From Nanobdellota archaeon (GTDB taxonomy: Archaea; Nanobdellota; Nanobdellia; Woesearchaeales; WJKV01): a stretch of 64,000 bases of DNA. Positions 1-64,000 of the stretch are shown in pieces. The notes beneath the pieces are model-generated. The model was not told the DNA's origin. It saw only the letters and a program-made list of their open reading frames with translations, and ran no database searches. The DNA is taken from NCBI GenBank assembly GCA_023133595.1, contig JAGLWF010000001.1, positions 124,494 to 188,493 of the forward strand. Direction: 5' to 3'. Both the position numbers and the translations under genes were made by a program. How positions within the stretch are numbered: position 1 is the first letter of the stretch; each line of letters opens with the position of its first letter.

Positions 1-413
1 ATATAGTTAATAGGATCATAAGTGAACGGGAAATCTTTTGACGGTCCTGTAACTATTAATCTTCCTCCTTTCTTTAATACTCTGGTCAGTTCACTTATTG
101 CCTTTTTTTCGTCTTTTATATGCTCTAGGACATCTATGCATATGATGCAATCAAAAGTATTGTCTTTATACGGAATGTTTCCTACATCCCCAATGTAGTA
201 TTTAACATTTTTCTCAGGATTGATCGCAGTTGCTATCTGTATATCTCCTTTATTCAAGTCAAAGGAAACAATCTCTTTTGCTCTCTTTTTTAGATATTTG
301 TCGTACAAACCGTCGCCGCAGCCAGCATGAAGCAGTTTCTTTGGTCGACCTACTTCTTTTAGCGCTTCTGATAACCTAGAATAATATGTAGGAGCTAGTT
401 CTTTTAACGACAT
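1..413 (-). CDS. Class I SAM-dependent methyltransferase (partial, runs off window start)
   Basis: Reverse translation from ATG at 413 gives MSLKELAPTYYSRLSEAL...LLHAGCGDGLYDKYL...VSFDLNKGDI...YIGDVGNIPYKDNTFDCIICIDVLEHI, i.e. methyltransferase motifs I-IV. Confidence 0.85.
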   Translation of the reverse strand, partial: MSLKELAPTYYSRLSEALKEVGRPKKLLHAGCGDGLYDKYLKKRAKEIVSFDLNKGDIQIATAINPEKNVKYYIGDVGNIPYKDNTFDCIICIDVLEHIKDEKKAISELTRVLKKGGRLIVTGPSKDFPFTYDPINY

Positions 414-458
414 TTTTATTCATAAAAAGGAACATATTTATAAACATTTGGAAGAAGA

Positions 459-1565
459 TTATAAATGCTTTGATACATCTTTTACTTGGATATCATACAT
501 GCATTTCAATCCCTTGCAGATAGGAAACTTTCCATCTTTATAACACGGAGCGCATCCCAGATGCTTCCAGATAACTGTATGTTTCTTGCTGTACGGGCCC
601 CATTTTCTTGGATCTGTAGGGCCAAAGATAGCAATCACTTTCGGACCAACAGCCTCTGCAATATGCATTGGTCCAGAATCATTGCAGATAATATATTTGC
701 AAAACTTCATTATCCCCCCCATCTCCTTCAAAGAAGAATCCATCATGATTGGATATTCGAGAAAATCCGAAACCAAATCTTTGTCAGAAGGTCCTCCAAG
801 GATGATTATTTTCCATCCTTTCTTCTTCAATGTTTTTGCTAATTCTTTATATCTTTCTTTTAACCATCTTTTTGAGGAGACTTCCTGCCCAGGATTCTTT
901 GCCCCTCCTGGGATGATGCCGACAATTTTGTCTGTTCTCTTTATCTTATTTCTTTTCAAGAACTTCTCTGCAAATCTAATGTCGTGCTTAGATAAATTCA
1001 ATTCAAGATCTGGCTTTTGCGGAACCTCTGCTCCAACAATCTTTGCAAGATTCAAATAAGTATCCACTTCATGCGTTATAGCTCCATAAGGGACATTTAT
1101 TGTGTTCAGAAAGCCTTCTCCCTTTCTATCCAATCCTGCCCGTATAGGTATGCCTGCAAGATAAATCAGAAGATGGAACAGGTATGATTTTTCAAGATCA
1201 AAACAAATATCAAAATTCTTTCTACGCAGTTTTAATATCAACCATAAGATCTTAAAGAAACGCTTCTGGAATACGATCTTGTCATCAAAAGCAACGATTT
1301 TGTCAATGTTTGGATTATCTTTCAGGATTGGCTTTGACCATTTGCCGACATAATAAGTGATTTTTGCTTTTGGATATTTTTTGCGTAGTACTCGCAGGAA
1401 TGGACTTGTCATCAGCACGTCTCCGATTGCCCCTGTCTTGAATATCAGGATGTTTTTAACTCTTTTTAGCTCTACTTTCTTGAAACTTTTCTTATACTGT
1501 TTATAGAAAATAGTTTTTCCTAACAACGGAACAAAATGTTTCCAATCTTCAAGACTAAATTTCAT
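459..1565 (-). CDS. Glycosyltransferase family 9 (ADP-heptose:LPS heptosyltransferase-like)
   Basis: ILIFKTGAIGDVLMTSPFLRVLRKKYP; VGIIPGGAKNPGQEVSSKRW; CNDSGPMHIAEAVGPKVIAIFGPTDP. Confidence 0.85.
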   Translation of the reverse strand: MKFSLEDWKHFVPLLGKTIFYKQYKKSFKKVELKRVKNILIFKTGAIGDVLMTSPFLRVLRKKYPKAKITYYVGKWSKPILKDNPNIDKIVAFDDKIVFQKRFFKILWLILKLRRKNFDICFDLEKSYLFHLLIYLAGIPIRAGLDRKGEGFLNTINVPYGAITHEVDTYLNLAKIVGAEVPQKPDLELNLSKHDIRFAEKFLKRNKIKRTDKIVGIIPGGAKNPGQEVSSKRWLKERYKELAKTLKKKGWKIIILGGPSDKDLVSDFLEYPIMMDSSLKEMGGIMKFCKYIICNDSGPMHIAEAVGPKVIAIFGPTDPRKWGPYSKKHTVIWKHLGCAPCYKDGKFPICKGLKCMYDIQVKDVSKHL

Positions 1566-2728
1566 TTTATCAGACCAAGATAGTATCTTTCCAATTTTTT
1601 AGCAATGATCTTCCAATCATAATTTTTCACTAATGCCTTGCATTCATTGACTTTCTTTGAGTATAATTTTTTGTCCTGCAACAATCTTAATAATTTAGAT
1701 GCCAGATCCTTGTGATCCTTTGCTTTATAGATCAAACCACCTTTTCCATTTTGGGTTACTTCGACAAGCGGAGGGATATCTGTGCAGACATATGGCACAC
1801 GAGAAGCCATTGCTTCTGCAACAACAATACCAAAACCTTCAAGCACAGAAGGAAGGCAGAAAACATGAGAACTTTTCATTATCTCTCGAACTTTCTGGTT
1901 GCTCTTGACACGTCCCATTAACTGAACATTTTGCTGAAGATTTAGTTCTTGGATTAGTTTCTCCAATTTCTCTCTTTCCTCCCCACCACCAATGATTTTA
2001 CATTTAATGTTTGGAATCTCCTTCTTAACGATCGCAACTGCTTTAATCAGATCTTCAACACGTTTGTTTGGAGAAAGACGTGCAATGCATGATATTGTCG
2101 GCTGTTTTGCTTTTTTCACCTTTATCTTTGTGAAATCAGAAACATTAACGCCATTTGGGATCACAGTTATATCCCTGGCTCTAACTCCTGCATCAATCAA
2201 CTTTTGTTTTGTGAAATTACTCACTGAGATAAATTTTGTCTTGTTAAACTTAAGCCAGAATAGAATGAATCTTTCTGCTATCTCTCCAATGATACCTGCA
2301 AGCTTGCCTGTGTTCTTTATCCAGTTTCCGACCCAGACCTCGTGATAAGTCACGACAGAAGGGACACTCAAGATTCTTGCCATAAACGCGCTTACAAAGT
2401 AGGTGAAGAAGTTATGGCCATCCACTAACGCGAACCCGATTTTTCTTTTTTCTACAACTGCTGTAACAAAATAAGGAACTGAATTCAGTATTCGTTGAAG
2501 ATAGCGTTCTGTCCGTGAATATTTTAACTGACATGCCCGGACAACTGTAAGATTTCCTTTTCTTTCTCTGACTTGTCCATTTTGTGCTGTTGTAACAACT
2601 GTAACCTGATGTTTCTTGGCCAATTCTTTTGCCAGATAATAGGATCTGCTTTCCACACCTCCTGTGATCTCATCCTCGTCCAGGCTAGGAAAATACTCTG
2701 CAAAAATAAGTATGTGCTTTTTTATCAT
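1562..2728 (-). CDS. Glycosyltransferase family 4
   Basis: GGVESRSYYLAKELAKKHQVTVVT; ISCIARLSPNKRVEDLIKA; PSVLEGFGIVVAEAMASRVPYVCTDIPPLVEV. Confidence 0.9.
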   Translation of the reverse strand: MIKKHILIFAEYFPSLDEDEITGGVESRSYYLAKELAKKHQVTVVTTAQNGQVRERKGNLTVVRACQLKYSRTERYLQRILNSVPYFVTAVVEKRKIGFALVDGHNFFTYFVSAFMARILSVPSVVTYHEVWVGNWIKNTGKLAGIIGEIAERFILFWLKFNKTKFISVSNFTKQKLIDAGVRARDITVIPNGVNVSDFTKIKVKKAKQPTISCIARLSPNKRVEDLIKAVAIVKKEIPNIKCKIIGGGEEREKLEKLIQELNLQQNVQLMGRVKSNQKVREIMKSSHVFCLPSVLEGFGIVVAEAMASRVPYVCTDIPPLVEVTQNGKGGLIYKAKDHKDLASKLLRLLQDKKLYSKKVNECKALVKNYDWKIIAKKLERYYLGLIK

Positions 2729-2803
2729 CTTGCTTATAATGAGAAGAAGAATATTTATAAAGTTACCGCACGCCCATGCCGTAGTATTCTAATCCCTGAA
2801 AAC

Positions 2804-3154
2804 TTACTTCTTTTTAACTTTCTTTCCTTCTTTTGCTTTTTTAAATGCAAATGTGCGCACAAGCTTGCTTATATCCTCTTCATTTTTCTGCATCTTGACA
2901 TACAATCTAAAGTTCAGATAAAATAATACAGCAAGTCCGAAATATATTATGACATCAACAGTCCTTCCAATGCCTAAAAGATCTGCAGAGATACGAAATA
3001 AATCAGGTTCTAAGACAAATACAATAGCCAGAATCCAGATTACTGCCCAAAATATAAATTCCTTCTTAGAAATCTGTTTTCCTTTAGCTCTAAGAAAAAC
3101 TCTACTTAATGCGAACAGCAAAAATATAATCAAAAATATTTGAAGTGGTGTCAT
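2804..3154 (-). CDS. DUF2304-like small membrane protein
   Basis: 116 aa, three hydrophobic segments, EFIFWAVIWILAIVFVLEPDLFRISADLLGIGRTVDVIIYFGLAVLFYLNFRLYVKMQ; adjacent to a GT2 gene. Confidence 0.7.
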   Translation of the reverse strand: MTPLQIFLIIFLLFALSRVFLRAKGKQISKKEFIFWAVIWILAIVFVLEPDLFRISADLLGIGRTVDVIIYFGLAVLFYLNFRLYVKMQKNEEDISKLVRTFAFKKAKEGKKVKKK

Positions 3155-3165
3155 TTTTTACCTCC

Positions 3166-3852
3166 TTATCGAACAATACGATCGTAAATCATCCTGAATA
3201 ATATTTTTAATGCTTCCCTAAAGGAGCCATGTCCATGTACTAAAGTTTCTTCAGTATATAAAATTGTTACGGATATTTCTTTGAATTTTATCTTCTTTTT
3301 ATGGATCTCTTCCACAATCTGAGATGCATGTCCCATCTGATCTGCTGTGATCTTGATCTTCTGTGCTGCTTTTCTGGACATTGCCCTAAATCCATTATGC
3401 GCATCTGTAAGCTTGGCTCCATAAAATAGATACATTGTCCAGACAGACCCTTTCAACAACACCTTTCGTAAGAAAGGCACTTCTGTCTTTTTAAGGAATC
3501 TTGAACCAAGCGTGACATCGACTTCACCATCAATAACTGGTTTCAGCATGGCTGGCAGATCCCCAGTTCGATGCTGGCCATCAGCATCAAAAGTAACAAT
3601 GATATCAGCTCCCAAAGAAAGAGCATATTCAATGCCTGTACGCAGGGCTGCGCCCTGACCTCTGAGGATCACGTGTCTTAAAACATGCACGTTTTGGGCT
3701 TTTGCAAGCTCATACGTGCGATCCTTGGAACCATCATCCACAACAATGATATTTCTATATCCTGCTTTTTTTAGGTCTGAAAGTGTTTTAGAGATATTCT
3801 TTTCCTCGTTCAATGCTGCCATTACTATGAATATCTTGCTCTTGCTTATCAT
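3166..3852 (-). CDS. Glycosyltransferase family 2 (dolichyl-phosphate sugar synthase-like)
   Basis: IVMAALNEEKNISKTLSDLKKAGYRNIIVVDDGSKDRTYELA...GADIIVTFDADGQHRTGDL...GSRFL. Confidence 0.9.
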   Translation of the reverse strand: MISKSKIFIVMAALNEEKNISKTLSDLKKAGYRNIIVVDDGSKDRTYELAKAQNVHVLRHVILRGQGAALRTGIEYALSLGADIIVTFDADGQHRTGDLPAMLKPVIDGEVDVTLGSRFLKKTEVPFLRKVLLKGSVWTMYLFYGAKLTDAHNGFRAMSRKAAQKIKITADQMGHASQIVEEIHKKKIKFKEISVTILYTEETLVHGHGSFREALKILFRMIYDRIVR

Positions 3853-3892
3853 ATGGGATCTGAGAGGATAGACCTTTAAAAATGTTATGAAA

Positions 3893-3901
3893 GATTTATA
3901 A
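3893..3901 (+). promoter_or_regulatory. TATA-box-like promoter of the UbiA gene
   Basis: gatttataaag about 25-30 nt upstream of ATG 3925, implying a leaderless or near-leaderless transcript. Confidence 0.5.
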
Positions 3902-3924
3902 AGAATATCCAGTCATAGACCTGT

Positions 3925-4806
3925 ATGGGACTAAAACATTACATAAAACTATTAAGGCCACAGCAATGGTACAAGAACACTCTCATATTTCTTGCTCTGA
4001 TCTTTGGCGGTCATTTGTTTAATGTAGCTGAATTCAAATTGACAGTGATTGGTTTCATATGCCTTTGTCTGATCTCATCCTCAAATTATATTTTTAATGA
4101 TATCCTGGATCTAAAAGCTGACAGGGCACACCCTGAAAAGAAGAAGCGGCCATTGGCGTCAGGAAAAATAAAGATCTGGAAAGGCGGAATTATCGCTATA
4201 ATATTGCTCATTGTTTCATTATTTGTTTCATATAATCTTTCAGTCACATTTTTCTATTTTGTCCTAGCGCTATTCTTGTTAACGCAATTCTATAGTTTAG
4301 TTCTGAAAAGAGAGATCTTTGTAGATCTACTTTTGATATCAATAAATTTCGTGCTTCGCGCAGCAAGCGGAAGTTACCTTATTGATCTGAAGATTTCTCC
4401 GTGGCTGATATTATGTCCTTTTTTCCTTGCATTGTTCCTTACAACCGGAAAAAGAATATCTGATCTGAAGTTGCTCGGAAAAAAAGCAGCTGCACATAAA
4501 GCTGTGCTTAAGAAATATACTAGCGAAATGACAAATGCATTAATGATAATTGCAACAACATCCTTGATTCTTGCATATACACTTTTTGCTTTCCAAAGCG
4601 GACATCATAATCTTCTGTTGACAATCCCTTTTGCATTGTATGCTATCTTCAGATACATGCAGCTGATCTATCAAGGATCAAAGATCGCAAGGCATCCAGA
4701 ATTGTTGGTAACAGACAAGAGAATGGTCATTGCTGGAATACTATGGGGTTTATCCACACTATTTGTTCTTTATTATGATCTCATTCTCAGATTAATTGGT
4801 TTCTAG
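3925..4806 (+). CDS. UbiA family prenyltransferase (decaprenyl-phosphate phosphoribosyltransferase-like)
   Basis: LLRPQQWYKNTLIFLALIFGGHLF; NYIFNDILDLKADRAHPEKKKRPLASGKI (NDxxDxxxD); SDLKLLGKKAAAHKAVLKKYT. Confidence 0.85.
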   Translation: MGLKHYIKLLRPQQWYKNTLIFLALIFGGHLFNVAEFKLTVIGFICLCLISSSNYIFNDILDLKADRAHPEKKKRPLASGKIKIWKGGIIAIILLIVSLFVSYNLSVTFFYFVLALFLLTQFYSLVLKREIFVDLLLISINFVLRAASGSYLIDLKISPWLILCPFFLALFLTTGKRISDLKLLGKKAAAHKAVLKKYTSEMTNALMIIATTSLILAYTLFAFQSGHHNLLLTIPFALYAIFRYMQLIYQGSKIARHPELLVTDKRMVIAGILWGLSTLFVLYYDLILRLIGF

Positions 4807-4808
4807 AA

Positions 4809-5885
4809 TTAATATTTTTTCCATAATTGACCCCATTTAGTCTTGTTGAATCTTCGGATTATCGGTTTTCCAACTATCGGATACCATAGATAGTCATGAT
4901 AAAATGCAGAACCAAAAACACACAGCTTGAATAATCCAGTATGGAACAGCATCGGCTCGACAAAAGACAAAGGCCCTTTCCTGAACATCTGGTCCCAGAA
5001 TATCACCGGAGACTTTCCTGTTGTGAAATGAAAATTCACATTACTGATATCTTCACCCAGAATTTCAATCTGATCAGGATCTCCACAACCCAAACCGCGG
5101 TCGTGTGCCAGCTTGATGAATTTTATCTTCATTGGATCGTAGCCCATCATTTTTGCACTTATAGCGTCAATCGCTACCTGATCAGCACCTGCTAGGATAT
5201 AGTCCTTAATCTTAGGAATCATTGTCCTAGGACCTTTTCCATCGCCGCAGACAGTGCCGTCCATGATAGCAAAGATCCCTGGATGAATCTCTTTCTGGAT
5301 TGCCAAAAGATCAACAATGACTTTATGTATCATCTTATGGGAATGATGTCTCCGTTCTGTGATTAATCCTCCGAATGCATTCTTGATCGCACCTGTCATC
5401 ATAGTGTGACCATGAGTCTTGATTGTTGGAAGATGTACAACATTCTTATTCTTGAACATGGTTGGAATCTTAAGACCGTCTGGAAATATGTGCGGAATCG
5501 CAAGCATATCACTCTTTGGCTCGTAAACCTCCCATTTGACTTCTGTTAATGGTTCGAATTTCTGATGATACTTTTTCAGGATTGGAAGCCATTTGTTGCC
5601 TTTAGCGCCTTTCCAGACATCTGTGACAACAGTCTTGTTCTCAACCGGATGTATATGCTTATAACCATCATCCAGCATTGTCTTGAGAACTCCTTCCAAT
5701 TGCCATGGTTCTGTTGAGCAGGAAGGAAAGTACAGTGACCATGATAAATTGATTTTCAGCAAAGTCTCTTTGTCTTTTGGAAGATATTTCTGATAGTGTG
5801 CAAGGTGCATCAATTTCTTGTAATCGTCAACAACAGTCTCAGGGCTTGTCTTGAGAACAGCTACCTGCGGTTTTGTCTTCACCAT
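4809..5885 (-). CDS. DUF362 domain protein
   Basis: LKINLSWSLYFPSCSTEPWQLEGVLKTML; LPTIKTHGHTMMTGAIKNAFGG; AIMDGTVCGDGKGPR; GADQVAIDAISAKMMGYDP. Confidence 0.8.
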   Translation of the reverse strand: MVKTKPQVAVLKTSPETVVDDYKKLMHLAHYQKYLPKDKETLLKINLSWSLYFPSCSTEPWQLEGVLKTMLDDGYKHIHPVENKTVVTDVWKGAKGNKWLPILKKYHQKFEPLTEVKWEVYEPKSDMLAIPHIFPDGLKIPTMFKNKNVVHLPTIKTHGHTMMTGAIKNAFGGLITERRHHSHKMIHKVIVDLLAIQKEIHPGIFAIMDGTVCGDGKGPRTMIPKIKDYILAGADQVAIDAISAKMMGYDPMKIKFIKLAHDRGLGCGDPDQIEILGEDISNVNFHFTTGKSPVIFWDQMFRKGPLSFVEPMLFHTGLFKLCVFGSAFYHDYLWYPIVGKPIIRRFNKTKWGQLWKKY

Positions 5886-5970
5886 ACGAATCTAGGAAAA
5901 TCACGTATTTATTAACTTTTCTTTTTATACTTCCATAAGCTTTATATACGCAATTCTTTGAATTGTATAT

Positions 5971-7032
5971 ATGGTTTCGATTGTCGCCCACCAAAAGATC
6001 AAAGGAGAGAATAAAGAAGCTGTCCTGGCAGCTGTCAAAAAAGCCATGGAATCAGCTAATTGGAAAAAGTACGTAAAAGGCAAAAAGATCTTCTTGAAAC
6101 CAAATCTTCTTTCTGATCAACTTGTTCCTGGACAATGCACTTCTCCATGGGTTGTTGAAGGGGTAATCCATGTTGTCAAAGAGTTAGGAGATGTTGAGAT
6201 CTATGTCGGGGATGCTGATGTCGCGACTGCAAAACAAGTTGAAAAAGCAGCACGTATCTGGGGGATAAAAGATGTATGCAAAAAAGAAGGTGTCAAGTTT
6301 GTCAATCTCTCAAAACAATCCATTGTCAAAGTAAAAGTTCCGAACGGGGAGATATTCAAAATGCTAAATATTCCTAAGATCCTTGTTGAATGTGACTGCA
6401 TAATTACAATTCCTGTGATTAAGACGCATAATATCACAACAATGACCTGTTCATTGAAGAACCAGTGGGGATGCATTCCACGATTCAGACATCAATATCA
6501 CTTAGTTGCTGACAAATGCATTCCTGAATTGAACAGTGCGCTCAAGGTAAAGTTTGCTGTTGCTGATGGGACAGTATGCTTAGAAGAGAACGGTCCTCGT
6601 GTAGGAAGACCAAAAGTCATGAATTCAGTTTTTGCAACAAATGATCGGGTTGCTATGGACACTTGTGCATGTGATTTCATGGAAATTGATCCAAAAACAG
6701 TCGGACATCTTCAGAATGCAGAAAAGATCGGACTAGGAAATTCTAACTATCAGATAAAAGGCGACAAGATGCAGAGCAAGAAATTCAGACCAGCATTAGT
6801 AAAGAACCATCCGATTGTCAAATGGGAGTTAAGGTTGAGAAAGATTCCAGTGATAAGCTATATTATCTTCAAGACCCCTTTGTTCAAGATTCCTGCGTTC
6901 ATTGCTTCAAGGTATAATTCCATCTGGTGGTATTATACTAAAGGAAAAAGATGGACCCAGCAAATGGTGAAGGCAAATCCATTGTACATGCAGGAGTTTG
7001 GTCCACTATTGAAAAGAATAAACAAGTTGTAA
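5971..7032 (+). CDS. DUF362 domain protein (divergent paralogue of the neighbour)
   Basis: IFLKPNLLSDQLVPGQCTSPWVVEGVIHVV; IPVIKTHNITTMTCSLKNQWGCIP; VADGTVCLEENGPRVG; NDRVAMDTCACDFMEIDP. Confidence 0.85.
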   Translation: MVSIVAHQKIKGENKEAVLAAVKKAMESANWKKYVKGKKIFLKPNLLSDQLVPGQCTSPWVVEGVIHVVKELGDVEIYVGDADVATAKQVEKAARIWGIKDVCKKEGVKFVNLSKQSIVKVKVPNGEIFKMLNIPKILVECDCIITIPVIKTHNITTMTCSLKNQWGCIPRFRHQYHLVADKCIPELNSALKVKFAVADGTVCLEENGPRVGRPKVMNSVFATNDRVAMDTCACDFMEIDPKTVGHLQNAEKIGLGNSNYQIKGDKMQSKKFRPALVKNHPIVKWELRLRKIPVISYIIFKTPLFKIPAFIASRYNSIWWYYTKGKRWTQQMVKANPLYMQEFGPLLKRINKL

Positions 7033-7037
7033 CTAAG

Positions 7038-8303
7038 ATGAAAAACAAGAAGAAAAAAATAATAATCCTCGGAGGAGGCCTGACAGGGCTTGCTGCTGCA
7101 GATAAACTTTGCGATAAATATGATATTACAATCTTAGAAAAACAAAACCAGCTTGGTGGCCTAGCTGCCAGTTTTGACCATGAAGGAAAATGGATTCCTA
7201 TGCATTACCATCATGTATTTGACCATGATTATATCACTCAATCTTATTTGAAAAGATTTGGTCTGTTTAATGATATGGCTTGGAAGAAGATAAGGATGGC
7301 TATCTGCGTCAATAAAAAAAAATATAATTTTACTGAACCGATTGGCCTTCTGACCTTTGATTATCTTTCACTGCTTGGAAGATTGAGATATGCGCTTTTT
7401 GGTGCTTATGTCCTGAAACTGATGAATCCAAGCAAAATTCCAGAAAAAATTGATGCAAGACAATGGTTATACAAATATGCTGGAAAAGAAGTTGCAGACA
7501 AGCTTTTCTACCAACTTCAGGGACGGAACAAATTTGGCATCCCTCTTGAAGATATCAGTGCAAAGCAGTTTGCACACCGCTTGAAAGCAGGCGAGGTCAT
7601 GGGCAAGTTTGGATATCCAAGAAAAGGATTGAAACTGATGATTGATAGATTTGAAGAAGATCTGCTTAGAAATGGAATAAAAATCATTCAGAATGCCAAA
7701 GCAACTGAAATCGATACAAAAAATAAGACCATCACCTGCGACGGCAAAAAAATAAAATATGATGCTTTGATTAATACAATCCCTATCCCAGAAATGCTGA
7801 AGATAACAACAGGATTGCCAAAAGGTTATATTGCGAAATTATCAAAAATAAAATATTGTCCATGCGTGACTGTTGTTTTTGGGACTCGAAGATTCTTATC
7901 AAAACATTACTGGCTGAATATTCTCAAAGAGAGGGTCCATATGATAATGCAGCACTCTATTTTATTCGATGGATACGATACAAAAGTTTCCTGGGCATTG
8001 CGGTACGGAAATTCTGGAGAGGACCTGCCGCTTTCAGAAGAAGAGATAAAAAAAATATATCTTGGCGTGGTCAAGAAATTCTTTCCAAGCGTAGAGATCA
8101 GCTGGTCAAAGGTATTCAAAGAAAGATATGCTTCTCCGATCTACGACAAAGATTATCCAAGATTCAAACCAGATTTCAGATCTCCTGTTGAAGGATTTTA
8201 TAACGCTGGAATCGCTGTAAGTTACCCAAAAATAAGAAATATGAATACTGCTCTTGATTCTGGTCTGAAGATCGCTGGGATGATATCACATGATCATCCA
8301 TAG
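7038..8303 (+). CDS. FAD-dependent oxidoreductase (protoporphyrinogen oxidase / NAD(P)-binding amine-oxidase-like)
   Basis: KIIILGGGLTGLAAADKLCDKYDITILEKQNQLGGLAASF; start refined from 6951 to ATG 7038 to remove overlap with the upstream gene. Confidence 0.85.
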   Translation: MKNKKKKIIILGGGLTGLAAADKLCDKYDITILEKQNQLGGLAASFDHEGKWIPMHYHHVFDHDYITQSYLKRFGLFNDMAWKKIRMAICVNKKKYNFTEPIGLLTFDYLSLLGRLRYALFGAYVLKLMNPSKIPEKIDARQWLYKYAGKEVADKLFYQLQGRNKFGIPLEDISAKQFAHRLKAGEVMGKFGYPRKGLKLMIDRFEEDLLRNGIKIIQNAKATEIDTKNKTITCDGKKIKYDALINTIPIPEMLKITTGLPKGYIAKLSKIKYCPCVTVVFGTRRFLSKHYWLNILKERVHMIMQHSILFDGYDTKVSWALRYGNSGEDLPLSEEEIKKIYLGVVKKFFPSVEISWSKVFKERYASPIYDKDYPRFKPDFRSPVEGFYNAGIAVSYPKIRNMNTALDSGLKIAGMISHDHP

Positions 8304-8345
8304 AGAAGATAAGTTTATAAATTGGCTGATATTTTGTGAAACAAC

Positions 8346-9740
8346 ATGAAAGTGTTGCTATTAAAGCCATACAGCGAATCTCATTATTTTGTATCTCCTG
8401 TGGGATTGGGATATCTTGTTTCTGCTTTAAGAAAGCATGATATTGATGTCGAGCTTATAGATGGAGTAAAAGATCAGTTTACTGTCAGACGGATGAAGGA
8501 AAAGATTAAAAAAAATCCTCCGGATGTCATCGGAATCAGTTTTTTCTCATCTGATTTTTCTGTTATCAAAGAATATGTAAATGCTATCAAAGAAATAAAC
8601 AAAGAGATATTAGTTATACTCGGCGGACCGCATGTTGCTGGAGTGAAAAAACAGATATTTGAAGATTTTAATAATATTGATTTTGCTTTTGCTGGCGAAG
8701 CTGAGACGCATTTTCCACTTTTCCTGAAAAAGATACAGAATAACGAGGATTATACTGACACACCAGGCCTGATCTGGAAAGACAGAGACCAGATCAAGAT
8801 GAATCCATCCTATTTCGAAGAAGATCTTGACAAGATAGGGTTGCCTGCTTGGGATCTTATGGATCCAAGGACATATCCTAAAGCTCCGCAAGGCGCTGTT
8901 TTTAGAAACTGGCCAATCGGATCTATAGTGACATCACGAGGGTGTCCTTATCAATGTACCTTTTGCGCTGGAAAGCTTACAACAGGCCAACGTATTCGGA
9001 AAAGAAGCATTGAAAATATTATGGAAGAGATAGAACTGCTCTACAACAAATATGGTGTAAGAGAGATACATATTATTGACGATACTTTTACTTCTAACAA
9101 AGAGCTTGTAAAAGGTTTCTGTGCTGGCTTAAAAGAAAGAGATTTCAAGATTTCTCTTACTTTTCCAAACGGCGTGAGATTGAATTCTCTTGATGAAGAG
9201 ATGCTCACCCTGCTGAAAGAAGCAGGATGTTATGCAATGTCTGTAGGGATAGAATCAGGAAACCAGAAGATATTGAATGATATGCAAAAAGGCCTGACTT
9301 TAGAGATAATTGAAGAAAAGATCAAGTTGATAAATAAATTCAATATCGACATAAACGGTTTTTTCATTGTCGGATATCCAACTGAGACAAAAGAGACTAT
9401 CATGGACACTATAAAGTTTGCAAGAAAACTTCCGATAAAAAGAGCGCACTTCAGTACATTTCTTCCACTGCCTGGAACAAAAGCAACAGCACTAGCATTA
9501 GAACTCGGCCTGCTGCCGAAAGTGGATATGGACAAACTGCTCTATACAGATGCTCCATGTCCTCCAAAAGGATTGACATCCGAAGATCTAAAGAGATTCC
9601 AGAGAAAAGCATTCTTCTGGTTTTATATCAGGCCTAAGCATATGATTGCTTTATTGATAGAAATAAAATCCTGGGCGCACTTCAAATCTCTGTCAAAAAG
9701 AGCATGGGACTATGGAATCAAAAGAGTAAAATACCCATGA
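8346..9740 (+). CDS. B12-binding-domain radical SAM protein
   Basis: N-terminal cobalamin-like domain (VGLGYLVSALRKHDIDVELIDG, GISFFSSDF, LGGPH), then TSRGCPYQCTFCAG (CxxxCxxC) and GIESGNQKIL. Confidence 0.92.
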   Translation: MKVLLLKPYSESHYFVSPVGLGYLVSALRKHDIDVELIDGVKDQFTVRRMKEKIKKNPPDVIGISFFSSDFSVIKEYVNAIKEINKEILVILGGPHVAGVKKQIFEDFNNIDFAFAGEAETHFPLFLKKIQNNEDYTDTPGLIWKDRDQIKMNPSYFEEDLDKIGLPAWDLMDPRTYPKAPQGAVFRNWPIGSIVTSRGCPYQCTFCAGKLTTGQRIRKRSIENIMEEIELLYNKYGVREIHIIDDTFTSNKELVKGFCAGLKERDFKISLTFPNGVRLNSLDEEMLTLLKEAGCYAMSVGIESGNQKILNDMQKGLTLEIIEEKIKLINKFNIDINGFFIVGYPTETKETIMDTIKFARKLPIKRAHFSTFLPLPGTKATALALELGLLPKVDMDKLLYTDAPCPPKGLTSEDLKRFQRKAFFWFYIRPKHMIALLIEIKSWAHFKSLSKRAWDYGIKRVKYP

Positions 9741-11501
9741 TTAATTTAATTCTACTTTAGATAATTCCGAGAATGATTGATTATTGATTGTGAACTTTCT
9801 TTCTGAAACTAGAAGATCCTTGAATTCCTGCCTGATTTCTTGAGGCGGGATGATGATAAGATCATAAGTGTTTCCTCTTTCAGCTGGAATCGCTGGATCC
9901 CATGGCGCGTGAACAATTTGATATGAAACCTCATACTTTTCTAGATAATCCTGAAATTCCAATCGTGTTTTCATAGGCGCTGTCATTAGATGCTGGTCCA
10001 TATAGAAATGAGTGACCTTGTACTTCTTCAGCAATTCTTTCGACTTCTCAATATCATTTCCGTACATGATGACAGCAGCATCTGCGATTCTCTCGCTGAT
10101 ATCAACAAAATAACTGGCGTGCGTTCTTCTTGTCAGCATCTGTTTTCGCGCTGATAACACTGCTAGTGCAAATCCAGATTCGTCATTAGCAAGAATAACA
10201 TCATCCTTATCAAGATTCTGCAATAAATAATCTCGAATATTGTACATCTCCTGTGTCGCAGGATCCCATTGTCTTCCAAATTGCACCCATCTGTCATTGT
10301 TATAAGCCTTATAACTGGCGTAAGCTGTCGGCAATAACAATACAATCAAGATTATCCCTATGTATACTTTTATGTTTAGTGATTTTTTAAAGTGGAGATA
10401 GATATACCTAAACCCAAATACTATAAAGATTCCTGTGAACATAATAAAGAGCGGTAATTTTTCAGGAAGGAATGATATATCAAACAGCGGCCGGGTGATA
10501 AGATGATGTTCTACAGTGAGGAGATTCGCAATGAACCATAGAAGTATAAATCCTGTTGTTTTTCTTTTCCATTTCAAAATACAGAAGAGAAGACCGAGAA
10601 TTCCAGCAAGACCAAAAATATATGCTCCAAAGCCATTAAATCCCATGAACAAAGTATTCTTGACCCCAGTGAAGAGCCATCCCAGACCCAAAAGATCTAT
10701 TTTTGTATCCCCATACTCTGTAACAGGGTTTGGCCTGTCTGTTCCATATCTCAAGAGAATCGGACTGAAAAAGACCAGTGCAATTACTAAGATGACGATT
10801 GCAAAAACAAGATATTTCTTGATAAAATGTTTTGTGTTCTTAAGGACTGCTTTTGCCCATCCATCTTTGCTGTCTCTGTGTATATGATGGATCCATAATA
10901 ATATTATTCCAATTCCAAAGATCCCCAGTCCTGCAACAAATTTCCCTCCTTGTACCAGGACTGTTATACCTAAAAAAAATCCTGCAAGAAGCTGATATTT
11001 GAACTTAAGGAATTTCTCGTATTTGAGCCAGAACAACAAGAATAATGGTATTGTGACAAGTACTGCGACAGAAGTGCTTTTCGGCTCTGGAAATAAACTA
11101 TAGCCTGCAATGATGATGCTTGCGTAGAGCAGTGCCCAACTGTCATCATCAAATATTTCCCTGCCAAACAGATAAAATACAATGCCTGCTGCAAAAGTAA
11201 AAAATGGAACTGAAAATAAATAAACAGCATTGACAGACCAACCCGTGAGCAGCACAATCAGACCCAAAATCGTCGGCCACAAATAGCCATAATATTGCAA
11301 TTCGTCAAGATAGAATAGGCTACTCAAAGGCGAATATCCTGTAACAACATTCTGTACAAAACCTCTATCACGGTAGAAATCTCCGCCAAAAATCGGGCTC
11401 GGAAGATGTTTGAATTGCGAATATGTGTTGACCTGTATAAGCACGACAAGTACGAGAATTAGAAGTAAAATCCATGTTTGCCATGAAAATTTAAGTTTCA
11501 T
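9741..11501 (-). CDS. Polytopic membrane protein, GT-C / STT3-like glycosyltransferase
   Basis: Many TM helices; EL1-like FKHLPSPIFGGDFYRDRGFVQNVV; C-terminal soluble domain YNIRDYLLQNLDKDDVILANDESGFALAVLSARKQMLTRR. Confidence 0.6.
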   Translation of the reverse strand: MKLKFSWQTWILLLILVLVVLIQVNTYSQFKHLPSPIFGGDFYRDRGFVQNVVTGYSPLSSLFYLDELQYYGYLWPTILGLIVLLTGWSVNAVYLFSVPFFTFAAGIVFYLFGREIFDDDSWALLYASIIIAGYSLFPEPKSTSVAVLVTIPLFLLFWLKYEKFLKFKYQLLAGFFLGITVLVQGGKFVAGLGIFGIGIILLWIHHIHRDSKDGWAKAVLKNTKHFIKKYLVFAIVILVIALVFFSPILLRYGTDRPNPVTEYGDTKIDLLGLGWLFTGVKNTLFMGFNGFGAYIFGLAGILGLLFCILKWKRKTTGFILLWFIANLLTVEHHLITRPLFDISFLPEKLPLFIMFTGIFIVFGFRYIYLHFKKSLNIKVYIGIILIVLLLPTAYASYKAYNNDRWVQFGRQWDPATQEMYNIRDYLLQNLDKDDVILANDESGFALAVLSARKQMLTRRTHASYFVDISERIADAAVIMYGNDIEKSKELLKKYKVTHFYMDQHLMTAPMKTRLEFQDYLEKYEVSYQIVHAPWDPAIPAERGNTYDLIIIPPQEIRQEFKDLLVSERKFTINNQSFSELSKVELN

Positions 11502-14500
11502 CTAATCTCGCACCTTTGTCTTCAAGATAGATTATATGGTAGCCAAACTGGCTCTTTATTGGCTTTGAGATTTTTCCTTTGCTTAGGTTGAATGCAACTT
11601 CTTCAAATTCAGGGGTAAAACGGCCTCGTGTGACCCATCCCAGATCCCCGCCATTCTCTGCAGAGCCGGGATCATTTGAATATTTTTTTGCAAGCTCTGC
11701 AAAATTACTTCGTGTCGCATTTCTTCTGATTTCATTTACAAGTACTTTTGTTTCCTGTTCTGTCCTATTATCCGGACAATTAGTATCATTTACACTACAT
11801 ACCAAAATATGTCTAACATGTATTCTATCATCAGTATAAATATTTGTCTTGCTTTTCCCTTCCCAGTCTATCTTATAGACATAGATATCAAGTCCTGTGA
11901 CAGTAACTGTATGCTTGACCAAATCAAAGTATTTCATACCATGTCCGCCAGTGAAAAATAATCTCAGAAACATGCTATTCGCGTGCAACGGATCTGTCAA
12001 AAGGCTTTGGAAATTTCCATCTGAATCCGGACCTAGGACAATACTGAAACCAAATGTGGCATTTTCAATCTCATATTCTTTGGTTCCTTCAGAATCCATC
12101 AAAACTATTGAATGAGGGGTCTGAGTTTCTTGTCCAACTATTTGATTATTTCTTCTGTCACGGACATAGATCTTTAATTTTGATTCTTCAACATCTTTCA
12201 AGTCAAAGATTCCGGATTCCAGAACTATATCCTGGATATTATTTCTCTGCAGGATAAGGTTATAATTGCATAGAACTGTATCATTGATTGGTGCATTGCA
12301 TCCCACCCAATCTGAAGTCATATAGCCTGGCCACGGACTGACCCATTGATCTGCATCTGTTGATTGGATTTGATAATATAATTCGCTTGCTTGTTCTTCT
12401 GATTTATTGAATCTCGTTTGAAGCAATTCAATTCCTTCTGCCCGTTTCATATTTTTGACAGCCTGGTACATTTGAGCTTTATAGAAGTCCCAGCTTCCAA
12501 AGTGCCCCCAGACTCCGGATTTTCCGATCATGTCTTCAGATGCGATAAAGAAATTTTCTGGTGGATCACAATGTGTCTTCTCTAGTATAATTTGGATCTT
12601 TTCTTCATTTAATCCGTGTTCTTCAAGAATATCCTTTGCGTCTTCTTCATTCACTTTTATTATTTCATTCAAAATATCCACAGATGTCGGAGTATCCTTA
12701 ATTACTTCATCCAATTCCTCAAATGCGTCGTTGGCACTACAATCAAGCATGCGCAGGATGCCTGCTGCTAACTCTTCGTCATCTGTGAGAAGAGTCTTTC
12801 CAATCCAATGAGCTTGCGGCATGTTCTGGGAAGCTCCATCAAATGTAACTGCCCTATCAGCTATTGCCTTAAACCAATGACCAAAGTCCCACCAGCTATT
12901 GATTATTGCATCTTCTTCTGAATTATCTTTGATATATTCAAGTGCGTCCCACCAAGCATCTGTTGAAGTCGGAATCTCGTTCAGTGCTGTATTGAATGCA
13001 CGGCACATAAAACCATTTTTGAAAATAAACGGGCATTCTGTTGGTCCAGCTCCGATCGTAGGGATTGCTCCGAGAATAATAAGTGCTAAAAGTATTATTA
13101 TGACTTGCACAGACCATTTTGGGATCTGAAATCCGGTATGGAACATGTCCACCAAATGTTTATACAGCAAACCTATTCCAACACCAAACGCGACTGCAAA
13201 GGCAGGAACAAGCAATAATGAAAATCTGACACCTATTTTTCCAGCATAGATCGTAGCGATGAACCATATGATCAATATAAGAGAATGTTTAATATCAACA
13301 TTTTTGGATTCTTTAAGAAGAATAAAGAGAATACCAACTGCAATTGGAATTACTAAGAGAATGATGAACATTATAGTCTCCGGAACAATACTCAACAACA
13401 CAAAATACCATACAAAAGATCCTACTGTAAATAAGGCTTCATAAAGTCCAAATTTTCTTGTTTTGAGTAATAGGAGTATAATCCCTAGGAGTGCGATTAG
13501 AAAAAATAATTTTCCACCCATTTGTCCAATTACTGACCCATATGAAGCTGTATTTAATTCAGCAACTGTTGTGTAGACATTCGGCCAGATTTTGTAGGAA
13601 GCTACTTCTTTTATTGCCTGAAATTCAAATGGTCCCCGGATTATGAATTTAAAGAAGTGGAAATTCTTGAATAATACTACGAATAGAAATGAACTGATAA
13701 TGAAAATTATCAAAGTATATGCATTGGTCAAAAAACTTTTATCTTTTAATAACTTTATTTTTGCTTTTATCAAATTAAAAGAGGTATAAATTAAGTACAA
13801 GATTCCTGCGATCAACAGCACGTCAAATATGAACCAGAAACCTACCCATGCAAATGCGAACAATCCAACAAAAAAACCTCCAAGCACGCTGAAAAGAATT
13901 TTTTTCTTCAGATCCTTAGTATCAAAGGCTTCTAGAAATAACCACGTTATCATCAGCGGAAAAAATACGTTATAAGCATCAGTATCAGAAAAACCACCAG
14001 GTGTCCTTGATAGGAATGTTCCATGGACCGCCAATATTAAAGCGGCAAAAAAACCACCGACATTGCCACCTAATTTCCTTCCGATCAAGAAAGCTGGTAT
14101 GACGCATAAAGCCGAGATTATCACTGGAAGCAGAAAAAAGATACCCATAAGAGATTTATCAGAGAATGGTTTTAAGATCTTATACAGATATGCTCCGAAA
14201 TAAAAGTGAAAGCTTGGATCTATACCGGAACCTTTCGGGGCATGCATATGCATATCATATGGCTTGCCGTCACGAAGAATGTCTCCCGGATGTCCATGAT
14301 CCACAATATTTTTTGTATATCTATAATATTGATACGGATCTATTGCCATTAGATATGTTTGGCCGTCATCATCCTGCAGGCTCGAACGGAACTGTGCTGC
14401 TGTCTGCTTGATTCCTGCCTCGAGCTGGACCTTCTCTGTGGAGAGAAACTGTTCAAATCTCCTGTTCACTTCTCGGTCAATGCTCTGAGATGGCAGATTA

Positions 14501-14970
14501 GGAGATTCCATCCTCACTTGATTCGCTATCTGATTTCTGATATTACCATAGATAGTATTCCTTGCCCAATTCTCAGTGATAGGCAGATCAGCAGACATCA
14601 TCCTGAAATCTACTGCAAAATACATAGGAATTAATATTAAGATCAAAATCAAAATAAGACTGAATTTCTTTGTTGTGATAAAATTCTTGATTGATGCAAT
14701 GTCAAGATGGAGATCATCATCACTTTCTTTTGTATCCTTTTTTCCTGCTTTGCCACTTTTTCCTTTGAATAAGCCTTTAATCTTAGAAAAATCAAATGAT
14801 ATCTCATCATTATCTGCGTCTTTTTTAACATCTGGTTTTTCAGAAATTTTTGGAACCTCAGGTGTGTCATCATCCTTTTTTTTCTCTTTCTTAGGCTTGC
14901 CTTTGAAAAAACCGATAATCTTTGAAAGATCTAAAGTAATCTCATCATCCGCTTTCTTATCTTCTTCCAT
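11491..14970 (-). CDS. aglB: Oligosaccharyltransferase AglB/STT3 with C-terminal parvulin (PpiC-type) peptidyl-prolyl isomerase domain
   Basis: STT3 signatures DPYQYYRYTKNIVDHGHPGD, GRKLGGNVGGFFAALILAVHGTFLSRTPGGFSDTDAYNVFFPL, INSWWDFGHWFKAIADR; C-terminus HVRHILV...NFAELAKKYSNDPGSAENGGDLGWVTRGRFTPEFEEVAFNLSKGKISKPIKSQFGYHIIYLED. Confidence 0.92.
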   Translation of the reverse strand: MEEDKKADDEITLDLSKIIGFFKGKPKKEKKKDDDTPEVPKISEKPDVKKDADNDEISFDFSKIKGLFKGKSGKAGKKDTKESDDDLHLDIASIKNFITTKKFSLILILILILIPMYFAVDFRMMSADLPITENWARNTIYGNIRNQIANQVRMESPNLPSQSIDREVNRRFEQFLSTEKVQLEAGIKQTAAQFRSSLQDDDGQTYLMAIDPYQYYRYTKNIVDHGHPGDILRDGKPYDMHMHAPKGSGIDPSFHFYFGAYLYKILKPFSDKSLMGIFFLLPVIISALCVIPAFLIGRKLGGNVGGFFAALILAVHGTFLSRTPGGFSDTDAYNVFFPLMITWLFLEAFDTKDLKKKILFSVLGGFFVGLFAFAWVGFWFIFDVLLIAGILYLIYTSFNLIKAKIKLLKDKSFLTNAYTLIIFIISSFLFVVLFKNFHFFKFIIRGPFEFQAIKEVASYKIWPNVYTTVAELNTASYGSVIGQMGGKLFFLIALLGIILLLLKTRKFGLYEALFTVGSFVWYFVLLSIVPETIMFIILLVIPIAVGILFILLKESKNVDIKHSLILIIWFIATIYAGKIGVRFSLLLVPAFAVAFGVGIGLLYKHLVDMFHTGFQIPKWSVQVIIILLALIILGAIPTIGAGPTECPFIFKNGFMCRAFNTALNEIPTSTDAWWDALEYIKDNSEEDAIINSWWDFGHWFKAIADRAVTFDGASQNMPQAHWIGKTLLTDDEELAAGILRMLDCSANDAFEELDEVIKDTPTSVDILNEIIKVNEEDAKDILEEHGLNEEKIQIILEKTHCDPPENFFIASEDMIGKSGVWGHFGSWDFYKAQMYQAVKNMKRAEGIELLQTRFNKSEEQASELYYQIQSTDADQWVSPWPGYMTSDWVGCNAPINDTVLCNYNLILQRNNIQDIVLESGIFDLKDVEESKLKIYVRDRRNNQIVGQETQTPHSIVLMDSEGTKEYEIENATFGFSIVLGPDSDGNFQSLLTDPLHANSMFLRLFFTGGHGMKYFDLVKHTVTVTGLDIYVYKIDWEGKSKTNIYTDDRIHVRHILVCSVNDTNCPDNRTEQETKVLVNEIRRNATRSNFAELAKKYSNDPGSAENGGDLGWVTRGRFTPEFEEVAFNLSKGKISKPIKSQFGYHIIYLEDKGARLDET

Positions 14971-15075
14971 TAAAATACCCCAACTAATGCTCTTCTAAAA
15001 AAGATAGGCAATTTATAAAGGTTATGATTACTTAAAAAGCAACCTTTATATACCTTGTCTTTTTCAATTTCCTCT

Positions 15076-15663
15076 ATGCCTGCAATAACATCTCGAAGAA
15101 TCGGTGTGAAAAAAAAGGATCGAAAGTTTCTATTATCCGGCTTTATTGTTTTTCTTATGGTACTCAGTGTCTTGGGTTATGCTGCTTACAGTGGAGATGG
15201 AGAATCCTATAATGGACATACCTTTGAGTTCAGAGAAAGCTACTGGAATACAAAGATAGACAAGACTTTGTTCCAGTTCCATTTTCTACCGGATGCAGTC
15301 AAGACTATTGAACTTTTAGGTAATCTAAGATATGAAGAATATTTTTTAGTGCACGATTCAAGTATCAATCTCAGCGCACAGGAGTCTTCAGCAATATATC
15401 TTGTAAAATATGAACTCTATCTTCAGATGACAGAGAAATTAGGCATACCAGTGGAGCTCGCAACATCCAATCCAACAAATACCAGCACAATGCCAATCTC
15501 ATGCACAGACGCAACTCTGTTTATCGGGGTCATAGAATACAGCTATGGGAATGAAACTAAAATAATTAATGAAAACAACTGTATTAAAGTTATTGCTGAA
15601 TCTGATTCTATGCTGGTGAAAGCAAATGACAGGCTTCTATATACATTACTTGAAATTATCTAG
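15076..15663 (+). CDS. Membrane-anchored hypothetical protein
   Basis: N-terminal TM (FLLSGFIVFLMVLSVLGYAAY) then extracytoplasmic domain with a Cys pair; ATG 15076 about 30 nt after a TATA-like element, preferred over TTG 15055. Confidence 0.6.
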   Translation: MPAITSRRIGVKKKDRKFLLSGFIVFLMVLSVLGYAAYSGDGESYNGHTFEFRESYWNTKIDKTLFQFHFLPDAVKTIELLGNLRYEEYFLVHDSSINLSAQESSAIYLVKYELYLQMTEKLGIPVELATSNPTNTSTMPISCTDATLFIGVIEYSYGNETKIINENNCIKVIAESDSMLVKANDRLLYTLLEII

Positions 15664-16742
15664 AAGAAGAAACGCAACAATCTTGGTTCTTTGAATAATA
15701 TCTTGAATACAAATTTTGTTGGAAAATCCATATCCCCATGCTTGAGCAGTGCTTTCTTGATTTTTGGTTTGTTTGCGAGTTCGAGCAAGGCGTTGTATTT
15801 TTTATCGCTTGATTTATTGAGTATTTTTCGGATCATTCTTGTTATCTTCAATTCTCTGTTCAATTTTTTCAGCTTGCTTTCATAAGATTTCTTTCTGACA
15901 ATCGAATCTGCCAATGCTTTTGCCGCCAATAATCCTGTCACTACTCCTCCTCCAGTTGTTGCCTTTACCTGCATTGCAGCATCTCCAACTAGATAGACAT
16001 TCTTTTTTTGCACTTTTTTTTCTTTATACATAGGGATTAATCCCCCTTGGTATTCAAGAATATCTAAATTAGGAAACATGGAGAGGAATTTCTTGAATTT
16101 CTTGTTTGTATTGGCTTTTGTTGCCAAACCTATTCTTGCTCTTGTCGAGGATTCTGGAACAACCCAAGCGAAAAAGTCAGGACAGATGCTTCCAAGGTAG
16201 ACTTCGACATGGTCAGGATTGAACTTTCCTTTGACTCTTGCCTGTATTCCAACCAGAAAATCTCTTTTTCCAAACAATTTTGCTGATTTTGCAACTCTTG
16301 ACACTGGTCCGTCTGCACCGATCAAGATGTCGCAAACAAAATTTTTGTTATTCTCGAACTTTAGTTTCAGCTTTCCATTCTTTTGTCTTGAAAAAGACTG
16401 GAAATTATGGTTGAATAATATTTTTGCTCCAGCTTTTTTAGCCTGCTGCGCAAACCATTTATCCATTTTGCATCTGTCGACAATATAAGCCTGCATCTTG
16501 TTAGTATGTAATTCAAATTTCTTATGTTTAGAATAGAATGTAGCGCCTTTTACTTTGTTTATCACAAAAGAATCAACTGGAACTATATCCTTGAGATTCT
16601 TAGAAATTATGCCTGTGCACTGTACTGGCCTGCCGATAGTGCTGTGCTCTTCAAAAATATTTACATTATATCCAGCTTTTGCTAGCAATTTTCCTACATA
16701 GCAGCCAATAGGCCCTCCTCCAATAATAGCAATGGTCTTCAT
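15660..16742 (-). CDS. Geranylgeranyl reductase family FAD-dependent oxidoreductase
   Basis: TIAIIGGGPIGCYVGKLLAKAGYNVNIFEEHSTIGRPVQCTGIIS; LIGADGPVSRVAKS; VYLVGDAAMQVKATTGGGVVTGLLAAKALADSI. Confidence 0.88.
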   Translation of the reverse strand: MKTIAIIGGGPIGCYVGKLLAKAGYNVNIFEEHSTIGRPVQCTGIISKNLKDIVPVDSFVINKVKGATFYSKHKKFELHTNKMQAYIVDRCKMDKWFAQQAKKAGAKILFNHNFQSFSRQKNGKLKLKFENNKNFVCDILIGADGPVSRVAKSAKLFGKRDFLVGIQARVKGKFNPDHVEVYLGSICPDFFAWVVPESSTRARIGLATKANTNKKFKKFLSMFPNLDILEYQGGLIPMYKEKKVQKKNVYLVGDAAMQVKATTGGGVVTGLLAAKALADSIVRKKSYESKLKKLNRELKITRMIRKILNKSSDKKYNALLELANKPKIKKALLKHGDMDFPTKFVFKILFKEPRLLRFFF

Positions 16743-17206
16743 CTTTTAGTCTTTTCAGTATCCACTATCTTTACTTTATGCCCAAAAGCAATAGCATCCT
16801 GCAAGCATGATTCCATGATTTCTGCTTCCAGATTTTCATCGATCTTTCTTTTAGAATAATTTCTTTTCTGCAGCCTCCTTCTTAATTTTTTCAGGTCAAA
16901 ACACCGCATCACAATGCATTTGTCCACATATCTCTTTGGAAGATAGTGCGATAGATGAGAATCGATCACAAGAGACTCTTTATTTTTCTTTGCCTCTTTT
17001 ATCCTCGTGATAAGGATCTTATTGAGTTTATCGGTATTGACATCATAACATTTGTCGCCTCGATTATATTTTGCATCAACCCTTTTTTTATGTGCATCTA
17101 TAATCTTGTTTACATCAATATAAGTGTAATTTTTTTTCTTTGCAAATGATCTTGCATACGTTGTCTTTCCAGTCCCAACGCTTCCAGTAACAATGATTAT
17201 TGCCAT
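16739..17206 (-). CDS. AK6/Fap7-type adenylate kinase family protein
   Basis: MAIIIVTGSVGTGKTTYARSFAKKKNYTYIDVNKII...VIDSHLSHYLPKRYVDKCIVMRC...LKKLRRRLQKRNYSKRKIDENLEAEIMESCLQDA. Confidence 0.85.
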   Translation of the reverse strand: MAIIIVTGSVGTGKTTYARSFAKKKNYTYIDVNKIIDAHKKRVDAKYNRGDKCYDVNTDKLNKILITRIKEAKKNKESLVIDSHLSHYLPKRYVDKCIVMRCFDLKKLRRRLQKRNYSKRKIDENLEAEIMESCLQDAIAFGHKVKIVDTEKTKR

Positions 17207-17296
17207 ATGAATAATTATAAAAGATGTGTATTTAAAGTTAATGGATAAACGGAAAAACATTTAAAGCTGTGGAACAATTTAGGATATAGTGGGACT

Positions 17297-17695
17297 ATGG
17301 AGATGATCACTGTTTCTAGCAGGGGTAAACAAGAGCTTATTGATATCACTGCGGACGTGGAAAAGGTAGTGAAGAATAAGAAAGTGAAAGAGGGTGTATG
17401 CTGCATCTATACTGGCCATGCCACTGGAGCGATTATGATAAATGAAAATTATGATCCGAATATATGTGACGATGTTATCGAATGCCTTGACAATCTTGTC
17501 CCTCGGGGAAAATGGAGGCATGATAAGGTTGACAATAACGGGGCTGCGCATATAAAAGCATCAATTATCGGACCGTCTCAATTCATACCAATACGTGATG
17601 GAAAATTGCAGCTCGGAACATGGCAGGCAATAATGTTTGCTGACTTTGACGGGCCGCGAGAAAGAAAGATCATGATCAGGATATTAAAGGAGTGA
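17297..17695 (+). CDS. YjbQ/UPF0047 family protein (secondary thiamine-phosphate synthase-like)
   Basis: GVCCIYTGHATGAIMINENYDPNICDDVIECLDNLVP...DNNGAAHIKASIIGPSQFIPIRDGKLQLGTWQAIMFADFDGPRERKIMIRIL. Confidence 0.92.
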   Translation: MEMITVSSRGKQELIDITADVEKVVKNKKVKEGVCCIYTGHATGAIMINENYDPNICDDVIECLDNLVPRGKWRHDKVDNNGAAHIKASIIGPSQFIPIRDGKLQLGTWQAIMFADFDGPRERKIMIRILKE

Positions 17696-18162
17696 AAATG
17701 GGCAGCTGTGACATATGCGGAAAAGATACAAAATTGTTCAGGGCAAAGATAGAAGGAACAATGATGAAGGTATGCAGAGATTGCAGCAAATTCGGCAAAG
17801 TTATTGGCGAAGTAAAGATCGCAATAAAAGATACTGCCAGACAGAAAGTAGCGACAATTTATGCCCAGGAGGAAGAGGAGATTGTCGAAGAAGTTGTTCC
17901 AGACTATTCTACAAAACTGCTAAAGGCCAGGCAGAAAAAGAAGATGGATCAAATGGATTTTGCGCGTTTTGTTGCTGAAAAAGAATCCGTGGTCAGCAAA
18001 CTAGAGACAGGCAGCCTTAAGCCTTCATTAAAGCTCGCTCGAAAGTTGCAGAACCGGCTGGGGATAAAGCTGATACAAGTCGTGAAAGAAGAAAAGTTCG
18101 AACTGGAATCAGGGACAGGAAAAGATTTTACATTGGGAGATTTTATCAAGAAAAAGAAATGA
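17692..18162 (+). CDS. Archaeal multiprotein bridging factor 1-like (Zn ribbon + HTH, aMBF1)
   Basis: CDICGKDTKLFRAKIEGTMMKVCRDC ribbon then YSTKLLKARQKKKMDQMDFARFVAEKESVVSKLETGSLKPSLKLARKLQNRLGIKL HTH. Confidence 0.9.
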   Translation: MKMGSCDICGKDTKLFRAKIEGTMMKVCRDCSKFGKVIGEVKIAIKDTARQKVATIYAQEEEEIVEEVVPDYSTKLLKARQKKKMDQMDFARFVAEKESVVSKLETGSLKPSLKLARKLQNRLGIKLIQVVKEEKFELESGTGKDFTLGDFIKKKK

Positions 18163-19521
18163 TCATTTTGCGTAGACTGAATTTCTACAATAATTTTCGT
18201 CTTGATAGATCAATTCATATTCTTCAAGTATTATATCTTCTGGAAATTTGCCTGTAAAATCACAACTTGTATGGAATACGCACTGGACATCAGGCATCAC
18301 TTCACTAAACCTGGTCATTGCTTCTTCTCTGCTTGAGAAGAAAGGAAAATAGTCATACCAGTAGATCACTGCCAATGGGGTCGATGCTGCAATCTTGGCA
18401 TCAAAAGGGCATCTTTCAACTATACTCTGGTTCTGTGCCATGTCTGGAAAAAACATATGATGTGTTGCAGGAAATATCATTAATAACCCTATTGAGATAA
18501 GCATGTACGCAATAAGAATTGTTTTACGGACCGATGGACGGATTTTGGATAATCCATACGCAGATATGATTGCTATCAATGGGATCAATGGAAGTATGTA
18601 CCGTTCATCTTTCATAGAAATTATCTGAAAAAATGCATAGAGTATGATTAATGGCAAGAGGATAAGAAATATTATCTCTTCTTTATTCTTCAATTTTTCC
18701 TTGAATAGGAGATAGATTCCAAAGAATAAAAATGGTAGCATGATGTGCAAAAACAATGGAAAAGATCCAAGATATAATAAAGAATTGTTTGGGAAGAATA
18801 ATGGTGAGGAACCCCAGCCAGTAGAGCTTATCAATACATAGACAGGACCGAGCCAGGAACTATATTTATAATGATTGAAGATGAAAAAAGCTATTATTCC
18901 AAGCAAGATTGGAATGTTGTAATAAACAAGAGATAGAAGATTCTTTTTCTGCTTAAATATCCGATAAAGCAAATATATTTCGAGCGGAACTATCAGGAAA
19001 ATTATTGGATACCGGACCATGACAGCGATAAATGAAAAGATCCCTGCATAAACATTCTGCTTTCGCGTGAAAAAGTAAAGAGACAGCAGAAAAAAGAAAG
19101 TTGCTGGAATGCTTGTGTAAAGCTTGAATGTCCAGAATATGAAAAGGGAATTAAAAGTTATGATGACTGCTGCGATATCTGCTATCTTTTTATTGAACAA
19201 CTGCTTTGATATAAGATACACCAAAGATATTGTGCCGATTGAGAACAATAGCTCTAATATTTTTCCAATTACTAGAAGATCTGCACCAAGTTTCCAGAAG
19301 ACCCCCAGGATTATTGGCCAGCCGATCGGCCTTACACTTTCCCAATATGCGATCTCGCCATAAGAAAAGATATTCTTGGCATTGCTGATATAGACTGCGC
19401 CATCCCAGAAAGGCTGATAAAAATGTGAATATAGAGCTATCCAGATAGCTAAGAATACAATAAGAAGTAAAAATAAAAAAGAATTATCTTTTAACTTCTT
19501 TTGCAATCTAAATAGATCCAT
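18163..19521 (-). CDS. Glycosyltransferase family 39-like (GT-C) membrane protein
   Basis: WIALYSHFYQPFWDGAVYISNAKNIFSYGEIAYWESVRPIGWPIILGVFWKLG; multi-TM; PLAVIYWYDYFPFFSSRE. Confidence 0.7.
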   Translation of the reverse strand: MDLFRLQKKLKDNSFLFLLLIVFLAIWIALYSHFYQPFWDGAVYISNAKNIFSYGEIAYWESVRPIGWPIILGVFWKLGADLLVIGKILELLFSIGTISLVYLISKQLFNKKIADIAAVIITFNSLFIFWTFKLYTSIPATFFFLLSLYFFTRKQNVYAGIFSFIAVMVRYPIIFLIVPLEIYLLYRIFKQKKNLLSLVYYNIPILLGIIAFFIFNHYKYSSWLGPVYVLISSTGWGSSPLFFPNNSLLYLGSFPLFLHIMLPFLFFGIYLLFKEKLKNKEEIIFLILLPLIILYAFFQIISMKDERYILPLIPLIAIISAYGLSKIRPSVRKTILIAYMLISIGLLMIFPATHHMFFPDMAQNQSIVERCPFDAKIAASTPLAVIYWYDYFPFFSSREEAMTRFSEVMPDVQCVFHTSCDFTGKFPEDIILEEYELIYQDENYCRNSVYAK

Positions 19522-20224
19522 TTTCTGCTAATTCCGGACATCCCTCTAATGGATCTGTGAGTCTAGCGCAAATCGCAGGCTCTAATTCATCTCTTGCTGT
19601 AAACCCTTCGAATTTCAGGTCCTCAACTATCAAAGTCGGAAGGCTTGTGACATTGTAGGACATCTTCAGCACATTCACCATTGGTTCGTTTATATCTTTC
19701 AGATTAAACGAAAATATCAATAGCTTCTGGCCGAACTTCTTCTTTAGATAATTCAGGACAAAGCTCTGCTCGTCGCAATCCGGGCAGATCTTAGGATCTG
19801 AATGAAAGTTTAATAGCGGAACCATGTCCGAATTACATTGATCCTTGATCTTTTTTGCTAAAAGCCAGAACTTGATCTCAGATAGAAGATACTCTCTTTT
19901 CAGTAAATCAAACTGTTTATGGTTGATTTTCTCGTTCTTAGAAAAGGATTCTAATCTTCTCTGGGTCTTGTCAAGATCCTCCAGGCTGCGGTAGTAAGTA
20001 TCAAAAACACTATTGCATGTCTCATTACTAGTGAATTCGCTTAGATATTCATACTGCATCTGCGAGCTCGAGAATGCCACAGTATGCTCTTGATATAGAT
20101 CGCTCATCACATCAACCCTTTTATTCTCTACCACCAAGCCTAAAAAAAATCCCATGAAGAATATCGCAGCTGTTATGATCGCTGCAATGACATACTTTTC
20201 TTTACTTATTTTTCTCTGTAACAT
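19508..20224 (-). CDS. Membrane-anchored thioredoxin-fold-like protein with CPDC motif
   Basis: One N-terminal TM; MVPLLNFHSDPKICPDCDEQSFVLNYLKKKFGQKLLIFSFNL...LKMSYNVTSLPTLIVEDLKFEGF (CxxC plus cis-Pro-like SLPTLIV); start refined to ATG 20224. Confidence 0.65.
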   Translation of the reverse strand: MLQRKISKEKYVIAAIITAAIFFMGFFLGLVVENKRVDVMSDLYQEHTVAFSSSQMQYEYLSEFTSNETCNSVFDTYYRSLEDLDKTQRRLESFSKNEKINHKQFDLLKREYLLSEIKFWLLAKKIKDQCNSDMVPLLNFHSDPKICPDCDEQSFVLNYLKKKFGQKLLIFSFNLKDINEPMVNVLKMSYNVTSLPTLIVEDLKFEGFTARDELEPAICARLTDPLEGCPELAENGSI

Positions 20225-20231
20225 TGTTTTT

Positions 20232-21497
20232 CTATCTCCATCTGGTTTTCTCTCCTCGTAGGAGGTCCCATCCAACACCTAACCATGTAATTCCTATCAA
20301 AAAGAAATAGATGAACAGGAAGAATGCCAATGAGATGAATCCTTGCTTTAAGATTTTCTCATTAGTCTGTGCATATGATCTCTTTATGATATATAACGAT
20401 AGCCCAAGCATAATAAGGATAGATATTAAGGACATAAAGTTTATGTCCCAAAGACTTAAATCAATTTTAATCTTACTGAACAAAGTCCAGAAATCAAATC
20501 CAATAAAATAGCTATCATAAATAAAATTGACATATGGTTTGAATGCATAATATCCTGTTGCAAGCACCATTGTGACTGCCAATACGCCAGATATCAATAC
20601 CATAGGCAGCATGAACATTCCAAAATCACCATACTCTTTATTGAAGAGCATTGATTTATGCTGGATTGTAGTCAATAAAGTTCCTTTGAGCCACCTGTTT
20701 CTCTGACGATAATAACCTTTTAGATCTTTTGGCACTGCAGTATATGCATCAACATCCAGAAGCTGGACAACTTTATAATGATATTTCTGGAGACGGTATG
20801 TCATCTCCATATCTTCGACAATATTTGTCTCGTCAAAGCCCCCTAATTTTTTAATGACATTTGTACGATAGATGCTAAAAGCTCCAGGGACAACATGGAC
20901 ACAATCGACCTGCCCCATCAATTTTTTATAGAACATGTTAAGAAGGTATTCTGCGAACTGCACCTTCTGCATAAAGGTTTTCGGCTTCCGGACTTTCATG
21001 CAAGGAAGAACAGCTGCAACATTCTTGTCAGTGAAATGAGCAAGCAATTGTTTTAAAGTAGGCGGAGCCACAGAAGAATCAGCATCAAAACAAACTACAT
21101 ATTCCCCTTTTACAAATTTCATTCCATAATTCATTGGTGCTGCTTTTCCCTTGCCCTTTACTCTTACTTTATTGAGAAGTTTAATGTTTATCTTCTTATT
21201 TTTCTTGATGAGATCTTCAACAATCTCTTTGGTGCGGTCAGTACTGCCATCATTCACAACAATTATTTCGTATTTATCGCGCGGATAGTCAAGCTTGATT
21301 GCGGAATTCACTGTTTTTGCAACTATCTTCTCTTCATTCCAGACCGGGATCAATATAGATACATAAGGGATCTTTTTCAGTTTAATCTTCTTCTCTTTTG
21401 TGATCCCTTGCTCCATAAGAACCAAAAACCAGAATATTACAAAGTATAACGAGATAACATAGATGACCCAGATGAAGCTAGCTGGTACTGTTGCCAT
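20232..21497 (-). CDS. Processive glycosyltransferase family 2 membrane protein
   Basis: VSILIPVWNEEKIVAKTVNSAIKLDYPRDKYEIIVVNDGSTDRT...VCFDADSSVAPPTLKQLL...NIVEDMEMTYRLQ...YYRQRNRWLKGTLLT (Q/RxxRW). Confidence 0.92.
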   Translation of the reverse strand: MATVPASFIWVIYVISLYFVIFWFLVLMEQGITKEKKIKLKKIPYVSILIPVWNEEKIVAKTVNSAIKLDYPRDKYEIIVVNDGSTDRTKEIVEDLIKKNKKINIKLLNKVRVKGKGKAAPMNYGMKFVKGEYVVCFDADSSVAPPTLKQLLAHFTDKNVAAVLPCMKVRKPKTFMQKVQFAEYLLNMFYKKLMGQVDCVHVVPGAFSIYRTNVIKKLGGFDETNIVEDMEMTYRLQKYHYKVVQLLDVDAYTAVPKDLKGYYRQRNRWLKGTLLTTIQHKSMLFNKEYGDFGMFMLPMVLISGVLAVTMVLATGYYAFKPYVNFIYDSYFIGFDFWTLFSKIKIDLSLWDINFMSLISILIMLGLSLYIIKRSYAQTNEKILKQGFISLAFFLFIYFFLIGITWLGVGWDLLRGEKTRWR

Positions 21498-21535
21498 GAA
21501 GGAATTCTTTGAAATTAGCTATATAAAGATTTCGG

Positions 21536-22819
21536 TTAGTCGCTTATAAACTCCCAGATTTCAATATGATTTTTATTGTAGTTGTTTTTGAAATGAATTT
21601 TGCTGGGCAGAAGATGTAATAGCCCCTGATCACGGCTCGACCATATTTTCCCGGTTTTCATCGAGTCATCGATCCAGATGTACTTGATATGATGCTGGCT
21701 CAGCAGCTCAGAGGTCTGCTTCAGGTTCCTTGATTGAAAGATTATATCTAAAATTTCATCTTCAGGTGCAAAAGGAGTTGAGAACGGTTCCGTATTAGTA
21801 TAGTATTCTATCCAGAAACTATACTCTGGAAGAGTCAATACTATTCCTCCTGGTTCCCTTGCCAGAGATTCAAAGGATCTCAGCATCTCTAGTGTTGGAG
21901 GCGCTTCTGCTTCCCGATCTGCAAAAGAGACAGCTGAGAATAAAAATGAACATATCAAAGCGATAATTGCCAATAAGCCTATGAATTTGAGATCCCATTT
22001 TTTCTCTACCAATTCTCGAGATGCATGTGCCGCAAAGAACACTATGAATATGTTAAGGTATACAATAAAAAAAAGATATCTTGCAGAGAGTGCGAATAAG
22101 ATGATTGTCGCTAGATATATGTAAATCAATTTGAACTTATATTTCCAGGTCAGCAGGAAACCAAAAAAAGCCAAGATAAACATTGTAATTCCGAGGCCTA
22201 TGTGTGCCCCAAATTCTAGTATGAAATTTCTCAGGATAGGTTGGTCAACCAAAAATGTAGGCGAAACCTTTCCAAGATAGAACCAATTATAAAATAGATA
22301 GACAAGGATAATGCCTGAAACAATTATTGCATAATTTTTCTTCTTTTTTAATGTAAAACTATACGCCAACAAGAATATTGGTATCAGGACTGCAAAGACC
22401 CCGAAGATTGCAGTTGAAAGGAATACTATCGATCCCAGGATATGGAAGATCGGCTTCTTCTTCTGAAATAGATAGAATCCTAGCAATATCAAGAACAATA
22501 AGATAGAATGTTCTGTGAAATAAGTGCAGATATATATGAACGGAATAGAAAACATCAGTAGGAATATCGAGATATAAATATAATCCTGTTTAAGCCTCAT
22601 TGATCTCATGTTCAAGTAGAACAGAAAAATTATTCCTGCTGCGAACAAGAAAGGCAGAATTTTATATGCTGCTGGATTCAACCCAAATTTCTGCAAATAA
22701 TAATATGGAATGCTTCCTCCAATTGTCTTTGTGTTCAATCGTAAGATTGTCGGCGACAGGAGAACGAAAACTGCGAAAAAGTACAGGATTATTTTGTTTT
22801 TATATGCAAGGCTCTTCAT
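21536..22819 (-). CDS. Polytopic membrane protein, GT-C-like
   Basis: Multi-TM; start refined to ATG 22819, giving ATGA overlap with the upstream gene stop; C-terminal soluble region TLEMLRSFESLAREPGGIVLTLPEYSFWIEYYTNTEPF. Confidence 0.55.
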   Translation of the reverse strand: MKSLAYKNKIILYFFAVFVLLSPTILRLNTKTIGGSIPYYYLQKFGLNPAAYKILPFLFAAGIIFLFYLNMRSMRLKQDYIYISIFLLMFSIPFIYICTYFTEHSILLFLILLGFYLFQKKKPIFHILGSIVFLSTAIFGVFAVLIPIFLLAYSFTLKKKKNYAIIVSGIILVYLFYNWFYLGKVSPTFLVDQPILRNFILEFGAHIGLGITMFILAFFGFLLTWKYKFKLIYIYLATIILFALSARYLFFIVYLNIFIVFFAAHASRELVEKKWDLKFIGLLAIIALICSFLFSAVSFADREAEAPPTLEMLRSFESLAREPGGIVLTLPEYSFWIEYYTNTEPFSTPFAPEDEILDIIFQSRNLKQTSELLSQHHIKYIWIDDSMKTGKIWSSRDQGLLHLLPSKIHFKNNYNKNHIEIWEFISD

Positions 22820-24300
22820 TTTCTCCTCTTTGTGACAGTGCCGCACTCTAGTTCGTAGATCTTGACTTTCTCATCATAGACTAGGTCAAAACAAGCGTCT
22901 GTGATATATTTTATTTCCACTCCCTCTGGAACATAAAGATGTGTGACATCATAATTATCCATAATTTCGATAGCTTCAATCTCTATTGGTGTGGAATAGA
23001 CTGTATTTATATCGATTAATCTTTGCTCTGGGATCGGTGCCATCAGGAAATTTGTATCTGCCACATTCCTTATTTTGTTTCCATATGTTATTATATGGCC
23101 TAATCTTATCGGTGCAAGCAGCGATGTTTGTTTTCCACTCTCTTCATTGAGCCATGCAATTGCATCTGTCTCAGCATAGTTTGCAGTCTCTGTTGTTGCA
23201 GCGAATATGATACTAGGAATGATCGAAGTGACCAAAAAGATCAATACGATAACCAAGAATGATACAGATGCAAGCCTAGCTGCTCTTGTTTTGTTTATAT
23301 AATCAAAAAATATCTTATAGAATAATCCAAACAAAAGTATGAGCACAATTCCAAGGATAGAAAGCCCCAGGTTCAAGGTAATCAGTTTAAGCCATAAAAG
23401 AAGGGCAACAGAGATTGCAAGGGATGTAAGAAGATACACATCTTTGCGTTTCTCCTGGAACATATATTTGTAGAGGACATAACAGCCAATGATCAAAGGA
23501 AATATCCCTATCCCTGAGATTGCGTGCACAAATGTGATCTGTTGAAAATATTGCGTTAAGACTGATGCAGGAATATTCTGCCAGATCAAGCTAGGTCCGT
23601 GCACAAGGAAAGCATCCTTGTAGACAAGGAGAGATATCCATAATGTGATAAATGTGAAAAATAATACCAGTTCGAGTGTTCGCGCTTTATATTGAAATCT
23701 TTCCAGATAGGCCAGAAATGTATAGATGAAAAATGCAAAGATCAGTATCAATGAAGATAAATGTATTAATGGCAGCAAGAAAGTTAGGATCACAAAGAAG
23801 ATGACAAATCTTTTCTGGTTCTGTCTCATGAATGTGTATAATGCAAGAAAAATCAATGGTATCTGCAAAGAATGCGGAGAAACTGTATTTAGTGTGCTTG
23901 AGATATATATCGGAATAAATCCAGAGATAAGTGCTGTGAATAAAGAAGCTCCTGTATTTTTTGTGATGTGTTTAGAGATGAGATAGACAATAAAGATCAA
24001 GGCAGCAGCAAAAATATTCGGCAGTATCTTTCCTGCAAGTGAAATAGGGATAAAAAAAGAAAATCCTGCCAAGATATAGTGAAAGACTGGAAGGAAAAGA
24101 AAATCCCGACCGCCATAACTGAGAGTGTCGTGATAGATCGGCAGTCTTGTATCTGTGATTGCATTTATCTGCCTCAGATCAAAATACGCATCTGGAGAAA
24201 AATTGTTTGATTGAAACGCGAAATAAAGCCGGAACGCGAGCACAGCTAAAAATACAAGAATCAATAAAAACCAAACGGTCTTTTTCTTGATCTTCCTCAT
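22816..24300 (-). CDS. Polytopic membrane protein, GT-C-like
   Basis: Multi-TM; AFRLYFAFQSNNFSPDAYFDLRQINAITDTRLPIYHDTLSYGGRDFLFLPVFHYILAGF, typical GT-C EL1 architecture. Confidence 0.65.
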   Translation of the reverse strand: MRKIKKKTVWFLLILVFLAVLAFRLYFAFQSNNFSPDAYFDLRQINAITDTRLPIYHDTLSYGGRDFLFLPVFHYILAGFSFFIPISLAGKILPNIFAAALIFIVYLISKHITKNTGASLFTALISGFIPIYISSTLNTVSPHSLQIPLIFLALYTFMRQNQKRFVIFFVILTFLLPLIHLSSLILIFAFFIYTFLAYLERFQYKARTLELVLFFTFITLWISLLVYKDAFLVHGPSLIWQNIPASVLTQYFQQITFVHAISGIGIFPLIIGCYVLYKYMFQEKRKDVYLLTSLAISVALLLWLKLITLNLGLSILGIVLILLFGLFYKIFFDYINKTRAARLASVSFLVIVLIFLVTSIIPSIIFAATTETANYAETDAIAWLNEESGKQTSLLAPIRLGHIITYGNKIRNVADTNFLMAPIPEQRLIDINTVYSTPIEIEAIEIMDNYDVTHLYVPEGVEIKYITDACFDLVYDEKVKIYELECGTVTKRRK

Positions 24301-24407
24301 ACAAGAAGTGAGAGTCTTGGGCCTTTTTAAAGCTTTGTCTGGCTTTTTGTAATCTTTTCAAAAGTAAAAGAGAAAGTCTTTTTAATTGGAAGAGCATAAC
24401 TAAATCT

Positions 24408-25106
24408 ATGAGAAGGATCAGTGCTGGAAGTCAATTAATGGATGATTTTTTTGGAGGGTATGAAACAGATATTATCACAACAATCTATGGCCCCTCTGCC
24501 AGTGGCAAGACTAATCTTTGTTTATTGGCTGCGATCAAGATAGCAAAAAATAAAAAAGTGATTTATGTAGATACTGAAGGAGGTTTCAGTGTCGAGCGTG
24601 TGAAACAGTTGACAAATGAATATGAAAAAGTGCTGAAGAACATTCATATCCTTAGACCGACTTCATTTGAAGAACAGACAAAAGCAATGAACAAGCTTAG
24701 AAAGATGATTACCAGCAAGATTGGCCTGGTCATTATCGATACGATTTCTATGCTGTATAGGCTAGAGCTGGGAAGCAATGATGAAGAAGTCTATGACATA
24801 AACCGTGCAATGGGAAGGCAGATTGCAATGCTCTCAGAGATTGCGCGGAAAAAGAATATTCCTGTCATCTGTAGCAATCAAGTATATGCTGATTTTGATA
24901 ACAAAGATAAAGTGAACATGGTTGGAGGGGATCTCTTGAAATACGGAAGCAAATGCCTGATAGAACTCCAGAAGACACCAGGAGGAAATTGCAGAGCGAT
25001 CATAAAAAAACATCGCAGCATGGCTCCTGAAAAAGAAGTCTTGTTCAAGATAATTGAGAAAGGAATAGAAAAAACAAAAGAAGGAAAAGGTTTCCGTTTC
25101 TTCTGA
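24408..25106 (+). CDS. radB: DNA repair and recombination protein RadB
   Basis: RecA-fold: TTIYGPSASGKTNLCLLAAIKIA; KVIYVDTEGGFSVERVKQL; LVIIDTISMLYRLEL; 232 aa lacking the RadA N-terminal domain. Confidence 0.92.
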   Translation: MRRISAGSQLMDDFFGGYETDIITTIYGPSASGKTNLCLLAAIKIAKNKKVIYVDTEGGFSVERVKQLTNEYEKVLKNIHILRPTSFEEQTKAMNKLRKMITSKIGLVIIDTISMLYRLELGSNDEEVYDINRAMGRQIAMLSEIARKKNIPVICSNQVYADFDNKDKVNMVGGDLLKYGSKCLIELQKTPGGNCRAIIKKHRSMAPEKEVLFKIIEKGIEKTKEGKGFRFF

Positions 25107-25107
25107 C

Positions 25108-25698
25108 TTATTCTGCTAGGAATTCTTCCATTTGCTTGTCAATGCCAGGAAGCCCTCTTGCTTTCAGATATTCATTTGCCAGCAAGAAAAATATTAATCC
25201 CAGAGCTTGCCGTCCTTTGTTATTAGAAGGGATCACAAAATCAAGATTGTTTGCTTCATTGTTTGTATCACACAAACCAATGATTGCTAATCCTGCTGTC
25301 TTTGCATCTTTCGCAGCATTTCTGTCTGGCCATGCATCTGTGACCAGCATTACTTTAGCTTCTGTGAACTTTGCCAGTTTTGGATTTGTAAGAATCCCTG
25401 GCTGGTATCTCCCTGGAAAGACCTTGCATCCTGTATATTTGCCGAACAATTTAAGAGGTTTCCACCCATTCTCTCTTCGACATACAAGGATCACATCTTC
25501 TGGTGCATATCTTGCAAGAAATTTCGCAGCAATCCTGATACGTTTGTCGATCTGGGAAACATTCAATACTGCCAGACCGTCTGATCTAATCTTATAGATA
25601 AAAGATTGCATGTATTTTGTCCGGAATTTTGTTCCGATGTGTACACCTGCCTTGAAATAAACATCTGTTGGTACTAAAAATGATTCTTTTTCTGTCAT
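25108..25698 (-). CDS. rps2: Small-subunit ribosomal protein uS2
   Basis: YFKAGVHIGTKFRTKYMQSFIYKIRSDGLAVLNVSQIDKRIRIAAKFLA...FPGRYQPGILTNP...LVTDAWPDRNAAKDAKTAGLAIIGLCDTNN; SD ggagg before ATG. Confidence 0.97.
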   Translation of the reverse strand: MTEKESFLVPTDVYFKAGVHIGTKFRTKYMQSFIYKIRSDGLAVLNVSQIDKRIRIAAKFLARYAPEDVILVCRRENGWKPLKLFGKYTGCKVFPGRYQPGILTNPKLAKFTEAKVMLVTDAWPDRNAAKDAKTAGLAIIGLCDTNNEANNLDFVIPSNNKGRQALGLIFFLLANEYLKARGLPGIDKQMEEFLAE

Positions 25699-25718
25699 TT
25701 TATATCCTCCATCTAAAC

Positions 25719-25759
25719 AGGTAATATGCAGAATCCATCAAGCTGCATTATTATTACCT
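25719..25759 (-). promoter_or_regulatory. Bulged hairpin in the long rps2 leader
   Basis: AGGTAATA/TGCAG pairs exactly with CTGCA/TATTACCT (8+5 bp, 4-nt bulge, 11-nt loop), about 20 nt upstream of the rps2 start. Confidence 0.5.
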
Positions 25760-25837
25760 CAGCAGCCAATGTCCATGACCAATCTCGAAGACTGATATTC
25801 CTGAACTTTGGTTATGTATATGAGAACTAGTGAGGGC

Positions 25838-25845
25838 TTTATAAA
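25838..25845 (-). promoter_or_regulatory. TATA-box-like element, putative rps2 promoter
   Basis: TTTATAAA; predicted start about 25 nt downstream leaves a leader of roughly 115 nt. Confidence 0.4.
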
Positions 25846-26366
25846 GGTTTCGCGGCAAATTCTGCCAGATCTTCGTATATTGGACCATCTCCTGCGAGCG
25901 TGCTTTTGATGAGGTAGAATGCATTGACATCGAACTCTATCGGCTTTGGCTTGATTGGTTTGATTTTCTCAAGAAAGGCCTTCCTGTCATGCAGGAACTT
26001 GACGCGTGCTATTGTCAAATGGGATCTGAAGGTATGATCTAGTTTGATATCTTCTGTTGCTTTGTGGATCTTTTCAAACAAATCCTTGATCTGAGCTTCT
26101 GGCGTTGTTCTGATATGGATCACTCTGATACGTTTTGGCTGGAAAACATCAAGACCATCCAGAGTGAGTTTGAATTTGTTGAATTGTATCTCTGCTAGTC
26201 TTGTCTTTAAAGTTTCAAGGTCGTTTTCATCAATATCTCCGAGAAATTTTAATGTGACATGGAACTCTTTCGGAAGCTTCAGACCTTCCTGATCAATCTC
26301 CTTCTGGAGACGGATCAGTTCTTCTTGAACTTCTTCTGATATTTTCACAGCAATAAATAATCTCAT
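25839..26366 (-). CDS. thpR: RNA 2',3'-cyclic phosphodiesterase (LigT/ThpR family)
   Basis: MRLFIAVKISEEVQEELIRLQ; FHVTLKFLGD and HLTIARVK (two HxTL/I motifs); start refined to ATG 26366. Confidence 0.93.
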   Translation of the reverse strand: MRLFIAVKISEEVQEELIRLQKEIDQEGLKLPKEFHVTLKFLGDIDENDLETLKTRLAEIQFNKFKLTLDGLDVFQPKRIRVIHIRTTPEAQIKDLFEKIHKATEDIKLDHTFRSHLTIARVKFLHDRKAFLEKIKPIKPKPIEFDVNAFYLIKSTLAGDGPIYEDLAEFAAKPL

Positions 26367-26443
26367 ATTTCTCAACATTGGATATTCTTTTATTAATATT
26401 TTGGAAAAAAGATTAAAAAAATAGAAATCAATACAAATCAGAT

Positions 26444-26857
26444 TTATTCTTCTGGTGCTTCTTCAGCAGGTTCTTCCTCAGCAGGAGCTTCTTCAGCAGG
26501 AGCTTCCTCAACAGGAGCCTCTTCAGCAGGCTCTTCTGCTGGAGCTGGTTCTTCACCAAAATCCTCTGTATCTTCTGGTTCTGGTACTGGTCCTGATTCA
26601 AGCGCTGCAACTTCTTCTGTCACTGCTTCTTTTACACCAGGTTCTGCTGGAGCTGCTTCGCCGATTTTCTCTCCAAAACCAACTTTTTTCAAGACTTTTG
26701 TTACTCTGACCTTGCATCGTTCTCCTTCCTTGACATTCGGGATAAACAACACAAAACCCTCGACTTTTGCCACACCGTCGCCTTTTGCGCCGACTGCTTC
26801 TATTGTTACATCAACTTCGTCGCCAACTTCCACTGGCGGTCTGAAACTTCTTCGCAT
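26444..26857 (-). CDS. TRAM-domain protein with Ala/Pro/Glu-rich C-terminal tail
   Basis: RRSFRPPVEVGDEVDVTIEAVGAKGDGVAKVEGFVLFIPNVKEGERCKVRVTKVLKKVGFGEKI followed by an EEAPAEE repeat tail. Confidence 0.88.
   Translation of the reverse strand: MRRSFRPPVEVGDEVDVTIEAVGAKGDGVAKVEGFVLFIPNVKEGERCKVRVTKVLKKVGFGEKIGEAAPAEPGVKEAVTEEVAALESGPVPEPEDTEDFGEEPAPAEEPAEEAPVEEAPAEEAPAEEEPAEEAPEE
26450..26548. repeat. Short tandem coding repeat (EEAPAEE/EEAPVEE)
   Basis: Repeated ~15-nt units of the type cttcttcagcaggag within the 3' end of the TRAM gene. Confidence 0.75.
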
Positions 26858-26968
26858 ATTTAGTACCTCACTAATAATTTTGGTGCATATTATTGAGATG
26901 AAGTATTTAAAGGTATTGCATGGAACCTAAAGAAAAGGTATATAAATGCGGGTTTCATAACAAGGAGT

Positions 26969-27541
26969 ATGGCAAAGAAAACCACTAAAAAGAAGGAGAC
27001 AAAGAGCAAGGCTAAAAAGGCAGAGATCAAGGCAAAGCTGATCTCAGAGCGAGTGATTGCAGAAGCTTCTGACCAAGCTAGAGAGCTGTATAATCAAGGG
27101 AGGTATGGTAAGGTGCTAGACAGTGGAGAGATCCAGCTGAACTTGATTGAGGCACTATTCCTGCTTGAGAAAGGCAAGATCAAGATCATGTCTGGAAGGA
27201 AGAAAGTAACCCTTCAAGTCTTGATGAAAGCTCTGGAAAAGCAGGATCCTAATTTCTGGGTCAGATATGTGGTATACAAAGATTTTAGGAATAGAGGATA
27301 TGTCATCAGCACTGCTCTGAAGTTTGGAGCAGATTTCCGAGTGTATGATCGCGGTATCAAACCAGGAGATGGTCATGCCAAATGGCTGGTATTCCCAGTC
27401 CCAGAGGAAAAGGTTTTATCGTGGTATGAATTTGCTGCAAAGAACAGAGTTGCAACCAGCACAAAAAAAAGATTGTTGATCGGTATTGTTGACAAGGAGA
27501 ATGATGTTACTTACTACGAAATAAGATGGATGCGACCGTAA
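26969..27541 (+). CDS. endA: tRNA-splicing endonuclease EndA (short form)
   Basis: VVYKDFRNRGYVISTALKFGADFRVYDRGIKPGDGHAKWLVFPV...KKRLLIGIVDKENDVTYYEIRW; Tyr/His/Lys triad present. Confidence 0.95.
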   Translation: MAKKTTKKKETKSKAKKAEIKAKLISERVIAEASDQARELYNQGRYGKVLDSGEIQLNLIEALFLLEKGKIKIMSGRKKVTLQVLMKALEKQDPNFWVRYVVYKDFRNRGYVISTALKFGADFRVYDRGIKPGDGHAKWLVFPVPEEKVLSWYEFAAKNRVATSTKKRLLIGIVDKENDVTYYEIRWMRP

Positions 27542-27543
27542 AG

Positions 27544-28545
27544 ATGATGAATACTAAAAGTTCTGTCAGTGTTCCAGATAAGATACTTCAGATGATCAGA
27601 ATTCGGGGGTATGTGCTGCCAGCAGACATAACCAGAGAGCTTAGGATAAATTCGCTTTTTGCAGGTGCACATCTTTCTGAGATGGCAGACGCTGGAAAAC
27701 TAAAAATCTCAAATACAAAAGTAGGCAGCAGCCCTGCATACTATCTTCCTGAGACTGTTTCAAGCCTGGAAAGATTAGAGAAATACTTGAACGAGAAAGA
27801 TAAGAAGACTTTCCAGATACTGAAAGAAAAGAAAATCTTGAGGGAAAAAGATTATGGCCCATTGATACAAGTATCGCTTCGTAATTTGAAAGATTTTGCA
27901 GTTCCTTTGCGGGTCAACAAGGAAGAGATCTTCTGGAAATATTTCCTTGTGCCTGATGAAGAGGCTACTCTTCTGATAAAACAATTGATTGATTCTGAAA
28001 AAGAACAGGCGATGGAAAGGGAAGCGCCAAAAGTCACTCCTCCGAAGCCAATTGTCCCAGGACCAAAAATAAAGGAAAAACCTAAACCAAAAGTGCTGCC
28101 TAAGAAGAAGATTGTCCCTGAGAAACCAAAGATAATCAAAAAAGAGAAAAAAATAGAGCCAAAAGAGGAAAAAGAGAAAGAAATCCAGACAAAGATTATG
28201 GATGAGGGGGAAAAACAACCGGAACTTACAGTCAAAAGTGAATTCTATGACCAGATTGTTGCTTACTGTGATAAGAAGAAGATAAAGATACTAGAAGCAG
28301 AGATAATCAAGAAGGGGGATATTGAGCTTATCCTTGAGGTTCCGACTGTGATAGGAAATGTCAAATACTTTGCAAAAGCACGCAGCAAGAAACGGAACAA
28401 TGATGGAGATTTATCTTCAGCGTATGTGCGCGGACAGACAAAAAGCCTGCCGACCTTGTTCATAACAACAGGCAAAGTAACCAAAAAAGCTTTAGAGATG
28501 CTTGGCAAGGATTTCAAACAGATGATTGTCAAAGAGATCGAATAA
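27544..28545 (+). CDS. Winged-helix-like N-terminus, charged linker, Mrr/restriction-endonuclease-like C-terminal domain
   Basis: N-term VPDKILQMIRIRGYVLPADITRELRINSLFAGAHLSEMADAGKLKIS; K/P/E linker; C-term GDIELILEVPTVIGNVKYFAKARSKKRNNDGDLSSAYVRGQTKSLPTLFITTGKVTKKALEML. Confidence 0.6.
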   Translation: MMNTKSSVSVPDKILQMIRIRGYVLPADITRELRINSLFAGAHLSEMADAGKLKISNTKVGSSPAYYLPETVSSLERLEKYLNEKDKKTFQILKEKKILREKDYGPLIQVSLRNLKDFAVPLRVNKEEIFWKYFLVPDEEATLLIKQLIDSEKEQAMEREAPKVTPPKPIVPGPKIKEKPKPKVLPKKKIVPEKPKIIKKEKKIEPKEEKEKEIQTKIMDEGEKQPELTVKSEFYDQIVAYCDKKKIKILEAEIIKKGDIELILEVPTVIGNVKYFAKARSKKRNNDGDLSSAYVRGQTKSLPTLFITTGKVTKKALEMLGKDFKQMIVKEIE

Positions 28546-28546
28546 G

Positions 28547-29575
28547 ATGGGTTGTGCGATTACTGAATTATTAACAGGTCAGGAGATTGAGCTTGAAGGC
28601 CTGAAAGGAAAGATTCTTGTTGTAGATGCATTCAATATGCTGTACCAATTTCTGACAACTATCCGGCAGAGAGATGGCACTCCATTAAAGGATTCAAAAG
28701 GAAACATTACTTCTCATCTTACTGGCTTGTTCAACCGTACTACAAAATTCATGGAGATTGGCATGAAACTGGCTTTTGTGTTTGACGGGGAAGTTCCAGA
28801 GCTAAAAGCTGCAGAGCGGGCAAGAAGAAAGGTTGTGAAAGAAGCTGCAAAGAAACTCTATAAAGAAGCAGTAGAAAGAGAGGATGTAGAAGCAATGGGC
28901 AAATATGCTGGAAGGTTTACACGCCTTGCAAATGATATGATTGAGGAGAGCAAAGAATTGCTCAAGGCACTAGGCTTGCCTGTTATCCAGGCAGCGACAG
29001 AAGGAGAGGCGCAGGCAGCAGCCATAGTGAAAAATAATGATGCGTGGGCTGTTGTGAGCCAGGATGCAGATTCCTTTCTGTTCGGCGCAGACAGGGTTAT
29101 CAAGAACCTGAGTGTTGCTGGAAGGCGGAAACTGCCTTCAAAATTTGCATTCACAACAGTGAAACCTCAGGTATTCGACCTGAAAGAAAATCTGAAAAAA
29201 CTGGAAATCACGCAGGATCAATTGATTGCTCTTGGTGTTCTTATTGGAACAGATTTCAATCCCGGCGGAATCAAAGGTATTGGTCCGAAGAAAGGATTAA
29301 AGCTTGTCAAGGAGCATGGAGAAGATTTTGAAAAAGTGTTTGCATCAGTCGACTGGCCGTTTGACTATTCCTGGAAAGAACCATTCAAGCTTATCAAAAA
29401 CATGAAAGTCACAGACAAATACAAGTTGGAATGGAAAAAAGTTAATCAGGAAAAAGTTATTGAAATCTTATGCAAGAGACACGATTTCTCAGAAGAGCGG
29501 GTTGTCAAGAAATTAAAGGATATTTCTAAGAAGCAAGAAAAACAAAAGCAGAAAGGATTATCACAATGGTACTGA
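28547..29575 (+). CDS. fen: Flap endonuclease 1
   Basis: ILVVDAFNMLYQFLTTIRQRDGTPLKDSKGNITSHLTGLFNRT; FVFDGEVPELKAAERARR; EGEAQAAAIVK...VVSQDADSFLFG; GTDFNPGGIKGIGPKKGL; C-terminal PIP-like QKGLSQWY; start refined to 28547. Confidence 0.97.
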   Translation: MGCAITELLTGQEIELEGLKGKILVVDAFNMLYQFLTTIRQRDGTPLKDSKGNITSHLTGLFNRTTKFMEIGMKLAFVFDGEVPELKAAERARRKVVKEAAKKLYKEAVEREDVEAMGKYAGRFTRLANDMIEESKELLKALGLPVIQAATEGEAQAAAIVKNNDAWAVVSQDADSFLFGADRVIKNLSVAGRRKLPSKFAFTTVKPQVFDLKENLKKLEITQDQLIALGVLIGTDFNPGGIKGIGPKKGLKLVKEHGEDFEKVFASVDWPFDYSWKEPFKLIKNMKVTDKYKLEWKKVNQEKVIEILCKRHDFSEERVVKKLKDISKKQEKQKQKGLSQWY

Positions 29576-30576
29576 CTGTCAAATCAAAGCAGAAGTATGC
29601 GCAGAAGATTAAGAAATTGCTTATCTCTAAAGATATCTTTAATCAAGATTATAAAATCAAAAGAGAAAAAGGATATGTATATCTACCAGTCACAAAGAAG
29701 ATATCTAAGCCAAGGCTTGATTTTGCAGACAAGAAACTTACAAAAGTAGAAAAGAAAGTATCTTTACAAGCAGTATTAAAGCAAAAATTAACAAAAAACG
29801 AACTGGAAGCTGTTCCGTCTGCTTTTGACATTGTAGGGGAGATTGCGATCTTGGAAATAAAGGACGAGATAAAGAAGCACGAGAAATTTATTGCGCGAAC
29901 TCTGCTTAAGTTGCATAAGAATATCAAAACTGTAGTGAAGAAAGCTTCTATCCATGCAGGGGAATTTCGACTTCAGAAGATGAAGCATCTGGCAGGGAAG
30001 AGAACTAAGATTGCAATGCACAAAGAGAGTGGGGTGCGGATAAAACTGGATGTTGAGAAAGTATACTTCAGTGCAAGACTATCTAATGAAAGACTGCGAA
30101 TAGCTAAGCAGATTAAGAAAAGAGAAGATATCCTGGTCATGTTCAGTGGATGCGCTCCGTTTCCATTGGTTATTGCAAAGAATAGCCCTGCGAAACGGAT
30201 TGTAGGAATAGAAAAGAATCCTATCGGACATAAGTATGCTCTAGAGAATCTTAATCTGAACAAGAAGGTCTCTGGAAGAGTCGAGCTGTATAAAGGAGAT
30301 GTTAGAAAAATTATTCCAAAATTAAAACAGAAGTTTGACCGGATACTGATGCCATTGCCAAAGTCTGCTGAAGATTTTCTTCCTGATGCTTTGAGAGCAG
30401 CAAGAAAAGGAACAATAATCCATCTCTATGATTTCCTGGATGAAGAAGATATTCCAGATGTTGCGATTGCAAAGATAAAGAAGCATGTCAAGAAATTCAA
30501 AATTCTCAGAGTTGTGAAATGTGGACAATTCTCTCCTTCTGTATTTCGGATCTGCGTTGATTTTAAGTTAGAATAA
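29566..30576 (+). CDS. trm5: tRNA (guanine-N1)-methyltransferase Trm5-like
   Basis: DIVGEIAILEI...SIHAGEFRLQKMKHLAGKRTKIAMHKESGVRIKLDVEKVYFSARLSNERLRIAKQIK...VMFSGCAPFPLVIAKNS...ILMPLPKSAEDFLPDAL. Confidence 0.92.
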   Translation: MVLTVKSKQKYAQKIKKLLISKDIFNQDYKIKREKGYVYLPVTKKISKPRLDFADKKLTKVEKKVSLQAVLKQKLTKNELEAVPSAFDIVGEIAILEIKDEIKKHEKFIARTLLKLHKNIKTVVKKASIHAGEFRLQKMKHLAGKRTKIAMHKESGVRIKLDVEKVYFSARLSNERLRIAKQIKKREDILVMFSGCAPFPLVIAKNSPAKRIVGIEKNPIGHKYALENLNLNKKVSGRVELYKGDVRKIIPKLKQKFDRILMPLPKSAEDFLPDALRAARKGTIIHLYDFLDEEDIPDVAIAKIKKHVKKFKILRVVKCGQFSPSVFRICVDFKLE

Positions 30577-30581
30577 AAAAG
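30574..30581 (-). terminator. T-tract terminator of the candidate sRNA
   Basis: Minus strand CACACTTTTTTATTC immediately after the terminal stem. Confidence 0.45.
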
Positions 30582-30651
30582 TGTGCTCAGCAGTTACTCC
30601 GTCCATTCATCTCCGTTAGGATCAGACGGTGTTCACCTTCTTCATTGCACA
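30582..30651 (-). ncRNA. Candidate C/D-box sRNA
   Basis: Minus strand: TGTGC stem - C-like ATGAAGA - D' CTGA - C'-like GAGATGA - D CTGA - GCACA stem; TATA box TTTATAAA 26 nt upstream and T6 directly downstream. Confidence 0.6.
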
Positions 30652-30673
30652 AAATATAATATGAGAACTCTTG

Positions 30674-30681
30674 TTTATAAA
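30674..30681 (-). promoter_or_regulatory. TATA box of the candidate sRNA
   Basis: TTTATAAA, centre about 26 nt from the putative sRNA 5' end, between the PAN stop and the sRNA. Confidence 0.5.
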
Positions 30682-30692
30682 GTTTATGGGAT

Positions 30693-31832
30693 TTATCCAA
30701 ACATCTTCACAAAATCAGTAGCATCTTCTTTTGTCTTGTCCTTGACCTTTTCGACAGCACTGATAAAATCATCGTGTACCACATGCGAACGATCCTCTCT
30801 AATTGCAAAGTAACCTGCTTCAGTACAGATAGCGCGAACCTCTGCGCCAGATAGACCTTCCATCTCATGGATAATAGTATTCCTGTTAACTTTCTTCAAA
30901 CTCATGTCTCTAGTATGGATCTTGAAAATCTGCTGCAAACCTTTGGTGTCTGGCAGGTCTATATATATCTGCCTGTCCAATCTTCCTGGTCTGATCACCG
31001 CAGGATCCAGTATGTCGCGGCGGTTTGTTGCTGCGATTATCTTGACATTGCCAAGCTCTTTGAAACCATCTAATTCTGCCAGAAGCTGCATGAATGTTCT
31101 TTGGACTTCCCGTTCTCCAGAAGTGCCAATGTCCATTCTTTGTGATGCTAGTGCATCAAGCTCATCGATGAATACAATAGAAGGTGCTTTCTCCCGTGCA
31201 AGTTCAAATATTTCGCGCACTAATTTTGCTCCTTCACCAATAAATTTCTGCACTAACTCTGATCCAACAATCTCAATAAATGTGGAATTAGTGCTTGCTG
31301 CCACTGCTTTGGCCAACAATGTTTTTCCAGTACCTGGCGGGCCGTGGAGCAGTATTCCCTTTGGGGGCTTGATTCCAACTTTCTCGAAAAGTTCTGGCTT
31401 CAGGAGCGGAAGTTCGATAACTTCTTTTATCTCCTCTCTCTCAGCCGCTAATCCACCGATATCTTTCCAGGATACTATTGGTTTATCAATTATGACAAAT
31501 TTCTCAACATTGAACTTTTTCATGGAATGGACTTTATCAACAATAACAAGATTCTTTTGATGCGCCAGGACAAAATCTCCAGGCTTTAGTTTGTTTACAT
31601 TGCTAGAGATGTTCACAAAAAATTCGTTTCCATTCTTCAGACTTAGAATAGCCTTATCATCTATCAGGTCCCTGACTTCACAAATCAAAAATGGAGGGGT
31701 GTGAAATTTTGCCATCTCATTCTTGAGATGCTCGATAGTATTACGCAGAATCCTGTTCTCCTCTTCTAAAGAACTAATGTTAGTAGTGTACCCATACATC
31801 GCCTTTTCAAGTTCGTCTGATTTCGTCCCCAT
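30693..31832 (-). CDS. pan: Proteasome-activating nucleotidase (PAN, AAA+ ATPase)
   Basis: Coiled coil SSLEEENRILRNTIEHLKNE; OB domain; GILLHGPPGTGKTLLAKAVAASTNSTFIEIVGSELVQKFIGEGAKLVREIF; IVFIDELDAL; ATNRRDILDPAVIRPGRLDR; start refined to ATG 31832. Confidence 0.95.
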   Translation of the reverse strand: MGTKSDELEKAMYGYTTNISSLEEENRILRNTIEHLKNEMAKFHTPPFLICEVRDLIDDKAILSLKNGNEFFVNISSNVNKLKPGDFVLAHQKNLVIVDKVHSMKKFNVEKFVIIDKPIVSWKDIGGLAAEREEIKEVIELPLLKPELFEKVGIKPPKGILLHGPPGTGKTLLAKAVAASTNSTFIEIVGSELVQKFIGEGAKLVREIFELAREKAPSIVFIDELDALASQRMDIGTSGEREVQRTFMQLLAELDGFKELGNVKIIAATNRRDILDPAVIRPGRLDRQIYIDLPDTKGLQQIFKIHTRDMSLKKVNRNTIIHEMEGLSGAEVRAICTEAGYFAIREDRSHVVHDDFISAVEKVKDKTKEDATDFVKMFG

Positions 31833-31903
31833 TCCAATATACAACACCGCTTGTAACTATATAAAGGTTTTGTTTCTTTCAGAAAAAACAACACATAAAC
31901 TTT

Positions 31904-33235
31904 TTAACCAGTACTTCGGGTGATGTTCACGTTTTTAATCTTTACGCTTCCTGAAACAATCGGTCCAGTAACCTCCCAGCCAGAATGTTGTGATTGTTCT
32001 TTTGTACTTTCTACGATATTCGAGAAGATGCGCAGCATATTATCAGAGATTCTTATATCTTTAACAGGATGCATTAGTTTTCCGTTTTTGTAGAGGAAGA
32101 TCCCATCACGCGGAATCGTGGAAAAATTACCTTTAAGATAATTCTGGAAACGAGTGTACCAAAGATTTGTAATATGCAATCCTGTAAATCCATCAAATAT
32201 CTTTTTCTTTGATACTTTTCCTTTCTTGAGGATTAGATTAGTATTTGTAGGGTAGAGCAGACCTGCATTTGCTGTTGTCTTTGTATTGTATCTTTTTGCA
32301 GTGCTTGTATTATGGAGATATGTCTTCAGTTTACCCTTATCAATGAGTAATGTCTTTTGTTTTGGAACTCCTTCTGCATCAAATTTAGATGTCTCAAGAC
32401 CGCCAGGGTATGTCCCGTCATCATAAACAGTGACTTCCTTTGAAGCAACTTTCTTTCCAAGTTTATCTCTAAAAAAAGAATGGCCTGACTCTATTGCAGA
32501 GATTCTCGCAGAATAGCCGACATTCTCCAAAAAATCCCCGAATGGATAGGGCCCCATGATAAGATTATACTTTCCTGCCTTGATTTTTTGCGGATCTTTT
32601 GCAGCAACAGCAATCTTCGCTGATTCTATCCCGCTCTTTTCTGGTTTTAATTCCGAAAGAATACGGCATACTTGGTTGGAATATCCAGAGGCATTCTTCT
32701 CAACATGGCTTCTGAAGGAAAGGTATAGTCCTGTCCCCTTATCTTTTGTTTCGACATTATTTGATGTCAACAATGTTTCTTCAGATTCTGCAAACTCAAA
32801 GACACCGTTACATCTTTTTGCACCTTCTGAAAATGCTGCATTCATCGCAGCCTCGACAATATCTATGCTTTTATCGCCTATTTTTGAGACTTTCTTATCA
32901 TGTGTTCTTTCGTGTTTTTTATATTTGAACGGTCCCTCTGCTAATCCATGATATTTTTTGTTTGGTTCCATTGCTTTTGCAAAGGACATTGCTTTTTTCA
33001 CAAAGCTAATAATATCTTTTCTGCTAAACTCTTCCATATATGAAGTTATGATCCTTTTATTTAATTCAAACATAATTGCAACATACTCGTGCTGCCAGAT
33101 CTTGGTTGCAGCAATCTCATTATTCGAGAACTTTATCTGTGACTTTGTATCATTACGTAATTCTAGTGCGATATCACCTGCTCCTTTTTTCTGCAGTTCA
33201 GACATTAATGTTTTCAAAAATTTGTTCTTATCCAT
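31904..33235 (-). CDS. TldD/PmbA family protein, PmbA/TldE-type subunit
   Basis: YNLIMGPYPFGDFLENVGYSARISAIESGHSFFRDKLGKKVASKEVTVYDDGTYPGGLETSKFDAEGVPKQKTLLIDKGKLKTYLHNTSTAKR; no HExxxH. Confidence 0.9.
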   Translation of the reverse strand: MDKNKFLKTLMSELQKKGAGDIALELRNDTKSQIKFSNNEIAATKIWQHEYVAIMFELNKRIITSYMEEFSRKDIISFVKKAMSFAKAMEPNKKYHGLAEGPFKYKKHERTHDKKVSKIGDKSIDIVEAAMNAAFSEGAKRCNGVFEFAESEETLLTSNNVETKDKGTGLYLSFRSHVEKNASGYSNQVCRILSELKPEKSGIESAKIAVAAKDPQKIKAGKYNLIMGPYPFGDFLENVGYSARISAIESGHSFFRDKLGKKVASKEVTVYDDGTYPGGLETSKFDAEGVPKQKTLLIDKGKLKTYLHNTSTAKRYNTKTTANAGLLYPTNTNLILKKGKVSKKKIFDGFTGLHITNLWYTRFQNYLKGNFSTIPRDGIFLYKNGKLMHPVKDIRISDNMLRIFSNIVESTKEQSQHSGWEVTGPIVSGSVKIKNVNITRSTG

Positions 33236-33237
33236 TT

Positions 33238-34644
33238 TTATCTTATTTTGATATTTTTCAAACGTATTGTCGGTCCGCCTGTTGTGACGGGAATCCCTTG
33301 GCCAGGTTCACCTTTTCCGCATGTTGCTGCGCGCAGTTCGACATTTTTCCCTATTGCATCAACAGCTGCCCAGAACTTTGGAGTTGTTATCTCTAATACT
33401 GGTGCAAAGAGAGGATATAAGATTCTACCATTCTTCACATAATAAGCTTCAGAACCAACGTATTTTTGATTAAAACGTTTATCATCAATATTCCATTCCT
33501 GGAAACTTTTCATAAATATTCCTTCTTTTGTATCTGCGATTATCTCGTCTTCTGTCCAATCGCCAGGCTCTGTAAAAGTATTAGCCATCCTAACTATTGG
33601 TTCGTTGGCAAAAGTCTCTGCGCGTGCAGAACCATTGCTCTGAAGACCCATCACTGCTGCAGTCTCTCTATTGTGCAAAAATTCGTTTATTTTTCCATTT
33701 TTTATCAGATACCTTTTTCTTGTTTTGACACCTTCATCATCGTATAGATAGTAACCAGAAGTTCCCTCTAATGTAGGATCATCTACAACATTGACAATTT
33801 CAGAACCAATCTGGTCCCCAACCATATTTCGTGTGACAAAAGATTCTCCTGCCTGCGCACTTTCTCTGCCAAGGATGCGATCTGCTTCATACGGATGCCC
33901 TACACTCTCGTGGGAAGCTATTCCAGTGACATTCGGACCACAAATAATATTGTATATTCCTGGCTTGACTTTCTTTCCTTTCAGTATATTTTCTTTTAGT
34001 TTTTTTGCGCAATCAATAATACCCTCAGAGACTTTCCACTTTTTGAATGCGCCCATACCTTTAGTAGAATCATACTGAAAGTATTTTTGTCGGGCATCAT
34101 TGTTCTCCTTGACTGTTATAAACCAGTAGAAAGACATCCTTGGGATCTGTGAGGTGATTTTTGTTCCTTCGGTGTTCAAGAACAGCTTTTTTCTTATCTC
34201 GTGCTCAAAATAAAAATGACGTACTGGAACTTTTACCTTTGTCTTTAGCAGATTAGAATCAATCCCAGATAAGAGCTTTAATTTTTCTGCCGGGCTTACA
34301 TCTCTAGGATCCTTTTTCATCTTGATTATAAATCTCTTTTTATACGTTTTTTCCTTAGAGAATTCTATCGGATTTTTCATTAATCGAGAACCTGCTTTCG
34401 CGATCTTGATCGTATTTTGTACAACCTTTTTGACATGCGCTTTATCAAGATTATTCGTCGATGCAAAACCAAGAGAACCATTAATCAAAAGACGAACCCC
34501 TATTCCAGACTGCCTGTAAAATCCTCCTAGCTCAGGATTTCCATTCTTCAAGAAAAAAGAATCTTCTTCTGACTGTTCGAGACGTACCTCTGCATATTTT
34601 GCATCCCGACATAATCCTAATGCGTATTTCGCCATGTCATCCAT
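33238..34644 (-). CDS. tldD: TldD-type metalloprotease subunit
   Basis: IICGPNVTGIASHESVGHPYEADRILGRESAQAG (HExxxH); VVDDPTLEGTSGYYLYDDEGVKTRKRYLIKNGKINEFLHNRETA; start refined to 34644 so it does not overlap tyrS. Confidence 0.92.
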   Translation of the reverse strand: MDDMAKYALGLCRDAKYAEVRLEQSEEDSFFLKNGNPELGGFYRQSGIGVRLLINGSLGFASTNNLDKAHVKKVVQNTIKIAKAGSRLMKNPIEFSKEKTYKKRFIIKMKKDPRDVSPAEKLKLLSGIDSNLLKTKVKVPVRHFYFEHEIRKKLFLNTEGTKITSQIPRMSFYWFITVKENNDARQKYFQYDSTKGMGAFKKWKVSEGIIDCAKKLKENILKGKKVKPGIYNIICGPNVTGIASHESVGHPYEADRILGRESAQAGESFVTRNMVGDQIGSEIVNVVDDPTLEGTSGYYLYDDEGVKTRKRYLIKNGKINEFLHNRETAAVMGLQSNGSARAETFANEPIVRMANTFTEPGDWTEDEIIADTKEGIFMKSFQEWNIDDKRFNQKYVGSEAYYVKNGRILYPLFAPVLEITTPKFWAAVDAIGKNVELRAATCGKGEPGQGIPVTTGGPTIRLKNIKIR

Positions 34645-34657
34645 CTTTGTCCTCTTT

Positions 34658-35689
34658 TTACTCAGTGTACGCTTCTTTTGAAAGCTTTTGTAATTGCTTG
34701 CTTGCCTTTCGCATAGGTTCAAGAAGAATATTGATCTCTTTTGCAAGTGCGTTCTTTAAATCTAAAGGATGCAGTTCTTTTTTTCTATAAGCTTCTTCCA
34801 GATTAGCATAATTTGTAAATTCTAAGTTGCCGCCGAACTTCTCTGGCCGTTCCACGACAAACGGTTCTCCCTTATCTCCTTTGATTACCATAATCACGTG
34901 CTGTAGAAATGCCAGCACTCCATTATCTTCAACAATGCCTGGTTCACAGTATGCGCTTTTGAGTTTATCCTTGACAGTCTTCTCGTCATCCAGCAGGTCT
35001 ATCCTTGACTTTGGATCAGAAGCACTCATCTTCTTTCCGATGAGGCCAGGTATCATAGGAGTCATTATTTCTATCCTTGATTTATATCCCATTTTTGGCA
35101 GTGATTCTCGTGCAAACATAAAGATCTTTCTTTGGTCAACACCCCCATATTGAATATCTACTTTTAGATATTCTTCGTCTAGTGTCTGAACAAGCGGATA
35201 TATCAAACCAGATAATTTTGGATTATCTGATTGTTTTACTACATCAGATGCTGCTTTACGCGCATCATGCACAGAAGTAAAAGTGCTTAATTTAAGCAAA
35301 TCAAAGAAGTATTTTGTATCTAGATTAACATCTGATGCTTTTACAATCTCGAACTCTTTTATGTCTGCTCCCACTGATTTAAACATTAGAGGGAAAGTCT
35401 TCTGATAATATTTGTATCTCTTATCCAGTATATCCCACGGTGTATTATCTAATGCTCCGGTGATATCTGATAACAGAAGTTTCACATGAAATCCAGCTTT
35501 TAGAAAGTCTGCCAGTTTCAATACTGTTATGAAATATGCAATGTGTGGTTTTCCTGTAATCGCTGTTCCTAGATATACTACTGGTTTCTTTTTCTTCTTC
35601 AGAAGGTCTTTCAGTTCTTCTTCTGTCACAATCTCTGCAGTATTCCTTTTAACTAACTTAAACCGTTCTTCTACATCCATAAGAACCAC
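34658..35689 (-). CDS. tyrS: Tyrosyl-tRNA synthetase
   Basis: VVYLGTAITGKPHIAYFITVLKLADFLKAGFHVKLLLSDITGALDN; VDIQYGGVDQRKIFMFARE; LIGKKMSAS. Confidence 0.93.
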   Translation of the reverse strand: MVLMDVEERFKLVKRNTAEIVTEEELKDLLKKKKKPVVYLGTAITGKPHIAYFITVLKLADFLKAGFHVKLLLSDITGALDNTPWDILDKRYKYYQKTFPLMFKSVGADIKEFEIVKASDVNLDTKYFFDLLKLSTFTSVHDARKAASDVVKQSDNPKLSGLIYPLVQTLDEEYLKVDIQYGGVDQRKIFMFARESLPKMGYKSRIEIMTPMIPGLIGKKMSASDPKSRIDLLDDEKTVKDKLKSAYCEPGIVEDNGVLAFLQHVIMVIKGDKGEPFVVERPEKFGGNLEFTNYANLEEAYRKKELHPLDLKNALAKEINILLEPMRKASKQLQKLSKEAYTE

Positions 35690-35694
35690 TTATC

Positions 35695-35895
35695 TTATCT
35701 TTGGTAGCTCATGACTCCAATAATCCTTGATCTTTTCCGAATCATTGGTTGAACCTTGACTTTCATTCCTGTTCTCAATCTTCTCTTTATAGGTGCTTCC
35801 ACATCAACTTCGATTGGAGCTGCCTTTCCGATCTTGACAAATGTCTTTGGTCTTACTCTGGTAATAGTTCCTGTTTTATATGCGTATTTTGCCAT
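35695..35895 (-). CDS. Small basic conserved-looking protein (66 aa), function unknown
   Basis: Minus strand GAGGTGATtatatATG: strong Shine-Dalgarno; MAKYAYKTGTITRVRPKTFVKIGKAAPIEVDVEAPIKRRLRTGMKVKVQPMIRKRSRIIGVMSYQR. Confidence 0.75.
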   Translation of the reverse strand: MAKYAYKTGTITRVRPKTFVKIGKAAPIEVDVEAPIKRRLRTGMKVKVQPMIRKRSRIIGVMSYQR

Positions 35896-35993
35896 ATATA
35901 ATCACCTCGGGCCATAAAGAACAAGCATTCTTTATATATTTTTCTTTTTAAATGCCACAAAACCTTTTTATAATCAGGTCGTGAAGATAGTGT

Positions 35994-36812
35994 ATGGCTC
36001 AATCGATTAGTGTGACAATGCTTCCAGCGTATCTCTACTGTCAGAGAAAACTATATCTTGAATCTGTTCTGGGAATAAAAGAAATTCCGAAAGAAACCCT
36101 GATCATCGGAAAAATAAGGCATAATGTCTACGATCTTGTGAACCGGCAGGAAAAAGGTATTGTTCTCTCGATCAATGAACAGAACATGAACCAGATCGAG
36201 GAAAAGTATAAGACAAACTACTCAAAGAATCTGAAAAACTCAATAAAGATGAACAAAAATCTATTGCATAACCTGAACATTAATTTGATTGGTATCTATA
36301 AAAAATTGTGGCCTCTTTTTTTTGAAGAAGCAAAAGCCAGATCAGAGGTTCTTAAAAACTTTATCCAAAAAAATAAGATCTTTGGGATCAAGTTGTGGGA
36401 AAAATTGACACCAAAGATTGAATCTGAAATTTTTGTCTCCTCAGCAACACTTGGATTGAAAGGAAAAATCGATCGGATTGAAAGATACGACGAGAAAATA
36501 ATACCTGTTGAATTGAAAACAGGAAGAGCACCAAAAGACGGTGTCTGGGAAGGACACTTGATCCAGATCGGGGCCTACATGATGCTTCTAGAGGAACAGT
36601 TCGGAAAGGCTGTGACAGAAGGAATTGTTGAATATCTCAATGAAAAAGTGAAACGAGGAGTGAAGATGAATCCATTCCTCAAAGAAGATATCTTCAAATT
36701 AAGGGAAAAGGTCAAAGAATTGATGAATTCTGACAAGCTTCCGCCAATCACTGAAAACAAGAACAAATGCAAGATCTGCGGGCTTTACGAAGAGTGTTAT
36801 AAACTCAATTAA
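35994..36812 (+). CDS. Cas4/Dna2-like PD-(D/E)XK exonuclease with Fe-S cysteines
   Basis: LPAYLYCQRKLYLESVLG...IGKIRHNVYD...GLKGKIDRIERYDEKIIPVELKTGRAPKDGVWEGHLIQIGAYMMLLEE...NKCKICGLYEECYKLN. Confidence 0.88.
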   Translation: MAQSISVTMLPAYLYCQRKLYLESVLGIKEIPKETLIIGKIRHNVYDLVNRQEKGIVLSINEQNMNQIEEKYKTNYSKNLKNSIKMNKNLLHNLNINLIGIYKKLWPLFFEEAKARSEVLKNFIQKNKIFGIKLWEKLTPKIESEIFVSSATLGLKGKIDRIERYDEKIIPVELKTGRAPKDGVWEGHLIQIGAYMMLLEEQFGKAVTEGIVEYLNEKVKRGVKMNPFLKEDIFKLREKVKELMNSDKLPPITENKNKCKICGLYEECYKLN

Positions 36813-36863
36813 AAAGGTTAAAAATGCCAATATCATTAATGTGGATATTACTGATACTAACAC

Positions 36864-36895
36864 AGAAAGATTTAAATATTAAAATGAATCTTTCT
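36864..36895. promoter_or_regulatory. Perfect 9-bp inverted repeat around a TATA-like element
   Basis: AGAAAGATT-taaatattaaaatg-AATCTTTCT upstream of the PRC-barrel gene. Confidence 0.45.
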
Positions 36896-36914
36896 AGCTC
36901 AGAGGGGAATGCAA

Positions 36915-37178
36915 ATGCCAGAAGCTGAGAAACGAATAAGTAAGGAAATTATTGGAAGAACAGTTGTAAGTAAAACCGGAAAAAGATTCGGAGAAGTATC
37001 TGATGTTATCTTTGAAACAAGGAGCGGAGAACTGATCCATATCCTTCTAAAGAATCCCACAAGTTATGCTGATAAAATCGATCTAGAGAAAGACAAGAAC
37101 GGCAATATCCTTATTCCATTTTCTGCTGTTATTGCCATGGGGGATTTCATGGTAATAGCTGAAGAGGATATTATATAG
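36915..37178 (+). CDS. PRC-barrel domain protein
   Basis: ISKEIIGRTVVSKTGKRFGEVSDVIFETRSGELIHILLKNPT...NGNILIPFSAVIAMGDFMVIAEEDI. Confidence 0.9.
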   Translation: MPEAEKRISKEIIGRTVVSKTGKRFGEVSDVIFETRSGELIHILLKNPTSYADKIDLEKDKNGNILIPFSAVIAMGDFMVIAEEDII

Positions 37179-37229
37179 ATTTTTTCTTAATCAGAAACCT
37201 TAATAAATAGAACAAAATCTTATTAGACA

Positions 37230-38174
37230 ATGGACAAGATCTGGACTGAAAAATATAGGCCTTCTAAGTTCGAAGAAATAAAAGGACAAAAAGAAGTAGT
37301 TTCTCGTGTGAAAGCTTTTGTGGAAAATAAAAACATGCCGCATCTATTGTTCTCAGGTCCAGCTGGAGTTGGCAAGACAACTCTTGCTCTGGTTGTTGCA
37401 AATCAATTGTTCGGAGAGAGCTGGAGACAGAATGTTCTTGAACTGAATGCTTCTGATGAAAGAGGAATAGATGTCATCAGAGTTAATGTTAAGAATTTCG
37501 CACGGATGCGCGCTATTGATGATGTCCCTTTCAAGATTATCTATCTGGATGAATGTGATGCCCTGACAAAAGAAGCACAGCAGGCATTGAGAAGGACCAT
37601 GGAAAATTATACCAGGACTTGCAGGTTTATCCTATCATGCAATTATTCTTCAAAGATCATTGACCCGATCAAGAGCAGGTGTGCAGTATTCAAATTCCTG
37701 CCTCTGCCAAAAGAGGATATCTTTGAGGTTATTGACAAAATTGCAAAAGAGGAAGGCCTGAAGATTGATGATAAAGGAAAAGAAGCCCTGTTCGAAGCCA
37801 GCAACGGTGACTGCAGGAAAGTCGAGAATCTGATGCAGAGCTGTGCTGCAATATCAGACACAATAAACGAAAATACTGTCTTTGCAATAGCTTCAACAGC
37901 AAAACCAAAAGAAATCTCTGAGATCATTGTATTGGCTGTCAATGGAAAGTTTGCAACTGCACGTGACAAGCTATTGAAGACAATGCAGGACTACGGCCTT
38001 TCGGGGATAGATGTTCTCAAACAAGTGACACGAGAGATCTGGAGCCTTGAGCTTGACGACAGGAAGAAAATAAATATGATAGATGCATGCGGAGAATGCG
38101 AGTTCAGGATTGTCGAGGGAAGTGATGAGTTCATACAATTAGAAGCTTTGCTAGCTAAGTTTGGAATGAAATAA
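37230..38174 (+). CDS. rfcS: Replication factor C small subunit
   Basis: WTEKYRPSKFEEIKGQKEVVSRVKAFVENKNMPHLLFSGPAGVGKTTLALVVANQLFG; LNASDERGIDVIR; IIYLDECDALTKEAQQALRRTMENY. Confidence 0.97.
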   Translation: MDKIWTEKYRPSKFEEIKGQKEVVSRVKAFVENKNMPHLLFSGPAGVGKTTLALVVANQLFGESWRQNVLELNASDERGIDVIRVNVKNFARMRAIDDVPFKIIYLDECDALTKEAQQALRRTMENYTRTCRFILSCNYSSKIIDPIKSRCAVFKFLPLPKEDIFEVIDKIAKEEGLKIDDKGKEALFEASNGDCRKVENLMQSCAAISDTINENTVFAIASTAKPKEISEIIVLAVNGKFATARDKLLKTMQDYGLSGIDVLKQVTREIWSLELDDRKKINMIDACGECEFRIVEGSDEFIQLEALLAKFGMK

Positions 38175-38180
38175 AAAAAA

Positions 38181-38203
38181 ATAAGAGAAAAAAAACTTAT
38201 TCT
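38181..38203. terminator. Possible bidirectional terminator between convergent rfcS and lipoprotein genes
   Basis: AATAAG...CTTATT inverted repeat flanking A-tracts (T-tracts on the other strand). Confidence 0.35.
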
Positions 38204-39153
38204 ACTGGCTGCACAACAACACTTGTGCTTATTGTTTCTTTGTAATCAAACTGCAGTTTCACATTGATTGTTTTTACAAAGTCATTGTCAACTGCAACAT
38301 CCTGCTTACATCGGATGATTGCTTCTCCTGCCCGTAGATCTGCATAACCAGTATTGTCAGCACCTTCCCTCAGACCAGAACAGACTAATCCTGGCAAGCC
38401 AGTGTCAACCTCTACAAACACTTTATTCTCATCAACACGCTGCGGATTACAGTCACTGTCAAGCCTGTAGACTTTTCCGTTTCCTTTCTTGTTGATCCTG
38501 AATGTGAATGCCAATGATGTTGCGCTTGCTGCATTTGCTGCCAGATCAACAACCTGGACAGGTGATGCACTGTTCTGCACAACTTTGCTTCCTTCGACTG
38601 TACAGACACCTTCTTCTCTAGAACGCAGATCTTTCCTGATACATAGAGAACTGATGACATTTGTACCATACTTGTAGCAGACATCTGCACGTACAGGATA
38701 AGTTGTATCTCCGATCACTGGTTCAGCCCTGTTCAGACTTTCATAGATAACAAAAACTGGATTTGACGGAATAATAGTACTTTGCGGATCTCTTTTCTTT
38801 GCCAGTAGATCTTCATCAGGAGACTGCACAGCTTCTGTATAGCCAAACTCTCCAGGATCAAGTCCGCTCAATGTAATTAAGACATCGTCCTTCAGGACTT
38901 CCCATTCTCCGTCATTCATCAGCTGAATTTCGACATCAAAAGGATCTGCTCCGCCGCTAAAGACTTTTGCCAGTGGCCTGTCTGGTGTAAATTCAAGCAA
39001 CAAGCCATTTGTTCCGCCAATGAACGCTCTGGTCTCAACTCCTTTGTCTCCACCAAATATTCCACGTTCTTCTGCACCCTCTCTCTGTGCACATCCGGTT
39101 CCTAGAATTGTTATCACTAACAAAAAGATTGCAATTGCATGTATTTTTTTCAT
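38197..39153 (-). CDS. Lipoprotein, paralogue A of the three-member family
   Basis: Signal peptide with lipobox ...LVITILGTGC; paired-Cys module VCYKYGTNVISSLCIRKD...FRINKKGNGKVYRLDSDC...INVKLQFDYKETISTSVVV. Confidence 0.75.
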   Translation of the reverse strand: MKKIHAIAIFLLVITILGTGCAQREGAEERGIFGGDKGVETRAFIGGTNGLLLEFTPDRPLAKVFSGGADPFDVEIQLMNDGEWEVLKDDVLITLSGLDPGEFGYTEAVQSPDEDLLAKKRDPQSTIIPSNPVFVIYESLNRAEPVIGDTTYPVRADVCYKYGTNVISSLCIRKDLRSREEGVCTVEGSKVVQNSASPVQVVDLAANAASATSLAFTFRINKKGNGKVYRLDSDCNPQRVDENKVFVEVDTGLPGLVCSGLREGADNTGYADLRAGEAIIRCKQDVAVDNDFVKTINVKLQFDYKETISTSVVVQPVE

Positions 39154-39166
39154 GGTAATTTCCTCC

Positions 39167-40204
39167 TTATCCTAATCCTAAATTCTCAATCAGTATTGGT
39201 TTGACAATGCTCTGGGTCACACGATATTCTACTTTTATTGTAAGTGGTGTGTTCAAGATATCAGGCCCAACATCAAGATCGTCAGCGTAACAGGACAGTA
39301 TTGAATTTTCCCGGTCAATATTGAATTTATTATCAGTATTTTTCAGCAACGGGCATTCTAACTCTACATCTGCAAGTATTCTCGGTTTAAACTCAATGTC
39401 ATCTCCTTCTGTAAATTGGATCCAGCCATAATTTTGTTGTTCTAAAGGATGTTTTGGATCACAAGCATCAAGATCCTCTCCTGTTCTCAAGGATTTTGCT
39501 TGCTTATCATAGATTTTCATACCTTGAGAAGTATCAACTTGTTTAAAGTGGATATCAAACCGTACGCGTATTTTGTCTGGACTGATCTTGTCTGTGCGAT
39601 AATCGACTTTAGTCACAGCTACTGGTGCTGCCTGACCTTCTGATAGTGTGACTGTTGCTTCTTTTGGACAGCCAGAACCATCTCTCTGCGCACTTCCGTC
39701 TCTGTCAATACAGACAGGAATGCTTGCCTGTGTCGCATAATCATAACATGCAGTGATCACTGTGTCTTGTTTTAATCTTGGAGTTCCTAGTGCCTTGACA
39801 TTCTCTTCATTAACTGACCCTGTGAATGTTTCCATACGCTCGCCGCCAGGACCGTATCGAGTCTTGCCAGGAAGATCTTCTCCAACAATCGTAATTTCTT
39901 CATCATCATACTCCAGATAATTTTTATCATGGCCATATACTATTAGGTTTATATCTCTGTACGACACAAGATCTCTAGGCGGCCATCTTCCAAGATTCTT
40001 TAGATTCACAATATATAGAAACTCTTGTCCAGGTGTAAGCTTTAATTCTTCTGGATTTTCTAAGCTGACATCGATCCCGCGCAGACCTTCCAGATACTTG
40101 CCTTCTTCAAATGTAGGTCCTGCTGAAGGTTTTTTCGCACAAGATACAGAGAAAATTAGCAAAAATATAGATATTATTGCAAATATTAGATAATTTAGCT
40201 TCAT
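39167..40204 (-). CDS. Lipoprotein, paralogue B
   Basis: MKLNYLIFAIISIFLLIFSVSC lipobox; ACYDYATQASIPVCIDRD; LSEGQAAPVAVTKV; PLTIKVEYRVTQSIVKPILIE. Confidence 0.75.
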   Translation of the reverse strand: MKLNYLIFAIISIFLLIFSVSCAKKPSAGPTFEEGKYLEGLRGIDVSLENPEELKLTPGQEFLYIVNLKNLGRWPPRDLVSYRDINLIVYGHDKNYLEYDDEEITIVGEDLPGKTRYGPGGERMETFTGSVNEENVKALGTPRLKQDTVITACYDYATQASIPVCIDRDGSAQRDGSGCPKEATVTLSEGQAAPVAVTKVDYRTDKISPDKIRVRFDIHFKQVDTSQGMKIYDKQAKSLRTGEDLDACDPKHPLEQQNYGWIQFTEGDDIEFKPRILADVELECPLLKNTDNKFNIDRENSILSCYADDLDVGPDILNTPLTIKVEYRVTQSIVKPILIENLGLG

Positions 40205-40290
40205 CTTTTCATCCATCACTTATGCTTCTTAATAGGGATTTTATATATAAACCTTTTGATTGGCCCTATACATGAATCATATATGGTTGT

Positions 40291-41268
40291 TTAACTCTTA
40301 TCCACAACAATCTTTTTGATTGTTATTTGTTTTGTCTCTCCAACTTTGTATGCATATTTCAGATTGATCTTCATTGGAGAGCGTGTTGCTGGTTTTCTGA
40401 AAGTAACGATTTCACATTTAATCTTTGCTTGATTTTCCTCAAGGTGTGTTTTTCCTTGACATTTCATCTGGGATCCAGTATCTGTTTTTGAATCATAAAT
40501 ATACTCTTTTGATAATTGAACAGAGTAATCAAAACTATTCAATGTACCTCTACGATAACCTCCAGGACCGCAGACAAGATCCACTGTTGATATCCCATCG
40601 TATTCTTCATACTTGAAAACTTGCCCATCTCCCTTGTTTTCAATCGTGATTATGAAAGTGATTGTCACATCATCACCAGGCATGTTTGTTATTATCTCTT
40701 CAACATCTGTCACTGCCAACGGCGCCCCTTGTCCTTCTGAAAGATTAAGCTTCTGGTTGGCTTTCTCAAACTCACAGGTAAAAGCTCCAATCTGCGCCCC
40801 AATACAGCCAATCAGATCAGCTGTTGTTTCATACGAATAGCAAAGATTTAGTGGAATGTCGACTTCTAGTTCTTCTGTTGCAAATATCTTCCCAGCTTCA
40901 AAACTGAAAAATTCTGGAGCTGGTGCATATCCTCCCTGCGGATTATACGAAGAACGTCCGGCAATATCTGTTAGCTTACGCATTGGTGTGGAATCTTTGA
41001 ACATCAATGGCGGTGTCGCACCCAGAACTAATTTGCTTTCTGCCGCATTATACGCCCCTTTATTGTGAATATCCACAGAAACTACAAAATTATTATCTTC
41101 GTATATCTCTGTCTCGGGAAAATCAACAAAAGAATATTCCAGACCATCGTAGCCTATCCGGAATTCCTCTTTATCTGGAGTGTCATACATACCAAAATCA
41201 CATGCTGCCAGAATCAAAATCAATATCGAGATGCTAAGCAATATCAGCATCTGTTTCTTATATCTCAC
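40291..41268 (-). CDS. Lipoprotein, paralogue C
   Basis: LLSISILILILAAC lipobox; LCYSYETTADLIGCIGA; LSEGQGAPLAVTDV; ITIENKGDGQVFKYEEY; PMKINLKYAYKVGETKQITIK. Confidence 0.75.
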   Translation of the reverse strand: MRYKKQMLILLSISILILILAACDFGMYDTPDKEEFRIGYDGLEYSFVDFPETEIYEDNNFVVSVDIHNKGAYNAAESKLVLGATPPLMFKDSTPMRKLTDIAGRSSYNPQGGYAPAPEFFSFEAGKIFATEELEVDIPLNLCYSYETTADLIGCIGAQIGAFTCEFEKANQKLNLSEGQGAPLAVTDVEEIITNMPGDDVTITFIITIENKGDGQVFKYEEYDGISTVDLVCGPGGYRRGTLNSFDYSVQLSKEYIYDSKTDTGSQMKCQGKTHLEENQAKIKCEIVTFRKPATRSPMKINLKYAYKVGETKQITIKKIVVDKS

Positions 41269-44200
41269 TCTCTTTCACCGTTTTACAATCAGGGTCTCTT
41301 AGGATAAGCTGCACCTTCTTATTAGTGTTTTGATAAAGCTCTTTTAAATTGACTTCTTCATGTTCATATTTTATTTTAAAGATCACATTCTTTCCAGCAT
41401 AGCCGATAAGGCTTCCTTTTGCAACATTTCCTGCCTTCCTTGCTGGACGCACTCCCTCAAAAATACTCGTGAAACTATTCGGATGATTGATCACAATCTT
41501 GTTATCTTTTCCTGAGATGATACCGCTCTCTGGAGCAACCAATCTTTGGTTCTCTGCACTGATCTGCACTTTTTCCAGACCGTCAATGCATTTGCTGATG
41601 ATCTTTGAATCAGGTGCTGGCCAGATTAATGTATCCTTGACAGAGAAGCCCATGCATTGCCCGAACTCTTTGTCCCATTCACAGCCGATATCACACGGAT
41701 CGAGCTGGCATTGTTCTAGATTAGGATAACTTTCACATTTCATATCTGATTCACACGATTCACAGGAATCTCCGACAATCAACCCTGCAATTGCGCCAGA
41801 AGCACCTAGGCCTAATGCATCACTTATCGAAAGAGATTCTACAAACTCCACAGCAGGTTTTGTCGAGGCATATTGCCAGTAACAGCCATTTCCGCATGCA
41901 TCAACATCACAATAATCTTTTGCAGGATAATCACAACCACTGACATCTGTCAGGCAGGTATCATATAGCATAATCTTTGGTTGTTTTCCTGGAGCTAATG
42001 TTTTGTCATAATCTTTGACACGCACTACTGTCTTTGCTGATAAAGTATAACGATAACGGGCAATGCTCTTGATGTAGTACGGTGTTACATCAACACCAGT
42101 AAGAATAGGCTTGTTTGGGTCTGCTGCTTCAATACGGCAATTGAATGTCCTGAAATTCTTTATCTCTGTATCTAAAGGTTCTTTTAGTGCGTACTCCACT
42201 TCCTTAGTCTTTGGCAAATCTTTTACTTTCTTAAACGCTGGAATACATTCTTCTGATAATTTGAAGACGTCTGGCAATATCACGCTTAAACCATGGATCG
42301 CTGTGATTTTTCCATTCCGCCACTGATTCTTTAGTGTAAAGCCAACAGCTGCCCCCCGGTCTTCTGCAATAATTGCTCCTGTGATGTCTGTGGCATCAAA
42401 AGTTGCTGCTGTAGTTGGAATTTCAGATGTATAAGGTCCTTGCTGGACAGCTATCACAGGACCTTCTGCGAAACCAACACCGACCATGACAGGGCCAGGA
42501 GTGAATTTTGCTTCTGGTTCTGGAATTCCTTTTTCTTTCAGTACTGTTGTTTCCTGTCTCTGATATTCTAATTTTAATTCCCGGGCAACAAAATAAGCTT
42601 TATAGTAACCAACTGTGATAAAATCAAAATCCGCCTTGAATTCAACTTTCTTTGCCCCTGGTTCTAGCGGAGTGAAATCACAGTCAACACGTTCTCCGCC
42701 AAATACGAGATCTGAAAAGTTCGCACGCTGCGGATAGACACGACCAGCACCTTCTCCTTCAATCGTACACGATAAATCTATCACACATTCTGCAAGATTC
42801 TCATTATCCGCGCAGATATCAGATGCAAGAGAATTACCGCTCAGAATAGCGCTTATCGACGCGGGAAGGCCGCGCTCGAACGTGAGATCTCCTTTTTTGC
42901 TTGGCTCCAGCTTCACACCATAACTTTTATCCTGGGATGCATCTACTGTCGCTGTATAAGCATCTCCGGTTGCTAATGCTACCTGTTCTGACATCCAGTC
43001 TTTTGATCGTTGTATTGGATGAAAATCTTCAGTCCAGATCTCAACTTTCTTTTGCTGGAACGCAACATCAATGATTCCAGCTTTGTATAAATCGCGAGAA
43101 TATTTTCCGACTGGAACATCATATACAACCATACCTGTGATAACTAATGCAATTATAATTATAGCATAAACAACATTATTGATCTCAAATCCTCCTCCTT
43201 CTGCCTTGCGCAGCTCTCTGCGCTTTGGATTGAAAAGATAGTCCAGCACATAGATGAGCGGAACACAGATGACATATGTGGGTATTAGATCTGCTCCGGG
43301 AATAAATTCTATCACCACAGGAATAAAAGCGAATAAGTATGTATACGGAGAACCACCCATTGCTCTGCCGATAAGAAAACCAGTTATTGGTTCTGCAATA
43401 TCCCCGATTCCTGGAACTGCCATACCAACATAATCCAGAGCATCACTGATAAGGGCAACAAGCATTGCAAGCCAGAAACTTCCTGGAACATCCTTTCTTA
43501 ATTGTGAAATATAAGATTTTTTTGCTATTTTCTCTGCACTTTTCGCTGCCCTGACTCCTTCCTCTCTTTCTTCTTCTTGAGCCTCTGCTACTTTTGCACC
43601 AAGCTCAGCTGTCTTTTCAGCTTCTATTGCAGCTTCTTTTGTTGCAACACTTCCTGCTTTCGAGCTTGCAAAGATCTTTGCAAAATCTCCCATCTTTGAA
43701 CCTACTGTGGACAATCTTTCGCCAAAGCCGGGTCCAGGTGCTCCAGCATATGCTGGTTCGTAATAATCATACGCAGAGACTTCTCCAGAAGCATATCTTG
43801 CTCTTCCGAATGGTTTGAGCTTAGAGAAAAATGGCAGCACTAAATGATAAATCAAATAGATATGTAACGCGCCAAATCCTAAGAACATCATGACCAAGAC
43901 AAAAGTGATAAGATTCTGCTGGAACACCTGCCTGAAGGAATCACCATCCAACGATCTGTAGCTCATATAGACAAAAACAAATAAGCCAAAGATCCAGAAT
44001 ATTTTATTATCATGCAAAATTTCTAGCGGAAAGTATTGTGATAGAAATGTCTGTGCTTTAGGAAACTGTGCAAATGCAACTGCAAATAATGCAGCGATAA
44101 AGAAGACAGCAACATCTTTTGCATCTCCCTGTTTTTCTGGGATTGCTCTAAATATCCCCCCTTCTCCAGCAACCTTGTTCTCATACATCTCGACTTTGAA

Positions 44201-44422
44201 CCAGTGTAACGGAATAACGGCCAGCAAAGCCCAAGGAGAGATAAAGACTGCCACCATCACGTAAGCGATCCAGTTCCCTGGTTGTTTTACTGGATTCTTA
44301 TGCTCTGGGCTTGCAGCGAGAATAAACAACACTAAACGTATGATGATAAGTATTCCTATTAAAGAAGTTGCAACACCTGGAATTGGAAGGTATAGATTGA
44401 CAAACTCATCGACAGTCCCCAT
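41258..44422 (-). CDS. Large polytopic membrane protein with Cys-rich ectodomain and C-terminal degenerate M23/LytM-like domain
   Basis: Several N-terminal TM helices, Ala/Glu-rich coiled segment, GVDVTPYYIKSIARYRYTLSAKTVVRV module, DACGNGCYWQY / DPCDIGCEWDK Cys knots, then LVAPESGIISGKDNKIVINHPNSFTSIFEGVRPARKAGNVAKGSLIGYAGKNVIFKIKYE. Confidence 0.7.
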   Translation of the reverse strand: MGTVDEFVNLYLPIPGVATSLIGILIIIRLVLFILAASPEHKNPVKQPGNWIAYVMVAVFISPWALLAVIPLHWFKVEMYENKVAGEGGIFRAIPEKQGDAKDVAVFFIAALFAVAFAQFPKAQTFLSQYFPLEILHDNKIFWIFGLFVFVYMSYRSLDGDSFRQVFQQNLITFVLVMMFLGFGALHIYLIYHLVLPFFSKLKPFGRARYASGEVSAYDYYEPAYAGAPGPGFGERLSTVGSKMGDFAKIFASSKAGSVATKEAAIEAEKTAELGAKVAEAQEEEREEGVRAAKSAEKIAKKSYISQLRKDVPGSFWLAMLVALISDALDYVGMAVPGIGDIAEPITGFLIGRAMGGSPYTYLFAFIPVVIEFIPGADLIPTYVICVPLIYVLDYLFNPKRRELRKAEGGGFEINNVVYAIIIIALVITGMVVYDVPVGKYSRDLYKAGIIDVAFQQKKVEIWTEDFHPIQRSKDWMSEQVALATGDAYTATVDASQDKSYGVKLEPSKKGDLTFERGLPASISAILSGNSLASDICADNENLAECVIDLSCTIEGEGAGRVYPQRANFSDLVFGGERVDCDFTPLEPGAKKVEFKADFDFITVGYYKAYFVARELKLEYQRQETTVLKEKGIPEPEAKFTPGPVMVGVGFAEGPVIAVQQGPYTSEIPTTAATFDATDITGAIIAEDRGAAVGFTLKNQWRNGKITAIHGLSVILPDVFKLSEECIPAFKKVKDLPKTKEVEYALKEPLDTEIKNFRTFNCRIEAADPNKPILTGVDVTPYYIKSIARYRYTLSAKTVVRVKDYDKTLAPGKQPKIMLYDTCLTDVSGCDYPAKDYCDVDACGNGCYWQYASTKPAVEFVESLSISDALGLGASGAIAGLIVGDSCESCESDMKCESYPNLEQCQLDPCDIGCEWDKEFGQCMGFSVKDTLIWPAPDSKIISKCIDGLEKVQISAENQRLVAPESGIISGKDNKIVINHPNSFTSIFEGVRPARKAGNVAKGSLIGYAGKNVIFKIKYEHEEVNLKELYQNTNKKVQLILRDPDCKTVKESEI

Positions 44423-44453
44423 AATTTAAGATCCTCTTTTATCATAAGTTATT

Positions 44454-45662
44454 TCAGTTCTCGACTTCTATGCTTATTTCAAGACTTGTGAGATCGATTC
44501 CTTTTGAACGTGGAACAAGCTTGATTGCATTTGTTCCTTTTCGCAGATAATCGTCAATGTCATGTGTATAGGATTGTCCTTTCTCTCCAATATGGATTGT
44601 TCTGCCGTTAATGTACACGTCAAGATTCTTGAACTCTGGGCTTACAAATTCCAAGGTCAATACTCCATAAACATCGTCCTCTAGCTGTATCCTGTCAAGA
44701 TCATCTTCCTCGATATCAAAATAATAAGTTGGAGCGACAGGTTCCTTGAATTTCTCTGTTATCTGAATATTATCGATAATATAATTGCCCATTGCTGTCT
44801 TGAAAGTAAGTTCGTTCTCTCCTGTCCTTAATTTTGCTGGAAGAAAATTGACCATTACCGGAGTTCCGCATAATGGTATTGCCTGTGATAGAACTTGTCC
44901 ATTTATCAAGATCTCAAGTGGACCTACGTCAGCAGGCCTGCACTCAGGGAGGTATTTCAAAGTTACTTCTCTTGCATTCAAAAGATCATCTGTAGTGACA
45001 ACAAACTTATTTACACTGGCTAATTTTGAAACATCTCTTACATCTCCTGTAATCTGGATTGTTTCAAGAAGATAGCTGTTTGTCCCCCAGAATCTCCATC
45101 CCGGGCTGCTTGCCCTGAATTCAATGACATTCTCTTTCTGCAGAAGATGCTTTGGAATTTCAACTGGTGGATTTGTTGGCTGTGATAGTTCGTTATTGAA
45201 TATCTGTTTGCTGTTCATGAATATCAGCAGTCTGCCAGAATGTTTTTTTGCATTGAATGATAGAAGTATATTATCAGTATTCTCAGGATCTGCCAGGACA
45301 AAATGGAATATGTCTGGTTCTGAACTGAACAAGCTTCTTTCAGTATATATCGAAGAAGCTCTTGCTAATTGTTTGCTCTTGATTTCTGATGAGAGAAACG
45401 CTGCTGGAAGATATATCCTGTTCTGGGTTGCTGTCAGAGTATCTAATCTCCCTGGAGATTTTGATAGCAATACATATATGTTATCCCCGCCAGGAATCGT
45501 TGGTGTTGATGGTTGGAATCCTGATGGGCCTACATCTCCTTCCAAAAGCTCTGTCCTATGTTCTGGTGGAACAAGCAGAATGTATAGAATTATAACAACT
45601 GCGATAAGCGCGACAAGAGCTGCTGCCCCGCTTCCAGTATCACCTCTTCTGTTCTTAATCAT
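44454..45662 (-). CDS. Membrane-anchored secreted protein with repeated beta-sandwich-like segments
   Basis: N-terminal TM SGAAALVALIAVVIILYILLV; repeated ING...L..G.N.I/L.F...I.I segments. Confidence 0.65.
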   Translation of the reverse strand: MIKNRRGDTGSGAAALVALIAVVIILYILLVPPEHRTELLEGDVGPSGFQPSTPTIPGGDNIYVLLSKSPGRLDTLTATQNRIYLPAAFLSSEIKSKQLARASSIYTERSLFSSEPDIFHFVLADPENTDNILLSFNAKKHSGRLLIFMNSKQIFNNELSQPTNPPVEIPKHLLQKENVIEFRASSPGWRFWGTNSYLLETIQITGDVRDVSKLASVNKFVVTTDDLLNAREVTLKYLPECRPADVGPLEILINGQVLSQAIPLCGTPVMVNFLPAKLRTGENELTFKTAMGNYIIDNIQITEKFKEPVAPTYYFDIEEDDLDRIQLEDDVYGVLTLEFVSPEFKNLDVYINGRTIHIGEKGQSYTHDIDDYLRKGTNAIKLVPRSKGIDLTSLEISIEVEN

Positions 45663-45772
45663 TTATGCTCACCTATGCACAAATAATACCTATTTATATA
45701 TAAAACAATCTATTTTATAAAGGGGAAATTTAGGGGTAAAGATATATAAACAGCCCTGATTTCTAATACGTT

Positions 45773-46810
45773 ATGAAAATCATACATAAAGACCTAAAGA
45801 ACGGGGAAATCAAGTTCAGGATCACAAATCCGGATGATCTCTGGTTCTTGAGCCATATTATTGAATCTGGAGATTTAGTTAAAGGTAAGGCTACTAGAAA
45901 GATCAAAGTAGGTGCTGACAAAAAAGATGTTGCAAAGAAAACTTTTTTTCTGGCAATTGAAGTAGAGAAACTGGATTTCCAGCCAAAAGTTCTGCGTGTA
46001 TCAGGAATCATAAAATCAGGGCCAGAAGAAGTCACATTAGGTTCTCATCAAAGTTTCAACCTGGAAGTTAATTCAGAGCTCACATTGATAAAAAAGAAAT
46101 GGCTGAAGCATCAACTGCAGAAGCTTGATGATGCTGTGAAAGAAAGAGCAGATATCCTGATCTGTACTCTGGACAGGGAAAATGCGACTTTTGCACTGCT
46201 CAAGCCTCAAGGATATAGTATTGTATCGACCCTAGAAGGAGAAGTCGAGAAGAAAGGGTTTGACCAAGTTTCTAAAGATTTTTATGCGCAGATAGCAAAG
46301 CAATTGGAAGAATATGTTGAAAGATACAAGCCAAGCAAAGTTATTGTTGCTAGTCCTTCTGTCTGGAGAGAGAATATTTCTGGAAAAATTTCTGTAGAAA
46401 TGAAAAAGAAGATCATATTTGCAACTTGCGCAAGCGGTGGAAAAAGAGGGATTGACGAAGTTCTGAAAAGCGAAGAATTGAAAAGAACACTGCAGGAAGA
46501 TCGTGTGACAAAAGAAGTGTCATTAGTTGAAGATCTACTCACGCGAATCGCAAAGAATGGTAAATCGAGTTATGGTTTTGATGAAATCAGGAAATGTGTG
46601 GAAGCAGGCGCAGTAGAAACCCTGATGATCGTGGATAAGTTTCTTTTTGAAAGCAAGGAGAAAGGCAAATATAATGCGCTAGACAAGTTGATGCAACAGG
46701 TAGAGCGGATTCAGGGAAAAGTATTTATCATAAGTTATGAGCATGAAGCTGGTAAAAAATTGTACGGTTTGGGTGGAATCGGTGCTCTCTTAAGATACAA
46801 AATTGATTAA
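45773..46810 (+). CDS. pelA: mRNA surveillance / ribosome rescue protein pelota
   Basis: MKIIHKDLKNGEIKFRITNPDDLWFLSHIIESGDLVKGKATRKIKV; FEVNSELTLIKKKWLKHQL; central and C-terminal eRF1-like domains (YGFDEIRKCVEAGAVETLMIVD). Confidence 0.95.
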   Translation: MKIIHKDLKNGEIKFRITNPDDLWFLSHIIESGDLVKGKATRKIKVGADKKDVAKKTFFLAIEVEKLDFQPKVLRVSGIIKSGPEEVTLGSHQSFNLEVNSELTLIKKKWLKHQLQKLDDAVKERADILICTLDRENATFALLKPQGYSIVSTLEGEVEKKGFDQVSKDFYAQIAKQLEEYVERYKPSKVIVASPSVWRENISGKISVEMKKKIIFATCASGGKRGIDEVLKSEELKRTLQEDRVTKEVSLVEDLLTRIAKNGKSSYGFDEIRKCVEAGAVETLMIVDKFLFESKEKGKYNALDKLMQQVERIQGKVFIISYEHEAGKKLYGLGGIGALLRYKID

Positions 46811-46836
46811 ATTATCGACGATATAATAATTTTTTA
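46809..46836 (+). terminator. Hairpin plus T-tract after pelota
   Basis: AAATTAT-cgacgatata-ATAATTT followed by TTT(T) right at the stop codon. Confidence 0.4.
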
Positions 46837-46904
46837 TCACTCAAAATCTAAACATTTAAATATAAGCGAGGTTTCTTTGACTACTATAAAGAGGGGATTG
46901 GGTG

Positions 46905-46952
46905 ATGTATTTTCCTTATTATTTATGCCTGTTTCCAAAAAATGAACTTTAA
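46905..46952 (+). other. Candidate upstream micro-ORF in the trmB leader (MYFPYYLCLFPKNEL)
   Basis: ATG with GAGG about 10 nt upstream, 15 codons + TAA; downstream of TATA-like TTTAAATATAAG; stop falls in a hairpin. Confidence 0.35.
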
Positions 46953-46962
46953 TTATGTTCAT
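46942..46962 (+). promoter_or_regulatory. Leader hairpin overlapping the micro-ORF stop
   Basis: ATGAAC-tttaattat-GTTCAT perfect 6-bp stem. Confidence 0.4.
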
Positions 46963-46984
46963 AATCAAAAAATAAGGGGGTTGA

Positions 46985-47812
46985 TTGGGTAAAATGATTG
47001 TAAAAGATGATTTTTTAAGCAAATTGCGTCGATTTTTCTGTTTGAATTTGTATGAAGTAAAGATATGGACTGCACTGCTTTCACGAGGGGTGAGCACTGC
47101 TGGTGAACTATCAGATATTGCTGACGTCCCAAGATCCAGAAGTTACGATGTTCTGGAAAGTCTGGAAAAAAAAGGATTTGTTGTCAACAAGATTGGCAAG
47201 CCGATAAAGTATATCGCAATTCCGCCGAAAGAAGTCGTCGAGCGAGTAAAGAAAAATCTTTTATCCCATGCTGATGAAAAGATTAAAAGATTGAACGACC
47301 TTAAAGGCTCAGAAGTTCTGAATGAACTAAATGTTTTGCACACGCAAGGTATTGAGCTAGTTGAACCATCTGACCTTTCTGGAAACCTAAGAGGAAGACA
47401 CAATCTCTACGACCATCTTGAACTGACTATAAAGAATGCAGAAAAGTCTGTAACATTGATGACAACTGCAGAAGGATTGATCAGGAAAGTTGATGCGCTT
47501 AAGCCGGTATTTGAAAAACTTAAGAAAAAAGGTGTCACAATAAAAATTGCTGCGCCGTTAACAAAAGAATGTAAAGATGCTGTAAAAGATATCAAGAATC
47601 TCGCTGAAATCAAAAGCGTGAAAAAGCTTAATGCTCGATTCTGTATTGTAGATGGAAAAGAATTGACATTCATGGTAATGAATGACACTGAAGTCCATCC
47701 AACATACGATATCGGCATCTGGGTAAATACACCGTTCTTTGCTAGTGCATTAGATAACATGTTCAACATGGCATGGAAGGATATGACACCTGCTGCAAAA
47801 GCATTCAAATAG
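46985..47812 (+). CDS. TrmB family transcriptional regulator
   Basis: LNLYEVKIWTALLSRGVSTAGELSDIADVPRSRSYDVLESLEKKGFVVNKIGKPIKYIAIPPKEVVERVKKN; start may be TTG 46985 or ATG 46994. Confidence 0.9.
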   Translation: MGKMIVKDDFLSKLRRFFCLNLYEVKIWTALLSRGVSTAGELSDIADVPRSRSYDVLESLEKKGFVVNKIGKPIKYIAIPPKEVVERVKKNLLSHADEKIKRLNDLKGSEVLNELNVLHTQGIELVEPSDLSGNLRGRHNLYDHLELTIKNAEKSVTLMTTAEGLIRKVDALKPVFEKLKKKGVTIKIAAPLTKECKDAVKDIKNLAEIKSVKKLNARFCIVDGKELTFMVMNDTEVHPTYDIGIWVNTPFFASALDNMFNMAWKDMTPAAKAFK

Positions 47813-47888
47813 GTGCTTTTTCTTTCCTTTTTTTCTTATTATATTGACCAAAAGTCTTAAATACAAATATCTTTTCAAATAACCTATT

Positions 47889-49427
47889 ATGGAAGCTAGA
47901 AAGCTCGCTGAAATCCTGCATCCGCTTGAGCGGAAGGTCCTACCACTTCTGACTAAAATTAGTTCTTTTAGCGGCCTTGTTTCAAAGTCAGGATTAAAAG
48001 ATGTGGAAGTGATGCGCGCTTTGCAATGGATGCAGAACAAGAAGATAATCGATCTCAAAGAAGTGGTCAAGAAAATTGTTTCTCTCGATAAGAATGGGAA
48101 AGAATACGTGAAATCAGGCCTTCCAGAGCTTAGATTCCTAAAAGCCTTGAAAAAAGATGCTCAGGATATTGACGCGATTGTCAAGAAGGCTGGCCTGGAC
48201 AAGGGAGAAGTTAACATCTGTCTAGGAATGTTGAAAAAAAAGGCTGCGATCACAATCCAGAAAGAAGGAAAAGCGCTCAAGATCGCAATAACATCCCAAG
48301 GAGAGAAGCTTCTTCAGAAACCGACGTTGGAGGAGCAGTTCCTAAAGACATTGAAAGAGCCGAGAGAAGTCTCATCGCTGGGTCCAGAAGAGAAATTTGC
48401 ATTTGATAATCTTAATGCAAGGAAAAGCATAATCAAAGTTGATATTGCAAAAATAAAGACTGCAATATTGACAGAACTAGGAAAAAAAGTAGCAAAAGAA
48501 AAGATTGATGCGACCAAGATTATCGATAGATTAACACCAAAGATGCTGGTTGGGAATGCCTGGCAAGGCAAGTCTTTCCGACGCTACGATGTAAAGATCA
48601 ATGTTCCGCAGATTTCTGGCGGAAAACGGCATTTTGTCAAGACTGCAACTGATTATGCTAAAAATATCTGGATGAACATGGGTTTTAAGGAGATGACTGG
48701 CACTATGGTAAATACCAGCTTCTGGAATTTTGATGCATTATTCACAGCCCAGGATCATCCTGTGAGGGATCTGCAGGATACTTTTTTCATTGGAAAACCA
48801 AAGACAGGGAAACTTCCAGATAAAAAGATTGTCAGCAGGATAAAAAAAGCGCACGAATCCGGCACAACAGGAAGTATTGGCTGGAGATACGTATGGCAAC
48901 CAGATGATGCAAAGACAAATGTACTGCGGACGCATACAACAGTCCTCAGTGCCCAGACAATCGCACAGTTAAAAGAATCAGACCTGCCTGCAAAATATTT
49001 TGCACTTGGACGATGTTTCAGGAATGAGACAATGGATTGGGCACATCTGTTCGAGTTCAACCAGACAGAGGGGATTGTCATTGATCCTGATGCTAATTTC
49101 AGGCACCTGCTTGGTTATCTGAAACTATTCTTCAAGCAGATGGGTTTTGCAGATGCAAGATTTAGACCTGCACATTTTCCGTACACTGAACCATCTGTGG
49201 AGATAGATGTGCTTCATCCTGTGCGTAAGGAATGGTACGAACTTGGAGGCGCAGGCATATTCAGACCAGAAGTTGTCGAGCCACTGCTAGGAAAATTTGT
49301 TCCAATACTTGCCTGGGGTCCAGGATTTGATAGAATTATCCTAGAATATTTCGAGATAAATGATATTCGAGAGCTCTACAAGAATGATCTGAAACAATTA
49401 AGAGAAATAAAATATTGGATGAAATAA
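47889..49427 (+). CDS. pheS: Phenylalanyl-tRNA synthetase alpha subunit
   Basis: Winged-helix N-terminus; class II core: NMGFKEMTGTMVNTSFWNFDALFTAQDHPVRDLQDTFF; LFEFNQTEGIVID; FRPAHFPYTEPSVEIDV; ELGGAGIFRPEV. Confidence 0.97.
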   Translation: MEARKLAEILHPLERKVLPLLTKISSFSGLVSKSGLKDVEVMRALQWMQNKKIIDLKEVVKKIVSLDKNGKEYVKSGLPELRFLKALKKDAQDIDAIVKKAGLDKGEVNICLGMLKKKAAITIQKEGKALKIAITSQGEKLLQKPTLEEQFLKTLKEPREVSSLGPEEKFAFDNLNARKSIIKVDIAKIKTAILTELGKKVAKEKIDATKIIDRLTPKMLVGNAWQGKSFRRYDVKINVPQISGGKRHFVKTATDYAKNIWMNMGFKEMTGTMVNTSFWNFDALFTAQDHPVRDLQDTFFIGKPKTGKLPDKKIVSRIKKAHESGTTGSIGWRYVWQPDDAKTNVLRTHTTVLSAQTIAQLKESDLPAKYFALGRCFRNETMDWAHLFEFNQTEGIVIDPDANFRHLLGYLKLFFKQMGFADARFRPAHFPYTEPSVEIDVLHPVRKEWYELGGAGIFRPEVVEPLLGKFVPILAWGPGFDRIILEYFEINDIRELYKNDLKQLREIKYWMK

Positions 49428-49477
49428 TACCATGAAAATCAAAGATTTTCAGGGTACAAAAATCAAAGGTGATTTTT
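49428..49477 (+). other. Two tandem hairpins / micro-ORF spanning the pheS-pheT junction
   Basis: TACC-A-TGAAAATC AAA GATTTTCA-G-GGTA and AAAAATCA AAGG TGATTTTT; also reads ATG...TAG (MKIKDFQGTKIKGDF, 49432-49479). Confidence 0.5.
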
Positions 49478-49480
49478 AGT

Positions 49481-51151
49481 ATGCCAACTGTAACACTAAA
49501 CAAAACTGTCTTTGAAAAACTGGTCGGGAAAAAACTTCCCTTAAACCAACTCAAGGATAGGATCAGCATGCTTGGGACTGATCTGGACAAGATTGAAGGA
49601 AATGAAATACTTGTAGAGATATTTCCGAACAGGCCGGATATGCTGTCTGAGCAGGGGTTTGCCCGTGCATTCTCGAGTTTTATCGGCGTAAAAACTGGGC
49701 TCAGAAAATATGATGTGAAAAAATCTGGCCAGGAAGTTATCGTAGACAAATCTGTCAAGAATATACGACCTTATACTGTATGCGCGATTGTCAAGAATCT
49801 CAAATTTGACGACGAGAAAATCCGAGAGATCATCCAGATCCAGGAAAAATTGCATGTCACATTGTGCCGAAAAAGAAAGAAAGGTGCTATTGGAATATAT
49901 CCTATGGAAGCAATCAAATTTCCGATCAAATATATGGCTAAGAGACCAGCTGAATTTAAATTCCAGCCTCTGGAGTTTCAAAAAGAGCTGACCGGCATCC
50001 AGATATTATCACGTCATCCTGCTGGAAGAGAGTATGCTTATCTTTTAGAAGGAAAAGATAAATTTCCAATATTCATCGATGCAAACAATGAAATACTATC
50101 AATGCCACCGATCATAAACTCGCACAAGACTGGGAAAGTGAGCGAGAAAACAAAAGATGTATTTATCGAATGCAGTGGTTTTGACCTGGAAACATTAAAT
50201 GCCTGCTTGAACATAATTGTTACTGCAATGGCAGATATGGGTGGAGAAATCTATTCCTTGGATGTGAAATATCCAGAAGGGTATGGAACTCAAAGTATAG
50301 CAACTCCAGAATTAGCGCCTAAAAAATGGAACATTGACCTTAAGTTTATCAATAAATTACTAGGTTTAGATCTGAAAGAAAATGAAATGAAAAAACTCCT
50401 AGAGAAAATGGGTTTCGGTTACGAAAAAGGAAAAGTGCTTGTCCCTGCATACAGAGCAGATATAATGCACCAAGTAGATTTTGTCGAGGACATTGCCATT
50501 GCTTATGGCTATGAAAACTTTGAACCGGTCATTCCTAATGTATCTACGATCGGAGAGGAAGATAAGTTCGAGACTTTCAAACGTTATGTTGCTGAGATCC
50601 TGGCAGGATTGAGTTTGCTGGAGTGCGAGACATACAATTTGACAAATGCTGACAATCTAAATAAAAAGATGAAGGTACAACTTCCATGTATTGAGATCCA
50701 GAACGCAGTAAACATTGATTATAATGTTCTGAGATCGTGGATGCTGCCCTCATTGATGCAGATATTCAATGAGAATAAACACTACGAATATCCTCAGAAT
50801 ATTTTCTCTATTGGCAATGTGTTCAAGGAGAACAAAAAAGCAGAGACAAATGTCGAGGAATTCACGCGCATAGGTGTGGCACTTTGCAGTCTGGATTCTG
50901 ATTACACTAAGATCAGACAAATATTTGATTACCTGATGAGGTGCTTAGATCTGAAAGTTAAATTTACAGATAAGGATCATCCATCTTTCATTCCTGGAAG
51001 ATGCGCGCGGATCAGTGTCAATGGAAAAAATGTTGCATATATTGGAGAGATCTGCCCAGAAGTATTACAGAACTGGGATCTGCAGACTCCAGTTGCTGCA
51101 TTTGAATTAAACCTGGGTGAATTATACGAGCTTGGCCAGCGCAAAGCTTAA
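49481..51151 (+). CDS. pheT: Phenylalanyl-tRNA synthetase beta subunit
   Basis: MPTVTLNKTVFEKLVGKKLPLNQLKDRISMLGTDLDKIEGNEILVEIFPNRPDMLSEQGFARAF; SVNGKNVAYIGEICPEVLQNW; ATG 49481 preferred to GTG 49469. Confidence 0.96.
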   Translation: MPTVTLNKTVFEKLVGKKLPLNQLKDRISMLGTDLDKIEGNEILVEIFPNRPDMLSEQGFARAFSSFIGVKTGLRKYDVKKSGQEVIVDKSVKNIRPYTVCAIVKNLKFDDEKIREIIQIQEKLHVTLCRKRKKGAIGIYPMEAIKFPIKYMAKRPAEFKFQPLEFQKELTGIQILSRHPAGREYAYLLEGKDKFPIFIDANNEILSMPPIINSHKTGKVSEKTKDVFIECSGFDLETLNACLNIIVTAMADMGGEIYSLDVKYPEGYGTQSIATPELAPKKWNIDLKFINKLLGLDLKENEMKKLLEKMGFGYEKGKVLVPAYRADIMHQVDFVEDIAIAYGYENFEPVIPNVSTIGEEDKFETFKRYVAEILAGLSLLECETYNLTNADNLNKKMKVQLPCIEIQNAVNIDYNVLRSWMLPSLMQIFNENKHYEYPQNIFSIGNVFKENKKAETNVEEFTRIGVALCSLDSDYTKIRQIFDYLMRCLDLKVKFTDKDHPSFIPGRCARISVNGKNVAYIGEICPEVLQNWDLQTPVAAFELNLGELYELGQRKA

Positions 51152-51176
51152 ATACTTTGTTTCTCTTATTTTTGCC

Positions 51177-52760
51177 ATGATCAGAAAGACGATAATATTA
51201 GGCATTGTATTCCTGTTCTTCTTACTTCCATTTGCAACTGCAGGAAGTGAAACGATATATGATGCTTTTTTAAATGTTGACGAGACAGCAGAGACAAGCA
51301 TCGGAGAGTTCTCTATAAGATTCTATGAAAAACAAAACCAACAAGATACAATGATCCTTGAAAAGACCGATGAGAGCGGGTTCCGTCTCCTGATTGATGA
51401 TGGGGAATGTGAATTTGAAGAAGAGTATAAATATTGTTTTCAAGGAAGCCAGGTTGGAAGGCACGATTATGAAAAAGATAAAGATATCATGGCTTTAAAA
51501 TTATTTATCGCAAAACTATCTCCATCTTTGGAAAGAACCTTCTCAAAAAAAGACCTGATGGTTGGGGAAGAAGCAGAAGTCAGTGTCACAATTTCTATCC
51601 CTGACAATAGAAGGGCCACTGTATCATATGTTGATAAATTCCCAGAAGGATACCAGCTGAATAGTGGAAAAGCCAATGTCCGCGGGGATACAATAATGTA
51701 CGACGGAAGAATTGATGGGGATTTCACATTCACTTATTATGTGAAACTGATGCGGACAAATATTGAGCCATATATCTCAAAAGGAACTTTAAACTATGAT
51801 TTCGAAGGAAAAACAGGAAGACTAGTGACTGAAGAAGTAGAACTTAAGAAATTAAGTGACTTGGTGATCGAGGCTGAGTTTGAGCCAGAAGAAGCCGAGA
51901 TTGGAGAAGAAGTTGAACTTGAGATTAATTTGGATAAAAAGATTGATGACAGTCTTAAAATAAACAAACTAGAGATAATCTTTCCTTCTGGAACTGAATT
52001 CATACAGACAGAAGAAGATTTTGAACAGATAGGATTAATACATAAATGGAAATCAGATCGACTAACAGAAGATAAAGAATACAAATTCCAGCTCTGGCAA
52101 AAATCTTCTGAAGATTATGTTGTGAAGATTATTGCTGAGATTGATAGAAACGGAAACATCCAGACACAAGAAGCAGAAGCTATCTTAAAGTCAGGAGTCA
52201 AAGATCTGAAGCTTGGTCTGATCATCCCAAGCACGATAAGATATTCTAAAAATATCAATCTACGGGCGTATTTTGACAATAAGAATGAAAAGACATCTTT
52301 CAGGAATATTCAGTGCAGTATTTCCGGCGATCTGTTCAGCAAAGATTATTCATTTGAAAATTCTTTTGCCGGCAAAAAGACAAATATTGAGGATGAATCC
52401 TTAACAATAGAGGACACTTCTCCTAGAAATGTAACTCATACTTTCACTTGTACATATAATCTTCCGACAGGACAGTCAAAGACAGTTGAAGTGAAAAAAG
52501 AGAGTGTAATAAACATAACAGCTTCAGAGACTGAAGAGGAAGATGAGGATTTGGAAGGGGAGATTGTCGAGGATGGAGAACTTGACAGGAAAATTGGATT
52601 TAAAGATGAAGATGATAAAGAAGACACAGAAACAGATGATGGGGATGAAGATGAAGAAGACGATGAGCCAGGTTTCTTCAAGAAGATCATAGATTGGTTC
52701 AAAGGCTTGTTCTCAGGCGAGGATACTGAAGAAGAGAGTGAAGATTTAGAAGAAGAATAA
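51177..52760 (+). CDS. Secreted/membrane protein with signal peptide and acidic C-terminus ending in an amphipathic helix
   Basis: MIRKTIILGIVFLFFLLPFATAGSETIYD signal peptide; DUF11-like beta domains; acidic tract then PGFFKKIIDWFKGLFSGEDTEEE; start refined from 51117. Confidence 0.65.
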   Translation: MIRKTIILGIVFLFFLLPFATAGSETIYDAFLNVDETAETSIGEFSIRFYEKQNQQDTMILEKTDESGFRLLIDDGECEFEEEYKYCFQGSQVGRHDYEKDKDIMALKLFIAKLSPSLERTFSKKDLMVGEEAEVSVTISIPDNRRATVSYVDKFPEGYQLNSGKANVRGDTIMYDGRIDGDFTFTYYVKLMRTNIEPYISKGTLNYDFEGKTGRLVTEEVELKKLSDLVIEAEFEPEEAEIGEEVELEINLDKKIDDSLKINKLEIIFPSGTEFIQTEEDFEQIGLIHKWKSDRLTEDKEYKFQLWQKSSEDYVVKIIAEIDRNGNIQTQEAEAILKSGVKDLKLGLIIPSTIRYSKNINLRAYFDNKNEKTSFRNIQCSISGDLFSKDYSFENSFAGKKTNIEDESLTIEDTSPRNVTHTFTCTYNLPTGQSKTVEVKKESVINITASETEEEDEDLEGEIVEDGELDRKIGFKDEDDKEDTETDDGDEDEEDDEPGFFKKIIDWFKGLFSGEDTEEESEDLEEE

Positions 52761-53126
52761 TTATTTCTTAGCTTTGGCTGCAGTTGCTTTTTTCTTTGCA
52801 GGAGCTGCTGCTTTCTTAGGTTTTGGAGCTTCCACTGGTTTCTTTTTTCCCTTTCTTTTCTTGACTGGTCTTTCTGTCTTTGGCTTGCTCTTTTTCTCTT
52901 TAAGATCAATACCTAATTCCTTGAATGCAGAAACAACCTCTGCATGAGAAGCATTTTCTTTAAGTTTTAAGACTGTTTTCAACGAATGTAAATGTTTGAG
53001 ATTACATTTTTTTCTTCGTGTCTCGCCATCGACCAACACAACATTCTTTTCTGGTGAGGATAAGACTACACATTTCAGTCCAGCGTCACGTCCTGCTATT
53101 TTCAGGCATAATGTTCCTATCTTCAT
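52761..53126 (-). CDS. rpl14e: Large-subunit ribosomal protein eL14
   Basis: MKIGTLCLKIAGRDAGLKCVVLSSPEKNVVLVDGETRRKKCNLKHLHSL...; Lys/Ala tail. Confidence 0.88.
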   Translation of the reverse strand: MKIGTLCLKIAGRDAGLKCVVLSSPEKNVVLVDGETRRKKCNLKHLHSLKTVLKLKENASHAEVVSAFKELGIDLKEKKSKPKTERPVKKRKGKKKPVEAPKPKKAAAPAKKKATAAKAKK

Positions 53127-53401
53127 TTCTTTTCACTCTTTCGCACTTTTTCTTTTAGCTTTAGTCTTGTACATTTGCTGCACAAGACTCCACCGTACGG
53201 CCGTGTTGGTCTTTTTGCTGTCTTTGGCATCTTCTTCATCTTATAGGTACGCTGGCAAGCAACACCTTTAAGATACTGGCCGCAAGAACCGCATCTAGCA
53301 CGTTTTGGTTTTCTTCGGACAAAAGCTCTGACATTCTTGCTGCCAGGGGTCTTTCTCTGCACCCGCCTATATGTCCTTGATCGATATTTTCCTTCTACCA
53401 T
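53123..53401 (-). CDS. rpl34e: Large-subunit ribosomal protein eL34
   Basis: YRSRTYRRVQRKTPGSKNVRAFVRRKPKRARCGSCGQYLKGVACQRTYKMKKMPKTAKRPTRPYGGVLCSKCTR. Confidence 0.95.
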   Translation of the reverse strand: MVEGKYRSRTYRRVQRKTPGSKNVRAFVRRKPKRARCGSCGQYLKGVACQRTYKMKKMPKTAKRPTRPYGGVLCSKCTRLKLKEKVRKSEKK

Positions 53402-53448
53402 TCTGAATATTGTTTTTTTGAACTGTATTTAAAGTTTGTGGTCAATGT

Positions 53449-54219
53449 CTAATATAGCTTCATGAGCTTACGTGTGGATAAACTCACGACTATAGATATT
53501 AGGAAATATAATCCAAACCACCCTGGTTTCCAGCCAAACAGGCTAGTATCTCCCATTGGCTTTAATGCTTTATTTTCAATCTCTATCTTTTTCAGGATTG
53601 GATCTTTTTTCCGTACCTCGAGCGGTTTTTCATATTCTTGCTCTTCTGTGATCAAAATCTTTTTTTCGTATATCTTTTCATCATGCTCAAAGTTTAGGAT
53701 ATACCGTCCTTCTGGGCCTTGAAGAAGCCATTTTGCTTCATGATCATTAATTTTTATTATCTCTGGACTCAGGATCTCAAGACCATCTGCATTCAAAGTT
53801 ACATTTCCTGTAATTTCTGGTGCAAATTCCAGAGAGACATTGAATGGAGTGCCTGGCATTAACGGCATGAATGCTAGATTGGTTGCCAGCCATCCGAAAA
53901 AGAGTAAAATAGGAATCATTGTGAACAAAGTTGGTTTCATTGAATGCTTTGTCATCTCCATGCTCTTGGCCATCATCTTCTTCTGCAGAGCTGCGAACTG
54001 TTCTGGCTGTCCTTTCAGCTGTTTCAATTCTTTCTGCATTCGTTTGACTTCCAGCTTCATATGCTTCATCAAAGTTTGATTAGTAAGATATTTGTAGGCT
54101 ACATTGGAGATCAGTGATACTCCGACTGCGATAATAAATATTGCCCAGAATGCACCTAAACCTAACAAGGGCTTTAGGATAGGATCCATAATTGGATTTA
54201 ATGATTCTAAAAATACCAT
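53449..54219 (-). CDS. DUF106 / EMC3-TMCO1-like (YidC/Oxa1 superfamily) membrane insertase homologue
   Basis: NVAYKYLTNQTLMKHMKLEVKRMQKELKQLKGQPEQFAALQKKMMAKSMEMTKHSMKPTLFTMIPILLFFGWL; next to secY. Confidence 0.88.
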   Translation of the reverse strand: MVFLESLNPIMDPILKPLLGLGAFWAIFIIAVGVSLISNVAYKYLTNQTLMKHMKLEVKRMQKELKQLKGQPEQFAALQKKMMAKSMEMTKHSMKPTLFTMIPILLFFGWLATNLAFMPLMPGTPFNVSLEFAPEITGNVTLNADGLEILSPEIIKINDHEAKWLLQGPEGRYILNFEHDEKIYEKKILITEEQEYEKPLEVRKKDPILKKIEIENKALKPMGDTSLFGWKPGWFGLYFLISIVVSLSTRKLMKLY

Positions 54220-54220
54220 C

Positions 54221-55660
54221 TTAACGTTCCATAAATTTTCGCATCGCAGGATGCATATCCATCATGTGATGCTTTGCTATCTCTTCATATAATTGATAAA
54301 TGATCATGACTGCTAGAAGAATACCTGTTCCTCTGCTAAGTGCGCCTGTCAGGTCAGCTGTCGCTGCTAGGACCCCTACTGCCAAACCTCCCATAATTGT
54401 AAGCGGAGTGATATACCTGTTAAGGATTCTCTCTAAAATTCGAATATCTTTTCTGAATCCTGGGATTTGCAGACCAGAGGACATTATCTGTTTTGAGACC
54501 GAATGCGCATCCTGGCCAGAAGTCTGCATCCAGAAATAACTAAAAATAATTGCTCCAATGACCATCAGTACGATGTAACCAAATGCAAACTTTAATTGAG
54601 CAAATGCAAAATTTCCAGCGAGCAAGTTCTGGACAAGTTCTGGTGCCTGCGCATACTGTATGATTCCATGGCCAGCATCCGGCGTGGTTACTTGTCCCAC
54701 AACATGTATCGAGATCCAGTTCACGATCGCGTTGCCGGATTTTACTGCCCAGTTCTCCATCAACTGTCCCCACAGCTGTATGTTTGCGAGAAGCGCAGCT
54801 ACAAGAATTACTGGGATGTTAGAAGTGTACATGAAACGCAGAGGCCATCTCATCCCATATCCACGTACACGACCGAATGATAATGGAATTTCTACCTTCA
54901 TAGATTGGAAATATACAGCCATGACAAAGACTACTACTGTAAAAAATAGTGCGGATCCCGCCAATAGTGCTGCATCTCCCTGGTTTCTTGCTAAATGTAC
55001 AAATAATGCGAATATCTTTCCTACAGGAGGTTGTCCTGTGCCAAAGGCCCAATTACCTCCAGCATCAAGCGGAGAAATCGACTGGATAAGGATTTCCTGC
55101 GCAACATTCGCGACAATGAATAATGAAATTCCTGAACCAAAGCCCCACTTCTGCACAACTTCGTCCATGAATAATATTATCATGCCCCCTAGGAACAACT
55201 GCCCTATCAATACTAATTGCAGTGTGAAGAATGAAGTTCCTGCGATTGCCGGGTTTGGACTGAATCCTCCCATGAATACATAGATGCAGGCTTCGAATAT
55301 TACAAAGAATATTGCCAGCAGTTTCTGTGTTCCCTGGAATGATTTCTTGCCTTCAGTTGTTGTAAGATCAAACTTGACAATACCTGATCCATTCAATAGC
55401 TGCAACACAATGGAAGCTGTAACAATCGGACCTATACCTAACGAGGTGATTGTTCCGAAACTTGCTCCAAGAATAATTCCTAGCTGTTCGAACCTGAACT
55501 GGTATGCTGGATCCAAGCCGAATAAAGAAATTGTTCCAAGAATAAAGAATAATACAAGAATGATTAGAGTCCATTTCAATTTTTCCTTGAAAGAAAGCTT
55601 TCTCTGGGTTGGGCCTCTAACTTCTGGCAGATGAGTGATTATTGCTTTGTATAAAGACAT
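54221..55660 (-). CDS. secY: Preprotein translocase subunit SecY
   Basis: GIGPIVTASIVLQLLNGSGIVKFDLTTTEGKKSFQGTQKLLAIFFVIFEACIYV; QKWGFGSGISLFIVANVAQEI; SFGRVRGYGMRWPLRFMYTSNIPVILVAAL. Confidence 0.97.
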   Translation of the reverse strand: MSLYKAIITHLPEVRGPTQRKLSFKEKLKWTLIILVLFFILGTISLFGLDPAYQFRFEQLGIILGASFGTITSLGIGPIVTASIVLQLLNGSGIVKFDLTTTEGKKSFQGTQKLLAIFFVIFEACIYVFMGGFSPNPAIAGTSFFTLQLVLIGQLFLGGMIILFMDEVVQKWGFGSGISLFIVANVAQEILIQSISPLDAGGNWAFGTGQPPVGKIFALFVHLARNQGDAALLAGSALFFTVVVFVMAVYFQSMKVEIPLSFGRVRGYGMRWPLRFMYTSNIPVILVAALLANIQLWGQLMENWAVKSGNAIVNWISIHVVGQVTTPDAGHGIIQYAQAPELVQNLLAGNFAFAQLKFAFGYIVLMVIGAIIFSYFWMQTSGQDAHSVSKQIMSSGLQIPGFRKDIRILERILNRYITPLTIMGGLAVGVLAATADLTGALSRGTGILLAVMIIYQLYEEIAKHHMMDMHPAMRKFMER

Positions 55661-55682
55661 TGTCCCCTAACCCGTATGATCT

Positions 55683-56180
55683 TTATTCCTTCTTGACTTC
55701 TTCTGCAGGTGCTGCTGGTTTTACTTCTTTCACTGTTTTGAACTCTACTTTTCCGCCTGCCTTCTCAATCTTTGAGATTGCAGTCTTGCTTGCAGAAGTG
55801 ATCTTAAGCATATATTTTTTCTTGGTCTGGCCTGTTCCAAGAAGTTTTGCATATCCTAATTTTTGCAGGTTGATCACATAAGCACCTGATTTTTCTTCAG
55901 CAATCTTATTCTTGATCATTCTAGGCAGTTTTCTGTCCAGATCTGCGATATTGATAGAATCTTGCTTGCGCTGTTTGGTTTTCTTGACTGACTTGAATCC
56001 GTGCTTGCCAAAATACGTTTTAACATTGATACTAGGTTTCTTTGCATCTCCACGTTTACCAGTACCAGCCATCCCGCGTCCTCCACGGTTTCCAGCACCA
56101 CGATGTTTTTTCATCGAACCCCAGCCATGAGTTGTTTGGCCTCGGTATTTCACACATTTCTTTCTTTTTCTTTTTGCCAT
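55683..56180 (-). CDS. rpl15: Ribosomal protein uL15
   Basis: KYRGQTTHGWGSMKKHRGAGNRGGRGMAGTGKRGDAKKPSINV...KLLGTGQTKKKYMLKITSASKTAISKIEKAGGKVE. Confidence 0.96.
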   Translation of the reverse strand: MAKRKRKKCVKYRGQTTHGWGSMKKHRGAGNRGGRGMAGTGKRGDAKKPSINVKTYFGKHGFKSVKKTKQRKQDSINIADLDRKLPRMIKNKIAEEKSGAYVINLQKLGYAKLLGTGQTKKKYMLKITSASKTAISKIEKAGGKVEFKTVKEVKPAAPAEEVKKE

Positions 56181-56181
56181 T

Positions 56182-56499
56182 TTACTTCAATTTTGTTTGA
56201 CTTACAACATATATCTGGAATATTGCAAATGCAAGATATATTGCATATAGCCAGTTTATGTTAATTATCAGCAGGATCAATGCATGGACTGCGATCAGAG
56301 CAGACCAGACAAAAACCAGTAAAAAACAGGTTCTGTTCTTTAGCAGAGTGCCGATCAATAGCGCCAACACAATGATTGGCAATATTATTGTGAACCATCC
56401 AAGATCACTGATGAACCTTGGCAAAATCAAAAGCAAAGTCAATAACTGTATCCCTAAGAGGATATTGACAATGATCCATTTGATATCTGTTTTCATCAT
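56182..56499 (-). CDS. Small four-helix membrane protein of unknown function inside the ribosomal operon
   Basis: 105 aa, about four TM segments; sits in the short rpl15-rpl30 interval on the operon strand. Confidence 0.65.
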   Translation of the reverse strand: MMKTDIKWIIVNILLGIQLLTLLLILPRFISDLGWFTIILPIIVLALLIGTLLKNRTCFLLVFVWSALIAVHALILLIININWLYAIYLAFAIFQIYVVSQTKLK

Positions 56500-56510
56500 C
56501 TATCGAGCTT

Positions 56511-56891
56511 TCACAACATCTTTCTGATCAGGGTGTCCATGCTTGGTCTCTTGCCCAGAGCACCGCCGCGAGCATAAGATGTTTTGATTCCTTTTCTCTC
56601 AAATCCTCCGCGTGGGGGATTTAATCTGTAAGTCTTCTCTTTGATCTTCTTTATTTTGCTTTTTTCTAATCCTGCAATAACCTCATCACTAACAGGACCA
56701 TATGCTACAAAATCTTTGACTTTTCGCAGCATGCCAAAAGTAATTGGATTGCTATTAACAATAACGCAATTGTGCTGATTAAATAAATTCAAGTGTTGAA
56801 GAGTTTTCTTGAAATCATGACGGACATGAATCATACCTCTAATTAGAATCGCTGCGTACTTTTTTCCTTTAGGTGCACTTTCTTCTGCCAT
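56511..56891 (-). CDS. rpl30: Ribosomal protein uL30
   Basis: YAAILIRGMIHVRHDFKKTLQHLNLFNQHNCVIVNSNPITFGMLRKVKDFVAYGPVS...RLNPPRGGFERKGIKTSYARGGALGKRPSMDTLIRKML. Confidence 0.94.
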   Translation of the reverse strand: MAEESAPKGKKYAAILIRGMIHVRHDFKKTLQHLNLFNQHNCVIVNSNPITFGMLRKVKDFVAYGPVSDEVIAGLEKSKIKKIKEKTYRLNPPRGGFERKGIKTSYARGGALGKRPSMDTLIRKML

Positions 56892-56893
56892 TT

Positions 56894-57754
56894 TTATTCT
56901 GATTTCTCCTCTCCTGTTTCTGCTGCAGGTTCAGCTGTTTCTTGAGGAAGAGTCTCTGCGAGCTCTTCTGCTTTCAGTGGCTGTGTTGTCTTGATAGCTC
57001 CCTCAACAGCTCCTTGTGAATCTACATGTCTAGCTTGAATCTTTGTTGTCATCAGGTTCTTCAAAGCTTCAAAACAAGCCCTGATCAGGTTTGCTTTGAC
57101 AACTGTTCTACCTTTTGTCTTTGACCATACATCTTTGATGCCTGCTAATCGTAATATTTTCTGGCACTCTTTCTCAACACAAAGCCCGGTTCCTTTCGGT
57201 GCAGGAATCAGTGTGATCTCGCATGAACCGCATTTTCCGCTCACAGTGTACGGAATAGAATGAGGGGTCTTACATCCACACTCCCAACTACCGCATCCGC
57301 GTCTTATTTTTATTGTGTTTAATTTTGCTTTTCTGAATGCTTTCTCTCTTGCCGGAATAGTTTCTTTACTTTTTCCATGGCCAATGCCAACATAACCATC
57401 TGTGTTTCCTACGACTGCAAAAGCTGCAAATGAAAGTACATTTCCTTCTTTGGTCTTCTTTTGCGTTTGCCTGAATGCCCTTCTTTTACCGCCCCCGAAT
57501 TTTCCTTTAGCTTGTCCAATAAGCAGTAAGTCAGATTCAAGATTGGGTAATAATACGTCTATAATTTGCTGCTCTATTATAGGCTTGCCAGTATCAAGGA
57601 TCTGGCTGATATCGACAATCTCGCCGCTCTTCACTTTTTTTCCAAGAGCAGTAAGCGGTTTCCATTCATTGATATCAAAACTTTGCTTCTGTCCGCCTCT
57701 CGCATTTCGCGGATTTCTGGTTTGATTTTTTCTTGTGTTTTTCATTTTTATCAT
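56894..57754 (-). CDS. rps5: Ribosomal protein uS5
   Basis: EWKPLTALGKKVKSGEIVDISQILDTGKPIIEQQIIDVLLP...RRAFRQTQKKTKEGNVLSFAAFAVVGNTDGYVGIGHGKSKETIPAREKAFRKAKLN. Confidence 0.97.
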   Translation of the reverse strand: MIKMKNTRKNQTRNPRNARGGQKQSFDINEWKPLTALGKKVKSGEIVDISQILDTGKPIIEQQIIDVLLPNLESDLLLIGQAKGKFGGGKRRAFRQTQKKTKEGNVLSFAAFAVVGNTDGYVGIGHGKSKETIPAREKAFRKAKLNTIKIRRGCGSWECGCKTPHSIPYTVSGKCGSCEITLIPAPKGTGLCVEKECQKILRLAGIKDVWSKTKGRTVVKANLIRACFEALKNLMTTKIQARHVDSQGAVEGAIKTTQPLKAEELAETLPQETAEPAAETGEEKSE

Positions 57755-58326
57755 GCTTTTGAATCTATCTTTTGTTTGATTTCTTCAAAGTGTTTTTGTA
57801 TATCCTCTGGAGAAAATCCATTTTTTATGTAGGAACTGAACTGCTTGTTGTAAGCATCTGTTCCTTTGATTTTATTTGCATACTCTTCTATATGCTTTCC
57901 AGATATCCTGTCTAGTTTCGGGAAAATCTCTTCTGAATGTATGACATCCAGGCCAGCATCCAGAACACCTTTTAATGCTGCATAAACATTGCTTCCTTTT
58001 GTGATATTGCTTTTGTTAGTATCAAAAATTAATTTTTTCTTCTGCTCTTTAACTTTCTTACCGCAAAGGTATCCTATAAGATAAGCTGCTGGTGCGTTTG
58101 TCCTATGCGCTTTCCATCCCAGTTTCTGCAATTGTTTTGAATGGCAAGCAAAGACAACTCGATCTCCGTCAGGGAAATATTCAATACACTGGACCAAGAT
58201 TTCGTTAGAGGAGATTCGTATAACTAACCTTGGCAAACCGGATTTCAACATGTTAAGCCTTTTCTTATAGCTAGTTTTGCCTTGCTTCTTCCTTCTATAC
58301 TTAATCACTGGTTTTGATTTTCTCAT
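57751..58326 (-). CDS. rpl18: Ribosomal protein uL18
   Basis: KYRRKKQGKTSYKKRLNMLKSGLPRLVIRISSNEILVQCIEYFPDGDRVVFACHSKQLQKLGWKAHRTNAPAAYLIGYLCGKK. Confidence 0.96.
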   Translation of the reverse strand: MRKSKPVIKYRRKKQGKTSYKKRLNMLKSGLPRLVIRISSNEILVQCIEYFPDGDRVVFACHSKQLQKLGWKAHRTNAPAAYLIGYLCGKKVKEQKKKLIFDTNKSNITKGSNVYAALKGVLDAGLDVIHSEEIFPKLDRISGKHIEEYANKIKGTDAYNKQFSSYIKNGFSPEDIQKHFEEIKQKIDSKA

Positions 58327-58775
58327 TTTTTCTTCACATATCCTTTCTCAGAGATGAATAATTTAATGTGCCTTTTATTTCTGAAAAAACCTCCTTTGCT
58401 CTTTCTGACTAATTCTCGATAATCCCCTACTGCAATCAGATCCTTATCGCGCAGTTCTTTCAAAAATGCTCGCTGGACACGCATACGCTGAATCCATTCC
58501 CCTTTTCTTGAGGAACGTGCGTTCTCGGAACCTTTTCTGGAACCTTGACCTCTTCTTCTGCTCTTTTTCTTCTGGGTTTGTCTTTTCTTTGCACGGACCC
58601 GAGAGGTTCCTCTGATCTGTTTCTTGACAATCAAACCGTTATTGATCATGTTTCGAATATCCTGTTTAGTTATAGCTTCCTTTATCTCTTCTAATCGTGC
58701 AGGGTCAATCCATACATGGTCTGACGAACACTTGAGCAACTGTGACGCTAACCGTTTTTGTACTGTCAATCTCAT
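58323..58775 (-). CDS. rpl19e: Ribosomal protein eL19
   Basis: QKRLASQLLKCSSDHVWIDPARLEEIKEAITKQDIRNMINNGLIVKKQIRGTSRVRAKKRQTQKKKSRRRGQGSRKGSENARSSRKGEWIQRMR. Confidence 0.97.
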   Translation of the reverse strand: MRLTVQKRLASQLLKCSSDHVWIDPARLEEIKEAITKQDIRNMINNGLIVKKQIRGTSRVRAKKRQTQKKKSRRRGQGSRKGSENARSSRKGEWIQRMRVQRAFLKELRDKDLIAVGDYRELVRKSKGGFFRNKRHIKLFISEKGYVKKK

Positions 58776-58777
58776 TT

Positions 58778-59383
58778 TTATTTACCTGATGCCAAAATCT
58801 TATCTTTTTCCTTTTTCTCAGCTTTTATTTTTTCTGGTATTGCATATTCTGGAGTTGCCGGCTCTGCTTTTGGCTTTGCTTTCTCTTTCTCTTTTTTCTT
58901 CTCCTCAAGTTTCTTCTTCTTTGCTGCCTTCTCAGAAGCCTTCTTTTTCTTTCCCTCCTTCTTTGCTTCTATCTTCTTTTTATGATCCTCAAGATATTTC
59001 TTTGGATCTTTGATATTTAGGATTGTGATATCTTTTTTTACAGCCTCTTCTATGATCTGTACTCTTTTTTTCTCACCAACATTAGAGCTTATGATAACAC
59101 CATGTTCATTCTTATCAAGCTCGCCCAAATCCGATGCTGTGGAAATCAAAACAGGGGCATGCCCAGACGGATGTAGTCCGCGTACCAAAGCAGGAGATTT
59201 CCAGCCGATTTGTATTTTCCTTCTATATCCTCTTTTATTGAGTCGCATCTTTGAATGCAAGCCTCGGGGCCGTTTCCATTTCTTTGGAAGAGCGATCTTC
59301 TTATGAGCATCCTGATAGATGAAATCTGGCTTTTTTCTCTTGATCTTTTTTCTCAATTCGAGCAATTCTTTTTTGTCTGCCAT
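58778..59383 (-). CDS. rpl32e: Ribosomal protein eL32 with long charged C-terminal extension
   Basis: KKPDFIYQDAHKKIALPKKWKRPRGLHSKMRLNKRGYRRKIQIGWKSPALVRGLHPSGHAPVLISTASDLGELDKNEHGVIISSNVGEKKR; K/E/A tail. Confidence 0.95.
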   Translation of the reverse strand: MADKKELLELRKKIKRKKPDFIYQDAHKKIALPKKWKRPRGLHSKMRLNKRGYRRKIQIGWKSPALVRGLHPSGHAPVLISTASDLGELDKNEHGVIISSNVGEKKRVQIIEEAVKKDITILNIKDPKKYLEDHKKKIEAKKEGKKKKASEKAAKKKKLEEKKKEKEKAKPKAEPATPEYAIPEKIKAEKKEKDKILASGK

Positions 59384-59385
59384 TT

Positions 59386-59964
59386 TTATGCTATCTCTTT
59401 ACCATCCTTTTCAATAATATAGATCCCATCCTGGAAAATTCGGGAATCCCGGCCTTTAATTCGTGTTAAATTTTCAATATTTGCTGCAGTCTGTCCTGCC
59501 AGCTCTTTATCGATACTCTCGACTATGATATCGGTTCCTTGAATCGTTACTTTCACATTCTCGCGCAATGTAATTTTTCTTGGCACTGCTTCTCCAAGGA
59601 AGTTCTTTATTACAAAGCCCTTGCCAGAGATTGAGACATTCATTGGAAAATGGCCAGAACATATTTTTAATTTGTAGACATGGCCTTCAGTGACTCCTTT
59701 GAACATTGTCTTCATATGCGCCTTTAATGTTCCGCCCATCTTTCTCTCTCGCTTGGTTGCTTTCCCAGCTACGATAATGATTTTGTTATTCTCTGTTGAT
59801 AGTTTGAAATTTGGAGATGAAAATGTTCGTGTCAGGCTTTTATCTCCAGCTGAGATTGTGACATCAAAACCAGCAATAGCTACATTAATTCCTTCTGGAA
59901 TCTCCAGCTCTTCACGCAAGCCGTCCTTTGCTTTGCCTTTGGTTTTCTTTTTCTTTGTCGCCAT
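59386..59964 (-). CDS. rpl6: Ribosomal protein uL6
   Basis: ELEIPEGINVAIAGFDVTISAGDKSLTRTFSSPNFKLSTENNKIII...LKAHMKTMFKGVTEGHVYKLKICSGHFPMNVSISGKGFVIKNFLGEAVPRKITL. Confidence 0.96.
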   Translation of the reverse strand: MATKKKKTKGKAKDGLREELEIPEGINVAIAGFDVTISAGDKSLTRTFSSPNFKLSTENNKIIIVAGKATKRERKMGGTLKAHMKTMFKGVTEGHVYKLKICSGHFPMNVSISGKGFVIKNFLGEAVPRKITLRENVKVTIQGTDIIVESIDKELAGQTAANIENLTRIKGRDSRIFQDGIYIIEKDGKEIA

Positions 59965-59973
59965 CTTTACGAT

Positions 59974-60363
59974 CTAATAACAATAAGCTAAAAGTACGCC
60001 TCCTGTCTTCTTCTCTATAGCTTCTTTATGTGTCATGATCCCGAATGGGGTTGACAGTATGATCAGGCCGAAACCTTTTGCAGGAAGATATTGTTTTTCG
60101 CTCTTCTCGATCTCTGCAAATCTGACTGAGAATCGCGGTTTGATAACACCGCAATCATTTATCTTTCCCAGTAAATAAATCTTTAAATGTCCGCCTTTTA
60201 CTTTCTCTTCCTCGTAACTTCCGATATATCCTTCTTTATTCAATATATCAAAGACTATCTTGATTGTTTTGCTTACTGGTTTGATAACTACTTCTGTCCT
60301 TCCGATTTTCTCGTGTTGCGCTAGCATTGAAAGTGCGTTTGCCAATGGGTCATTTAGTGCCAT
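59974..60363 (-). CDS. rps8: Ribosomal protein uS8
   Basis: NDPLANALSMLAQHEKIGRTEVVIKPVSKTIKIVFDILNKEGYIGSYE...KGFGLIILSTPFGIMTHKEAIEKKTGGVLLAYCY. Confidence 0.97.
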   Translation of the reverse strand: MALNDPLANALSMLAQHEKIGRTEVVIKPVSKTIKIVFDILNKEGYIGSYEEEKVKGGHLKIYLLGKINDCGVIKPRFSVRFAEIEKSEKQYLPAKGFGLIILSTPFGIMTHKEAIEKKTGGVLLAYCY

Positions 60364-60372
60364 TTTTCCTCT

Positions 60373-60603
60373 CTATGAATATTGTTTAAATCCTATCTTT
60401 GTTGCAATCTCCCTGAAACATCTTCTGCAGAGATTAAGACCATACTTAGAAACAAACCCACGGGTTGTTCCACATCTTGTGCATTTATGCCTTGCTCTGC
60501 CGCATGTTCTCTTTTTTGGGGTGCTATGTTTCTTGAACTTTTTCAATTTAACAGGATTGTTATTCAATTGTTTCAATATTTTTGTCCAGTTTGCGGTTGT
60601 CAT
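60373..60603 (-). CDS. rps14: Ribosomal protein uS14 (zinc-binding)
   Basis: [45 protein letters not shown]. Confidence 0.95.
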
Positions 60604-60604
60604 T

Positions 60605-61117
60605 TTATGCCTCGATTATTGTTACCTTAAAATTCTTTTTCATGAATCCCATTGCATCTTCTTTTGATACCCTGTGTCTTTCTGGAATCTTCTTTTTCAG
60701 GTACCTACGATTTTTAATTCGATATCCCGGACGTTTTAACGTGATAGCAATCTCAAAACCCATGATTCCTATATCCGCATCATATTTCACGTCTTGCAGA
60801 TCGATATATTCGTGGATCCCAAAGGAAAAGTTTCCTTGATCATCAAACATCTTCTCTTTCAATTTGTTATCCTTAGCACGAAGCAATCGTTTCAATAATA
60901 CTTTTGCTTCTTCATTTCGAAGTGTGAGTTTACAGCCAATAGGCAGATTTTTCCTAAGGCTCCATGCAGCAATTCTTTCTTTTGCAAATGTTTTAACTGG
61001 ATCACGGCCAGCAAGCATCTTGATTAACTTTATTCCCTTATCCAATCTAGCTTGGTCCTTTCCAGCACCAAAATTCAAGGTGACTTTCTCTATTTGTATA
61101 TCTTTCATTGAATTCAT
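60605..61117 (-). CDS. rpl5: Ribosomal protein uL5
   Basis: [62 protein letters not shown]...[39 protein letters not shown]. Confidence 0.97.
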
Positions 61118-61818
61118 TTTTTAAGCCTGATCAAAGATTCTTTCTCTCCTATAACAAATGCGTATTTTTTGAGTGTAGTGAACTGCTCACCCTTTGTTTT
61201 AACTATGATCTGATCGTCGTATAATTTTTTACTGATTATTTCAACGACTGTTCCAAGCACGCTAATGTGTTTCCCTCCTGTCAAGAAGATCATTGCGCCT
61301 GTTTTCAGTTCTAATTTCTGGGAAATTTTATTTGTCTCTGTCTCTAAGACCGCGGAATCTCCTGTCTTGTATTTCTCTTTGACAATGAAATTCTCACCAT
61401 TATGAAAATGTATGACTGTTTGACCCTTTTTTCCTATCGTCTTTTTGTTTATCTTCGCAATTCGCAGTTTTGCGTCTTTTTCATCTGTCTCAGATAAAAT
61501 TAGTTTGTTTTTCTCATCCAGAAGGACACGAAAGTGCAATTTTAATTTTGCAATTGAAAGGATATCCATCAATCCAATGATTCTGCGCGGATCCCTGACA
61601 ACTTTATTATTGATCTTCACTTCCTTGTTATTCAATATCTGTTTTGCTTCTTTTGTTGTTGCGACTATTTTCAATATATCTCGAAGTACAACTACTAAAG
61701 GCAATCCATATGCCATGCTGTGCGCACCGGGTTTTGGCCTTGAAATGAAAGTTGTCTTTTTCCTTTCAATACGCCATGTTCGTGGCGCTGCCAATCTCAA
61801 TAAGTGATTCTTTACCAT
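61114..61818 (-). CDS. rps4e: Ribosomal protein eS4
   Basis: NHLLRLAAPRTWRIERKKTTFISRPKPGAHSMAYGLPLVVVLRDILKIVATTKEAKQILNNKEVKINNKVVRDPRRIIGLMDILSI. Confidence 0.97.
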   Translation of the reverse strand: MVKNHLLRLAAPRTWRIERKKTTFISRPKPGAHSMAYGLPLVVVLRDILKIVATTKEAKQILNNKEVKINNKVVRDPRRIIGLMDILSIAKLKLHFRVLLDEKNKLILSETDEKDAKLRIAKINKKTIGKKGQTVIHFHNGENFIVKEKYKTGDSAVLETETNKISQKLELKTGAMIFLTGGKHISVLGTVVEIISKKLYDDQIIVKTKGEQFTTLKKYAFVIGEKESLIRLKK

Positions 61819-61833
61819 TTTATCGTCCTATTT

Positions 61834-62271
61834 TTATTTTTGCTCCTCTTTGGTTTTCTTTTCAGATTTTTTCTTCTTCTTAACTTTCCTTTCTTTCAGT
61901 CTGTTCTTATCGTCCATGACCATTGTTACGATCTGAAGGTTTGACGCATGGATTGGATAAGATGTTTCTGAACCATCCCTCTTTGTGATCCTGATCTTTT
62001 CAAGGTATACTTTTGAATTTTTCACATCAACACGTTCGATCTTTGCTTCGTGTCCCTTGAACTGGCCACGAAGAATCTTGACACGGTCTCCGACACGTAC
62101 AGGAACTGATCTTTTCTTATGTTTTTCCCGAAGAGGTTTTGTCAAATTAGCTGTCATGAATTTTCTCTGGATATGTTTCGGAGCTTTCGCTCTGAATTTC
62201 CTCTGCTTTCCAGGGTTTTTGCTTGAATTCCAGCTTTTTGAATAATTCTTTTTCATTCTCTCCTCAGACAA
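61834..62271 (-). CDS. rpl24: Ribosomal protein uL24
   Basis: RKFMTANLTKPLREKHKKRSVPVRVGDRVKILRGQFKGHEAKIERVDVKNSKVYLEKIRITKRDGSETSYPIHASNLQI. Confidence 0.96.
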   Translation of the reverse strand: MSEERMKKNYSKSWNSSKNPGKQRKFRAKAPKHIQRKFMTANLTKPLREKHKKRSVPVRVGDRVKILRGQFKGHEAKIERVDVKNSKVYLEKIRITKRDGSETSYPIHASNLQIVTMVMDDKNRLKERKVKKKKKSEKKTKEEQK

Positions 62272-62665
62272 TTATCTTTGAAAGTTTTGCCACTCCTGGC
62301 CATCTCTCTGCTGCTTCTTTTGCAACAGGTCCTTTGAAGAGGGTTCCTTTAGGATTTCCCTTATCATCTTTCAGGACTACAACAGCATTATCTTCGAACT
62401 TTATACGCATCCCGTCCGGTCTTCTGTATTCTTTTTTCTGACGGACAAGCACTGCGAATACGACCTGTTTCCGCATCTCTTTTGTTCCTTTCTTGACAGA
62501 GACCAGCATCAAATCACCAATCCCAGCTGAACTTATCCTACGCTTGACAGTTTTAGACAGCTTGACACTGACAACCCTGACTAGCTTGGCCCCACTATTA
62601 TCACAAGTGGCTATAAGCGAGCCTTGATTCACGCCTTTGGTTATTTTGCTTCTTGATGCTTTCAT
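62264..62665 (-). CDS. rpl14: Ribosomal protein uL14
   Basis: KGVNQGSLIATCDNSGAKLVRVVSVKLSKTVKRRISSAGIGDLMLVSVKKGTKEMRKQVVFAVLVRQKKEYRRPDGMRIKFEDNAVVVL. Confidence 0.97.
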   Translation of the reverse strand: MKASRSKITKGVNQGSLIATCDNSGAKLVRVVSVKLSKTVKRRISSAGIGDLMLVSVKKGTKEMRKQVVFAVLVRQKKEYRRPDGMRIKFEDNAVVVLKDDKGNPKGTLFKGPVAKEAAERWPGVAKLSKIIV

Positions 62666-63006
62666 TCTTGTTCACTTGTATTTTCGATTATGACAAATCT
62701 TTTTGTCTTGCTGATCGGTCTTGATTCCATTAATTTTACAACATCTCCTTCTTTAGCATTAATACATAGAGGATTATGAACTCGAACTTTGCTTGTACGT
62801 TTCTCAAAACGATTGTATTTAGGAAGATACTGCTTCCTAATTCGTTCTACTGTAGCTGTTTTCAATACCTTAGCAGCAACAACAGTGCCTGTCAATATTC
62901 TGCCTCGGAGTTTCAGACCTCCATGAAAAGGGCAGTGCCTATCTTCACAAGCCTTCTTTGGCGCTTTTACATCAACGCCAATGTTCTTAACTTTTTGTTC
63001 CTTCAA
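62662..63006 (-). CDS. rps17: Ribosomal protein uS17
   Basis: CPFHGGLKLRGRILTGTVVAAKVLKTATVERIRKQYLPKYNRFEKRTSKVRVHNPLCINAKEGDVVKLMESRPISKTKRFVII. Confidence 0.96.
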   Translation of the reverse strand: MKEQKVKNIGVDVKAPKKACEDRHCPFHGGLKLRGRILTGTVVAAKVLKTATVERIRKQYLPKYNRFEKRTSKVRVHNPLCINAKEGDVVKLMESRPISKTKRFVIIENTSEQE

Positions 63007-63013
63007 TTTCGGT

Positions 63014-63274
63014 TCACCTTTTGATCCGTTCTTCCGGCCTGCCTTTCAATAGACGGCCAGCGACCCGTATACCCAATTCAATAATTTCCAGTTTGAGTAT
63101 CTGGTCTTTGAGTATCTTGATTTCCCGATCATCATGCTCGATGACGATCGTGTTCGCGGTTTCGTCAACAACTTTTCCTCTGAAACCTTGAATCTGTTTG
63201 TTTTCCGCTTCAACAATCTCGATTGTGAAGCCTATGATTTCTCCCTTGAAGGGGAGATTTTCTTTTTTTGTCAT
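63014..63274 (-). CDS. rnp1: Ribonuclease P protein component 1 (Rpp29/Pop4)
   Basis: GEIIGFTIEIVEAENKQIQGFRGKVVDETANTIVIEHDDREIKILKDQILKLEI; canonical position between S17 and SUI1. Confidence 0.88.
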   Translation of the reverse strand: MTKKENLPFKGEIIGFTIEIVEAENKQIQGFRGKVVDETANTIVIEHDDREIKILKDQILKLEIIELGIRVAGRLLKGRPEERIKR

Positions 63275-63280
63275 TTGATC

Positions 63281-63589
63281 TTATTTGACTTCGATTGTTT
63301 CTGGGGCAAACCCTTGCGCTGCCAGGATCTTTCTCACTTGTTTCTTATGGTTTCCCTGAAGCACGATTTGATTTCCTTTGTACGTGCCACCGCACGCAAG
63401 CTTCAGCTTCAGTTTCTTTGTCAACTCTTCGATATTGATGTCTGTGATGTCAATTCCTGAAATTATCGTGTATATTTTTCCAAACTTTCGTTTTTCAGTC
63501 CTAACAACGATTTTTTGACTTTCCTTTGCGATTGTTTCACAAACGCAAAGTTCTTTTGGAAGCCCACACTTGGAGCATATATTACTCAT
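63281..63589 (-). CDS. Translation initiation factor eIF1/SUI1 homologue
   Basis: CSKCGLPKELCVCETIAKESQKIVVRTEKRKFGKIYTIISGIDITDINIEELTKKLKLKLACGGTYKGNQIVLQGNHKKQVRKILAAQGF. Confidence 0.96.
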   Translation of the reverse strand: MSNICSKCGLPKELCVCETIAKESQKIVVRTEKRKFGKIYTIISGIDITDINIEELTKKLKLKLACGGTYKGNQIVLQGNHKKQVRKILAAQGFAPETIEVK

Positions 63590-63777
63590 TTTTTTCCGGT
63601 TTTATTAGTTGTTTTAATTCTCGCCAGTATCTTCTTTATTTGCTTGATCCTACCAGAATTTTCTGGCGAAGTTCCAGTAGCTACTTTAGCATAAAGTTTC
63701 ATCAATTCCTTTCTTAATTCAACCTCTTTGGCTTTCAGGTCCTCGGAACCTAATTGTTTTATTTCTCGAAATTTCAT
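63586..63777 (-). CDS. rpl29: Ribosomal protein uL29
   Basis: KFREIKQLGSEDLKAKEVELRKELMKLYAKVATGTSPENSGRIKQIKKILARIKT. Confidence 0.94.
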   Translation of the reverse strand: MKFREIKQLGSEDLKAKEVELRKELMKLYAKVATGTSPENSGRIKQIKKILARIKTTNKTGKK

Positions 63778-63778
63778 T

Positions 63779-64000
63779 TTATTCTTCTACTTCTTCAACC
63801 TTTTCTTCTATTTTTGCTTCTTCAACTTTTTCTGCCGATTTAGTTTCTTCTGTTTCTTTCTTACGTGATCGTGATGTTTTCTTCTTCGCTGGTTTCTTTT
63901 CTTTTGTCTCTTCTGTTGTTTCAGCTTCTTCTTCAATCAGTTCTTCTGTTGGTTCAGCAACAAGTCCAAGATCTTCTTCGTCTACAGTACCTTCAACCTT
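63779..64000 (-). CDS. rps3: Ribosomal protein uS3, C-terminal charged tail (partial, runs off window end)
   Basis: Reverse frame reads KVEGTVDEEDLGLVAEPTEELIEEEAETTEETKEKKPAKKKTSRSRKKETEETKSAEKVEEAKIEEKVEEVEE*; identity mostly from operon position upstream of uL29. Confidence 0.65.
   Translation of the reverse strand, partial: KVEGTVDEEDLGLVAEPTEELIEEEAETTEETKEKKPAKKKTSRSRKKETEETKSAEKVEEAKIEEKVEEVEE

Follow-up and report, generated by a model that had tools for sequence, protein, structure and literature searches.

Five consecutive genes on the minus strand of the window (the whole stretch of 64,000 nucleotides analysed here, from a Nanobdellota archaeon) are best explained as encoding a membrane-anchored surface complex whose swappable tip contacts bacterial walls, a reading to which we assign a probability of about one half. 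We infer that the five products are located at the cell surface and physically assembled into a membrane-anchored extracellular complex. Its scaffold would consist of four homologous units of two Ig-like domains each, three of them lipid-anchored and the fourth carried by a polytopic giant protein, and P0005, which bears a pilin-type signal, would contribute three sugar-binding-like domains. The C-terminus of the giant would be an exchangeable tip: a hydrolase of one of four classes, an adhesion-like domain, or nothing at all. The likeliest role of such an assembly would be to contact a nearby bacterium and attach to its wall, with local opening of that wall in some lineages.

All five open reading frames proposed in an earlier note on this DNA were found at their coordinates and on the minus strand, separated by gaps of 10 to 71 bp or, in one case, overlapping by 11 bp. 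Three of them encode predicted lipoproteins, namely lipoprotein A (P0001, 318 aa, 38197..39153), lipoprotein B (P0002, 350 aa, 39167..40219) and lipoprotein C (P0003, 325 aa, 40291..41268), the last of which shares the 11-bp overlap with the gene of the giant. Each combines an N-terminal signal with a lipobox cysteine, and lipidation is predicted for all three. The lipoboxes LGTGC (read with its preceding residue as ILGTGC), FSVSC and ILAAC are all present as claimed, and lipobox-like sequences recur in 52/55, 10/11 and 108/117 members of the respective families. The module said to be common to the three proteins scores far above chance: lipoprotein C aligns with lipoprotein A over 296 columns by profile alignment (E=4.6e-44), and P0002 matches P0003 by phmmer (E=1.5e-9). 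The three lipoproteins are full-length homologues, each with two Ig-like domains. The AlphaFold model of lipoprotein C has a pLDDT of 91.6; Foldseek searches with the models of the lipoproteins and the giant returned only generic Ig or beta-sandwich matches with low global TM-scores. Lipoprotein A is the most widely retained of the three.

The giant (P0004, 1054 aa, 41258..44422, minus strand) is a polytopic membrane protein; its ectodomain has two domains, and its C-terminal tip is variable. Its hydrophobic region (residues 17-434, 43121..44374) contains about 7 transmembrane helices as predicted by hydropathy and by a model whose confidence is low over the N-terminal half; this region differs among relatives and has no family or PDB match. 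The ectodomain comprises D1 (residues ~491-660, 42443..42952), which is delimited by the model, is collinear with the first domain of the lipoproteins and includes a 25-residue strand at 589-613, and D2 (residues ~684-806, 42005..42373), which is placed by hhalign and the model and ends in another 25-residue strand at 779-803. Aligned with lipoprotein C, the ectodomain (478-806) reaches an hhalign score of 38.8, whereas the best of 30 column shuffles scored 20.7 and the reversed profile 16.4, and D2 alone matches the lipoprotein C-domain with P=2.3e-5. By this comparison, the ectodomain represents the lipoprotein two-domain unit a fourth time, with weaker similarity. The giant had been proposed to hold the last part of the shared module; this homology is real, albeit weaker, but it also takes in the end of domain 1 and the whole of domain 2. 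D1 taken alone received no support from sequence comparison as a lipoprotein homologue, and holds as such only within the two-domain alignment.

P0005 (402 aa, 44454..45662, minus strand) is the first gene of the unit. Its product begins with a class III signal/anchor (NRRGDTGSGAAALVALIAVVIILYILLVPP), in which an archaellin/pilin-like K/R-K/R-G/A-Q/D/E motif with predicted cleavage is followed by a hydrophobic stretch, and the motif is present in 77 of 84 relatives. A prepilin peptidase (Peptidase_A24) is encoded in this genome, and 20 of the 21 genomes searched have such an enzyme. The description of this protein as a membrane-anchored beta-repeat protein agrees with the three internal homologous beta-domains that we found (hhalign probability 97% between domains 1 and 2, 92% between 2 and 3). 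Pfam matches in its relatives are weak (GH2_N/BetaGal_ABD2/CBM35, the best being 8.2e-5 in one relative), and the protein appears to consist of three tandem galactose-binding-like beta-sandwich domains. P0005 thus resembles archaellins and type IV pilins in its class III signal and in the presence of a prepilin peptidase in the genome. It differs from them in its galactose-binding-like domains and in its operon, since no pilus or archaellum assembly ATPase or platform protein was found in the operon or recurring beside it.

Homologues were sought in one phylum, represented by Woesearchaeota/Nanoarchaeota MAGs, and in one peptide-pattern scan over all genomes. P0005 is present in 196 of 221 high-quality genomes and in 231 of the 282 genomes of the phylum; the corresponding figures for lipoprotein A are 187/221 and 223/282. 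The cluster is kept in dozens of related genomes: gene order is conserved in the 76 loci having both P0005 and the giant, and the loci with every gene are co-oriented on one strand in 44 cases out of 44, with median gaps of 51, -4, 42 and 43 bp. Order and orientation are fixed although the sequences are very diverged (about 20-35% identity), the overlap between the giant and lipoprotein C is typically 4 bp in relatives, and no recurring insertion gene was seen within the operon among the loci compared. The conserved neighbours of the unit are housekeeping genes, which indicates vertical inheritance. Of the lineage-specific paralogy suggested previously, the paralogy stands, whereas its distribution is order-wide and in part phylum-wide rather than specific to this genome. 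The five genes are operon-like as proposed, but a direct reading of the window suggests two transcription units, P0005-giant-lipoprotein C and lipoprotein B-lipoprotein A. One putative TATA-like box (TTTATATATAAATA, 45691..45704, minus strand) lies upstream of P0005, and another (TTTATATATAAAA, 40239..40251, minus strand) just upstream of lipoprotein B suggests that lipoproteins B and A are under a second, predicted promoter.

The C-terminal tail of the giant, overlooked in the earlier note, is in our judgement its most informative part. In the window, residues ~958-1030 (41333..41551, minus strand) form a probable degenerate M23/LytM domain. Its matches to Pfam M23 (E=0.0083 and 0.018) lie below the Pfam cut-off, and a PHROG tail-lysozyme profile weakly matches residues 958-1020 (E=0.0028). 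The tail of the sister locus L055 matches Pfam M23 in the same register (E=0.1), and the window tail aligns with those of L036 and L106 (hhalign P=0.0066). The M23 zinc ligands HxxxD and HxH are present in L036 and L106 and absent in the window tail and L055. The window tail is probably an M23 fold that has lost every zinc ligand, in which case the tip of this lineage would bind or regulate instead of cutting. The LytM regulators EnvC and NlpD, which take part in bacterial division and work on the wall of their own cell, have degenerate M23 folds that likewise bind or regulate without cutting, and we propose the window tail as a possible analogue. A ribosomal L29/L24 identity for this tail (E about 0.004) was rejected as compositional, given a two-sequence profile, a Lys-rich stretch and nothing else in its favour.

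Relatives carry other tips on the same protein, repeatedly a peptidoglycan hydrolase of a different class. SLT lytic transglycosylase domains are found on about 11 giants (10 among 33 scanned tails; best E 9.4e-20), M23 endopeptidase domains on 3 of the 33, one of them probably the weak match of the window (best E 4.3e-28), and M15 carboxypeptidase (E 1.6e-11) and glucosaminidase (E 2.1e-9) on one each. At two loci the SLT domain is instead on lipoprotein C (L099, 1.3e-21; L040, 1.8e-9). The SLT domains of relatives score above the Pfam PF01464 cut-off and have the catalytic Glu, and the motifs HWGLD...HLH, HQGID...HLH and SAHAWGVAVD...MHFE also look intact; the hydrolase tips of relatives are apparently active. 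Other giants end in adhesion-like fn3, PKD, Ig or crystallin domains, and 33 of the 67 classed giants have no tail, which implies a core function other than hydrolysis. The distribution of tail types is sporadic (11 parsimony changes). SLT domains in the genomes of relatives are mostly outside the operon, and none was found in the genome of the window. No wall-binding domain was reported in the domain scans of the operon proteins and tails.

Four hydrolase classes whose usual common substrate is peptidoglycan, occurring at the same position, point to peptidoglycan as the substrate. Nearly all these archaea seem unable to synthesize a peptidoglycan wall: of 61 related genomes, two encode PBP transpeptidases, the genome of the window has none, and bacterial walls are therefore the likely target. 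In the two relatives with PBP transpeptidases, remodelling of their own wall is possible. MurJ was dropped as a marker of wall synthesis because archaeal controls match too.

The same facts can be read in other ways. The genes could encode a housekeeping envelope scaffold (an S-layer anchor, or an organiser of division or of surface glycans), the tails being structural or occasional add-ons acting on the cell's own polymers. Near-universal conservation in small genomes suggests a core role of this kind, and the many tail-less giants, the vertical inheritance indicated by the neighbouring genes, and the persistence of P0005 and lipoprotein A without the other unit genes in two genomes of another order are all consistent with it. 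This possibility deserves attention but is not the one we favour, considering that tails of four classes with peptidoglycan as common known substrate retain their catalytic motifs in a group where 59 of 61 genomes are without a PBP transpeptidase.

It is rather unlikely that the locus encodes a secretion, conjugation or DNA-uptake apparatus, with the giant as a channel subunit carrying a wall-opening enzyme and P0005 as its pilin-like component. The succession of polytopic region, ectodomain and lytic tail, which we take to resemble a VirB6-type polytopic channel subunit, would fit, as would the class III-type signal of P0005 and the prepilin peptidase. However, the transmembrane region has no family or PDB match, and neither an ATPase, VirB4-type or otherwise, nor any other gene for secretion occurs repeatedly in the operon or next to it. 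Less likely still are separate surface proteins sharing a chromosomal neighbourhood without forming a single assembly. The TATA-like box proper to lipoproteins B and A, the genomes in which lipoprotein A is far from P0005, and the minimal sets would agree with independence, but fixed order and orientation across such diverged sequences, the typical 4-bp overlap, and the presence of hydrolase domains now on the giant, now on lipoprotein C, argue against it.

Searches of Pfam and NCBIfam with the five proteins gave nothing above curated cut-offs, PHROG gave the single weak match in the tail of the giant, and profile searches against the PDB returned no significant match to the main domains. In line with the statement that no known secretion, pilus or S-layer system fits by motif, no match to a characterised system was found. 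Several published cases come close to it. Castelle et al. 2021 (PMC8204110) described murein-like lytic transglycosylase proteins of DPANN archaea (fam00969) in Module 98, a set of 51 mostly unknown families of Woesearchaeota/Pacearchaeota. Here as there, an SLT-type domain sits on large extracellular proteins for which contact with bacterial walls is proposed, but in that account the large proteins (up to 3000 aa) stand singly, and no operon is described. L122 has a fam00969-like SLT protein of 2282 aa, at a locus separate from P0005 and lipoprotein A. Strock et al. 2025 (PMC12352652) reported bacteria-killing modular peptidoglycan hydrolases of archaea, a set in which Nanoarchaeota are prominent. 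Both cases involve hydrolase domains, M23 included, in archaea without peptidoglycan; however, those enzymes are defined by a catalytic and a wall-binding domain on one protein, a combination not found in our scans; here, fusion joins catalytic tails to a multi-gene surface system anchored in the membrane. Finally, Vigneron et al. 2022 (PMC9723730) predicted vampiristic Woesearchaeota from GH23 transglycosylase genes in MAGs, read as predation; their treatment of these genes does not report the operon, the scaffold or the domain-swap pattern.

For Woesearchaeota, an abundant and uncultivated group, the question of what they feed on or associate with is open. Earlier suggestions from genomes as to their bacterial hosts or prey rely on scattered lytic transglycosylase genes, while the present locus is a conserved candidate contact machinery that connects wall-cutting enzymes with a defined set of genes for membrane-anchored proteins. 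In its broadest and more tentative form, the proposal is that Woesearchaeota and their kin might share an as yet undescribed and near-universal contact apparatus, built of a four-unit Ig-domain scaffold whose tip is exchanged among different peptidoglycan hydrolases and adhesins, that latches on to bacterial walls and breaches them locally. The locus supplies specific proteins for expression and testing.

The five consecutive minus-strand genes at 38197-45662 were confirmed as open reading frames arranged head to tail, as the earlier note had proposed. The most upstream encodes P0005 (402 aa), a pilin-type signal protein; it is followed by the giant membrane protein P0004 (1054 aa), whose gene overlaps that of lipoprotein C (P0003) by 11 bp, and then by lipoproteins B (P0002) and A (P0001). 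TATA-like boxes, read directly from the sequence, precede P0005 and lipoprotein B, so that the five genes may form two transcription units. The module that the same note had seen in the three lipoproteins is borne out by profile alignment of C with A (296 columns, E = 4.6e-44), which B also joins. Its extension to the giant is likewise supported: the profile comparison scores 38.8, where shuffles reach no more than 20.7, and D2, the second beta-domain of the giant ectodomain, gives P = 2.3e-5 when compared alone with the lipoprotein C-domain. For lipoprotein C, AlphaFold predicts two beta-domains (pLDDT 91.6), each with a strand of ~24 residues at its end; the giant model, poor overall (pLDDT 58), has good local confidence in the ectodomain, where two beta-domains with 25-residue strands follow in the same order. 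Since alignments, models and profile homology agree, the same two-domain unit appears to be encoded four times in the operon, on three proteins predicted to be lipid-anchored and on one polytopic membrane protein. Foldseek searches with the models returned generic Ig-like folds and nothing more specific.

P0005, previously described as a beta-repeat protein, indeed consists of three mutually homologous beta-domains after its signal. This signal is of class III type in 77 of 84 relatives, and a prepilin peptidase gene is present in the window genome (1.37 Mb). The P0005 of a few relatives matches GH2 sugar-binding and other galactose-binding-like families weakly. Longer forms with an extra segment (561-577 aa instead of ~400 aa) occur at loci L036, L046, L049, L051, L053 and L107.

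The cluster recurs, in the order P0005, giant and three lipoproteins, in ~30 genomes of the same order, the relatives being Woesearchaeota/Nanoarchaeota MAGs. Scanning one genome per species added 67 loci, all labelled Woesearchaeota, Nanoarchaeota, DPANN or unclassified archaeon; other archaeal phyla were covered by a single peptide-pattern scan. P0005 and the giant are present in 76 of 92 non-redundant loci and the complete set in 44, always on the same strand (44/44), with median gaps of 51, -4, 42 and 43 bp. Across the phylum sample, P0005 occurs in 231/282 genomes (196/221 high-quality ones) and lipoprotein A in 223/282 (187/221). The flanking genes, which we take to be a pelota-like gene upstream and the RFC small subunit downstream, are conserved housekeeping genes, which fits vertical inheritance of the operon. 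Two genomes from a different order show the P0005-lipoprotein A pair alone at the locus (L123, L125).

Past D2 the giants diverge. Pfam scanning of 33 tails, each of at least 70 aa, identified SLT (lytic transglycosylase) in 10, M23 endopeptidase in 3, M15 carboxypeptidase in 1 and glucosaminidase in 1, with fn3, PKD, Ig or crystallin domains in some of the other tails. Individual scans gave M23 in L106 (4.3e-28) and L036 (2.8e-17), M15 in L025 (1.6e-11), glucosaminidase in L024 (2.1e-9) and SLT in L042 and L027; lipoprotein C itself carries SLT in L099 (1.3e-21) and L040 (1.8e-9). Hydrolase domains of relatives show catalytic motifs (HWGLD/HLH, HQGID/HLH, SAHAWGVAVD/MHFE and the SLT glutamate). 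The 67 classed loci divide into 33 without a tail, 17 with an apparently intact hydrolase, 15 with some other tail and 2 with the degenerate M23. The SLT label of L111 comes from a purpose-built HMM seeded with L111's own tail, which makes the number of SLT tails approximate. Mapped on a quickly built P0005 tree with many weak branches, hydrolase presence requires 11 changes, so it would have been repeatedly gained or lost. The giant of L059 matches phage tail-fibre families (PHROG, 4.5e-5) over residues ~839-934, after its SLT domain.

The window's own tail matches Pfam M23 weakly (0.0083 to 0.018), as does that of its sister L055 in the same register (0.1), and the window's tail also matches PHROG tail-lysozyme at 0.0028; these signals are weak yet mutually consistent. 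None of the M23 zinc ligands was found in this tail. We consider it likely, at about three to one, that the M23 fold has degenerated here and probably serves in binding or regulation. An SLT search of the window genome gave no match.

Previous proposals from scattered genes agree with a bacterial-wall reading (Castelle et al., PMC8204110; Vigneron et al., PMC9723730; Strock et al., PMC12352652); the available portions of these papers contain no description of the operon, scaffold or tail swapping, and a prior description elsewhere is possible. SLT domains occur in 135/282 phylum genomes, frequently in multiple copies, and most lie outside the operon, which is thus one SLT context among several. 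A 2282-aa SLT-domain protein (L122:3182-10030) adjoins a 637-aa protein (L122:10027-11940) whose N-terminus, MKRGQVSLFVIIGIIIVVVLG, resembles a class III signal; L124 and L126 hold pairs comparable in size and layout, possibly a second wall-directed system. In the woesearchaeal genome G010 (one contig, 100% complete), L128:6812-8803 codes for a class A penicillin-binding protein that is bifunctional, matching both Transgly (4.6e-57) and Transpeptidase (2.5e-32), which is unexpected in an archaeon without known peptidoglycan.

Peptidoglycan is the usual substrate common to the four hydrolase classes, which occupy one position of one system predicted to be membrane-anchored. Of 61 related genomes, 2 have penicillin-binding transpeptidases; a search of the window genome found none. 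Because these transpeptidases are rare and the four classes share one position, the tip of the giant would, on the simplest reading, meet bacterial peptidoglycan. The assembly of the gene products, their surface location and their enzymatic activity are all predicted. Since a tail is missing from half of the giants, contact or scaffolding is more likely to be the core function, and wall cutting would be a lineage-specific addition.
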